DNA from: Flavobacteriaceae bacterium
GTDB taxonomy: Bacteria; Bacteroidota; Bacteroidia; Flavobacteriales; Flavobacteriaceae
Assembly (NCBI GenBank): GCA_022565635.1
Contig: JAIUMH010000016.1
Coordinates: forward strand, 1-33,174
DNA: 33,174 nucleotides
Direction: 5' to 3'
Positions 1 to 33,174 of the stretch are shown in pieces (position 1 is the stretch's first letter; each line of letters starts with the position of its first letter). The translations under genes were made by a program, and so were the position numbers. The notes beneath the pieces are model-generated. The model saw nothing but the letters and a program-made list of their open reading frames with translations. It did no database searches and was not told where the DNA came from.

Positions 1-42
1 GCAGTGGATGAAGTTTTTCATAATAGATTGGTTAGTTTGTAA
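1..42 (+). CDS. C-terminal end of a truncated upstream gene (unknown product)
   Basis: Frame 1 is open from the window edge and reads AVDEVFHNRLVSL then TAA at 40-42. The stop codon overlaps the first bases of a strong plus-strand terminator, which is what the end of a real gene looks like. Thirteen residues are too few to assign a family. Confidence 0.4.
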   Translation, partial: AVDEVFHNRLVSL

Positions 43-77
43 AGTCCTTACCGCCTGGTAAGGACTTTACTTTTTTT
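39..77 (+). terminator. Strong intrinsic terminator of the truncated upstream gene
   Basis: A perfect 14-bp stem (39-52 pairing with 57-70), a GCCT loop and seven T residues (71-77). It ends transcription entering from the left edge; its first bases are shared with the stop codon of the partial gene. Confidence 0.9.
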
Positions 78-140
78 AGTTCTATGCTATGGTTTAAAAC
101 TTTCAGTATTCCATGTGTTTTATTAAGGCTAAAATCTTCA

Positions 141-172
141 GAATAAAAAAAGCCATGCAAATGCACGGCCTT
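141..172 (-). terminator. Intrinsic terminator downstream of purF
   Basis: Read on the minus strand, GGCCGTGC and GCATGGC-side bases pair around a small ATTT loop (about 152-169, with one G-U wobble), followed by a run of seven T (plus-strand A at 145-151). It lies 24 nt after the purF stop codon and faces the plus-strand terminator at 39-77. Confidence 0.75.
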
Positions 173-195
173 CTTAATTCTACTTATTTTTAACT

Positions 196-2094
196 TTAAT
201 ACGCTCTATCTTTTTTTCCTTCATAAAAATTCATAAACGCCTTGTTTACTACACGATTTCCGCCAGCTGTTGGATAATCTCCTGTAAAGTACCAATCACC
301 TAAATTTTTTGGACAGGCTTGATGAAGTAATTCTACACTCTGGTAAATAACTTTAATTTCTGCTTGAATACTTTCATCGCCAAGTAATTCAGCTATTTTA
401 TCAGAAATTTCTTCATCGGTGAAAGAATCGTAAACCGCAGTTACTTGATTTTGAATTTCAAATGTTTCTTTTTGATTTTCGGCTTTACATTTTTGATATA
501 CCTCCTCAATAACATGCCATTGATTTCTTTCTTTAAGTAAAGCTAAAGCGGCTCTAAAAGCAACAAAATCTTCCAATCTTGCCATGTCAATACCATAGCA
601 ATCTGGATAACGAATTTGAGGAGCAGAAGAAACAATTACAATTTTTTTAGGGTTTAAACGATCCAACATTTTCAGAATACTTTTCTTTAAAGTAGTTCCT
701 CTTACAATACTATCGTCAATAACCACTAAATTATCGGTGGGTTTTACAACTCCATAAGTTACATCATATACGTGTGCTACTAAATCATCTCGACTAGAAT
801 CTTCAGTAATGAAGGTTCTTAATTTAGCATCTTTAACTGCAATTTTTTCAGTCCTAATACGGTGAGAAAGAATTTCCTTTAAACGTTCATCAGTAAGGTT
901 TTCTTTTTCATCTAAAATGGCTTGATTTTTTTGTCTGTTCAATTCATCTTGTGCCGCTTCGTTCATTCCTATAAAAGAAGTTTCAGCAGTATTTGGAATA
1001 TAAGAAAAAACCGAATTTAAGGTATCGTAGTTAATAGCTTCTAAAACTTTAGGCATTAATAAACGTCCAAGTTCTTTCCGTTCTTCGTAAATTTCAGCAT
1101 CACTTCCCCTAGAAAAATAAATTCGTTCAAAAGAGCAAGCTTTTCTTTCTAAGGGTTCAATAATTTTTTTAATACTTACCTTTCCATCTTTCTTGGTAAT
1201 TATAGCGTGTCCTGGTGGTAGTTCTTGAACATCATCAAAATCAACATTAAAGGCAGTTTGAATTACCGGGCGTTCTGAAGCCACCGTTACAATTTCCTCA
1301 TCTTGGTAATAATATACTGGTCTAATTCCAGCCGGATCACGAAGTACAAAAGAATCTCCGTGCCCAATCATTCCCGCCATTGCATAACCACCATCCCAAT
1401 CGGTTGAAGATTTTCTAAGAATTTTATGGATTTTTAATTGTTCCATAATATGAGGTGAAGCTTGCTTTTTAGAGTAGCCTTCTGCCTTTAATTTTTTGTA
1501 AAGTTTTCTAACTTCAGAATCTAAAAAATGACCAATTTTTTCCATTACGGTGATGGTATCGGCTTTTTCTTTGGGATGCTGTCCTAACTCTACTAAATTT
1601 TCAAAAAGCTCTCCCACATTGGTCATGTTGAAGTTTCCTGCCAAGATTAAATTTCTGTGCATCCAGTTATTTTGTCTTAAAAATGGATGTACACTCTCTA
1701 TGCTATTTTTTCCAAACGTACCATACCTTACGTGGCCTAAAAAAACTTCGCCTATATAAGGTAAATTTTCCTTTTGCCATTGGGTATCGTCTTGGTGTTC
1801 AGGATGTAATTCTAATTCGCTATTAATGCGTTCGTTAATTTTAGCAAAAATATCTTGAATGGGTTGGTCTGCATTAGAACGTACTCTGCTTATATACCTT
1901 CGGCCAGGTTTCATATCTAATTTTACACTGGCTAATCCCGCTCCATCTTGTCCGCGATTATGCTGTTTTTCAAGCATCAAGTACATTTTGTTGATACCGT
2001 AAAAAGCAGTACCGTATTTTTCCTTGTAAAATTCAAGTGGTTTTTGCAATTTAAGAAGGGCAATACCACATTCGTGTTTAATTAGTTCACTCAT
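196..2094 (-). CDS. purF: Amidophosphoribosyltransferase (glutamine PRPP amidotransferase)
   Basis: First committed step of purine synthesis: PRPP plus glutamine gives phosphoribosylamine. The 632-residue protein has an N-terminal class II glutaminase domain and a C-terminal phosphoribosyltransferase domain with the PRPP loop VVIDDSIVRGTT. The likely nucleophile is Cys9 (MSELIKHECGIAL), so an eight-residue propeptide must be removed to expose it, as known for Bacillus PurF and unlike E. coli. The start is the ATG at 2094; a TTG four codons upstream (2106) lies in the T-run of a terminator and is unlikely. At 632 residues it is longer than the E. coli enzyme (about 505), in keeping with my memory of flavobacterial homologues. 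It follows the pfkB gene in the same direction, with a terminator hairpin in the gap. Confidence 0.95.
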   Translation of the reverse strand: MSELIKHECGIALLKLQKPLEFYKEKYGTAFYGINKMYLMLEKQHNRGQDGAGLASVKLDMKPGRRYISRVRSNADQPIQDIFAKINERINSELELHPEHQDDTQWQKENLPYIGEVFLGHVRYGTFGKNSIESVHPFLRQNNWMHRNLILAGNFNMTNVGELFENLVELGQHPKEKADTITVMEKIGHFLDSEVRKLYKKLKAEGYSKKQASPHIMEQLKIHKILRKSSTDWDGGYAMAGMIGHGDSFVLRDPAGIRPVYYYQDEEIVTVASERPVIQTAFNVDFDDVQELPPGHAIITKKDGKVSIKKIIEPLERKACSFERIYFSRGSDAEIYEERKELGRLLMPKVLEAINYDTLNSVFSYIPNTAETSFIGMNEAAQDELNRQKNQAILDEKENLTDERLKEILSHRIRTEKIAVKDAKLRTFITEDSSRDDLVAHVYDVTYGVVKPTDNLVVIDDSIVRGTTLKKSILKMLDRLNPKKIVIVSSAPQIRYPDCYGIDMARLEDFVAFRAALALLKERNQWHVIEEVYQKCKAENQKETFEIQNQVTAVYDSFTDEEISDKIAELLGDESIQAEIKVIYQSVELLHQACPKNLGDWYFTGDYPTAGGNRVVNKAFMNFYEGKKDRAY

Positions 2095-2104
2095 TTTTAA
2101 GTAC

Positions 2105-2127
2105 AAAAAAGCCCCAAAAATTGGGGC
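2105..2127 (-). terminator. Intercistronic terminator or attenuator between pfkB and purF
   Basis: The minus strand carries GCCCCAA, a short loop, TTGGGGC (2127-2111) and then six T (2110-2105). It starts 6 nt after the pfkB stop codon, and the T-run ends 10 nt before the purF ATG. No separate purF promoter with a good TAnnTTTG box is seen in the gap. Confidence 0.75.
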
Positions 2128-2132
2128 GTAAA

Positions 2133-3065
2133 TTATTTAGCTAAATTGATTTCAAATTGTGTTAAGGCTTTAAAGTGCTTTAAGCGCTCGTTTACCTCCT
2201 CTTGGTCTAATTGAAGCATTCTTTCTGTGCCAAATTTTTCTACACAAAACGAAGCTAAATTAGAACCGTGAATAATGGCATTTTTCATGTTTTTGAAAGA
2301 AATATTTCCAGTTTGTGCCAAGTATCCTGTAAACCCACCAGCAAACGTATCTCCAGCTCCGGTAGGGTCAAAAACTTCTTCTAAGGGCAGGGCAGGGGCA
2401 AAAAACATTTCTTCTTTATGAAATAACAAAGCTCCATGTTCACCTTTTTTAATCACCACATAATTGGGACCCATATCACGAATAACACGTGCGGCTTTCA
2501 CTAAAGAATATTCGCCAGAAAGTTGTCTTGCTTCTTCATCATTAATGGTAATCACATCTACTTTAGCAATGACTTCTTTTAGCAAATCTAAAGCTGAATC
2601 CATCCAAAAATTCATGGTATCTAAAACAATAAGCTTTGGGTTGTTAACCTGATCAATAACGCTTAATTGAACCGCTGGATGTAAATTCCCCAACATAACA
2701 ATTTCAGCATTTTTAAAACTTTCAGGCACTACAGGCTGAAAATCTGCCAATACATTTAATTGCGTATCTAAGGTGTCTCTGGAATTCATGTCGTTGTGGT
2801 ATTTACCACTCCAAAAGAAAGTTTTACCACCTTTTACTTGTTCAAGACCTTCTAAATTGATTTTATGGTCTTTTAAAATCTGTATATAATTTTCTGGAAA
2901 ATCATCACCAATTACAGAAACAATTCCGGGTTCTACATTGTTAAATTGACTAGCGGCAAGACCAATATAGGTACCTGCTCCACCTAAAATCTTGTCGGTT
3001 TTTCCAAAAGGGGTTTCAATAGCATCAAAAGCTACAGTTCCAACCACCAAAAGTTGATTTGACAT
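2133..3065 (-). CDS. PfkB-family carbohydrate/nucleoside kinase
   Basis: A ribokinase-fold (PfkB) ATP-dependent kinase of 310 residues, normal for the family. The substrate-side glycine motif GGAGTY lies near residues 28-33. The C-terminal PfkB signature DPTGAGDTFAGGF (233-245) supplies the anion hole and the likely catalytic base Asp239. NDEEAR (175-180) is the usual NxxE-type motif near the nucleotide-metal site. The substrate cannot be read from sequence: ribose, adenosine and fructose-type substrates are all possible. Its position directly upstream of purF suggests, but does not show, a link to ribose or nucleoside supply. Start is ATG at 3065, just downstream of a good -7 box, so the leader is about 10 nt. 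Confidence 0.85.
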   Translation of the reverse strand: MSNQLLVVGTVAFDAIETPFGKTDKILGGAGTYIGLAASQFNNVEPGIVSVIGDDFPENYIQILKDHKINLEGLEQVKGGKTFFWSGKYHNDMNSRDTLDTQLNVLADFQPVVPESFKNAEIVMLGNLHPAVQLSVIDQVNNPKLIVLDTMNFWMDSALDLLKEVIAKVDVITINDEEARQLSGEYSLVKAARVIRDMGPNYVVIKKGEHGALLFHKEEMFFAPALPLEEVFDPTGAGDTFAGGFTGYLAQTGNISFKNMKNAIIHGSNLASFCVEKFGTERMLQLDQEEVNERLKHFKALTQFEINLAK

Positions 3066-3081
3066 GCTTTTTTATTTTCTG

Positions 3082-3089
3082 CAAAAGTA
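3082..3089 (-). promoter_or_regulatory. -7 promoter box for pfkB (and perhaps purF)
   Basis: The minus strand reads TACTTTTG, an exact match to Bacteroidota TAnnTTTG, 16 nt before the pfkB ATG. No clear TTTG -33 element is seen at the right distance. Confidence 0.5.
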
Positions 3090-3246
3090 CATTATTTTTT
3101 GGTATTTTGAAGGGATCTGATGAATAGTGATTAAAATCAAATAGAGAAGAGGAATAGGAGCTGTTGAAATTTTGGACTACCCATTAGTGTTTGCTTTTTA
3201 TTTGTTTCTAACTCTTCGTCAGCAAGCCTTTTTTGAAGCTTTTTAG

Positions 3247-3870
3247 CTATTTCCTTCCAAAATCGGCAGGAATCTCACCCCAGTTTTTGGTATCCCATTT
3301 AAGTATAGGGTTAGAGTAAGTGTTGTTTCTTAGCCAATTTTCTGCTCGGGTAATGAGGTTAAAAAGCACTTGATTGTTTGGTGTAGGTTTTAGTTTTGAT
3401 TTGCATTTTTTGTTTTTTACCCAAGCCATAGCTATTTTTGAATCTGAATAAATAGCTATATCAGACTTTTTTTCTTTTAAAAAGGCCAAGGCATGTACTA
3501 AAGCTAAAAACTCACCCACATTATTTGTGCCGTCTGCAAAAGGGCCTTTTTTGAATAATAAACGCTTGTTTTTAGTCACTACACCTTGATACTCCATAAG
3601 TCCGGGATTTCCACTGCAAGCGGCATCTACAGCAATAGATTTCATGTTGATGTCCTTCAGTTTTTTATGCTGATCTTCTTTTTTTTGTTGTATAAAGTTG
3701 TAGAAACCTAAATTGTAGGCATATTTAGCTTCAGCTTCAGTAGCAAAAGATTTATATTTAGCGTCTTTGTAGTTTTTAATGGCTTGTTGGCAAGAAGTCC
3801 AATTGTCAAAAACCCCCATTTCATAGCCTTCCCAAACCACATAAAATTTTTTCTTTTTTCCCAAAAGCAA
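3247..3870 (-). CDS. rnhA: Ribonuclease H1 with N-terminal hybrid-binding domain
   Basis: Cleaves the RNA strand of RNA-DNA hybrids. The N-terminal RHBD/viroplasmin-like domain (about 6-50, KKKFYVVWEG then aromatic and basic residues) binds the hybrid. The catalytic domain (about 76-207) has Asp82 (DAACSGNPG), Glu120 (NNVGEFLAL), Asp143 (IYSDSKIA) and Asp203 (PADFGRK), the four acidic residues expected. No in-frame ATG allows the RHBD to be kept: the only starts are TTG at 3870 or TTG at 3864, since the first ATG (codon 18) would cut into the domain and an in-frame stop lies upstream at 3895-3897. I chose 3870. It begins 19 nt after the purN stop and is probably co-transcribed with it. Confidence 0.9.
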   Translation of the reverse strand: MLLGKKKKFYVVWEGYEMGVFDNWTSCQQAIKNYKDAKYKSFATEAEAKYAYNLGFYNFIQQKKEDQHKKLKDINMKSIAVDAACSGNPGLMEYQGVVTKNKRLLFKKGPFADGTNNVGEFLALVHALAFLKEKKSDIAIYSDSKIAMAWVKNKKCKSKLKPTPNNQVLFNLITRAENWLRNNTYSNPILKWDTKNWGEIPADFGRK

Positions 3871-3889
3871 CGGTTTTAAAAATGAATGA

Positions 3890-4483
3890 TTAACTTAAGA
3901 GTTGATGGATTACTACAGGATAATTTTCATACTCAAGAATATGAATTTTATCACGAAGTGTTCTTAAGGTGTCTACCTCTTCTAATTCAACTTCAAATTG
4001 TTGAATAATTTGCCCTTCGTCATAGTTTTCATTTACATAATGAATTGTGATACCGCTTTTTTCTTCTTTATTTTCAAGAACAGCTGTATGTACATGATCT
4101 CCATACATGCCTTTTCCACCATATTTTGGAAGTAAAGCAGGATGGATGTTAATAATTTGATTAGGAAAAGCTTTGATGATGGACTCCGGCATAAGCCATA
4201 AAAAACCTGCCAACACAATTAAATCAGGTTCAATCTCTTGAAGCAGATCTAACATTTCGGTGGAGTGATAAAATGAATCACGGTCAAAAACTCCAGCAGG
4301 AACATTCTTGAAATGCGCTTTTTGAAGCACTTTTGCATTTGGATTATTAGAAAATACATGGCTAACTTCTATATTTTTAACTTTATTAAAGTAATTAATG
4401 ATATTTTCTGCATTGGTTCCTGTGCCTGATGCAAAAATCACTATCTTCTTATTTTTAGGGGAGTTAGGGCTTGATTGAGTCAT
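3890..4483 (-). CDS. purN: Phosphoribosylglycinamide formyltransferase 1
   Basis: Transfers the formyl group of 10-formyl-tetrahydrofolate to GAR, the third step of purine synthesis. The 197-residue protein has the phosphate-binding loop SGTGTN (19-24), the catalytic Asn112-His114 within INIHPALLPKYGG, the flexible GKGMYG loop that follows, and the catalytic Asp155 (NENYDEGQII), all in the normal order. Length is typical. It is divergent from acpP, with 140 nt between the start codons, and is followed by rnhA. With purF 1.8 kb away it makes this end of the window partly a purine locus. Confidence 0.93.
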   Translation of the reverse strand: MTQSSPNSPKNKKIVIFASGTGTNAENIINYFNKVKNIEVSHVFSNNPNAKVLQKAHFKNVPAGVFDRDSFYHSTEMLDLLQEIEPDLIVLAGFLWLMPESIIKAFPNQIINIHPALLPKYGGKGMYGDHVHTAVLENKEEKSGITIHYVNENYDEGQIIQQFEVELEEVDTLRTLRDKIHILEYENYPVVIHQLLS

Positions 4484-4564
4484 TTTATTGAAAAATTATT
4501 TACATGGTTTCTATTTGAATTCGGTAAATTTATGTATTTTTACTCACATTTTTTTTATAAAAAC

Positions 4565-4593
4565 TTGTTTTCAAGTAAAGTTTTTTATTTTTG
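4565..4593 (+). promoter_or_regulatory. Promoter of acpP-fabF-rnc
   Basis: TTG (4565-4567), an 18-nt spacer and TATTTTTG (4586-4593), an exact TAnnTTTG box. Initiation would be near 4599, giving a leader of about 25 nt before the acpP ATG. Confidence 0.65.
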
Positions 4594-4623
4594 CTCACTG
4601 AAACAAACTTAAAAATAATAATC

Positions 4624-4860
4624 ATGTCAGACATTGCATCAAGAGTAAAAGCTATTATCGTTGACAAATTAGGAGTTGACGAGAACGAAGTAGTAAACGA
4701 AGCTAGCTTTACTAATGACTTAGGAGCGGATTCATTAGATACCGTTGAGCTTATTATGGAATTTGAAAAAGAATTTGATATTCAAATTCCAGACGACCAA
4801 GCTGAAAACATTTCAACTGTAGGTCAAGCAACTTCTTATATAGAAGAGGCTAAAAAGTAA
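4624..4860 (+). CDS. acpP: Acyl carrier protein
   Basis: Small acidic carrier of fatty acyl chains. The 78-residue protein contains the canonical [15 protein letters not shown] motif, where Ser37 takes the phosphopantetheine arm. The first 11 codons of a longer open frame from TTG at 4591 are rejected, because ATG at 4624 gives the exact family length and lies after the -7 box. It is followed 15 nt later by fabF, the widely conserved acpP-fabF pair. Confidence 0.97.
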
Positions 4861-4875
4861 TTCAATTTTTTTTAC

Positions 4876-6126
4876 ATGGAATTAAAGCGAGTAGTAGTCA
4901 CAGGTTTAGGGGCGCTTACGCCCATAGGTAATAATTTGAAAGAATATTGGGAAGGTCTTTCCGCTGGAAAAAGTGGATCTGCCCCAATTACCTATTACAA
5001 TACTGAAAAGTTTAAAACTAAATTTGCTTGTGAACTCAAAAACTTTGACGCTAAAGATTACTTTGACAGAAAAGAAGCAAGACGCTTAGATAAATTTACC
5101 CAATATGCTATGATAGCTTCAGACGAAGCTATCATAGACTCGGGTTTAGATCTGGAAAAAGTAGATAAATCTAGAGTTGGAGTAATTTGGGGCGCAGGTA
5201 TTGGAGGCTTAGAAACTTTTCAAGAAGAAGTAATTAACTATGCCAAGGGTGACGGCACTCCTAGGTTTAACCCTTTTTTTATTCCTAAAATGATTGCTGA
5301 TATTGCACCTGGTCATATTTCCATTAAACATGGATTTATGGGGCCTAACTACACTACTGTGTCGGCTTGTGCTTCTTCAGCAAATGCATTAATTGATTCG
5401 CTTAATTACATAAGACTTGGTCATAGTGACGTTATTGTTACCGGTGGTAGTGAAGCGGCTGTAACAGAAGCAGGAATGGGTGGGTTTAATGCAATGCATG
5501 CGTTATCTACTAGAAATGATTCTCCTGAAACGGCTTCAAGACCTTTTGATGGAACCCGAGATGGATTTGTTCTTGGGGAAGGAGCTGGATCATTAATTCT
5601 AGAAGAATACGAACACGCCAAAGCAAGAGGCGCTAAAATCTATGCTGAGGTAATTGGCGGAGGTTTGTCAGCTGATGCTTATCACATGACAGCACCACAT
5701 CCAGAAGGATTAGGTGTGATAGCTGTGATGAATAATTGTCTTAAAAATGCTGGAATTCAACCTGAGGAAGTAGACGCAATTAATACGCATGGTACTTCTA
5801 CTCCCCTAGGTGATGTAGCTGAACTGAAGGCAATTAAAAAGGTTTTTGGTGACCATGCCAAAAACATTAATATTAATTCTACTAAGTCAATGACTGGTCA
5901 TTTACTTGGAGCGGCTGGCGCCATAGAAGCTATTGCTTCTATCTTAGCTATGGAAAATAGCTTAGTGCCTCCTACTATTAACCATACTACACCAGATGAA
6001 AACATTGATCCAGAGCTTAACCTTACGTTGAATAAGGCTCAAAAAAGAGAAATTAAAGTCGCTATAAGTAATACCTTTGGCTTTGGAGGCCACAATGCTT
6101 GTGTTGCTTTTAGAAAGCTTGACTAA
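4876..6126 (+). CDS. fabF: 3-oxoacyl-[acyl-carrier-protein] synthase II
   Basis: Elongating condensing enzyme of type II fatty acid synthesis, joining malonyl-ACP to acyl-ACP. The thiolase-fold protein (416 residues, normal) has the Cys-His-His triad: Cys165 in TVSACASSANA, His305 in NTHGTSTPLGD and His342 in STKSMTGHLLGAAG, with Lys337. The C-terminal NTFGFGGHNA glycine-rich segment is present. It follows acpP by 15 nt and precedes rnc by 9 nt, so the three genes are almost certainly one operon. Confidence 0.97.
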   Translation: MELKRVVVTGLGALTPIGNNLKEYWEGLSAGKSGSAPITYYNTEKFKTKFACELKNFDAKDYFDRKEARRLDKFTQYAMIASDEAIIDSGLDLEKVDKSRVGVIWGAGIGGLETFQEEVINYAKGDGTPRFNPFFIPKMIADIAPGHISIKHGFMGPNYTTVSACASSANALIDSLNYIRLGHSDVIVTGGSEAAVTEAGMGGFNAMHALSTRNDSPETASRPFDGTRDGFVLGEGAGSLILEEYEHAKARGAKIYAEVIGGGLSADAYHMTAPHPEGLGVIAVMNNCLKNAGIQPEEVDAINTHGTSTPLGDVAELKAIKKVFGDHAKNININSTKSMTGHLLGAAGAIEAIASILAMENSLVPPTINHTTPDENIDPELNLTLNKAQKREIKVAISNTFGFGGHNACVAFRKLD

Positions 6127-6135
6127 ACTAGAAGC

Positions 6136-6864
6136 ATGGGGCTTTTAAAAAACATATTTGAATCCCGTTCTAAAAAGGACGGGATTTTATTTGAAAAAGT
6201 AAGCCAAATATTGGGCTTTAAGCCTAAAAATATTGCTATTTATCAAAAAGCCTTTACCCACAGATCTGCTCAATTAAAAGATCAGTTTGGAAACGATATT
6301 AATTATGAACGACTAGAGTTTCTTGGTGATTCTGTTTTAGGGGCGGTGATTTCTTGTTACCTTTTTGATCAAGTTCCTAATGCAGATGAGGGCTACTTAA
6401 CTAAAATGCGCTCCAAAATAGTAAGTAGGCAAAATCTCAATCAATTAGGAAAAGAATTGCAACTTTCTTCGCTTCTAAAATCTAATAATCATTCTGATTC
6501 ACTTGGCAAAAACATAGATGGGAACTTGTTTGAGTCGTTAATTGGAGCAATTTACTTAGATAAGGGTTTTAAGAGCTGTGAAAATTTTATTTTTAATAAG
6601 GTTATTGAACCCTATGTAGACATTAAACGATTAGAAGGTAAAGTAATTAGTTACAAAAGCTTGATTATTGAGTGGTGTCAAAAAAACAAACACGACTTTC
6701 GCTACGAAATTATTGAAGAAGATGGAGTAGAAAATCTGCCTTATTTTGCAGTTCGATTTTATATCAATAATGAGGTTATTGCAAAGGCAAGAGAAACTTC
6801 CAAAAAGAAGGCCGAAGAAAAAGCTTCACGAAGAGCTTATTACGCACTTCAAAATCAATTTTAG
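6136..6864 (+). CDS. rnc: Ribonuclease III
   Basis: Double-stranded-RNA endonuclease for rRNA and mRNA processing. The 242-residue protein has the RNase III signature NYERLEFLGDSVLG (56-69), with metal-binding Glu61 and Asp65, and the second acidic site DGNLFESLIGA (Glu133). A C-terminal dsRNA-binding domain spans about 172-240, ending with the basic KKKAEEKASRRAYYAL helix. It starts 9 nt after fabF; the acpP-fabF-rnc order is common in many bacteria. Confidence 0.96.
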   Translation: MGLLKNIFESRSKKDGILFEKVSQILGFKPKNIAIYQKAFTHRSAQLKDQFGNDINYERLEFLGDSVLGAVISCYLFDQVPNADEGYLTKMRSKIVSRQNLNQLGKELQLSSLLKSNNHSDSLGKNIDGNLFESLIGAIYLDKGFKSCENFIFNKVIEPYVDIKRLEGKVISYKSLIIEWCQKNKHDFRYEIIEEDGVENLPYFAVRFYINNEVIAKARETSKKKAEEKASRRAYYALQNQF

Positions 6865-6917
6865 GCTCCACTAGAAGAATAGCGTGTATTTTTCTGGGTT
6901 TTATTACTGATAATCAG

Positions 6918-6947
6918 TTCACTAAAACCTTATAGTGAATGATGTTT
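6918..6947 (+). terminator. Weak hairpin after rnc, possible terminator
   Basis: TTCACTA (6918-6924) pairs with TAGTGAA (6933-6939) around an 8-nt loop; only an imperfect T-rich tail (GATGTTTTT) follows. Seven mostly A-T pairs make this a weak call. The rest of the AT-rich gap 6865-7127 shows no RNA gene or open frame that I can support. Confidence 0.35.
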
Positions 6948-7127
6948 TTGGTGTATTTAACAAAATTATACAAATAATTTAAAGATATAAATATATGATA
7001 ATCAGAAACTTATTTAATATTTTTTTTCTGGTTAGGTGATTTCATTTTAATTTAATGATAAAAAACTTCATTTAAATTAAGCTATTTTATAATTTTAGAG
7101 ATTGATTTTGATAATTTGATAAATACG

Positions 7128-7610
7128 ATGACAAACAAACTTGTGCTTGATTGCTTTGAAGAGGAAGAATTTTCTTTAATTGCAATTAATACATCTTTAC
7201 CCTTGTACAGGTTAATGTATATGATTAATAAAAAGCTTGATATTAATTTTTATAGATTAGAACAAGATTTAGATTTTCAGTATGACGAGGGAGTAGCTCA
7301 TTTTGCTATTTATTCTTATTTTTCTAAAGATTATAAGGCAAAAGCGTTTTTAGTAGCTAATAAATCTAAATTAGAAGCCTTTCATACACACAGCACAGGG
7401 ACGCTTTTTCAGGATTCGCCTCAACAACCCGTTAAATTATTAATGCCAGAGTTAAAAGGGGTAGATTATCTTTTAAAGATAGAAGAAGAGAATGATGTGA
7501 TTAATATAAAAACTATCTTGTACGAATTAAAAAGCATTGAACAAATTACTGCCGCTTATCAAATTAACCAAGATCAAATTCAGAATTCCCAAAACCTAAT
7601 TGTTGAATAA
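7128..7610 (+). CDS. IPExxxVDY family protein
   Basis: A 160-residue protein of a lineage-specific family named for a C-terminal motif, seen here as MPELKGVDY (106-114; Met replaces Ile). It has no signal peptide or membrane span and many acidic residues, so it is probably cytoplasmic. Its biochemical role is unknown. The family is typically found next to pyruvate kinase in Flavobacteriia, as here (17 nt upstream), which suggests co-expression or a function tied to the enzyme. The start is ATG at 7128; a TTG four codons earlier (7116) is open but unnecessary. Confidence 0.8.
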   Translation: MTNKLVLDCFEEEEFSLIAINTSLPLYRLMYMINKKLDINFYRLEQDLDFQYDEGVAHFAIYSYFSKDYKAKAFLVANKSKLEAFHTHSTGTLFQDSPQQPVKLLMPELKGVDYLLKIEEENDVINIKTILYELKSIEQITAAYQINQDQIQNSQNLIVE

Positions 7611-7627
7611 AAATAAAATGTACTCCT

Positions 7628-9058
7628 ATGAAATTGAATAAAAAAACAAAAATTGTAGCTACCCTAGGCCCAGCTACTAGCAAAAAAGAAGTGCTTAAAG
7701 CAATGCTTGAAGCTGGGGCAAATATATTTAGGATCAATTTTTCTCATGCTGATTACGAAGATGTGAGAGAGCGAGTAGCAATGATTCGTTCTTTAAACGA
7801 AGAATACGGTTTTAATGCTGGTATTTTGGCTGATTTACAAGGTCCTAAGCTTCGTGTTGGTAAAATGAAAGAGGATGTTTTGGTTAGTCCAGGAGACCAA
7901 ATCAAATTTAAAACCGGTAAACCTTTCTTAGGAAACAAAGATGAGGTGTATATGAATTACGAAACTTTTCCTAGAGATGTAAAGCCTGGAGAGCGTATTT
8001 TGTTAGATGACGGTAAATTGATTTTTGAAGTTAAAAGCACCAACAAAAAAGATGAAGTGCTAGCAGAAGTTGTACAAGGAGGACCCTTGCGTTCCAGAAA
8101 AGGCGTTAACCTTCCTAATACCAATATATCCTTGCCGGCACTTACTGAAAAAGATGTGGAAGATGCAAAATTTGCTTGTGAATTAGAGGTAGACTGGATG
8201 GCTTTGTCTTTTGTTAGATTTGCTTCAGATTTAAAATTGCTTCAGAAATTAATCAAAGAGCACAGTGAACATAAAATTCCTATTATTGCTAAAATTGAAA
8301 AGCCAGAAGGAGTTAAAAACATTGATAAAATTATAGCTTATTGTGATGGGTTGATGGTTGCTAGAGGAGACTTAGGTGTAGAAGTGCCTGCTCATGAAGT
8401 ACCACTAATCCAGAAAAAGCTTGTACTTAAAGCTAAAGAAGGTAGAATTCCAGTAATTATTGCTACGCAAATGATGGAAACCATGATTGATAGCCTTACT
8501 CCAACAAGGGCTGAGGTGAATGATGTGGGGAATTCCGTTATGGATGGAGCTGATGCCGTAATGCTAAGCGGAGAAACTTCAGTTGGAAAATACCCTGTTC
8601 AGGTAATTGAGAAAATGAGTCAAGTTATTCGCGCAGTAGAGAATTCTCCATTAATCAAAGTGCCTCATCAACCGCCTTATATTAAAACTAAGCGGTATAT
8701 CACTAAATCTATTTGTTATCACGCTGCCTTAATGGCTAATGAAATTGGCGCAAATGCTATATGTACCTTAACTAATAGTGGATACACTGCCTTCCAAATA
8801 TCAGCTTGGCGTCCAAGTTCAAATATTTTAGCCTTTACTTCTAATAAGCGAATTTTAACTCAACTAAGTTTGCTTTGGGGAGTAAGAGCTTATTACTACG
8901 ATAAATTTAATAGTACAGATGAAACTATTGAGGATATTAAGTTGATTGCGAAAGAAAAAGGGTATGTAAGTAAAGGCGACTTCACAGTAAATTTAGCAGC
9001 TATGCCTATTGAGGCAAAAGGTATGGTAAACACTTTAAGAGTTTCCGAGATCAGGTAA
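7628..9058 (+). CDS. pyk: Pyruvate kinase
   Basis: Final step of glycolysis: phosphoenolpyruvate plus ADP gives pyruvate and ATP. The 476-residue protein has the N-terminal TKIVATLGPAT and FRINFSH segments, the B domain at about 70-170, the catalytic stretch AKIEKPEGV (Lys222, Glu224), the metal/substrate loop VARGDLGVE and the ATQMMETM and SGETSVGKYP motifs, then a C-terminal regulatory domain from about 350. Lys222 and Glu224 are the expected catalytic and metal residues. It is probably co-transcribed with the IPExxxVDY gene just upstream. Confidence 0.97.
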   Translation: MKLNKKTKIVATLGPATSKKEVLKAMLEAGANIFRINFSHADYEDVRERVAMIRSLNEEYGFNAGILADLQGPKLRVGKMKEDVLVSPGDQIKFKTGKPFLGNKDEVYMNYETFPRDVKPGERILLDDGKLIFEVKSTNKKDEVLAEVVQGGPLRSRKGVNLPNTNISLPALTEKDVEDAKFACELEVDWMALSFVRFASDLKLLQKLIKEHSEHKIPIIAKIEKPEGVKNIDKIIAYCDGLMVARGDLGVEVPAHEVPLIQKKLVLKAKEGRIPVIIATQMMETMIDSLTPTRAEVNDVGNSVMDGADAVMLSGETSVGKYPVQVIEKMSQVIRAVENSPLIKVPHQPPYIKTKRYITKSICYHAALMANEIGANAICTLTNSGYTAFQISAWRPSSNILAFTSNKRILTQLSLLWGVRAYYYDKFNSTDETIEDIKLIAKEKGYVSKGDFTVNLAAMPIEAKGMVNTLRVSEIR

Positions 9059-9177
9059 ACAATTGTTTTTCAAGGTGTTGCCTATTGTTGTGTTGAGTTT
9101 TTACGCATCAGGTAGCCCAATTCAATAAAAGACAAGTTTGTAATTGAAATGATGTGAAAAAATCAATTGAATAAAAC

Positions 9178-9206
9178 TTGTTGTTTGTATTTAATTTGTA
9201 TATTTG
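9178..9206 (+). promoter_or_regulatory. Promoter of yceD-rpmF
   Basis: TTG at 9178-9180, an 18-nt spacer and TATATTTG (9199-9206), an exact TAnnTTTG box 22 nt before the yceD start. Confidence 0.65.
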
Positions 9207-9228
9207 CGGGCTCGAATTTGATGTTGTG

Positions 9229-9786
9229 ATGAAGGAGTTTAAAACATATGCTATACCTTTTGTAGGTTTAAAGATTGGAGAACACAAGTTTGAGTTTGAT
9301 ATTGATCATACGTTCTTTGCACTTTTTGATTATCATGAATTTAATCATGCGCAAGTAAAGGTTGACCTTACTTTAATTAAGAAAGCTAATATGTTAGAAT
9401 TAGCATTTGAAATTAAAGGTGAAGTGAATGTTGATTGTGATGTAACAATGGAAGCCTTTAATTTGCCTATTTCTAATCACATAGAATTGGTTGTTAAGTT
9501 TGGGCAAGATTATGAGGAGGTTAATGAAGAGCTGGTTATTTTGCCTCACGGCGAATATCAAATTGAAGTACAGCAGTATATTTACGAAGCTATAGTACTT
9601 TCGTTGCCAGCCAAACGAGTGCATCCTGGAGTTGAAGATGGAACTTTAGATTCACCTATTTTAGATAAATTAGATGAATTACAACCCACTTCTCTAGCAG
9701 AGAAAGAAGAGCAAAAAGAAAATGAAATTGAAGAAGAAATTGATCCTAGGTGGGAGAAATTAAAAGATTTACTAAAAGATAAATAA
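9229..9786 (+). CDS. yceD: DUF177 / YceD family protein
   Basis: A 185-residue DUF177 protein. The family lies just upstream of rpmF (ribosomal protein L32) across bacteria, exactly as here (11-nt gap), and is linked to 23S rRNA/large-subunit biogenesis; its molecular action is not clear. The N-terminal part is beta-rich, with the conserved central stretch GEVNVDCDVTMEAF (64-77). The C-terminus is highly acidic and charged (EEKEEQKENEIEEEIDPRW), with the family-typical DPRWEKLKDLL ending. The start is ATG at 9229: the 17 extra codons of the longer frame from TTG at 9178 would lie on top of the promoter. Confidence 0.85.
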   Translation: MKEFKTYAIPFVGLKIGEHKFEFDIDHTFFALFDYHEFNHAQVKVDLTLIKKANMLELAFEIKGEVNVDCDVTMEAFNLPISNHIELVVKFGQDYEEVNEELVILPHGEYQIEVQQYIYEAIVLSLPAKRVHPGVEDGTLDSPILDKLDELQPTSLAEKEEQKENEIEEEIDPRWEKLKDLLKDK

Positions 9787-9797
9787 TAATTTGAGCA

Positions 9798-10004
9798 ATG
9801 GCACATCCAAAGAGAAAAATATCTAAGACAAGAAGAGATAAGAGGAGAACGCACTACAAAGCAAAAGCTCCGCAAATTGCTACAGACCCAACAACTGGAG
9901 AAGCGCACGTTTACCACAGAGCTCACTGGAGCGAAGGTAAATTGTACTACAGAGGAGAAGTAGTAATTGATAAATCTGAAGAAGAGATTGAGGTAGAGGA
10001 TTAA
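9798..10004 (+). CDS. rpmF: 50S ribosomal protein L32
   Basis: A 68-residue basic protein with the L32 N-terminus [20 protein letters not shown], a conserved [15 protein letters not shown] centre and a short acidic tail. No zinc-type CxxC pairs are present, so this is the cysteine-free form. It follows yceD by 11 nt and ends in front of a strong terminator. Confidence 0.95.
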
Positions 10005-10030
10005 ATTCCTACTTAATTAATTCCTATTTA

Positions 10031-10065
10031 AAGAACCATTTTTCTCTTGAAAAATAGGTTCTTTT
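10031..10065 (+). terminator. Intrinsic terminator after rpmF
   Basis: A long stem, 10031-10044 pairing with 10049-10063 (AAGAACC with GGTTCTT, plus an A/T-rich upper stem with one bulged A), then TTTT. It separates rpmF from the convergent membrane-protein gene that ends at 10080. Confidence 0.8.
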
Positions 10066-10079
10066 CTTGTTGGATTTAG

Positions 10080-10568
10080 TTATTTTGTGTTGATCTGTTT
10101 TTTGAGCTCTTTTAAAAGACGTTCATTGTCTTTGGCAACTACACTATGGTATTTGTTTTTTGAAATTTGCTTGAATTGAAGTCCCTTGCCAAAACGCGTA
10201 TTAAAAATAACATTTCCCTTAAAATCATACCGCAAACCAATACCATAAATTTTGGGTATGGGTTTTACCTCAACAGAATTTACATCAATATCTTCTAAAG
10301 GTATTTTGGCGTAAAATAACCGATTGTCAAAAGCAATGTCAAGGTGTGTGTTGGTTAGTTTCACTTTTAAATTAGCCATGGTTTTGAGCAAAAATAAGCC
10401 AATACCTCCTAAAAATATAGCAGTAAAAACGCTTCCTACAACAGCTTCCTGGTTTTCTAGTCCATAACTGGCTAGCAGAATTAAAAATGACAAAAAAATA
10501 AATACATAGCTAATCACTTTTGCCAAGTTAGCTTGTTGTACTTCTTCATAAATTACTTTCTCTGTCAT
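10080..10568 (-). CDS. Small membrane protein with two spans and a C-terminal PH-like domain, function unknown
   Basis: The 162-residue product is not recognised by name. It has a short cytoplasmic N-terminus, two adjacent hydrophobic spans (about 17-35 and 42-64) forming a hairpin, then a soluble part of about 95 residues rich in beta-type strands, with isolated motifs such as KVKLTNTHLDIAFDNRLFY and IPLEDIDVNSVEVK. That pattern resembles bacterial PH-domain membrane proteins, but I cannot verify the fold. It stands alone, convergent with rpmF and 67 nt downstream of the methyltransferase gene in the same direction. Confidence 0.7.
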   Translation of the reverse strand: MTEKVIYEEVQQANLAKVISYVFIFLSFLILLASYGLENQEAVVGSVFTAIFLGGIGLFLLKTMANLKVKLTNTHLDIAFDNRLFYAKIPLEDIDVNSVEVKPIPKIYGIGLRYDFKGNVIFNTRFGKGLQFKQISKNKYHSVVAKDNERLLKELKKQINTK

Positions 10569-10635
10569 AGCTTTTAATTCATTTATACAAACTTTTAGTT
10601 GAGGTTGCTTGAGATGTTGATTTTATTTGTAGAAT

Positions 10636-11253
10636 CTATGCTCTTCTTTTAAAACTGCAAAAACTAAAATTCTGTACATTTCCTGTTGGGGTAGTATGAT
10701 TTACATTTTTGCTTTCCAATAATTGATACGAGTCAGAAAAGCATTCGGCTAATTCTTGTGTACTGTATTGTTGGATTGGTAATCCACTGCATTTGTTTGG
10801 CCCTTTTTCAGAAAATGTTCCTATAATTAAAAACCTGGGTTTTGTTTTTTCTAAAATGTTTTTATATGTTTTGATATCCTTTTCTTGAGTCAAAAAATGA
10901 AACCCTGCTCGATCATGCCAAAGATCATACTTTTTCTCACTCTCAAATTGCAATATATCGGTCACTATCCATTCTACATTTTTAGCTTGATTTCCTAATC
11001 TTTTTTTACTTACTTCAAGGGCTTCATTAGAGATGTCTAGAACACTTACATCCTTATAACCTTCCGCTAATAAATAATCTACTAAATTTGAGTTACCTCC
11101 AGCTATATCAATAATTTTAGCCGATTTTTCTAAATTGATTTGGGCGATTAATTCAAGAGAGGTATTAGGCTTATCCTGTACCCAACTAACCTTGTTTAAG
11201 TCCTTGTTAGTGTACACATCTTCCCAATGCATTTTAGAGTTATTTGAATTCAT
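10636..11253 (-). CDS. Class I SAM-dependent methyltransferase
   Basis: A 205-residue Rossmann-fold methyltransferase. Motif I is IIDIAGGNSNLVDYLL (47-62), with Asp71-73 region VSVLDIS as the acidic loop binding the SAM ribose. DLWHDRAGFHFL (110-121) is motif IV-like. The later GTFSEKGPNKCSGLPI segment (145-160), with Cys155, is characteristic of a small bacterial methyltransferase family related to thiol/thiopurine-type enzymes. The substrate is unknown. Start is ATG at 11253. It is divergent from the small membrane-protein gene at 11345. Confidence 0.85.
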   Translation of the reverse strand: MNSNNSKMHWEDVYTNKDLNKVSWVQDKPNTSLELIAQINLEKSAKIIDIAGGNSNLVDYLLAEGYKDVSVLDISNEALEVSKKRLGNQAKNVEWIVTDILQFESEKKYDLWHDRAGFHFLTQEKDIKTYKNILEKTKPRFLIIGTFSEKGPNKCSGLPIQQYSTQELAECFSDSYQLLESKNVNHTTPTGNVQNFSFCSFKRRA

Positions 11254-11269
11254 TTGTGAAATTTTTCTT

Positions 11270-11277
11270 CAAATTTA
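11270..11277 (-). promoter_or_regulatory. -7 promoter box for the methyltransferase gene
   Basis: The minus strand reads TAAATTTG, an exact TAnnTTTG match, 16 nt before the ATG at 11253. No clear -33 TTTG is seen. Confidence 0.45.
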
Positions 11278-11344
11278 GTAATTTTCACGAAGCAGATTGT
11301 ACTTTTACTCAAATTTGAATTTTTGCTAAAAGAAGTATAGGTTT

Positions 11345-11512
11345 ATGTTAGAAAATATTTCAGAAGAATACCAAATTATTGGGGTTGTTGTTGTTTTAGC
11401 AATTCTTTTTCTTTTGGTGGTCTGGAATCACCGAAGAAATACAAAGAAACAATACAATAGAGATAAACGAAATTTCAGAAAAAATTACTTTAAAAAAAAG
11501 AAAAACGAATAA
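11345..11512 (+). CDS. 55-residue single-span membrane protein with basic tail, function unknown
   Basis: ATG at 11345 opens a 56-codon frame ending in TAA at 11510-11512. The N-terminus is short and acidic (MLENISEEYQ). One strong hydrophobic segment follows (about 11-27, from IIGVVVVLAI to VVW), then a very basic, asparagine-rich tail (HRRNTKKQYNRDKRNFRKN... KKKKNE). The arrangement predicts an N-out, C-in single-span protein. The coding look (acidic start, clean span, positive-inside tail, no stops) supports a real gene below usual length cut-offs. It lies 79 nt upstream of the cobalamin adenosyltransferase gene. No family is recognised. Confidence 0.6.
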   Translation: MLENISEEYQIIGVVVVLAILFLLVVWNHRRNTKKQYNRDKRNFRKNYFKKKKNE

Positions 11513-11591
11513 TAGATAGAAGTGCATTGTATTTAGGTAAATGAAAATAAGATGAATGCACTCACTCAATTGAAGCAATACATTTAATTTT

Positions 11592-12167
11592 ATGAAAATA
11601 TATACCAAAACAGGAGATCAAGGAACTACAGCGCTTTTTGGAGGAACCCGTGTGCCTAAATCACATATCAGAATTGATGCTTACGGTACAGTTGATGAAT
11701 TGAACTCGCATTTAGGTTTAGTAAAAGATACTTGTCAAAACAATACTATTACTACCTTTATTAACCATATTCAAGATCGCTTATTTACGGTAGGCGCAAT
11801 TTTAGCCACTGATCCAGAAAAGGCTAAATTAAAAAGTGGTAAAGACCGTCTAAATATTCCGCGAATTAGCCAGGAGAATATTCTTGCATTAGAACATCAA
11901 ATTGATGCTATGAATGAAGCCTTGCCTCCAATGACGCACTTTGTTTTGCCAGGAGGGCATCCTACTGTTTCTTACTGCCATATTGCAAGATGTGTTTGTA
12001 GAAGGGCAGAGCGATTGTCTACAGCACTTTTTAATTTAGAAGAATTTGACCAAGAGGTTTTGCAATACCTCAATCGCTTATCAGATTACTTGTTTGTTTT
12101 AGCAAGAAAACTAAGTAAGGACTTAAATGCTGAAGAAGTGAAGTGGATTCCAGAGAAAAATGAATAG
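11592..12167 (+). CDS. Cob(I)yrinic acid a,c-diamide adenosyltransferase (PduO type)
   Basis: Transfers the adenosyl group of ATP to cob(I)alamin, making coenzyme B12. The 191-residue PduO-type protein has the N-terminal ATP loop YTKTGDQGTTALFGG (4-18), the conserved YGTVDELNSHLG (31-42), FVLPGG (117-122), ARCVCRRAERLS (132-143) and YLNRLSDYLFVLAR (159-172). The last two contain the Arg and Asp/Asn residues lining the trimer active site. No other cobalamin gene is in the window, so it more likely serves salvage or an enzyme encoded elsewhere, such as methylmalonyl-CoA mutase or a B12-dependent ribonucleotide reductase. Confidence 0.93.
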   Translation: MKIYTKTGDQGTTALFGGTRVPKSHIRIDAYGTVDELNSHLGLVKDTCQNNTITTFINHIQDRLFTVGAILATDPEKAKLKSGKDRLNIPRISQENILALEHQIDAMNEALPPMTHFVLPGGHPTVSYCHIARCVCRRAERLSTALFNLEEFDQEVLQYLNRLSDYLFVLARKLSKDLNAEEVKWIPEKNE

Positions 12168-12598
12168 AGGTATATTTTTTTTGAAGTTTACCTTGTAATT
12201 GATTGAAGTTGATGAAGTGTTTTAAGCCGTTAAGAACGGATAGCTTGAGTGCAATTAAAAGTAGGTTTAAATAGTTTTGTTTGTAAGCTTCTCCTGTTTG
12301 TAAATTAATGAGCTTAACTTTGAAACGAATATTGGTTTTTTGATATGTACCATTTATAAATCATTATTTATTAATCTTGTTTTTTGTAAATGTTTATCAC
12401 TTCATCTTCATTTTGCTTCAAGCTCTTGTCATTTTACATATTGTAGTTATTGCTTAGTGAAGTTGAATGACAGTTATTTTTATTTTTGACGATAATCGTT
12501 GTGTGTTTATAGATAGTTAAACTTAAAAACATATAGAAGTAAAATATTTAGTACATTCGCAATTCAACTTTAATTAATCATTGAAATTTTGATACATT
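12168..12598 (+). other. 431-nt AT-rich intergenic region before the aldehyde dehydrogenase gene
   Basis: No convincing gene is seen here. A small CCGTT-AAG-AACGG hairpin (12227-12239) has no T tail. TAACTTTG at 12315-12322 matches TAnnTTTG but lacks a -33 partner at normal distance. TACATTCG at 12552-12559, with one mismatch, could be the -7 box for the dehydrogenase, about 40 nt before its ATG. The region is long for this compact stretch and may hold regulatory sites for the downstream gene. Confidence 0.4.
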
Positions 12599-14152
12599 AT
12601 GAGTGATATTGCAAAAAAATACGAAATTGACAAAGCTTTAGAGGCTTTAGGCGTTACAGATGAAAATTTAGGAACTTCAACAGGTGCGGCATTTTTTGCT
12701 TCAGGTGATTTTATTGAATCTTATTCGCCAGTTGATGGTGCTTACATAGGAAAGGTAAAAGCAACTACTAAAGAAGATTATGAAAAAGTAGCCGCTACTG
12801 CACATGAAGGCTTCAAGGCTTGGCGAAAATGGACAGCCCCAGCAAGAGGTGAAGTAGTAAGACAGTTTAATGACGAGTTAAGAAGATTAAAAGCTCCGTT
12901 AGGTAAGCTAGTTTCTTATGAGATGGGCAAATCCTATCAAGAAGGACTGGGTGAAGTACAAGAAATGATAGATATCTGTGACTTTGCGGTAGGTCTTTCT
13001 AGACAATTATACGGATTAACCATGCATTCTGAACGCCCTGGGCACCGCATGTATGAGCAGTGGCATCCACTTGGTGTAGTAGGCGTGATTTCAGCTTTTA
13101 ATTTTCCGGTGGCTGTATGGTCTTGGAATACCGCTTTAGCTTGGGTATGTGGAGACGCTTGTATCTGGAAAGGTTCAGAAAAAACACCGCTTACTTCTGT
13201 GGCTTGTCAAAAAATTGCGGCTAGAGTTTTTGACAAAAATAATGTTCCTGCAGGTATTTCATCTTTAGTTACTGGTGACTATCAAGTAGGAGAATACATG
13301 ACTAATGATGAGCGTTTACCATTAATCTCAGCAACAGGTTCTACAAGAATGGGTAAAATTGTTGCTCAAACTGTGGCTAAAAGATTAGGAAAAACATTAC
13401 TTGAATTAGGGGGTAATAATGCTATTATAGTAACCCCAGATGCAGATATTAAAAACACTGTAATTGGTGCTGTATTTGGAGCAGTTGGTACTTGTGGGCA
13501 GCGTTGTACTTCTACCCGTAGACTGATTATTCATGAATCTGTTTATGATCAAGTAAAAGATGCCATTGTAGATGCTTATAAACAAATAAGAATTGGTAAT
13601 CCGCTTGATGAAAATAATCACGTTGGACCATTAATTGATAAAGATTCTGTAAGCAACTACCTTGATGCATTAAAGCAGGTGAAAGAAGAAGGCGGTAACG
13701 TACTTGTTGAAGGCGGTGTTTTAGAAGGAAAAGGTTATGAAAGTGGTTGTTATGTTAAACCAGCCATTGCAGAAGCTGAAAATCATTTCAAAATTGTGCA
13801 GCATGAAACATTTGCGCCTATTTTGTATATCATAAAATATTCAGGAAGCATTGAGAACGCAATGGAGCTGCAAAACGGAGTTAGACAAGGTTTATCTTCG
13901 GCAATTATGACGAATAATTTGAGAGAAGCTGAATACTTCTTGTCTGCTGAAGGTTCTGACTGTGGAATAGCCAACGTAAATATAGGTACTTCTGGTGCTG
14001 AGATTGGAGGAGCTTTTGGTGGAGAAAAAGACACAGGGGGCGGAAGAGAATCTGGTTCTGATGCATGGAAAATCTATATGCGAAGACAAACCAATACCAT
14101 TAATTATACAACAGAATTACCTCTTGCACAAGGAATTAAATTTGATTTATAG
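12599..14152 (+). CDS. Aldehyde dehydrogenase, ALDH7 (antiquitin / L-2-aminoadipate semialdehyde) family
   Basis: A 517-residue NAD-dependent aldehyde dehydrogenase. The active-site set is complete: Asn168 (ISAFNFPVA), Lys191 (IWKGSEKTP), Glu269 (LLELGGNNA) and the nucleophile Cys303 (GTCGQRCTSTRR). The GTCGQRCTSTRR form and the C-terminal GGGRESGSDAWKIYMRR are typical of ALDH7, whose known members oxidise 2-aminoadipate semialdehyde (cyclic form piperidine-6-carboxylate) in lysine breakdown (AmaB-like). The substrate is inferred from family only; no other lysine-catabolic gene is nearby. It stands alone between a 431-nt upstream gap and a strong terminator. Confidence 0.9.
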   Translation: MSDIAKKYEIDKALEALGVTDENLGTSTGAAFFASGDFIESYSPVDGAYIGKVKATTKEDYEKVAATAHEGFKAWRKWTAPARGEVVRQFNDELRRLKAPLGKLVSYEMGKSYQEGLGEVQEMIDICDFAVGLSRQLYGLTMHSERPGHRMYEQWHPLGVVGVISAFNFPVAVWSWNTALAWVCGDACIWKGSEKTPLTSVACQKIAARVFDKNNVPAGISSLVTGDYQVGEYMTNDERLPLISATGSTRMGKIVAQTVAKRLGKTLLELGGNNAIIVTPDADIKNTVIGAVFGAVGTCGQRCTSTRRLIIHESVYDQVKDAIVDAYKQIRIGNPLDENNHVGPLIDKDSVSNYLDALKQVKEEGGNVLVEGGVLEGKGYESGCYVKPAIAEAENHFKIVQHETFAPILYIIKYSGSIENAMELQNGVRQGLSSAIMTNNLREAEYFLSAEGSDCGIANVNIGTSGAEIGGAFGGEKDTGGGRESGSDAWKIYMRRQTNTINYTTELPLAQGIKFDL

Positions 14153-14170
14153 AATTTGATATAGGTAACA

Positions 14171-14207
14171 AAAAAAACAGGTATTTCCCTAAATGCCTGT
14201 TTTTTTG
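14171..14207 (+). terminator. Intrinsic terminator after the aldehyde dehydrogenase gene
   Basis: ACAGGTATTT (14177-14186) pairs with AAATGCCTGT (14191-14200) around CCCT (one T-G wobble), followed by TTTTTT (14201-14206). A run of A precedes the stem, so it could work on both strands. Confidence 0.88.
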
Positions 14208-14281
14208 TTTTTAAAAAAAATGATACCTTGCAATGTATAATATTGCAATAATTGAAATATTCAATTGAAAAATCAATAAAA

Positions 14282-14313
14282 TTTGATTAGTTTAAATAAA
14301 ACAACTTACTTTG
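14282..14313 (+). promoter_or_regulatory. Promoter of fabH-accB-accC
   Basis: TTTG (14282-14285), a 20-nt spacer and TTACTTTG (14306-14313), one mismatch from TAnnTTTG. It lies 58 nt before the fabH ATG. Confidence 0.5.
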
Positions 14314-14371
14314 CATATTATTTAATTTTAAACGCTTCATTAATTAGGGGCGTTGGTTTAATGAAAACTCT

Positions 14372-15367
14372 ATGAGTAAAATAAACGCAGCAATAACTGC
14401 CGTGGGTTCATTTGTTCCTGAAGATGTGCTTACCAATAAAATGCTTGAAGAAATGGTAGACACTAATGATGAGTGGATTACCACAAGAACCGGGATCAAA
14501 GAGCGAAGAATTTTAAAAGATCCGTTAAAAGGAACTTCGTTTTTAGGAATAAAAGCCGCTCAGAACCTAATAGAAAAATCTGGAATAAACCCAGAAGAAA
14601 TTGATTTGGTTTTATTTGCAACCGCTACTCCAGATATGCCTGTTGCTTCAACAGCCGCTTACACAGCCTCTCAAATTGGAGCAGTAAATGCTTTTTCATA
14701 TGATTTGCAAGCCGCTTGTTCAAGTTTTCTTTACGGAATGTCTACTGCTTCAGCTTATATAGAAGCTGGAAGATACAAGAAAATTTTATTGATTGGTGCA
14801 GACAAAATGTCTTCCATCATTAATTATACAGACAGGGCCACCTGCATTATCTTTGGAGATGGTGCAGGTGCTGCTCTTTTTGAACCTAATCATGAAGGCT
14901 TAGGACATCAAGATGAAATTTTAAGAACAGACGGCATAGGTAGAAATTTTTTAAAAATTGAAGCTGGAGGTTCCTTATTACCCGCTTCAGAAGAAACGGT
15001 AAAAAATGACCAGCATTATGTTTACCAAGACGGAAAAACTGTTTTTAAATTTGCCGTTTCTAATATGGCAGATGTAAGCGAGAAAATAATGCTTAGAAAT
15101 AATCTTAGTGGTGATGATGTTGATTTTTTAGTAGCTCATCAGGCCAATAAAAGAATTATAGATGCAACTTCTAAGCGAATGAAGTTAGATAATGAAAAAG
15201 TGTTGATGAACATCCAACGTTATGGAAATACCACTTCAGCAACCTTGCCATTATTATTAAGTGATTACGAAAAACAATTAAAAAAAGGAGATAATTTAGT
15301 ATTTGCTGCATTTGGTGGAGGATTCACATGGGGATCAATCTACTTAAAATGGGCCTATAACTCCTAA
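14372..15367 (+). CDS. fabH: 3-oxoacyl-[acyl-carrier-protein] synthase III
   Basis: Starts fatty acid synthesis by condensing an acyl-CoA with malonyl-ACP. The 331-residue thiolase-fold protein has the Cys-His-Asn triad of KAS III: Cys116 (LQAACSSFLYG), His256 (LVAHQANKRI) and Asn286 (RYGNTTSATLP). The WITTRTGIKERR CoA-binding stretch (36-47) and the GGGFTWGS C-terminus are present. It heads fabH-accB-accC with 20- and 45-nt gaps. Confidence 0.95.
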   Translation: MSKINAAITAVGSFVPEDVLTNKMLEEMVDTNDEWITTRTGIKERRILKDPLKGTSFLGIKAAQNLIEKSGINPEEIDLVLFATATPDMPVASTAAYTASQIGAVNAFSYDLQAACSSFLYGMSTASAYIEAGRYKKILLIGADKMSSIINYTDRATCIIFGDGAGAALFEPNHEGLGHQDEILRTDGIGRNFLKIEAGGSLLPASEETVKNDQHYVYQDGKTVFKFAVSNMADVSEKIMLRNNLSGDDVDFLVAHQANKRIIDATSKRMKLDNEKVLMNIQRYGNTTSATLPLLLSDYEKQLKKGDNLVFAAFGGGFTWGSIYLKWAYNS

Positions 15368-15387
15368 TTGAATAAATACCGAAAACT

Positions 15388-15885
15388 ATGGATTTAAAAA
15401 GTATTAAGGATTTAATTAAGTACGTTGCTAAGTCAGGTACTAGTGAAGTAAGCTTGGAAATGGATGATGTAAAAATCACCATTAAAAATGAACAAGCAGA
15501 AAGAGAAAATCAGACGCTTATTCAGCAAGTTCCAATGCAGCAGCCAATGGGGCAAAATCCTATGCCTATGCAGGCTCAACAACAGGTGCAAGAACCACAA
15601 GCTCCTGCACAAACCACTGGAGATGCCAATCAAGCAGACGATAATTACATCACTGTAAAATCACCAATTATTGGTACATTTTATCGCAAACCATCACCCG
15701 ACAAACCCGCTTATGTTGAAGTAGGTTCACAGATTAGTGAAGGTGATGTTTTATGTACCATTGAAGCAATGAAACTTTTCAACGAAATAGAAAGTGAAGT
15801 TTCTGGAAAAATTGTGAAAGTTCTAGTTGATGATGCATCACCAGTAGAGTTTGATCAACCTTTGTTTTTGGTTGATCCAGCCTAA
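15388..15885 (+). CDS. accB: Acetyl-CoA carboxylase biotin carboxyl carrier protein
   Basis: Carries carboxybiotin from AccC to the carboxyltransferase. The 165-residue protein has an N-terminal helical part (MDLKSIKDLIKYVAKSGTSE), a flexible Gln/Pro/Met-rich linker (about 45-80) and a C-terminal biotinyl domain whose EAMKL motif gives biotinylated Lys129. The thumb-like segment SPIIGTFYRKPSPD (92-105) is typical of AccB and separates it from generic biotinyl domains. It lies between fabH and accC. Confidence 0.96.
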   Translation: MDLKSIKDLIKYVAKSGTSEVSLEMDDVKITIKNEQAERENQTLIQQVPMQQPMGQNPMPMQAQQQVQEPQAPAQTTGDANQADDNYITVKSPIIGTFYRKPSPDKPAYVEVGSQISEGDVLCTIEAMKLFNEIESEVSGKIVKVLVDDASPVEFDQPLFLVDPA

Positions 15886-15890
15886 TAAAT

Positions 15891-15909
15891 ACTCCTATTA
15901 CGGAGTTTT
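15891..15909 (+). other. Small intercistronic hairpin between accB and accC
   Basis: ACTCC (15891-15895) pairs with GGAGT (15902-15906) around a 6-nt loop, followed by TTT. The five-pair stem is too weak for a confident terminator; it may set relative accB/accC expression or be chance. Confidence 0.25.
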
Positions 15910-15930
15910 GTTGAATTAAACTTAAAAATT

Positions 15931-17289
15931 ATGTTTAAGAAAATACTCATTGCTAACCGAGGTGAAATTGCTTTAAGAGTAATAAGAACCTGTAAGGAAA
16001 TGGGCATCAAGACCGTTGCTGTCTACTCAAAAGCTGATGCAGAAAGCTTGCATGTTAGGTTTGCAGATGAAGCTGTATGTATTGGTCCAGCTCCAAGTAG
16101 TGAATCTTATCTGAAGATTCCAAACATTATTGCAGCCGCCGAAATAACCAATGCAGATGCTATTCATCCAGGGTATGGATTTTTATCAGAAAATGCCAAT
16201 TTTTCAAAAATTTGTGCGGAACACGATATAAAATTTATCGGTGCCTCAAGTGATATGATTGACAGAATGGGCGATAAAGCTACAGCAAAAGCCACCATGA
16301 AAGAGGCTGGTGTGCCTTGTGTGCCAGGTTCTGAAGGAATTCTTACAGATTATGAAGAATGCTTGAAAACTGCCAAAAAAATAGGTTTCCCTGTTATGCT
16401 AAAAGCTACTGCCGGTGGTGGTGGAAAAGGAATGAGAGCGGTTTGGAGTGAAGATAAGCTGGAAGCCGCATGGGAGTCGGCAAGACAAGAAGCTAAGGCT
16501 GGATTTGGAAATGATGGTATGTATATGGAAAAGCTTATTGAAGAGCCAAGACATATTGAAATCCAAATTGTAGGTGACCAAACGGGTAAAGCTTGTCATC
16601 TTTCTGAAAGAGATTGTTCTGTTCAAAGAAGACATCAAAAATTAACAGAAGAGACGCCTTCTCCTTTCATGACTGATAAGTTGAGAAAGAAAATGGGTGA
16701 AGCCGCCGTAAAAGCGGCTGAATACATTGGTTACGAAGGTGCTGGTACGGTAGAATTTCTCGTAGATAAACACAGAAATTTTTACTTCATGGAAATGAAT
16801 ACTAGAATTCAAGTAGAGCATCCAATTACTGAAATGGTAGTTGACCATGATTTAATTAGAGAGCAGATTTTAGTAGCGGCAGGAGTACCTATTTCAGGAA
16901 AAAATTATTTCCCTAAACTTCACAGTATAGAGTGTAGAATTAATGCAGAGGACCCTTACAATAATTTTAGGCCTTCTCCAGGTAAAATTACTACTCTTCA
17001 TACTCCAGGGGGGCATGGCATTAGATTAGATACCCATGTTTACAGCGGTTATGTTATACCTCCTAACTATGATTCAATGATTGCTAAATTAATTACTACT
17101 GCTCAAACTAGAGAAGAAGCAATTAATAAAATGAAACGTGCTTTAGATGAGTTTGTTGTAGAAGGAATCAAAACAACCATTCCATTTCATAGGCAACTTA
17201 TGGATCATCCTGATTACTTGGCAGGTAATTATACTACTAAATTTATGGAAGATTTTGTAATGGATGAAAAATACAAAGACGAAGAATAG
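15931..17289 (+). CDS. accC: Acetyl-CoA carboxylase, biotin carboxylase subunit
   Basis: ATP-dependent carboxylation of the biotin on AccB. The 452-residue ATP-grasp protein begins [20 protein letters not shown], has the glycine loop [11 protein letters not shown] near 160-170, the lid/metal motifs [18 protein letters not shown] and the C-terminal RPSPGKI segment. Length matches stand-alone bacterial AccC, with no fused carrier or carboxyltransferase domain. accA and accD are not in the window. Its terminator overlaps the convergent protease gene. Confidence 0.96.
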
Positions 17290-17312
17290 TATTAGCATAC
17301 TAACTAGTAATA

Positions 17313-17768
17313 TTACAAAATGCTCTTTTTATTTCTTAAAAAGAGCATTTTTTTATGGTAATCTAAAATAGCTTTGCTTTTAATCAAAACATCAGCACCT
17401 ATAATTCCATGAACAATAGAAGCATCATGCTCAACCAAAGCTTGATTGATGTGGTTTAAATCAAACAAAACAAAGTTCATTTCTTCTTCTTTCCAATGGC
17501 CAATTTGAAGGGTGTTTTTAGCCGAAGCCTTAGTAAGCATATTGCTAGCGCCCGCACCTGCTGCTCGTATTTTGCTCTCTTCAACATGTAGATGAAATAA
17601 TTCAGCATACTTAAAATCTATACAAGAACTAGAAGCGCCGGTATCTAGAATAAACTCTCCTTCAACTCCATTGATGTTGGCAAATAGTTGTAAATGTTTT
17701 GTTGGGGTAATAACAAAGGAAACTTTTGAGAAATATTTAGCTAAGTATTTTGAATTATAAGGAGACAT
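17313..17768 (-). CDS. Retropepsin-like aspartic protease, single domain
   Basis: A 151-residue protein with one aspartic-protease lobe. FILDTGASSS (39-48) gives catalytic Asp42, and GIIGADVL (121-128) is the usual hydrophobic-Gly flap partner motif. As with retropepsins, two copies would have to pair to form one active site. No signal peptide or membrane span is seen, so it is probably cytoplasmic. The start is ATG at 17768, just downstream of a perfect -7 box; the longer frame from 17819 would begin upstream of that promoter. Its last codons hold the accC terminator. Divergent from tatD. Substrate unknown. Confidence 0.8.
   Translation of the reverse strand: MSPYNSKYLAKYFSKVSFVITPTKHLQLFANINGVEGEFILDTGASSSCIDFKYAELFHLHVEESKIRAAGAGASNMLTKASAKNTLQIGHWKEEEMNFVLFDLNHINQALVEHDASIVHGIIGADVLIKSKAILDYHKKMLFLRNKKSIL
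17317..17354 (+). terminator. accC terminator embedded in the 3' end of the protease gene
   Basis: AAAATGCTCTTTTT (17317-17330) pairs with AAAAAGAGCATTTT (17338-17351) around ATTTCTT, followed by further T. The whole hairpin lies inside the last 14 codons of the minus-strand protease gene (which end ML-FLRNKK-SIL). It also has A/T-rich flanks on the other side and may act in both directions. Confidence 0.85.
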
Positions 17769-17782
17769 TTTTCTTTTTTTCG

Positions 17783-17790
17783 CAAATATA
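17783..17790 (-). promoter_or_regulatory. -7 promoter box for the protease gene
   Basis: The minus strand reads TATATTTG, an exact TAnnTTTG, 14 nt before the ATG at 17768. It decides the choice of start. It lies 15 nt from the tatD box on the other strand. Confidence 0.6.
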
Positions 17791-17805
17791 GCCCAAGAAT
17801 TTAAA

Positions 17806-17813
17806 TAAATTTG
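17806..17813 (+). promoter_or_regulatory. -7 promoter box for tatD-ansA
   Basis: TAAATTTG, an exact TAnnTTTG match, ends 4 nt before the tatD ATG. Initiation would fall at or about the A of the ATG, so the mRNA would have almost no leader. No clear TTTG -33 box is seen. Confidence 0.5.
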
Positions 17814-17817
17814 CGCC

Positions 17818-18606
17818 ATGATTTTAATTGATACACATACTCATTTATACAGCCAGAAATTTACAGAAGATATTGATCAAGTTATAGCTCGTGCTAAACA
17901 AAATAACATAGCTTATTTCTTTTTACCAGCAATCGATTCTTCTTACACAGATGCAATGTATAAGCTAGAAGAAAGGTATCCTAAGGAAATGGGGCTAATG
18001 ATGGGGTTACACCCTACTTCTGTTCAGCCAGAAACATTTCAAAGTGAGTTGAAGCATGTTGAAGAGCAATTTGCTCAGCGTGATTTCTACGCCGTTGGTG
18101 AAATAGGAATAGATTTGTATTGGGGCCAATCCACACTAGAAATTCAAAAACAGGCATTTAAACATCAAATACAGCTAGCTAAATCTAAACAGCTTCCTGT
18201 TGTTATTCATTGTAGAGAGGCGTTTGATGAAATATTTGAAGTCTTAGAAGAAGAAAAGTCGACAGATTTGTATGGTATTTTTCACTGCTTCACAGGAACA
18301 TTAGAGCAAGCTAAAAAAGCGATTTCCTACCAAATGAAATTAGGTATAGGCGGGGTTGTCACTTTTAAAAACGGAAAAATAGATCAGTTTTTAAATCAAA
18401 TTGATTTAAAGCATATTGTTTTAGAGACAGATTCTCCATATTTAGCCCCCAAACCATACCGAGGTAAAAGAAATGAAAGCAGTTATGTGCAAATAATTGC
18501 TGAAAAAGTAGCTTCTTTGTATTCAATATCAATTCAAGAAGTAGCTTCTGTAACAACAAATAATGCCTTAGAAGTTTTTAAGAATTTTAATTTAAAAAAG
18601 GAATGA
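17818..18606 (+). CDS. tatD: TatD family metal-dependent hydrolase (DNase)
   Basis: A TIM-barrel amidohydrolase of 262 residues. Metal ligands are in place: DTHTHL (His7, His9), GEIGIDLYW (Glu95), HCRE (His131), FHCFTG (His156) and LETDSPYLAPKPYRG (Asp205). TatD proteins are magnesium-dependent 3'-5' exonucleases on DNA/RNA. The gene overlaps ansA by 4 nt (ATGA), so the two are translationally coupled. Start ATG at 17818 directly begins the conserved barrel strand ILIDTHTHL, which leaves no room for a later start. Confidence 0.92.
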   Translation: MILIDTHTHLYSQKFTEDIDQVIARAKQNNIAYFFLPAIDSSYTDAMYKLEERYPKEMGLMMGLHPTSVQPETFQSELKHVEEQFAQRDFYAVGEIGIDLYWGQSTLEIQKQAFKHQIQLAKSKQLPVVIHCREAFDEIFEVLEEEKSTDLYGIFHCFTGTLEQAKKAISYQMKLGIGGVVTFKNGKIDQFLNQIDLKHIVLETDSPYLAPKPYRGKRNESSYVQIIAEKVASLYSISIQEVASVTTNNALEVFKNFNLKKE

Positions 18607-19640
18607 TTAAAGAAGAATCAAAAATAGCTCTTATTTACACAGGAGGAACCATTGGAATGGTAAAAAGCGAAAAGACCGGTGCGCTTAGGGCATTTAATTT
18701 TGATTTACTCCTAAAAAAAATTCCTGAATTGCAACTGCTAGAGCATCAAATTGAAACTTATACATTTGATACCCCTATAGATTCATCAAATATAGGTATT
18801 GATGATTATGTAAGAATTGCTGCTCAAATAGAAGAAATTTACGATGAGTATGATGCTTTTGTGGTACTGCACGGTAGTGATACTATGTCCTACACAGCTT
18901 CGGTGTTATCTTTTATGTTTGAAAACCTTTCCAAACCTATTATTTTAACTGGTTCACAATTACCTATTGGTGATTTAAGAACAGATGCTAAAGAAAATTT
19001 GATTACTAGCATTCAATTAGCTGGTTTTAAAAAAGACGGAAAACCTGTAATTAGAGAAGTTGGTTTGTATTTTGAATACAAATTGTACAGAGGCAACAGA
19101 ACAACAAAACTAAACACAGATCACTTTCAGGCATTTAGCTCGATTAATTATCCGTTTTTAGCCGAGTCGGCAGTGAATTTAGAAGTGAATTTTTCAGCTT
19201 TAAAAAAAATAAATTTAAAGCAAGATTTGATTGTTCATAAGCAATTAAACCCCAACATCCTCGTTATTAAAATGTTTCCTGCGCTTCAAAAAGAAACTTT
19301 TGAACATCTTTTAGCCACTCCTAATTTAGAAGCAGTGGTTTTGGAAACTTTTGGCAGCGGAAACAGTAAAACTGATTTGTGGTTCCTTAATGCTTTGGAA
19401 AAAAGTATTGAAAAAGGGATACAAGTTGTAAATGTAACTCAATGTAAAGGAGGTAGTGTTGTAATGGGTAAATATGAAACAAGTCAGGCGTTGAAAGAAA
19501 TGGGGGTAATTAATGGAAAAGATATAACCACCGAATCGGCCTTAGGTAAATTAATGTATTTGTTACCTAAAAAATTGCAGAGCAAAGTACTAAAGACGGT
19601 GTTTGAGACATCATTAAGAGGTGAAATGAGCTCAAATTAA
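18603..19640 (+). CDS. ansA: Type I L-asparaginase
   Basis: Hydrolyses L-asparagine to aspartate and ammonia. The 345-residue protein has the two catalytic threonine sites of the family: IYTGGTIGM (Thr16 region) and VLHGSDTMSYTAS (Asp93, Thr94). It also has LTGSQLPIGDLRTDAKEN and the EVGLYFEYKLYRGNR segment of cytoplasmic type I enzymes. No signal peptide is present. ATG overlaps the tatD stop by 4 nt. The tatD-ansA pair is common in Bacteroidota. Confidence 0.93.
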   Translation: MIKEESKIALIYTGGTIGMVKSEKTGALRAFNFDLLLKKIPELQLLEHQIETYTFDTPIDSSNIGIDDYVRIAAQIEEIYDEYDAFVVLHGSDTMSYTASVLSFMFENLSKPIILTGSQLPIGDLRTDAKENLITSIQLAGFKKDGKPVIREVGLYFEYKLYRGNRTTKLNTDHFQAFSSINYPFLAESAVNLEVNFSALKKINLKQDLIVHKQLNPNILVIKMFPALQKETFEHLLATPNLEAVVLETFGSGNSKTDLWFLNALEKSIEKGIQVVNVTQCKGGSVVMGKYETSQALKEMGVINGKDITTESALGKLMYLLPKKLQSKVLKTVFETSLRGEMSSN

Positions 19641-19669
19641 TATTTTACAATAGATTAATGTGATTTTTT

Positions 19670-19700
19670 TTTGGTTTTTACATACGAAAGACTAAATTTG
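19670..19700 (+). promoter_or_regulatory. Promoter of tRNA-Ser
   Basis: TTTG (19670-19673), a 19-nt spacer and TAAATTTG (19693-19700): a full match to the Bacteroidota consensus. The tRNA starts 14 nt later. Confidence 0.75.
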
Positions 19701-19714
19701 AATTTAATTTAAAA

Positions 19715-19802
19715 AGAGAGGTGGCCGAGTGGTCGAAGGCGCACGCCTGGAAAGTGTGTATACGTCAAAAGCGTATCGAGGGTTCGAATCCCTTCCTCTC
19801 TG
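19715..19802 (+). tRNA. tRNA-Ser(GGA)
   Basis: An 88-nt class II tRNA. Acceptor AGAGAGG (19715-19721) pairs with CCTCTCT (19795-19801), with discriminator G. The D arm is GCC...GGC. The anticodon stem is CACGC/GTGTG (one G-T pair) with loop CTGGAAA; anticodon GGA at 19749-19751 reads UCC/UCU. A long variable arm (TATACG...CGTAT) and T arm GAGGG-TTCGAAT-CCCTT follow. The CCA end is not encoded. The first acceptor pair is A-T, where serine tRNAs more often have G-C. No terminator is seen before exbB. Confidence 0.95.
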
Positions 19803-19862
19803 CATTGAATTATTAAATATAAACAAAAACAAAAACAAGTACTAATTTTAAGACAAACAACA

Positions 19863-20756
19863 ATGAAAAAGTTATTTTCAATTTTAAGCTTAATTGGCTT
19901 ATTTTTTATTGCGACTAACGCAAATGCCTCAACTTTAAGTTATGCTAACCTACTCCAGCAAGACCAAGACGCTGAAGAGCAAATGGATAGCCAAGATGAA
20001 ATTTCCGAAACTGAGCAAGACTCCATCGATGCTTATGATGCACAAGAAGATTTTGTAGAAGAAGCTGAGGAAGAGGCCGTAGAAGAAGTGGTAGAAGAAG
20101 TTCAGGAAGCGGAAGAAGACTTAGGGTTTCACCAAGAATTAAAGAAACGTTTTATTGAAGGTGGTCCAGGCTTTATGGGGATTGTACTTCTTTGTTTGAT
20201 TCTTGGTTTAGCGATTGCTATTGAGCGAATTATTTACTTAAACTTAGCTTCTACAAACACCAAAAAGTTAGCAGAAAAAGTAGAAGATGCTTTAAGTACT
20301 GGCGGTGTTGAAGCAGCTAAAGATGTATGTAGAGAAACTCCTGGTCCAGTTGCTTCTATTTATTACCAAGGTTTAGATCGTGCAGATGAAAGTATAGAAG
20401 CTGCAGAAAAAGCAGTAGTTGCTTATGGAGGTGTTCAAATGGGGCAGCTAGAGAAGAATGTTTCTTGGGTATCTTTATTTATTGCATTAGCACCAATGCT
20501 TGGTTTCATGGGTACAGTAATTGGTATGATTAAAGCTTTTGATAAAATTGAGGCAGCAGGTGATATGCAACCATCGCTTGTAGCAGGAGGTATTAAAGTA
20601 GCCCTTCTTACTACAGTATTTGGTTTGATTGTTGCTATTATACTTCAAATCTTTTATAATTATATTGTAGCTAAAATTGATAATATCGTAAATGATATGG
20701 AGGATGCTTCAATCACTTTAATTGATATGCTAGTTGAATACAAAAACAAAAAGTAA
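19863..20756 (+). CDS. exbB: MotA/TolQ/ExbB proton channel family protein with long acidic periplasmic N-region
   Basis: Inner-membrane proton channel that, with ExbD, energises TonB-dependent outer-membrane transport. The 297-residue protein starts with a signal peptide (MKKLFSILSL... to about residue 23). A very acidic segment (34-87) follows with 27 Asp/Glu and no Lys or Arg. Three spans lie at about 104-124, 201-221 and 244-268. The conserved core is PMLGFMGTVIGMIKAF (211-226). Next gene starts directly after its TAA. Cluster exbB, 4-TM protein, exbD, exbD is one operon ending at the terminator near 22314. Confidence 0.9.
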   Translation: MKKLFSILSLIGLFFIATNANASTLSYANLLQQDQDAEEQMDSQDEISETEQDSIDAYDAQEDFVEEAEEEAVEEVVEEVQEAEEDLGFHQELKKRFIEGGPGFMGIVLLCLILGLAIAIERIIYLNLASTNTKKLAEKVEDALSTGGVEAAKDVCRETPGPVASIYYQGLDRADESIEAAEKAVVAYGGVQMGQLEKNVSWVSLFIALAPMLGFMGTVIGMIKAFDKIEAAGDMQPSLVAGGIKVALLTTVFGLIVAIILQIFYNYIVAKIDNIVNDMEDASITLIDMLVEYKNKK

Positions 20757-21194
20757 ATGGATAAGGTTTTAAAAATATTTAAAATACTAATAGGCGTCTT
20801 AGGCGGGATACTTTTAATAAGAATCCTTAACGCTGATGCAGATTTATTAGAAGAAGACCTAGCTATGCAACAAAGTATTGTAAGCCCGTTTATGTATGTA
20901 GCTTACATTGTATTAGGAATTTGCTTACTAGCTGTATTAGGTTTTGTGATTAGAGGACTTTTTCAAGGAAACATAAAAAAGACGTTAATTACAGTAGGTA
21001 GTTTTGTAGCTATTGTAGTTGTATCCTTTTTGGTTTCAGAAGGTCAAGAAACAGCAATGCGTGATGGTGAAGTGCTTTCAGAGTACGGTTCACGCTGGGT
21101 AAGTGCTGGTTTAACTACATTCTATATTTTAATTGTTCTTTCTATCATTGCTATTTTAGCTTCTAGCACTAGAAAGTTAATTACGAGTAGTTAA
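20757..21194 (+). CDS. Four-span membrane protein of the ExbBD operon, function unknown
   Basis: A 145-residue protein with hydrophobic spans at about 7-25, 43-66, 73-93 and 117-136, and short charged loops (NADADLLEEDLAMQQ; SEGQETAMRDGEVLSEYGSR). I know no biochemical role. Its ATG immediately follows the exbB stop codon (TAAATG) and exbD begins one nt after its own stop, so it is tightly coupled to both. This implies a partner or assembly role in the ExbB-ExbD complex. That role is inference from position only. Confidence 0.8.
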   Translation: MDKVLKIFKILIGVLGGILLIRILNADADLLEEDLAMQQSIVSPFMYVAYIVLGICLLAVLGFVIRGLFQGNIKKTLITVGSFVAIVVVSFLVSEGQETAMRDGEVLSEYGSRWVSAGLTTFYILIVLSIIAILASSTRKLITSS

Positions 21195-21195
21195 T

Positions 21196-21801
21196 ATGGG
21201 TAGAAGAAAAGCACCAGAGGTAAATGCAGGATCAATGGCAGATATTGCTTTCCTGCTTTTAATTTTCTTTTTGGTAACCACTACTATAGAAACAGATAGT
21301 GGTATTAATAGAAAATTACCTCCTATAGATGATGAAAGAGTTGATCCTCCAAAAATCAAGGAAAGAAATATCTTTCAGGTTTTGGTAAGAGATGACGGGC
21401 AAATTCTTGTAAACGAAGATCAAATGGATATTGCTGACTTAAGAGAAGCAGCAATTCAGTTTTTAGATAACGGTGGAGGAAAAGGAAGTCAGGCATGTGA
21501 ATATTGCCAAGGCGCAAGAGATCCAAAATCTTCCGATAACCCTAAAAAAGCAGTGATATCGTTACAGAACAATCGTAAAACTAAATATAAGAGTTATATC
21601 ACCGTTCAAAACGAATTAGTAGCGGCTTATAACCAACTTAGAAATAGAGAAGCAAAACGCTTGTTCAATAAAGAATATACGCAGATGGTTAAGGATTTTG
21701 ATAATCCTGATTATCCCGGAAATAAAGATAAACTTGAAGAGGAAATTAAATTGATAAAAGAGCTATTCCCTCAAAAATTGTCTGAAGCAGAACCTAAATA
21801 A
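21196..21801 (+). CDS. exbD: ExbD/TolR family protein with CxxC-containing periplasmic domain
   Basis: The stator partner of ExbB. The single span (about 15-31, MADIAFLLLIFFLVTTT) carries the conserved proton-path Asp16. The periplasmic part runs to 201 residues, clearly longer than the roughly 140 of E. coli ExbD. It includes an insertion with a CEYC pair (Cys101, Cys104) followed by a Lys/Glu-rich tail. The CxxC pair could form a disulphide or bind metal; this is inference. Second of two tandem exbD-type genes lies 10 nt downstream. Confidence 0.9.
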   Translation: MGRRKAPEVNAGSMADIAFLLLIFFLVTTTIETDSGINRKLPPIDDERVDPPKIKERNIFQVLVRDDGQILVNEDQMDIADLREAAIQFLDNGGGKGSQACEYCQGARDPKSSDNPKKAVISLQNNRKTKYKSYITVQNELVAAYNQLRNREAKRLFNKEYTQMVKDFDNPDYPGNKDKLEEEIKLIKELFPQKLSEAEPK

Positions 21802-21811
21802 ATTTAAGAAT

Positions 21812-22291
21812 ATGTCAAAATTTAAGAAGAAAGGCGACGGTGATACGCCAGCAATTTCAACCGCATCTTTGCCTGATATTGTTTTTATGCTTTTGTTCTT
21901 TTTTATGGTGGTAACTGTAATGCGTGATAATTCACTTAAAGTTGAAAATGAATTACCATTTGCAGATCAAGTTGAAAAACTAGATAAGAAAGAGCTTGTT
22001 ATGTATGTTTACGCCGGAAAACCTTCTGAAAGATACCAAAGGCAATTTGGAACTGAAGCAAGGATACAACTCAACGACAAATTTGCAAGCGTAAACGACT
22101 TAAGACAATTTGTACTTGAGGAAAGAAGAACTAGGAGAGAAGACTTGCAGAATAAACTCATTACGGCTTTAAAAGTGGACAAAGAGACCAATATGGGACT
22201 TGTTTCTGATATCAAACAAGAACTTAGAAAAATAGATGCGCTGAAGGTAAATTATACAACTAGAGATGGTAATGTGAAATTTAATCAGTAA
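21812..22291 (+). CDS. exbD: ExbD/TolR family protein, second copy
   Basis: A 159-residue protein with a basic cytoplasmic start (MSKFKKKGDG), one span (about 21-37) holding the conserved Asp22 (SLPDIVFMLLFFFMVV), and a periplasmic domain with VMYVYAGKP-type beta strands. It differs clearly from the upstream copy (no CxxC pair, shorter), so the operon encodes two non-identical ExbD subunits, a frequent arrangement in Bacteroidota that may build a mixed complex. A strong terminator follows. Confidence 0.9.
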   Translation: MSKFKKKGDGDTPAISTASLPDIVFMLLFFFMVVTVMRDNSLKVENELPFADQVEKLDKKELVMYVYAGKPSERYQRQFGTEARIQLNDKFASVNDLRQFVLEERRTRREDLQNKLITALKVDKETNMGLVSDIKQELRKIDALKVNYTTRDGNVKFNQ

Positions 22292-22313
22292 GTTATTTTG
22301 TTTTCTAAAATAC

Positions 22314-22343
22314 AAAGCACCAAGTACACTTGGTGCTTTTTTT
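22314..22343 (+). terminator. Terminator of the exbB-exbD operon
   Basis: AAAGCACCAAG (22314-22324) pairs perfectly with CTTGGTGCTTT (22329-22339) with a TACA loop, then T to 22343. Confidence 0.92.
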
Positions 22344-22381
22344 AGTTGAATAAACAACTAAAAAAGCAATTAAGAACTTCG

Positions 22382-22437
22382 CTCCTACTTCCATATAAAA
22401 TAGGAGGATTAAATATTTTATGCGTAATTTTACCTAA
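22382..22437 (+). promoter_or_regulatory. porT leader: hairpin over a purine-rich site and a five-codon mini-ORF
   Basis: CTCCTA (22382-22387) pairs with TAGGAG (22401-22406) across a 13-nt loop. TAGGAGG resembles a Shine-Dalgarno site, followed 12 nt later by ATG CGT AAT TTT ACC TAA (22420-22437). All lie upstream of the TTG start of porT. No perfect TAnnTTTG box is seen, so where the transcript begins is unknown. Confidence 0.25.
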
Positions 22438-22451
22438 ATAATAATTGTATC

Positions 22452-23153
22452 TTGAAGACAAATAAATACACCTTCTTATTGTTTGTATTCTTTTGTATTT
22501 CTTCCTACTCACAAGAAGAAATAGATCTAGACCGTTTAGATGATCAATATCGTGAAGATCAGTTTTATGTAGGTGGCACGCTTAATTTTCTAGCTCAAAC
22601 TTCACCATCCTTCTCCCAAACTGGACTTTCTGGTGGATTGCAATTAGGTTTTATAAGAGATATTCCTCTTAATAAAAGAAGAAACATAGCCTTGGGTGTT
22701 GGGGTTGGTTATAATCTAAACCGATTTAATAATGATTTATTTGTTGGTAAGGAACAAGACGGTAAACATGTTATGCTAGCCTTAAATGAATTGGACATAA
22801 GTTTTGACAAAAACTATTTTACAACACACGCAATTGAGTTTCCTATTCAGTTTAGATGGAGAACTTCTACTTCAGATTATGAGAAGTTTTATCGGATCTA
22901 TGCAGGTCTAAATTTTGATTACACATTTCACTTTAAGTCTTTTTATCAGGACGAAAACCAAAATTTAAACAACTCAAATACAAGTTTTTTAAATCAATTT
23001 AGAACTGGTGCGCATTTAGCTTTAGGTCACGGATTTATTAATTTTTATGTGCAATATTATTTCGACTCCCTATTAACTGGAGAAATTCAAAACAGCCAAG
23101 AACAGGTGAATTTTGAAATACTTAAATTTGGACTGATTTTTTATATTCTTTAA
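22452..23153 (+). CDS. porT: PorT family protein, type IX secretion component
   Basis: An outer-membrane beta-barrel protein needed for type IX secretion (known from Porphyromonas gingivalis PorT). The 233-residue protein has an N-terminal signal peptide (KTNKYTFLLFVFFCISSYSQ, cut near Ser-Gln). Alternating hydrophobic strands and a FYVGGTLNF start of the barrel follow, with the last residues LKFGLIFYIL ending in an aromatic-rich strand. The start codon is TTG at 22452; no in-frame ATG is seen upstream and it begins the signal peptide. Its stop codon overlaps that of the convergent membrane-protein gene. Confidence 0.8.
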   Translation: MKTNKYTFLLFVFFCISSYSQEEIDLDRLDDQYREDQFYVGGTLNFLAQTSPSFSQTGLSGGLQLGFIRDIPLNKRRNIALGVGVGYNLNRFNNDLFVGKEQDGKHVMLALNELDISFDKNYFTTHAIEFPIQFRWRTSTSDYEKFYRIYAGLNFDYTFHFKSFYQDENQNLNNSNTSFLNQFRTGAHLALGHGFINFYVQYYFDSLLTGEIQNSQEQVNFEILKFGLIFYIL

Positions 23154-23767
23154 TCAAGCCAAGTAGCCAAATCGTTAAAAAAATAAATTTGTGGTACGGC
23201 CCCAACCACAACTCCAATTAAGATTTCTCTAGTGGTATGAGCTTTCATATAAATTCTTGAACTTGCCAACCAGCTAAGCAATAAAATGGCTAATGCTAAT
23301 GCTATAATTGTGTTGAAATGAAAGCTGCTTAAAATCATATAGATAAACGCAACAATACCACTCAACCCAATCATGTGTAAACTTATCTTGAAATTGGAAA
23401 TGGTAAATACAGAGGCCAAAATTCCACTAAAAAAAATACCTGAAAAAAAATAAAAAAACAGTTGGTTGCTCTCTGGCGGAAAGATAAAGTTAATGATAAA
23501 AGCCGCTATACAGGTAAAAAATAAAACTGGTAGTTTTCTTTCCTTAACCTTTTTTAAATGCAGGCTTTCAATGATTTTTGTTTTTTTTAAAAGCAGTAAA
23601 AAAAGCAAAGGAATTACAATGGTAGAGAAAAAAACAACCACCAAGTCTGATATGATGTTGATTTGATCAAACGAAATTGGGAAGAAATAATAAACTCCTG
23701 AAACTCCTAAAATAGGCATCCATAAAGGGTGAAAAAGGTAACTTGGAAGTTTAAAAAAAGTGTCCAT
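23150..23767 (-). CDS. PAP2-like multi-span membrane protein with partly degenerate phosphatase motifs
   Basis: A 205-residue protein with about six hydrophobic spans. The third PAP2 phosphatase motif appears as SRX5HX3E (Ser170, Arg171, His177, Glu181; canonical form ends in Asp). The first and second motifs are not clear: KERKLP (75-80) and KISLH (127-131) lie in the expected order but do not match KX6RP and PSGH. It may be a divergent lipid phosphatase or a catalytically inactive relative. The ATG overlaps the rpoN stop (TAATG), so it is coupled to rpoN; the stop overlaps porT by 4 nt. Confidence 0.65.
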   Translation of the reverse strand: MDTFFKLPSYLFHPLWMPILGVSGVYYFFPISFDQINIISDLVVVFFSTIVIPLLFLLLLKKTKIIESLHLKKVKERKLPVLFFTCIAAFIINFIFPPESNQLFFYFFSGIFFSGILASVFTISNFKISLHMIGLSGIVAFIYMILSSFHFNTIIALALAILLLSWLASSRIYMKAHTTREILIGVVVGAVPQIYFFNDLATWLD

Positions 23768-25212
23768 TAGATTTCTTTTCTTAATCTTGCTACTGGAATA
23801 TCCAATTGTTCTCTATATTTAGCTATTGTTCTTCTAGCAATAGGGTACCCCTTTTCTTTAAGAAGTTGAGCTAATTTAGCATCGGCTAAAGGTTTTGATT
23901 TATCCTCATTATTAATTACATTTTGAAGTATTTTTTTGATTTCGCGGGTAGAGACATCTTCTCCTTTATCGTTTTTCATGGATTCAGAAAAAAACTCTTT
24001 TATTAAAAATGTTCCATAGGGAGTATCTACATACTTGCTATTTGCAACCCTTGAAACGGTAGAGATGTCCATATCAATTTCTTCAGCAATGTCCTTTAAA
24101 ATCATAGGCTTTATTTTACGTTCATCACCAGTCATAAAGTATTCCTTTTGATAGTTCATGATAGCGTGCATTGTAAAATACAGCGTTTGTTGTCGTTGTT
24201 TAATAGCATCTATAAACCATTTAGCCGCATCTAACTTTTGCTTGATAAACAATACAGCCCTTTTTTGTTCTTTGGTTTGTCCTTTACTTTCTTTATATGC
24301 TTGAAGCATATTAGAGTAGTCTCTAGAAATATGCATACTTGGTGCGTTTCTAGAGTTTAAAGTCAATACCAACTCGCCGTCTTTAATTTGAATGGTAAAA
24401 TCGGGTGTTATGTGCTCTATAGTTCTTGTGTTTCCAGAATAGGAAGCACCGGGTTTTGGATTTAAGTTTTCTATTTCTTCAATAGAGTTTCTTAACTCCT
24501 CCTCGTTAATTGAATAACGTTGCATTAATTTTTTATAGTGTTTTTTAATAAACATATCAAAGCTATTTTCCAGAAGATCAATAGCCAATAGTACAGCAGG
24601 AGAGTCTTTTTTCCTTTTTAGCTGAAGGATTAAGCATTCTTGAAGATTTCTAGCACCAACACCAGCTGGATCTAGAGACTGAACAATTTTCAACAACTTT
24701 TCTACATCTCTTTCTTCCACAAAAATATTTTGCGTAAAAGCCAAATCATCTATTACATCCATCAAATTTCTTCTCAGATATCCTGCATCATCAATACTTC
24801 CAACAAGAAAAGAAGCTATTTTTTCTTCTTGTTCGTTTAAATTGTAGGTATTTAATTGATTTTGAAGATGTTCTGTAAAACTTGTGCCTGAGGCATAAGG
24901 TACTTTTTTATCCTCGTCATCTTTAGAATAATTATTTGATTTTAAGCGATAATCAGGAATTTCATCGTCAGAAAGATATTCATCCACATCAAAATCAGTC
25001 TCAATAACTTCACTATCGTTATCAAACTCCTCATTAGATTGATCATCAAATTCATCTTTTTCCTTGCCCGAATCTAAGGCAGGGTTTTCTTCTAATTCCT
25101 GTTGTACTCTTTGTTCAAAAGCTATGGTAGGTAGTTGTATAAGCTTCATCAGCTGTATTTGCTGAGGAGAAAGCTTTTGTGATAACTTGAGATTAAGGTG
25201 CTGTTTAAGCAT
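23767..25212 (-). CDS. rpoN: RNA polymerase sigma-54 factor
   Basis: Alternative sigma factor needing AAA+ activators. The 481-residue protein has region I (MLKQHLNLKLSQKLSPQQIQLMKLIQLP, rich in Gln/Leu), an acidic region II (about 50-100), the core-binding domain, a helix-turn-helix (near 375-404, KDIAEEIDMDISTVSRV) and the RpoN box ARRTIAKYRE (459-468). All regions are present, so it should be active. It lies downstream of asnS in the same direction and upstream of the PAP2-like gene. No bEBP activator is in the window, but an NtrY-like kinase is 2.5 kb away. Confidence 0.96.
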   Translation of the reverse strand: MLKQHLNLKLSQKLSPQQIQLMKLIQLPTIAFEQRVQQELEENPALDSGKEKDEFDDQSNEEFDNDSEVIETDFDVDEYLSDDEIPDYRLKSNNYSKDDEDKKVPYASGTSFTEHLQNQLNTYNLNEQEEKIASFLVGSIDDAGYLRRNLMDVIDDLAFTQNIFVEERDVEKLLKIVQSLDPAGVGARNLQECLILQLKRKKDSPAVLLAIDLLENSFDMFIKKHYKKLMQRYSINEEELRNSIEEIENLNPKPGASYSGNTRTIEHITPDFTIQIKDGELVLTLNSRNAPSMHISRDYSNMLQAYKESKGQTKEQKRAVLFIKQKLDAAKWFIDAIKQRQQTLYFTMHAIMNYQKEYFMTGDERKIKPMILKDIAEEIDMDISTVSRVANSKYVDTPYGTFLIKEFFSESMKNDKGEDVSTREIKKILQNVINNEDKSKPLADAKLAQLLKEKGYPIARRTIAKYREQLDIPVARLRKEI

Positions 25213-25250
25213 ATTTTTTTAATTAATTCTGAACACTACTAATATAAAAG

Positions 25251-25296
25251 TAATTCCGCAATTCTTGAATGATTTTAATCAAAAATTGCGGAATTA
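25251..25296 (-). terminator. 13-bp inverted repeat between asnS and rpoN
   Basis: TAATTCCGCAATT (25251-25263) is the exact inverse of AATTGCGGAATTA (25284-25296), with a 20-nt loop that itself contains TGATT...AATCA. On the minus strand only a loose T-rich tail (CTTTTATATT) follows. It could end asnS transcripts, or be an operator for rpoN, which starts 39 nt later. Confidence 0.5.
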
Positions 25297-25321
25297 AAAT
25301 AAATTCTACTAAACAAATCTA

Positions 25322-26764
25322 TTAGAACGAAGCGTTTTGTGGTGTTCTAGGGTAAGGAATTACATCCCTTATATTCCCCATTCCGGTAGCAAACAAAACC
25401 AACCTTTCAAAACCAAGTCCAAAACCACTATGCTTGCAGGTTCCAAACTTTCTGGTTTCTAAATACCACCAAAGTTCTTCGGGGTCTATAGATAAATTTT
25501 TCATTTTTTCAAGCAAAACGTCATAGCGTTCCTCACGTTGAGAACCGCCAACCATTTCACCAATTCCCGGAAATAGTACATCCATGGCGCGTACTGTTTT
25601 ACCGTCTTCGTTAAGACGCATGTAAAAAGCTTTTATAGAGGCCGGGTAATCAAATAAAATAACTGGACATTTAAAATGTTTTTCAACTAAATAACGCTCA
25701 TGTTCACTTTGTAAATCTGCTCCCCATTCTTCAATTAAATACTGAAATTTTTTCTTTTTATTGGGTTTTGAATTTTTTAAAATATCAATGGCTTCTGTAT
25801 AACTTACACGTTTAAAGTTGTTTTTGATAACAAAATCCAATTTTTCACGCAGTGGCATTGGAGAACGTTGGTCTTTAGGTTTCGTTTTTTCTTCATCCAA
25901 CAAACGGTTTTCTAAAAACGCTAAATCTGCTGCACAGTGATCTACAATATAACCAAGTACATATTTAATAAATTCTTCAGCCAAATCCATATTGCCGTCT
26001 AATTCACAAAAAGCCATCTCTGGTTCAATCATCCAAAACTCGGCTAAATGTCTGGATGTATTAGAATTTTCTGCTCTAAACGTTGGACCAAAAGTATACA
26101 CATCACTAAGGCCTAAAGCAAAGGTTTCTGCTTCTAATTGACCACTCACTGTTAAGTTGGTTTCTTTGCCAAAAAAATCCTGACTAAAATCAACTTCACC
26201 ATGTTTATTTGTAGGGATGTTTTTTAAGTCAAAGTTTGTCACTTTAAAAGTCTCTCCTGCACCTTCAGCATCAGAGCCTGTAATGATAGGAGTATGTACG
26301 TAGTTGAATCCTTTTTCCTGAAAAAACTTATGAACGGCAAAAGATAATTTTGAGCGTAGACGCATAACAGCACCAAAAGTATTTGTGCGCACTCTTAAAT
26401 GAGCTTGCTCTCTTAACTTTTCTAGCGAATGCTTTTTTGGAGAAAGAATAGTTTTCCTTACTTCTTCAGGATCAGCTTTACCTAATACCTGAATTTCATT
26501 TATTTTTATTTCTACACGTTGGCCGCGCCCTTGACTCTCTTGAAGTGTGCCTTTAATTTCAAGCGCTGCTCCAATATTAATTTCTTTTAAAATTTCCTCT
26601 TCCGTATTTTCAAAATCTAAAACACATTGAAGATTTTTTAAGCAAGATCCATCATTTAAGGCAATAAATTGATTGTTTCTAAATGATTTTACCCATCCAT
26701 ACACAACAAAATCTTTGAGTAAATCTTTACTTTCTAGTACTTCAATAATCTTTTTCCTGATCAT
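25322..26764 (-). CDS. asnS: Asparaginyl-tRNA synthetase
   Basis: Class IIb synthetase that charges tRNA-Asn. The 480-residue protein has an N-terminal OB-fold anticodon-binding domain (about 15-100, FVVYGWVKSFRNNQFIALNDGS). Class II catalytic motifs follow: motif 2 FRAENSNTSRHLAEFWMIEPE and motif 3 GFGLGFERLVLFATGMGNIRD. The asparaginyl-specific C-terminus ends PYPRTPQNASF. Length is normal. A full promoter with a 19-nt spacer lies upstream. asnS and ansA (asparaginase) in one window is probably coincidence. Confidence 0.96.
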   Translation of the reverse strand: MIRKKIIEVLESKDLLKDFVVYGWVKSFRNNQFIALNDGSCLKNLQCVLDFENTEEEILKEINIGAALEIKGTLQESQGRGQRVEIKINEIQVLGKADPEEVRKTILSPKKHSLEKLREQAHLRVRTNTFGAVMRLRSKLSFAVHKFFQEKGFNYVHTPIITGSDAEGAGETFKVTNFDLKNIPTNKHGEVDFSQDFFGKETNLTVSGQLEAETFALGLSDVYTFGPTFRAENSNTSRHLAEFWMIEPEMAFCELDGNMDLAEEFIKYVLGYIVDHCAADLAFLENRLLDEEKTKPKDQRSPMPLREKLDFVIKNNFKRVSYTEAIDILKNSKPNKKKKFQYLIEEWGADLQSEHERYLVEKHFKCPVILFDYPASIKAFYMRLNEDGKTVRAMDVLFPGIGEMVGGSQREERYDVLLEKMKNLSIDPEELWWYLETRKFGTCKHSGFGLGFERLVLFATGMGNIRDVIPYPRTPQNASF

Positions 26765-26787
26765 TTTTCTTTGTTTTTAAAGCAGTG

Positions 26788-26818
26788 CAAAGATAGTTTT
26801 AAATATGAGTTTCACAAA
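26788..26818 (-). promoter_or_regulatory. Promoter of asnS
   Basis: The minus strand reads TTTG (26818-26815), 19 nt, TATCTTTG (26795-26788): exact consensus. Start of transcription near 26783 leaves a leader of about 18 nt. Confidence 0.75.
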
Positions 26819-26935
26819 GTTTCAGCCTTTTACGTAAAATTCAAAATTTGTTATAGGTGAAGGGTTATATTTCAACTTTAAAAAGTGTTAATTGAATTTT
26901 TACTAGTAGCACATCAAATGTAAAATTTAACATTT

Positions 26936-26955
26936 TATACCCATTAAGGGGTATA
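26936..26955 (+). other. Palindrome TATACCC-N6-GGGTATA in the asnS-hemJ gap
   Basis: Perfect 7-bp arms (26936-26942 and 26949-26955) with a 6-nt loop, followed by TTTT. It is the first of three GGGGTAT-bearing sites (26948, 26984, 27023) and could be an operator or a short hairpin. Confidence 0.4.
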
Positions 26956-26976
26956 TTTTTAGTTGTACAAGCTTTG

Positions 26977-27082
26977 TATTTTTGGGGTATCTTCTTATTT
27001 AAATTTTCAAGTGAGTTTTATAGGGGTATATTTATCTCACTTGTATTATCTCTTAAAAGCCTAGTTTTGCTAGGCTTTTTTG
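26977..27082 (+). ncRNA. Candidate small RNA upstream of hemJ
   Basis: TATTTTTG (26977-26984) is an exact -7 box. About 25 nt further lies an 8-bp hairpin CAAGTGAG/CTCACTTG (27008-27015 and 27036-27043), then the terminator at 27055-27081. No open frame of useful length lies between. Initiation near 26990 would give an RNA of about 90 nt. The neighbouring gene asnS runs the other way and there is no plus-strand gene upstream for almost 4 kb, so the terminator otherwise has nothing to end. No -33 box is clear and I match no known RNA family. Confidence 0.35.
27055..27081 (+). terminator. Orphan intrinsic terminator in the asnS-hemJ gap
   Basis: AAAAGCCTAG (27055-27064) pairs with CTAGGCTTTT (27070-27079), then TT. 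A strong hairpin terminator with no annotated plus-strand gene before it. Confidence 0.85.
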
Positions 27083-27104
27083 TTAGATATAGCTCAATTA
27101 TTGA

Positions 27105-27133
27105 TTTGAATTCAATCAAATACATTACTTTTG
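27105..27133 (+). promoter_or_regulatory. Promoter of hemJ, with an overlapping palindrome
   Basis: TTTG (27105-27108), 17 nt, TACTTTTG (27126-27133), an exact -7 box 16 nt before ATG. The -33 region lies in a near-palindrome TTGATTTGAATTCAATCAA (27101-27119), a possible regulator site. Confidence 0.6.
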
Positions 27134-27149
27134 AATAAAAACTTACAAC

Positions 27150-27683
27150 ATGAGTTACTTGTACATCAAATCCTTACACCTCATTTTTGTAATTACTTGG
27201 TTTGCAGGTTTGTTTTATATTCCTCGGCTTTTTATTTACCATATTGAGGCCTTAGAAAAGCCAAGCAATCAGCGTGATCCTGTGGTGAAACAACTTAAAC
27301 TTATGGCCAACCGATTGTGGTTTATTATCACTTGGCCCTCGGCAATTTTAGCCACACTATTTGCTGTATGGTTACTTGTTTTAAATCCGGGTTGGCTTCA
27401 AGCGGGCTGGATGCATTTTAAACTAGGATTTGTTGTTTTGTTGTTTTTGTATCACTTCAAAAATCATCAAATTTATAAGCAGTTTCAGAGAGATGAAATT
27501 AAGTGGACTTCCAATCAAATGCGGATTTGGAATGAAGGGGCTACAATTATTCTCTTTGCGGTTGTATTTTTAGTCATTACAAAATCCACTGAACATTGGA
27601 TTTATGGTACTTTTGGTTTAATAGGTTTAGCTGTGCTTTTAATGCTTGGCATAAAACTTTATAAGCGGATTAGAAAAGAGTAA
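27150..27683 (+). CDS. hemJ: HemJ/CopD-family membrane protein, probable protoporphyrinogen oxidase
   Basis: A 177-residue membrane protein with four or five spans. It matches the HemJ (UPF0093) pattern: KSLHLIFVITWFAGLFYIPRLFIYH near the start (conserved His10), WMHFKLGFVVLLFLYH in the middle (Lys91) and RIWNEGATIILFAVVFLVI late (Asn128, Glu129). HemJ oxidises protoporphyrinogen IX, the penultimate step of haem synthesis, in bacteria lacking HemG or HemY. No other haem gene is in the window. Followed 37 nt later by the kinase gene. Confidence 0.82.
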   Translation: MSYLYIKSLHLIFVITWFAGLFYIPRLFIYHIEALEKPSNQRDPVVKQLKLMANRLWFIITWPSAILATLFAVWLLVLNPGWLQAGWMHFKLGFVVLLFLYHFKNHQIYKQFQRDEIKWTSNQMRIWNEGATIILFAVVFLVITKSTEHWIYGTFGLIGLAVLLMLGIKLYKRIRKE

Positions 27684-27720
27684 TAAATTTATTATTTTTA
27701 AAATTTAAATTTCAATAGCA

Positions 27721-29172
27721 ATGATTTGGGGGTCCAATTCGCTTTCCAGTAAAATTTTCTTATCCATTATTAGTTTGGTGCTTATTGCTTCTATACTAAT
27801 TGCTGGAGTTACTGTTTATCAATACAAAGAAGAAGCCAAAGACCTTCATAGAGATAAACTAGAACGTAAACAAAAGGCTATCAACTCTAATATTGATTAC
27901 ATCTTGCGTACCACAACTTACCCATTAGAAACAAATTACATCCCTTTAATTTTCAAAGAAAAAATTTACGAAATTCAAGAAATTCACAGTGAGGAAATTA
28001 ATATATTTGATTTAGAAGGCAATTTATTAATTTCTTCATTTGCTTCATTTTATGCTGACTCACTTCGTCAAAATTTACCTTCAAAAGTAATTCAACAACT
28101 TGAAAACTCATCAGATAAGAAATATATTGAAGATTTTAAGTACGAAGGGCAGAGTTATCAATCTTCCTACACATTTATCACCAATCCTTTTTTTAAGCCA
28201 ATAGCTATACTTAATTTACCCTATATTGAAGATGATGGCTACATGGATGAGGAGTTAAAAGATTTTTTTGTATTGCTTTCTCAAGTTTATGTTTTAATGA
28301 TTTTAGGAGCTGTTTTTCTGGCTTATTTCTTATCTAAACTAATCACCAAATCCATTAATCAAATTGGTGATCAAATTAGTGAGACAAAATTAAGTGATAC
28401 GTTTAGTGAGTTGTCTGTAAAAGATTCTGTTTATGAGCTACGCCCCCTCATAAAAGCCTATAACAAGGCCATGAAAGAGCTAGAAGAAAACAGTAAAAAA
28501 CTTGCCCAATCTGAGCGAGAAGAAGCTTGGAGACAAATGGCTAGACAAGTGGCTCATGAAATTAAAAATCCACTTACTCCTATGCGTTTAACCGTGCAGA
28601 GTTTTGAGCGAAATTATAGCTTAGGAGAATTGCCAGACCACAAGGACGTGAAAGCATTTTCTGAAACCTTAATTCAACAAATTGACACTTTAAGCTCTAT
28701 TGCAGAAGCTTTTTCAAATTTTGCTAAAATGCCTTCGCAAAAAAGTGAATACCTTAATATTACCAAAACAATTCAATTGGCTTGTGATATATTTAAAGGA
28801 TCCAATTTTCATGTTTATGTAGATCGAGAGGATATTTATGCAAAATTTGACCGGGCACAACTCATTAGAGTTATTACCAACTTGGTAAAAAATGCTCAGC
28901 AAGCAACAGAAAACAATGAAAACCCATTCATTATTGTGGAAGTTAGAGCCACAAAAACCCATGTTAAAATTAGTGTTTCAGACAACGGTATTGGAATTGA
29001 AGAAGAAACTCAAAAGCGCATTTTTGAACCTAAATTTACTACCAAAACCAGCGGAATGGGCTTAGGCCTTGGTATGGTGAAAAACATTGTTGAAAACTTT
29101 AAAGGAAGTATAAAAGTAAAGTCAAAAGTGAATAAAGGAACTACCTTTGTGATTGAAATTCCTAAACAATGA
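27721..29172 (+). CDS. NtrY-like sensor histidine kinase, orphan
   Basis: A 483-residue membrane kinase. Span 1 (about 11-33), a periplasmic sensor part (34-182), span 2 (183-205) and a HAMP-like linker (to about 260) precede the HisKA domain. Its H-box VAHEIKNPLTPMRLT (His279) with the preceding AWRQMARQ is the NtrY style. The ATPase domain has the N-box NLVKNAQQA (387-395), the DNGIG loop (421-425) and the glycine box GMGLGLGMV (445-453). No response regulator gene adjoins. rpoN lies 2.5 kb away on the other strand, so a sigma-54 activator target is conceivable but unproven. Probably in an operon with hemJ. Confidence 0.88.
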   Translation: MIWGSNSLSSKIFLSIISLVLIASILIAGVTVYQYKEEAKDLHRDKLERKQKAINSNIDYILRTTTYPLETNYIPLIFKEKIYEIQEIHSEEINIFDLEGNLLISSFASFYADSLRQNLPSKVIQQLENSSDKKYIEDFKYEGQSYQSSYTFITNPFFKPIAILNLPYIEDDGYMDEELKDFFVLLSQVYVLMILGAVFLAYFLSKLITKSINQIGDQISETKLSDTFSELSVKDSVYELRPLIKAYNKAMKELEENSKKLAQSEREEAWRQMARQVAHEIKNPLTPMRLTVQSFERNYSLGELPDHKDVKAFSETLIQQIDTLSSIAEAFSNFAKMPSQKSEYLNITKTIQLACDIFKGSNFHVYVDREDIYAKFDRAQLIRVITNLVKNAQQATENNENPFIIVEVRATKTHVKISVSDNGIGIEEETQKRIFEPKFTTKTSGMGLGLGMVKNIVENFKGSIKVKSKVNKGTTFVIEIPKQ

Positions 29173-29255
29173 TGAATAATCTTTTAGATGGGAATAGAAA
29201 CATACATAGCAACCGAATTAGTGAATTGAAAAACTAATTCTTAAAATACACAAAT

Positions 29256-30029
29256 ATGAATTACGAAAATTTACTTGTAGAAAAATCTAATTTTGTAGCC
29301 AAGGTTTTGATCAACCGCCCCAACAAATTGAACGCCTTAAACAGAGCTACTATTCAAGAAATACACGATGCTTTTAAAGCTTTAAAAGAAGACGATGAAG
29401 TTAAAGTCATCATTTTAACAGGCACAGGAGAAAAAGCCTTTGTAGCTGGAGCAGATATTTCAGAGTTTGCCAATTACAGTGTTTCTGAAGGCAAAGATTT
29501 AGCCGCTAAAGGCCAAGTCTTGGTGTTTGATTATTTAGCGAACTTCCCTAAACCTATTATAGCTGCAGTAAATGGATTTGCGCTTGGAGGTGGATTAGAA
29601 TTGGCCATGTCTGCTCACTTTAGAATTGCTAGTGATAATGCAAAATTAGGCCTGCCAGAAACTTCGCTTGGAGTTATTCCTGGTTATGGTGGTACACAGC
29701 GTTTGCCTCAGCTAGTTGGAAAAGGTAGAGCCATGGAAATGATTATGACTGCAGGAATGATAAACGCAGAAAAAGCACTGAACTATGGCCTAGTAAACGA
29801 AGTTGTTCCGCAAGAAGAATTGATGAATTTAGCAGAAAAATTAGCTGGAAAAATCATGAAAAACTCAATGCTTGCTATTCAGGCAGCTATTGAAGCGGTG
29901 AATGATAATTATAGAGATGGTGTAAACGGTTTTGAAACTGAAATAAATGCTTTTGGTGAAGCTTTTGGAACTGAAGACTTTAAAGAGGGGACGGAAGCAT
30001 TCTTGAATAAGAGAAAGGCAAATTTTTAA
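29256..30029 (+). CDS. Enoyl-CoA hydratase (crotonase family)
   Basis: Hydrates trans-2-enoyl-CoA to 3-hydroxyacyl-CoA, in fatty acid or branched-chain amino acid breakdown. The 257-residue crotonase-fold protein has the oxyanion-hole segments AFVAGADISEF (61-71) and FALGGGLELAMSAH (108-121), and both catalytic glutamates: Glu115 and Glu135 (LPETSLGVIPGYGGTQRL). Having both glutamates favours a hydratase over an isomerase. The CoA specificity is unknown. It follows the kinase gene by 83 nt and ends at a strong terminator. Confidence 0.9.
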   Translation: MNYENLLVEKSNFVAKVLINRPNKLNALNRATIQEIHDAFKALKEDDEVKVIILTGTGEKAFVAGADISEFANYSVSEGKDLAAKGQVLVFDYLANFPKPIIAAVNGFALGGGLELAMSAHFRIASDNAKLGLPETSLGVIPGYGGTQRLPQLVGKGRAMEMIMTAGMINAEKALNYGLVNEVVPQEELMNLAEKLAGKIMKNSMLAIQAAIEAVNDNYRDGVNGFETEINAFGEAFGTEDFKEGTEAFLNKRKANF

Positions 30030-30068
30030 TTATAGTTGGAATACGTGACGTAGACCACAATCAACTTT

Positions 30069-30103
30069 AAAAGCTTTCCAAAGTAAATTTTGGAAAGCTT
30101 TTT
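30069..30103 (+). terminator. Terminator after the enoyl-CoA hydratase gene
   Basis: AAAAGCTTTCCAAA (30069-30082) pairs fully with TTTGGAAAGCTTTT (30089-30102) around a 6-nt loop, ending in T. Confidence 0.9.
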
Positions 30104-30170
30104 GCTTTTCATTGAAAGCAATTGAACTATCATAACAAGTAATACCATTTGTGTTCCCTATAAAACTTGG

Positions 30171-30201
30171 TTTGTAAGTTCACTTGGTATTGGTATATTT
30201 G
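30171..30201 (+). promoter_or_regulatory. Promoter of the DUF3109 gene
   Basis: TTTG (30171-30174), exactly 19 nt, TATATTTG (30194-30201): full consensus. The box ends 4 nt before the ATG at 30206, the same geometry as tatD, so the transcript should start at or near the ATG. Confidence 0.75.
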
Positions 30202-30205
30202 CCAA

Positions 30206-30787
30206 ATGTTTCAAATAGGAAAAACCTTAGTTTCTGAAGACCTCATACAAGAGGAATTTACCTGTAACCTGTCTGCCTGCAAAGGAGAGTGTTGCGTGAG
30301 TGGAGATGCTGGCGCTCCCCTAACAGCAGAAGAGGCAAAAAAACTTGAAGAAGTTTATGATCAAGTAAAACCTTTTATGCGTAATGAAGGTATTCAGGCA
30401 ATTGAAGAGCAAGGAAAGTTTGTGCATTCTGAGTTTGATCAAAATGAGCTTGAAACCACATTGGTAAAAGGCAAAGAATGCGCTTATGTTCGTTTTTCTG
30501 AAAACGGCACTGCACTTTGTAGCATTGAGTCGGCCTATAGGGCTGGTAAAATTGACTGGAAAAAACCCATTTCCTGCGAGCTTTACCCGGTAAGAGTGCA
30601 GCAATATTCTTCCTTTGAAGCAGTGAATTATGATCGTTGGGATATTTGCAGTGATGCTTGTACATTAGGAAAAGAACTACAACAACCTGTTTATAAGTTT
30701 ACTAAAGATGCACTTATTAAAAGATTTGGAAAAGATTGGTATGACGAGTTAAGTTTGATTGCCGAAAATTATCCAGCAGAAAAATAA
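30206..30787 (+). CDS. DUF3109 family cysteine-rich protein
   Basis: A 193-residue protein with nine cysteines, mostly in the pattern C20-x4-C25-x3-CC30, C92, C105, C124, C148-x3-C152. Motifs include ACKGECC, ECAYV, ALCSIE, SCELYPVR and ICSDAC. This resembles Fe-S or zinc cluster proteins related to the YkgJ-type family. The function is unknown. Start ATG at 30206 is chosen because a full promoter lies immediately before it; the 13 extra upstream codons of the open frame would sit on the promoter. Its last 19 nt overlap the convergent kinase gene. Confidence 0.85.
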   Translation: MFQIGKTLVSEDLIQEEFTCNLSACKGECCVSGDAGAPLTAEEAKKLEEVYDQVKPFMRNEGIQAIEEQGKFVHSEFDQNELETTLVKGKECAYVRFSENGTALCSIESAYRAGKIDWKKPISCELYPVRVQQYSSFEAVNYDRWDICSDACTLGKELQQPVYKFTKDALIKRFGKDWYDELSLIAENYPAEK

Positions 30788-32298
30788 GAACTTGTTTTCT
30801 TCTCAAAGTAGAAAAACACCTTAGTACCTATAGGTTTTCCTCTTTTATTTTCTAAATCTTGAATGCTAAACCTATAATTTTTATTTTCTTTTTCATTAAA
30901 AAACTCCAATCGTTCTCTTGTAATTTGAAGCCCTAAAGATTTCTTTTTAAGCAACCTCCCAGATTTCAATTCCTTAGCGGTTTTTCTTCCTATTCCATTG
31001 TCTTCAATACAAAGCTCTGGCTGATGATTATTGTTCAAATACACCTTTACAAAAATGTTCTTTTCTCCTTGTTTTTTTGCTAACCCGTGCCATATGGAGT
31101 TTTCAATAAAAGGTTGTAAAATTAAGGATGGAACTTTTATTTGATTGGTTTTTACTTGATCCTCAATGTCTATCTTAAAGTTAATTTCTTCAGTTTGTCT
31201 AATTTTTTCAATGCTCATATATAACTCAATGATAGAAAGCTCTTCTTCAAGAGTTATAAGCTGATTTCTAGAAGCCTCAAGTATTTTTCTAATTAATTTG
31301 GCAAATTTATTTAAATAATAAACAGCCTTTTCTTTCTCATTTTCAATCAAAAAAACCTTGATAGAGTTGAGAGCGTTAAAAATAAAATGTGGATTCATCT
31401 GGCTATGAAACGAGGTAAGATGAAGCTTGTTGATTTCTCCTTCAAATTCTGATTTTATTTTTAAGAGTTTCTCTCTTTCAGCTTTTTTGGTTAATGTTTT
31501 TACTTCCATTTCTCTTTCGTAAAGCTTGTCTTCAAGCTCCTGATAAAGTTGTATCTTTAAGTTTTCATTTTCTTTATAACTTGAAATTACCTTATAATTA
31601 ATCTCTTTCACCCGATAGGCTAAGCCCAAAGCAAATATCATATGTTCAATTAAAATACCTATATAAAAATAAAATAAGCCTCCATGTTTGGTAAGGCTTA
31701 AAAGCAAATCACTGGGGTTGTCTGCTTGGGCTAAAGCTATTGATAAAAAAAAAGCAATAAAAGCACTAAGTAAATAAACGCTGCTTCCTGTAATAAAAAA
31801 ATATTTGAGTTTCCCCGGTGTTTTACCAGCGTGATAGAGCACATACAAAGCCATCAAAAAAGTTATAGGTATGTATGCATAAAAATAATAGGCTTCAAAA
31901 ACACCTATACTATTAAAGCCAACACTAACTATAAATAGCAAAGTGCTTACAGCAATTAATAACTGAATAAATTGCTTGTATCTTAAATGTAATCTTTTAA
32001 AATATTCATTGATACTAAGAAAGTACAAAAAAAAGAAAAAATACAAGCTGTAGTAAATACTTTGAAGGTACCAGTTCAATGAACTCCACCTACTATTGTA
32101 TATAAACTCTACAAAAGATAACTGATAAGGAGACTTAAGAAAGATGTAACACATCAACACAAAAGAATATCCACTGTAATAAACAAACGATTTTTCTTTT
32201 GAATATAAGCCAATACTGCCCGTTATAATTGAAAATATAAACAGCGCAGCAATGACTAAATGCCAAAATACATAATATGGTATAGAAAATTCAAGCAA
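30769..32298 (-). CDS. LytS-type sensor histidine kinase with seven-span sensor domain
   Basis: A 509-residue kinase. About seven hydrophobic spans (8-235) make a 7TM-DISM-like sensor without a large extracellular domain. A coiled coil (about 236-290) follows, then the LytS kinase core FHSQMNPHFIFNALNSIKVF (His304 phosphorylated) and a ATPase domain with N-box FIENSIWHGL (Asn400) and IEDNGIGRKT. The start is TTG at 32298, directly after and in frame with the stop codon of the response-regulator gene; no ATG precedes the first span. The 3' end overlaps the DUF3109 gene by 19 nt. Confidence 0.88.
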   Translation of the reverse strand: MLEFSIPYYVFWHLVIAALFIFSIITGSIGLYSKEKSFVYYSGYSFVLMCYIFLKSPYQLSFVEFIYNSRWSSLNWYLQSIYYSLYFFFFLYFLSINEYFKRLHLRYKQFIQLLIAVSTLLFIVSVGFNSIGVFEAYYFYAYIPITFLMALYVLYHAGKTPGKLKYFFITGSSVYLLSAFIAFFLSIALAQADNPSDLLLSLTKHGGLFYFYIGILIEHMIFALGLAYRVKEINYKVISSYKENENLKIQLYQELEDKLYEREMEVKTLTKKAEREKLLKIKSEFEGEINKLHLTSFHSQMNPHFIFNALNSIKVFLIENEKEKAVYYLNKFAKLIRKILEASRNQLITLEEELSIIELYMSIEKIRQTEEINFKIDIEDQVKTNQIKVPSLILQPFIENSIWHGLAKKQGEKNIFVKVYLNNNHQPELCIEDNGIGRKTAKELKSGRLLKKKSLGLQITRERLEFFNEKENKNYRFSIQDLENKRGKPIGTKVFFYFEKKTSSYFSAG

Positions 32299-33021
32299 TT
32301 ATATTTGGTCTAAAAATTTACTTTTTTTGTTTCTTGAAACCGGGATTTTGGTGTTGTCTAACAAGACTACATAGGCATCTGTTTTAAGATATTCTCTTAT
32401 TTTTCTGAGATTTACAACATAAGAATTGTGCACTCTAAAAAAACATACTTTTGGTAAAAGTTCATGTACTTCTTTTAGTTTTTTGGTAACAAATAAACGA
32501 TTGTTCCCTTCAAGAAATATTTTGGTATAATTTCCATCACTCTCACAATACAGGATTTCGTCTGCGTCTAAAAACAATAATTTTCCGTCTACAGAAATTT
32601 TAATTTTTTTATCAGATTGGTTAAGAAGTTTTTCTTCTAGTACATCTAGGGTTAATTTGTTCTTTATATACTTTTTAATCTTATCAACACAGATTTTTAA
32701 GTCGTCGTAATCTACCGGTTTTGTCAAGTAGTCTAAAGCTTCGTTTTTAATGGCATCTATACCATACTCACTGTAGGCAGTGGTAAATACTACAGCAAAA
32801 TCTCGTTCATTAAAATGATTTAAAAACTGAAAACCATCCATTTCAGGCATTTGGATATCTAAAAATAGACAATCAATGTTGTTGGTCTTTAAAAACTCTA
32901 AAGCTTTACTAGCGCTTGTAAACTTTTCTATAACCTCAATCTCGTCTTTGAAATTATCTAGCTCCCAAGCTAAGCTTTTTAATGCGTTAGGCTCATCATC
33001 AAGTAAAATAGCTTTAATCAT
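32299..33021 (-). CDS. LytTR-family response regulator
   Basis: A 240-residue regulator. The receiver domain (1-120) has the acidic pair Asp8-Asp9, phospho-acceptor Asp55 (CLFLDIQMPEMDG), Thr80-81 and Lys101 (LTKPVDYDDL). The LytTR DNA-binding domain (about 135-235) has DEILYCESDGNYTKIFL and FFRVHNSYVVNLRKI. The partner is the kinase just downstream. The pair is in the LytS/LytTR style, and the target is unknown. Start ATG at 33021; no good -7 box is seen in the 150 nt upstream. Confidence 0.93.
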   Translation of the reverse strand: MIKAILLDDEPNALKSLAWELDNFKDEIEVIEKFTSASKALEFLKTNNIDCLFLDIQMPEMDGFQFLNHFNERDFAVVFTTAYSEYGIDAIKNEALDYLTKPVDYDDLKICVDKIKKYIKNKLTLDVLEEKLLNQSDKKIKISVDGKLLFLDADEILYCESDGNYTKIFLEGNNRLFVTKKLKEVHELLPKVCFFRVHNSYVVNLRKIREYLKTDAYVVLLDNTKIPVSRNKKSKFLDQI

Positions 33022-33174
33022 AACTGATGTAATTTTATGTATAAAGGTAATTAATTACTACAGATTATAATTGCTAATTGTATAATTTACTTTTTATAAT
33101 GTATAATAAGTCCTTATTTCTTGCTAAAGGCCTTTCTTTAATTTTTGATGATATAATGACGGAGAACAAGTTAA
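33022..33174 (+). other. Upstream region of the response regulator at the window edge
   Basis: AT-rich, with no clear TAnnTTTG for the minus-strand regulator. ATG at 33156 (then ACG GAG AAC AAG TTA) is open to the edge and could begin a divergent plus-strand gene, but six codons cannot prove it. Confidence 0.2.

Follow-up and report, generated by a model that had tools for sequence, protein, structure and literature searches.

In the 385-bp gap between asnS and hemJ of a Flavobacteriaceae genome, sequence comparison points to an unannotated small RNA at about positions 26989–27081, with its own promoter and terminator, as the best reading. A conserved RNA structure, a conserved promoter architecture and apparent independence from the neighbouring genes all argue for this reading, and we hold with high confidence that the element is a small RNA gene. 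Less expected were the recurrence of its promoter type and the link of that promoter to one kinase–regulator pair: the promoter signal appears to recur across Bacteroidota, often beside genes for NarL-family regulators, and probably serves to switch the small RNA on. Coordinates refer to the window, the whole 33,174-nucleotide stretch that we analysed, which is all of contig C16 of genome G000 (3.04 Mb in 248 contigs).

A predicted transcription unit between asnS and hemJ

An earlier note made from this DNA had named a palindrome, a −7 box, a hairpin, a terminator and three copies of GGGGTAT in the gap, and every one of these features was recovered at the positions given here. The unit stands between asnS (25322–26764, minus strand), its divergent neighbour, and hemJ (27150–27683, plus strand), its downstream neighbour, both of which lie outside it. 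The palindrome TATACCCATTAAGGGGTATA (26936–26955) contains a strandless 7-2-7 inverted repeat, TACCCAT-TA-AGGGGTA (26938–26953), which we propose as the site of a NarL-family regulator. A 23-nt spacer (26954–26976, plus strand), variable in sequence and constant in length in the six genomes that carry the unit, separates the repeat from a sigmaA −7 box, TATTTTTG (26977–26984, plus strand), which has the form TAnnTTTG in all six. A study of a flavobacterium places the sigmaA −7 box at −12 to −5 (PMC9723704); from the position of the box the RNA is thus predicted to start at 26989, with the centre of the palindrome at about −43.5. No −33 element was seen by eye at its usual place.

The predicted RNA (26989–27081, plus strand), which covariance models and pair counts support, is 93 nt long. 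Its first hairpin (27008–27043, plus strand) has an 8-bp stem, CAAGTGAG/CTCACTTG, with compensatory changes in relatives, and presents a loop 9-mer, TAGGGGTAT (27021–27029, plus strand), that includes the third GGGGTAT and is identical in 6/6 carriers. An intrinsic terminator of hairpin and T run, AAAAGCCTAG-TTTTG-CTAGGCTTTT followed by Ts (27055–27081, plus strand), closes the unit; it is near-symmetrical, so that minus-strand transcripts could also stop there.

The GGGGTAT copies, starting at 26948, 26984 and 27023, account for all plus-strand occurrences in the 33-kb window, which has one further copy on the minus strand. Neither three copies of GGGGTAT nor TACCC-N6-GGGTA arose in any of 2,000 dinucleotide shuffles of the 385-bp gap. 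The plus-strand RNA folds below 200 of 200 shuffles (z −4.3 for 26985–27085, z −5.7 for 27000–27085), and the opposite strand also folds below all 200 (z −6.9); because both strands fold better than shuffles, fold energy is silent on strand. A generic terminator scan of a 5-kb region gave no excess (4 sites versus 3.0, sd 1.7, in shuffles); it flagged the palindrome and missed the hairpin at 27055, whose T run lies partly within the stem. The generic sigma70 scan, for its part, contains no model of Bacteroidota promoters. A search against Rfam 15 found no family at its curated cut-off at the small RNA, the sole match at cut-off within the window being a tRNA gene (19715–19802).

Compensatory changes preserve the predicted RNA structure in six genomes

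A DNA search of 100 genomes (G000 and 99 relatives) gave long matches beyond the window only in G018 and G002; G012, G009 and G007 were added by inspecting the sequence behind related palindromes and at pattern-scan loci. Of the 27 genomes in the genus, taken to be Psychroflexus, six thus have the unit, the window's own among them. Stem 1 pairs CAAGTGAG with CTCACTTG in G000, G018 and G002 (with one G–U pair in G018) and GAATAAG with CTTATTC in G012, G009 and G007, a set of compensatory changes around a loop, UAGGGGUAU, that is unchanged in all six. The terminator helix is likewise conserved with compensatory changes, and G007 has terminator changes of its own. In an alignment of the six genomes fitted to the model, 8 of 18 pairs are altered on both sides and 97.2% of 108 alignment cells are paired, counts that lean towards the structure to which the alignment was fitted and that reflect few independent changes; the changes in helix 1 may be a single event. 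Sliding the partners by one to three columns lowered the paired cells to 28–62%. The covariation score and three further measures, four of five in all, were reached by none of 500 shuffles; the fifth, which counts further pair types, was reached by 444 of 500.

A covariance model built from the first three genomes, R1 (G000, G018 and G002), scores G012, G009 and G007 at E values of 3e-7 to 3e-4. A second model, R2, built from all six carriers and thus expected to score them highly, gives them E values of 1.9e-11 to 1.7e-10; among the remaining genus genomes (27 in all) the best value is 4.2e-4. Across the family, where 12 candidates were scored per genome under stricter filters, R2 matched 217 of 397 genomes at E ≤0.05, all weakly except G000, and nothing besides G000 scored better than 1.7e-5. 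We considered a wider spread of the small RNA and rejected it: the 21 weak R2 loci examined (the 12 best of the family and nine from the genus) are non-members, in which the palindrome is absent (at most 7/10 fixed bases), no box stands at 23 nt and at most a terminator is common. When seven other loci were searched against Rfam, the single match, to AbsR28 in L013 (25.9 bits), fell below threshold.

The earlier proposal, a short RNA some 90 nt in length that has a promoter and a terminator, thus gains support from conservation in six genomes with compensatory changes, and also from a promoter type that is common to unrelated loci. Where relatives keep the gene order, fully in G002 and by half in G018, the loop copy of GGGGTAT persists together with the palindrome and the two hairpins, as would be expected of such an RNA, and the middle copy is not retained.

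A 7-2-7 site 22–23 nt before a −7 box recurs across Bacteroidota

All six carriers have TACCC-N6-GGGTA, then exactly 23 nt, then TAnnTTTG. We compared the half-sites with TACYYMT, the consensus heptamer of Escherichia coli NarL and NarP as given in PMC4886647: both heptamers fit in two carriers (G000 and G018) and the left one only in the other four. When palindromes were collected without any promoter condition, TAnnTTTR stood at 23 nt in 7 of 12 sites from other genera, and in the genus 9 of 13 had it at exactly 23 nt, or 11 of 13 if 22 is allowed. No other offset from 1 to 60 had more than one palindrome–box pair, save 22 in the genus; box matches at offset 0 arise from the flank TATTTTTA. 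The exact palindrome alone showed no enrichment in the family (12 of 397 genomes versus 13 with a reversed control word). Site and box together, at up to one mismatch, occur at 23 places in 11 of the 27 genomes of the genus; the reversed word was present in five genomes. In G000 the one match to site and box is at the small RNA itself.

A pattern scan of a collection of species genomes returned at least 119 stretches; among the 80 loci listed, 74 are from Bacteroidota by title and six are not. Because the pattern itself contains the box and the spacing, the independent evidence lies in the columns outside it, and among the 76 Bacteroidota sites listed these columns are non-random: A precedes the site in 67, T follows it in 73 and a purine fills box position 8 in 71. 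Spacing in these listed sites is 23 in 54 and 22 in 22; both heptamers fit TACYYMT in 17 and at least one does in 56. We regard control of the small RNA by a NarL-type site as likely.

A kinase–regulator pair as candidate activator

A NarL-family profile matched 18 proteins in 17 of the 80 listed site loci (596 kb) and none in 79 control loci, which were shorter (236 kb), came from unrelated matches and were mostly from Flavobacteriaceae. In nine of the 80 listed loci the regulator frame shares the strand of the site and ends no more than 250 nt ahead of it, although these nine include close relatives and are not nine independent cases. Half of the site-locus regulators (9/18) are 44–50% identical over their length to one regulator of G000, encoded on contig C72, which has Response_reg and GerE domains and is preceded by a gene for a TPR histidine kinase with HisKA_3/HATPase domains. 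Among five G000 regulators and NarL, with three weaker GerE matches of G000 left out of the comparison, the C72 regulator was the best match for 13 of the 18 (one a tie).

The kinase–regulator pair is present in 6/6 carriers, with regulators 78, 78, 55, 44 and 44% identical to that of C72, and also in G020, a genome in which the search gave no clear match to the small RNA. On a contig of G020 (C61; L376 positions 1777, 2109 and 2184) three palindromes, two with 10/10 fixed bases and one with nine, precede a lipoprotein-like gene, the kinase and the C72-like regulator, an arrangement that hints at autoregulation. In G012 one palindrome with nine fixed bases stands before the kinase–regulator operon; palindromes were absent from five of the seven regulator neighbourhoods examined.

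These patterns make the C72 regulator a candidate activator of the small RNA, and we lean towards a C72-type system in that role. The best-surviving alternative accepts the small RNA as real and takes the palindrome to be a repressor site, or one bound by a regulator other than C72. G000 has eight GerE-domain matches, some site-adjacent regulators are distant from C72 (those in L131, L163 and L174), and four of the six carriers meet the heptamer consensus in one half only, all of which would suit another regulator; however, a constant 23-nt spacing without a −33 element suits an activator, and the best-match result above favours C72 over the other regulators compared. We consider this alternative unlikely, though it is the most serious one.

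The unit appears to behave as a gene of its own

In G000 and G002 the small RNA unit is flanked by asnS and hemJ. In G018 it stands between hemJ and a gene with AAA and ChlI domains, which we take to be RadA-like, with asnS 28 kb away; in G009 and G012 it is between asnS and an MMPL-family exporter; and in G007 it is beside an MMPL-family exporter at a contig end, asnS being on another contig. In all, hemJ adjoins the unit in three of six carriers and asnS in four. These arrangements, in which the promoter spacing stays constant while the neighbours change, speak against the earlier suggestion that hemJ or asnS has its operator sites in the repeats. For the same reason it seems improbable that the small RNA is the leader of hemJ or an operator of asnS. 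The broader reading, in which either gene has a regulatory site or leader here and there is no separate RNA function, can appeal to the position between both genes in G000 and G002, yet a terminator stands between the element and hemJ, the unit occurs without adjacent hemJ in G009, G012 and G007 and without adjacent asnS in G018 and G007, and compensatory changes keep the RNA structure; we judge it very improbable. The small RNA unit instead appears to behave as a gene of its own.

Least probable of all is that the stretch is a short coding region, as a 54-codon TTG ORF spanning the element (26974–27138) might suggest, or a mobile repeat, as related palindromes at contig ends in G018 and G002 might, since stem changes preserve pairing while start codon and frame are not kept across carriers (loop and linker lengths differ, and the GTG of the hairpin is missing in G007, G009 and G012), the contig-end copies are the same promoter before a different RNA, and each carrier genome has a single clear-scoring copy of the element itself.

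The comparison also dissolved the single repeat set that the earlier note had seen in the three GGGGTAT copies, since conservation does not extend to the middle copy and the outer ones lie in different parts of the unit. The first is half of the inverted repeat and thus an operator half-site. The middle one (26984–26990, plus strand) overlaps the −7 box and the start region and is probably a chance occurrence, the corresponding position reading GAATCAT, GATGTAT, GGGTATT, GGTGTTA and GACATTA in the other five genomes. The third belongs to the RNA loop. That this last copy is a regulator half-site within the RNA gene is less likely, as the loop 9-mer lies 36, 36, 36, 19, 18 and 28 nt behind the −7 box in the six carriers and its place in the hairpin is constant.

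Possible targets of the loop

In the six genomes the complement of the loop, ATACCCCTA, has 32 distinct non-self sites, of which four stand no more than 40 nt ahead of the start of an ORF; for a reversed-word control the count is 1 of 66 (one-sided Fisher p 0.038, for a measure picked after viewing the matches). No gene near the loop-complement matches was common between genomes among the six. The four matches, 8–39 nt before an ORF start, are in L383 (G018), L392 and L401 (both G002) and L388 (G000), each near position 1501 on the matched strand, and, judged by eye, three or more of the four encoded proteins look secreted. Pairing of the loop with mRNAs is a tentative proposal.

Other putative transcription units behind the same promoter type

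Proteins with signal-peptide-like starts are numerous downstream of the listed sites, and by eye several units appear to stop at a hairpin and T run that precede any ORF (L106, L166 and L167; L113 and L136; L125; L172). In three of these, from Nonlabens and Flavobacteria bacterium BBFL7 (L106, L166 and L167), the 7-2-7 site comes after a gene for a C72-like regulator; next stands an RNA-like stretch that holds AGGGGGAAG and a terminator hairpin, and then a gene whose product starts MKVLKY. In L113 (Flavihumibacter) and L136 (Ferruginibacter) a near-identical stretch of about 60 nt behind the site holds a G+C-rich hairpin and a T run and no ORF.

A second RNA-like unit has the same promoter in L042 (70–240), L040 (18–190), L041 and L039 (minus strand). 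Three copies are in G018 and one is in G002; they have terminators and a 13-codon ORF, with an ATA start in G002, and they lie at or near contig ends beside a repeated stretch.

Two loci resemble the window RNA in their loop. A hairpin with a GGGGU-containing loop stands directly behind the site in L128 (Mesonia aquimarina, 5141–5220), where R1 gives 27 bits and E 0.0039, and by eye another follows the site on the minus strand of L127 (Aequorivita viscosa), a locus not listed by R1; both are possibly distant relatives of the window RNA. Genes for outer-membrane beta-barrel proteins (PF13568) also lie close behind the site in three genus genomes (L022, 1501–2200; L052, 1501–2202; L044, 934–1666), with site–box spacings of 23, 22 and 22.

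Proposed mechanism

We infer that the stretch is transcribed and that its regulator activates rather than represses it. A NarL/FixJ-family regulator, probably that of C72, would bind the 7-2-7 site centred near −43.5 and recruit RNA polymerase to a sigmaA promoter that has TAnnTTTG and no −33 element. The RNA would begin near 26989, present the invariant loop UAGGGGUAU on its hairpin and stop at the terminator near 27081. Action in trans is the likeliest mode, in which the G-rich loop may pair with C-rich stretches close to start codons and so lower translation. Taken as a whole, this path from a C72-type regulator to a trans-acting small RNA seems to us probable, its pairing step less so.

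A larger picture would be a regulon that extends across Bacteroidota, in which a NarL-family system with a TPR kinase acts at a 7-2-7 site 22–23 nt before TAnnTTTG and has several unrelated small RNAs as direct targets beside secreted and outer-membrane proteins; in G000, where the one match to site and box at up to one mismatch is at the small RNA, much of its output could be post-transcriptional, the G-rich loop silencing C-rich start regions. We offer this as a speculation that may well prove too broad.

To our knowledge, the regulatory RNAs of Bacteroidota and their activators have been little studied outside Bacteroides and one fish pathogen. The gain here is a family of small RNAs that covariation supports, together with a two-component system as a candidate partner. 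The promoter signature can be searched for in any Bacteroidota genome, where it predicts more small RNAs, as well as genes for secreted proteins, that share this control, and a pathway from signal to RNA becomes testable.

Comparison with known systems

Searches of the open-licence literature gave no match to the motif sequence, and by title and abstract neither the RNA nor the site is described there in work on NarL-type motifs of Bacteroidetes, on flavobacterial or Psychroflexus small RNAs, or on LuxR-family regulators with inverted repeats. The best sub-threshold Rfam match is STnc390 (RF02056), at 26.8 bits over 27024–27087; membership was rejected, as this is an enterobacterial family with a cut-off of 50 bits and the aligned part is mainly the terminator.

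A close counterpart by description, among other small RNAs of Flavobacterium psychrophilum, is Rfp18, which its report presents as a Flavobacteriaceae small RNA with a strong predicted structure and a proposed stem-loop pairing with mRNA (PMC9723704). Rfp18 is described there as conserved in Flavobacterium, whereas the window RNA was found only in six genomes of the Psychroflexus group.

The proposed regulator site has its nearest parallel in E. coli. It differs in belonging to another phylum, in its Bacteroidota −7 box, in the TPR-repeat kinase that takes the place of NarX or NarQ and in having a small RNA as its product, and the nitrate response of E. coli NarL and NarP is not implied for it. 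Like the NarL/NarP sites described in PMC4886647, it consists of inverted TACYYMT heptamers 2 bp apart. According to PMC7419079, NarL activation at yeaR-yoaG needs no more than one 7-2-7 site, placed immediately upstream of the −35 element, and an ogt derivative is active from a single site at −44.5, no longer linked to nitrate; the site in the window similarly abuts its promoter, and its predicted centre of about −43.5 is close to that of ogt.
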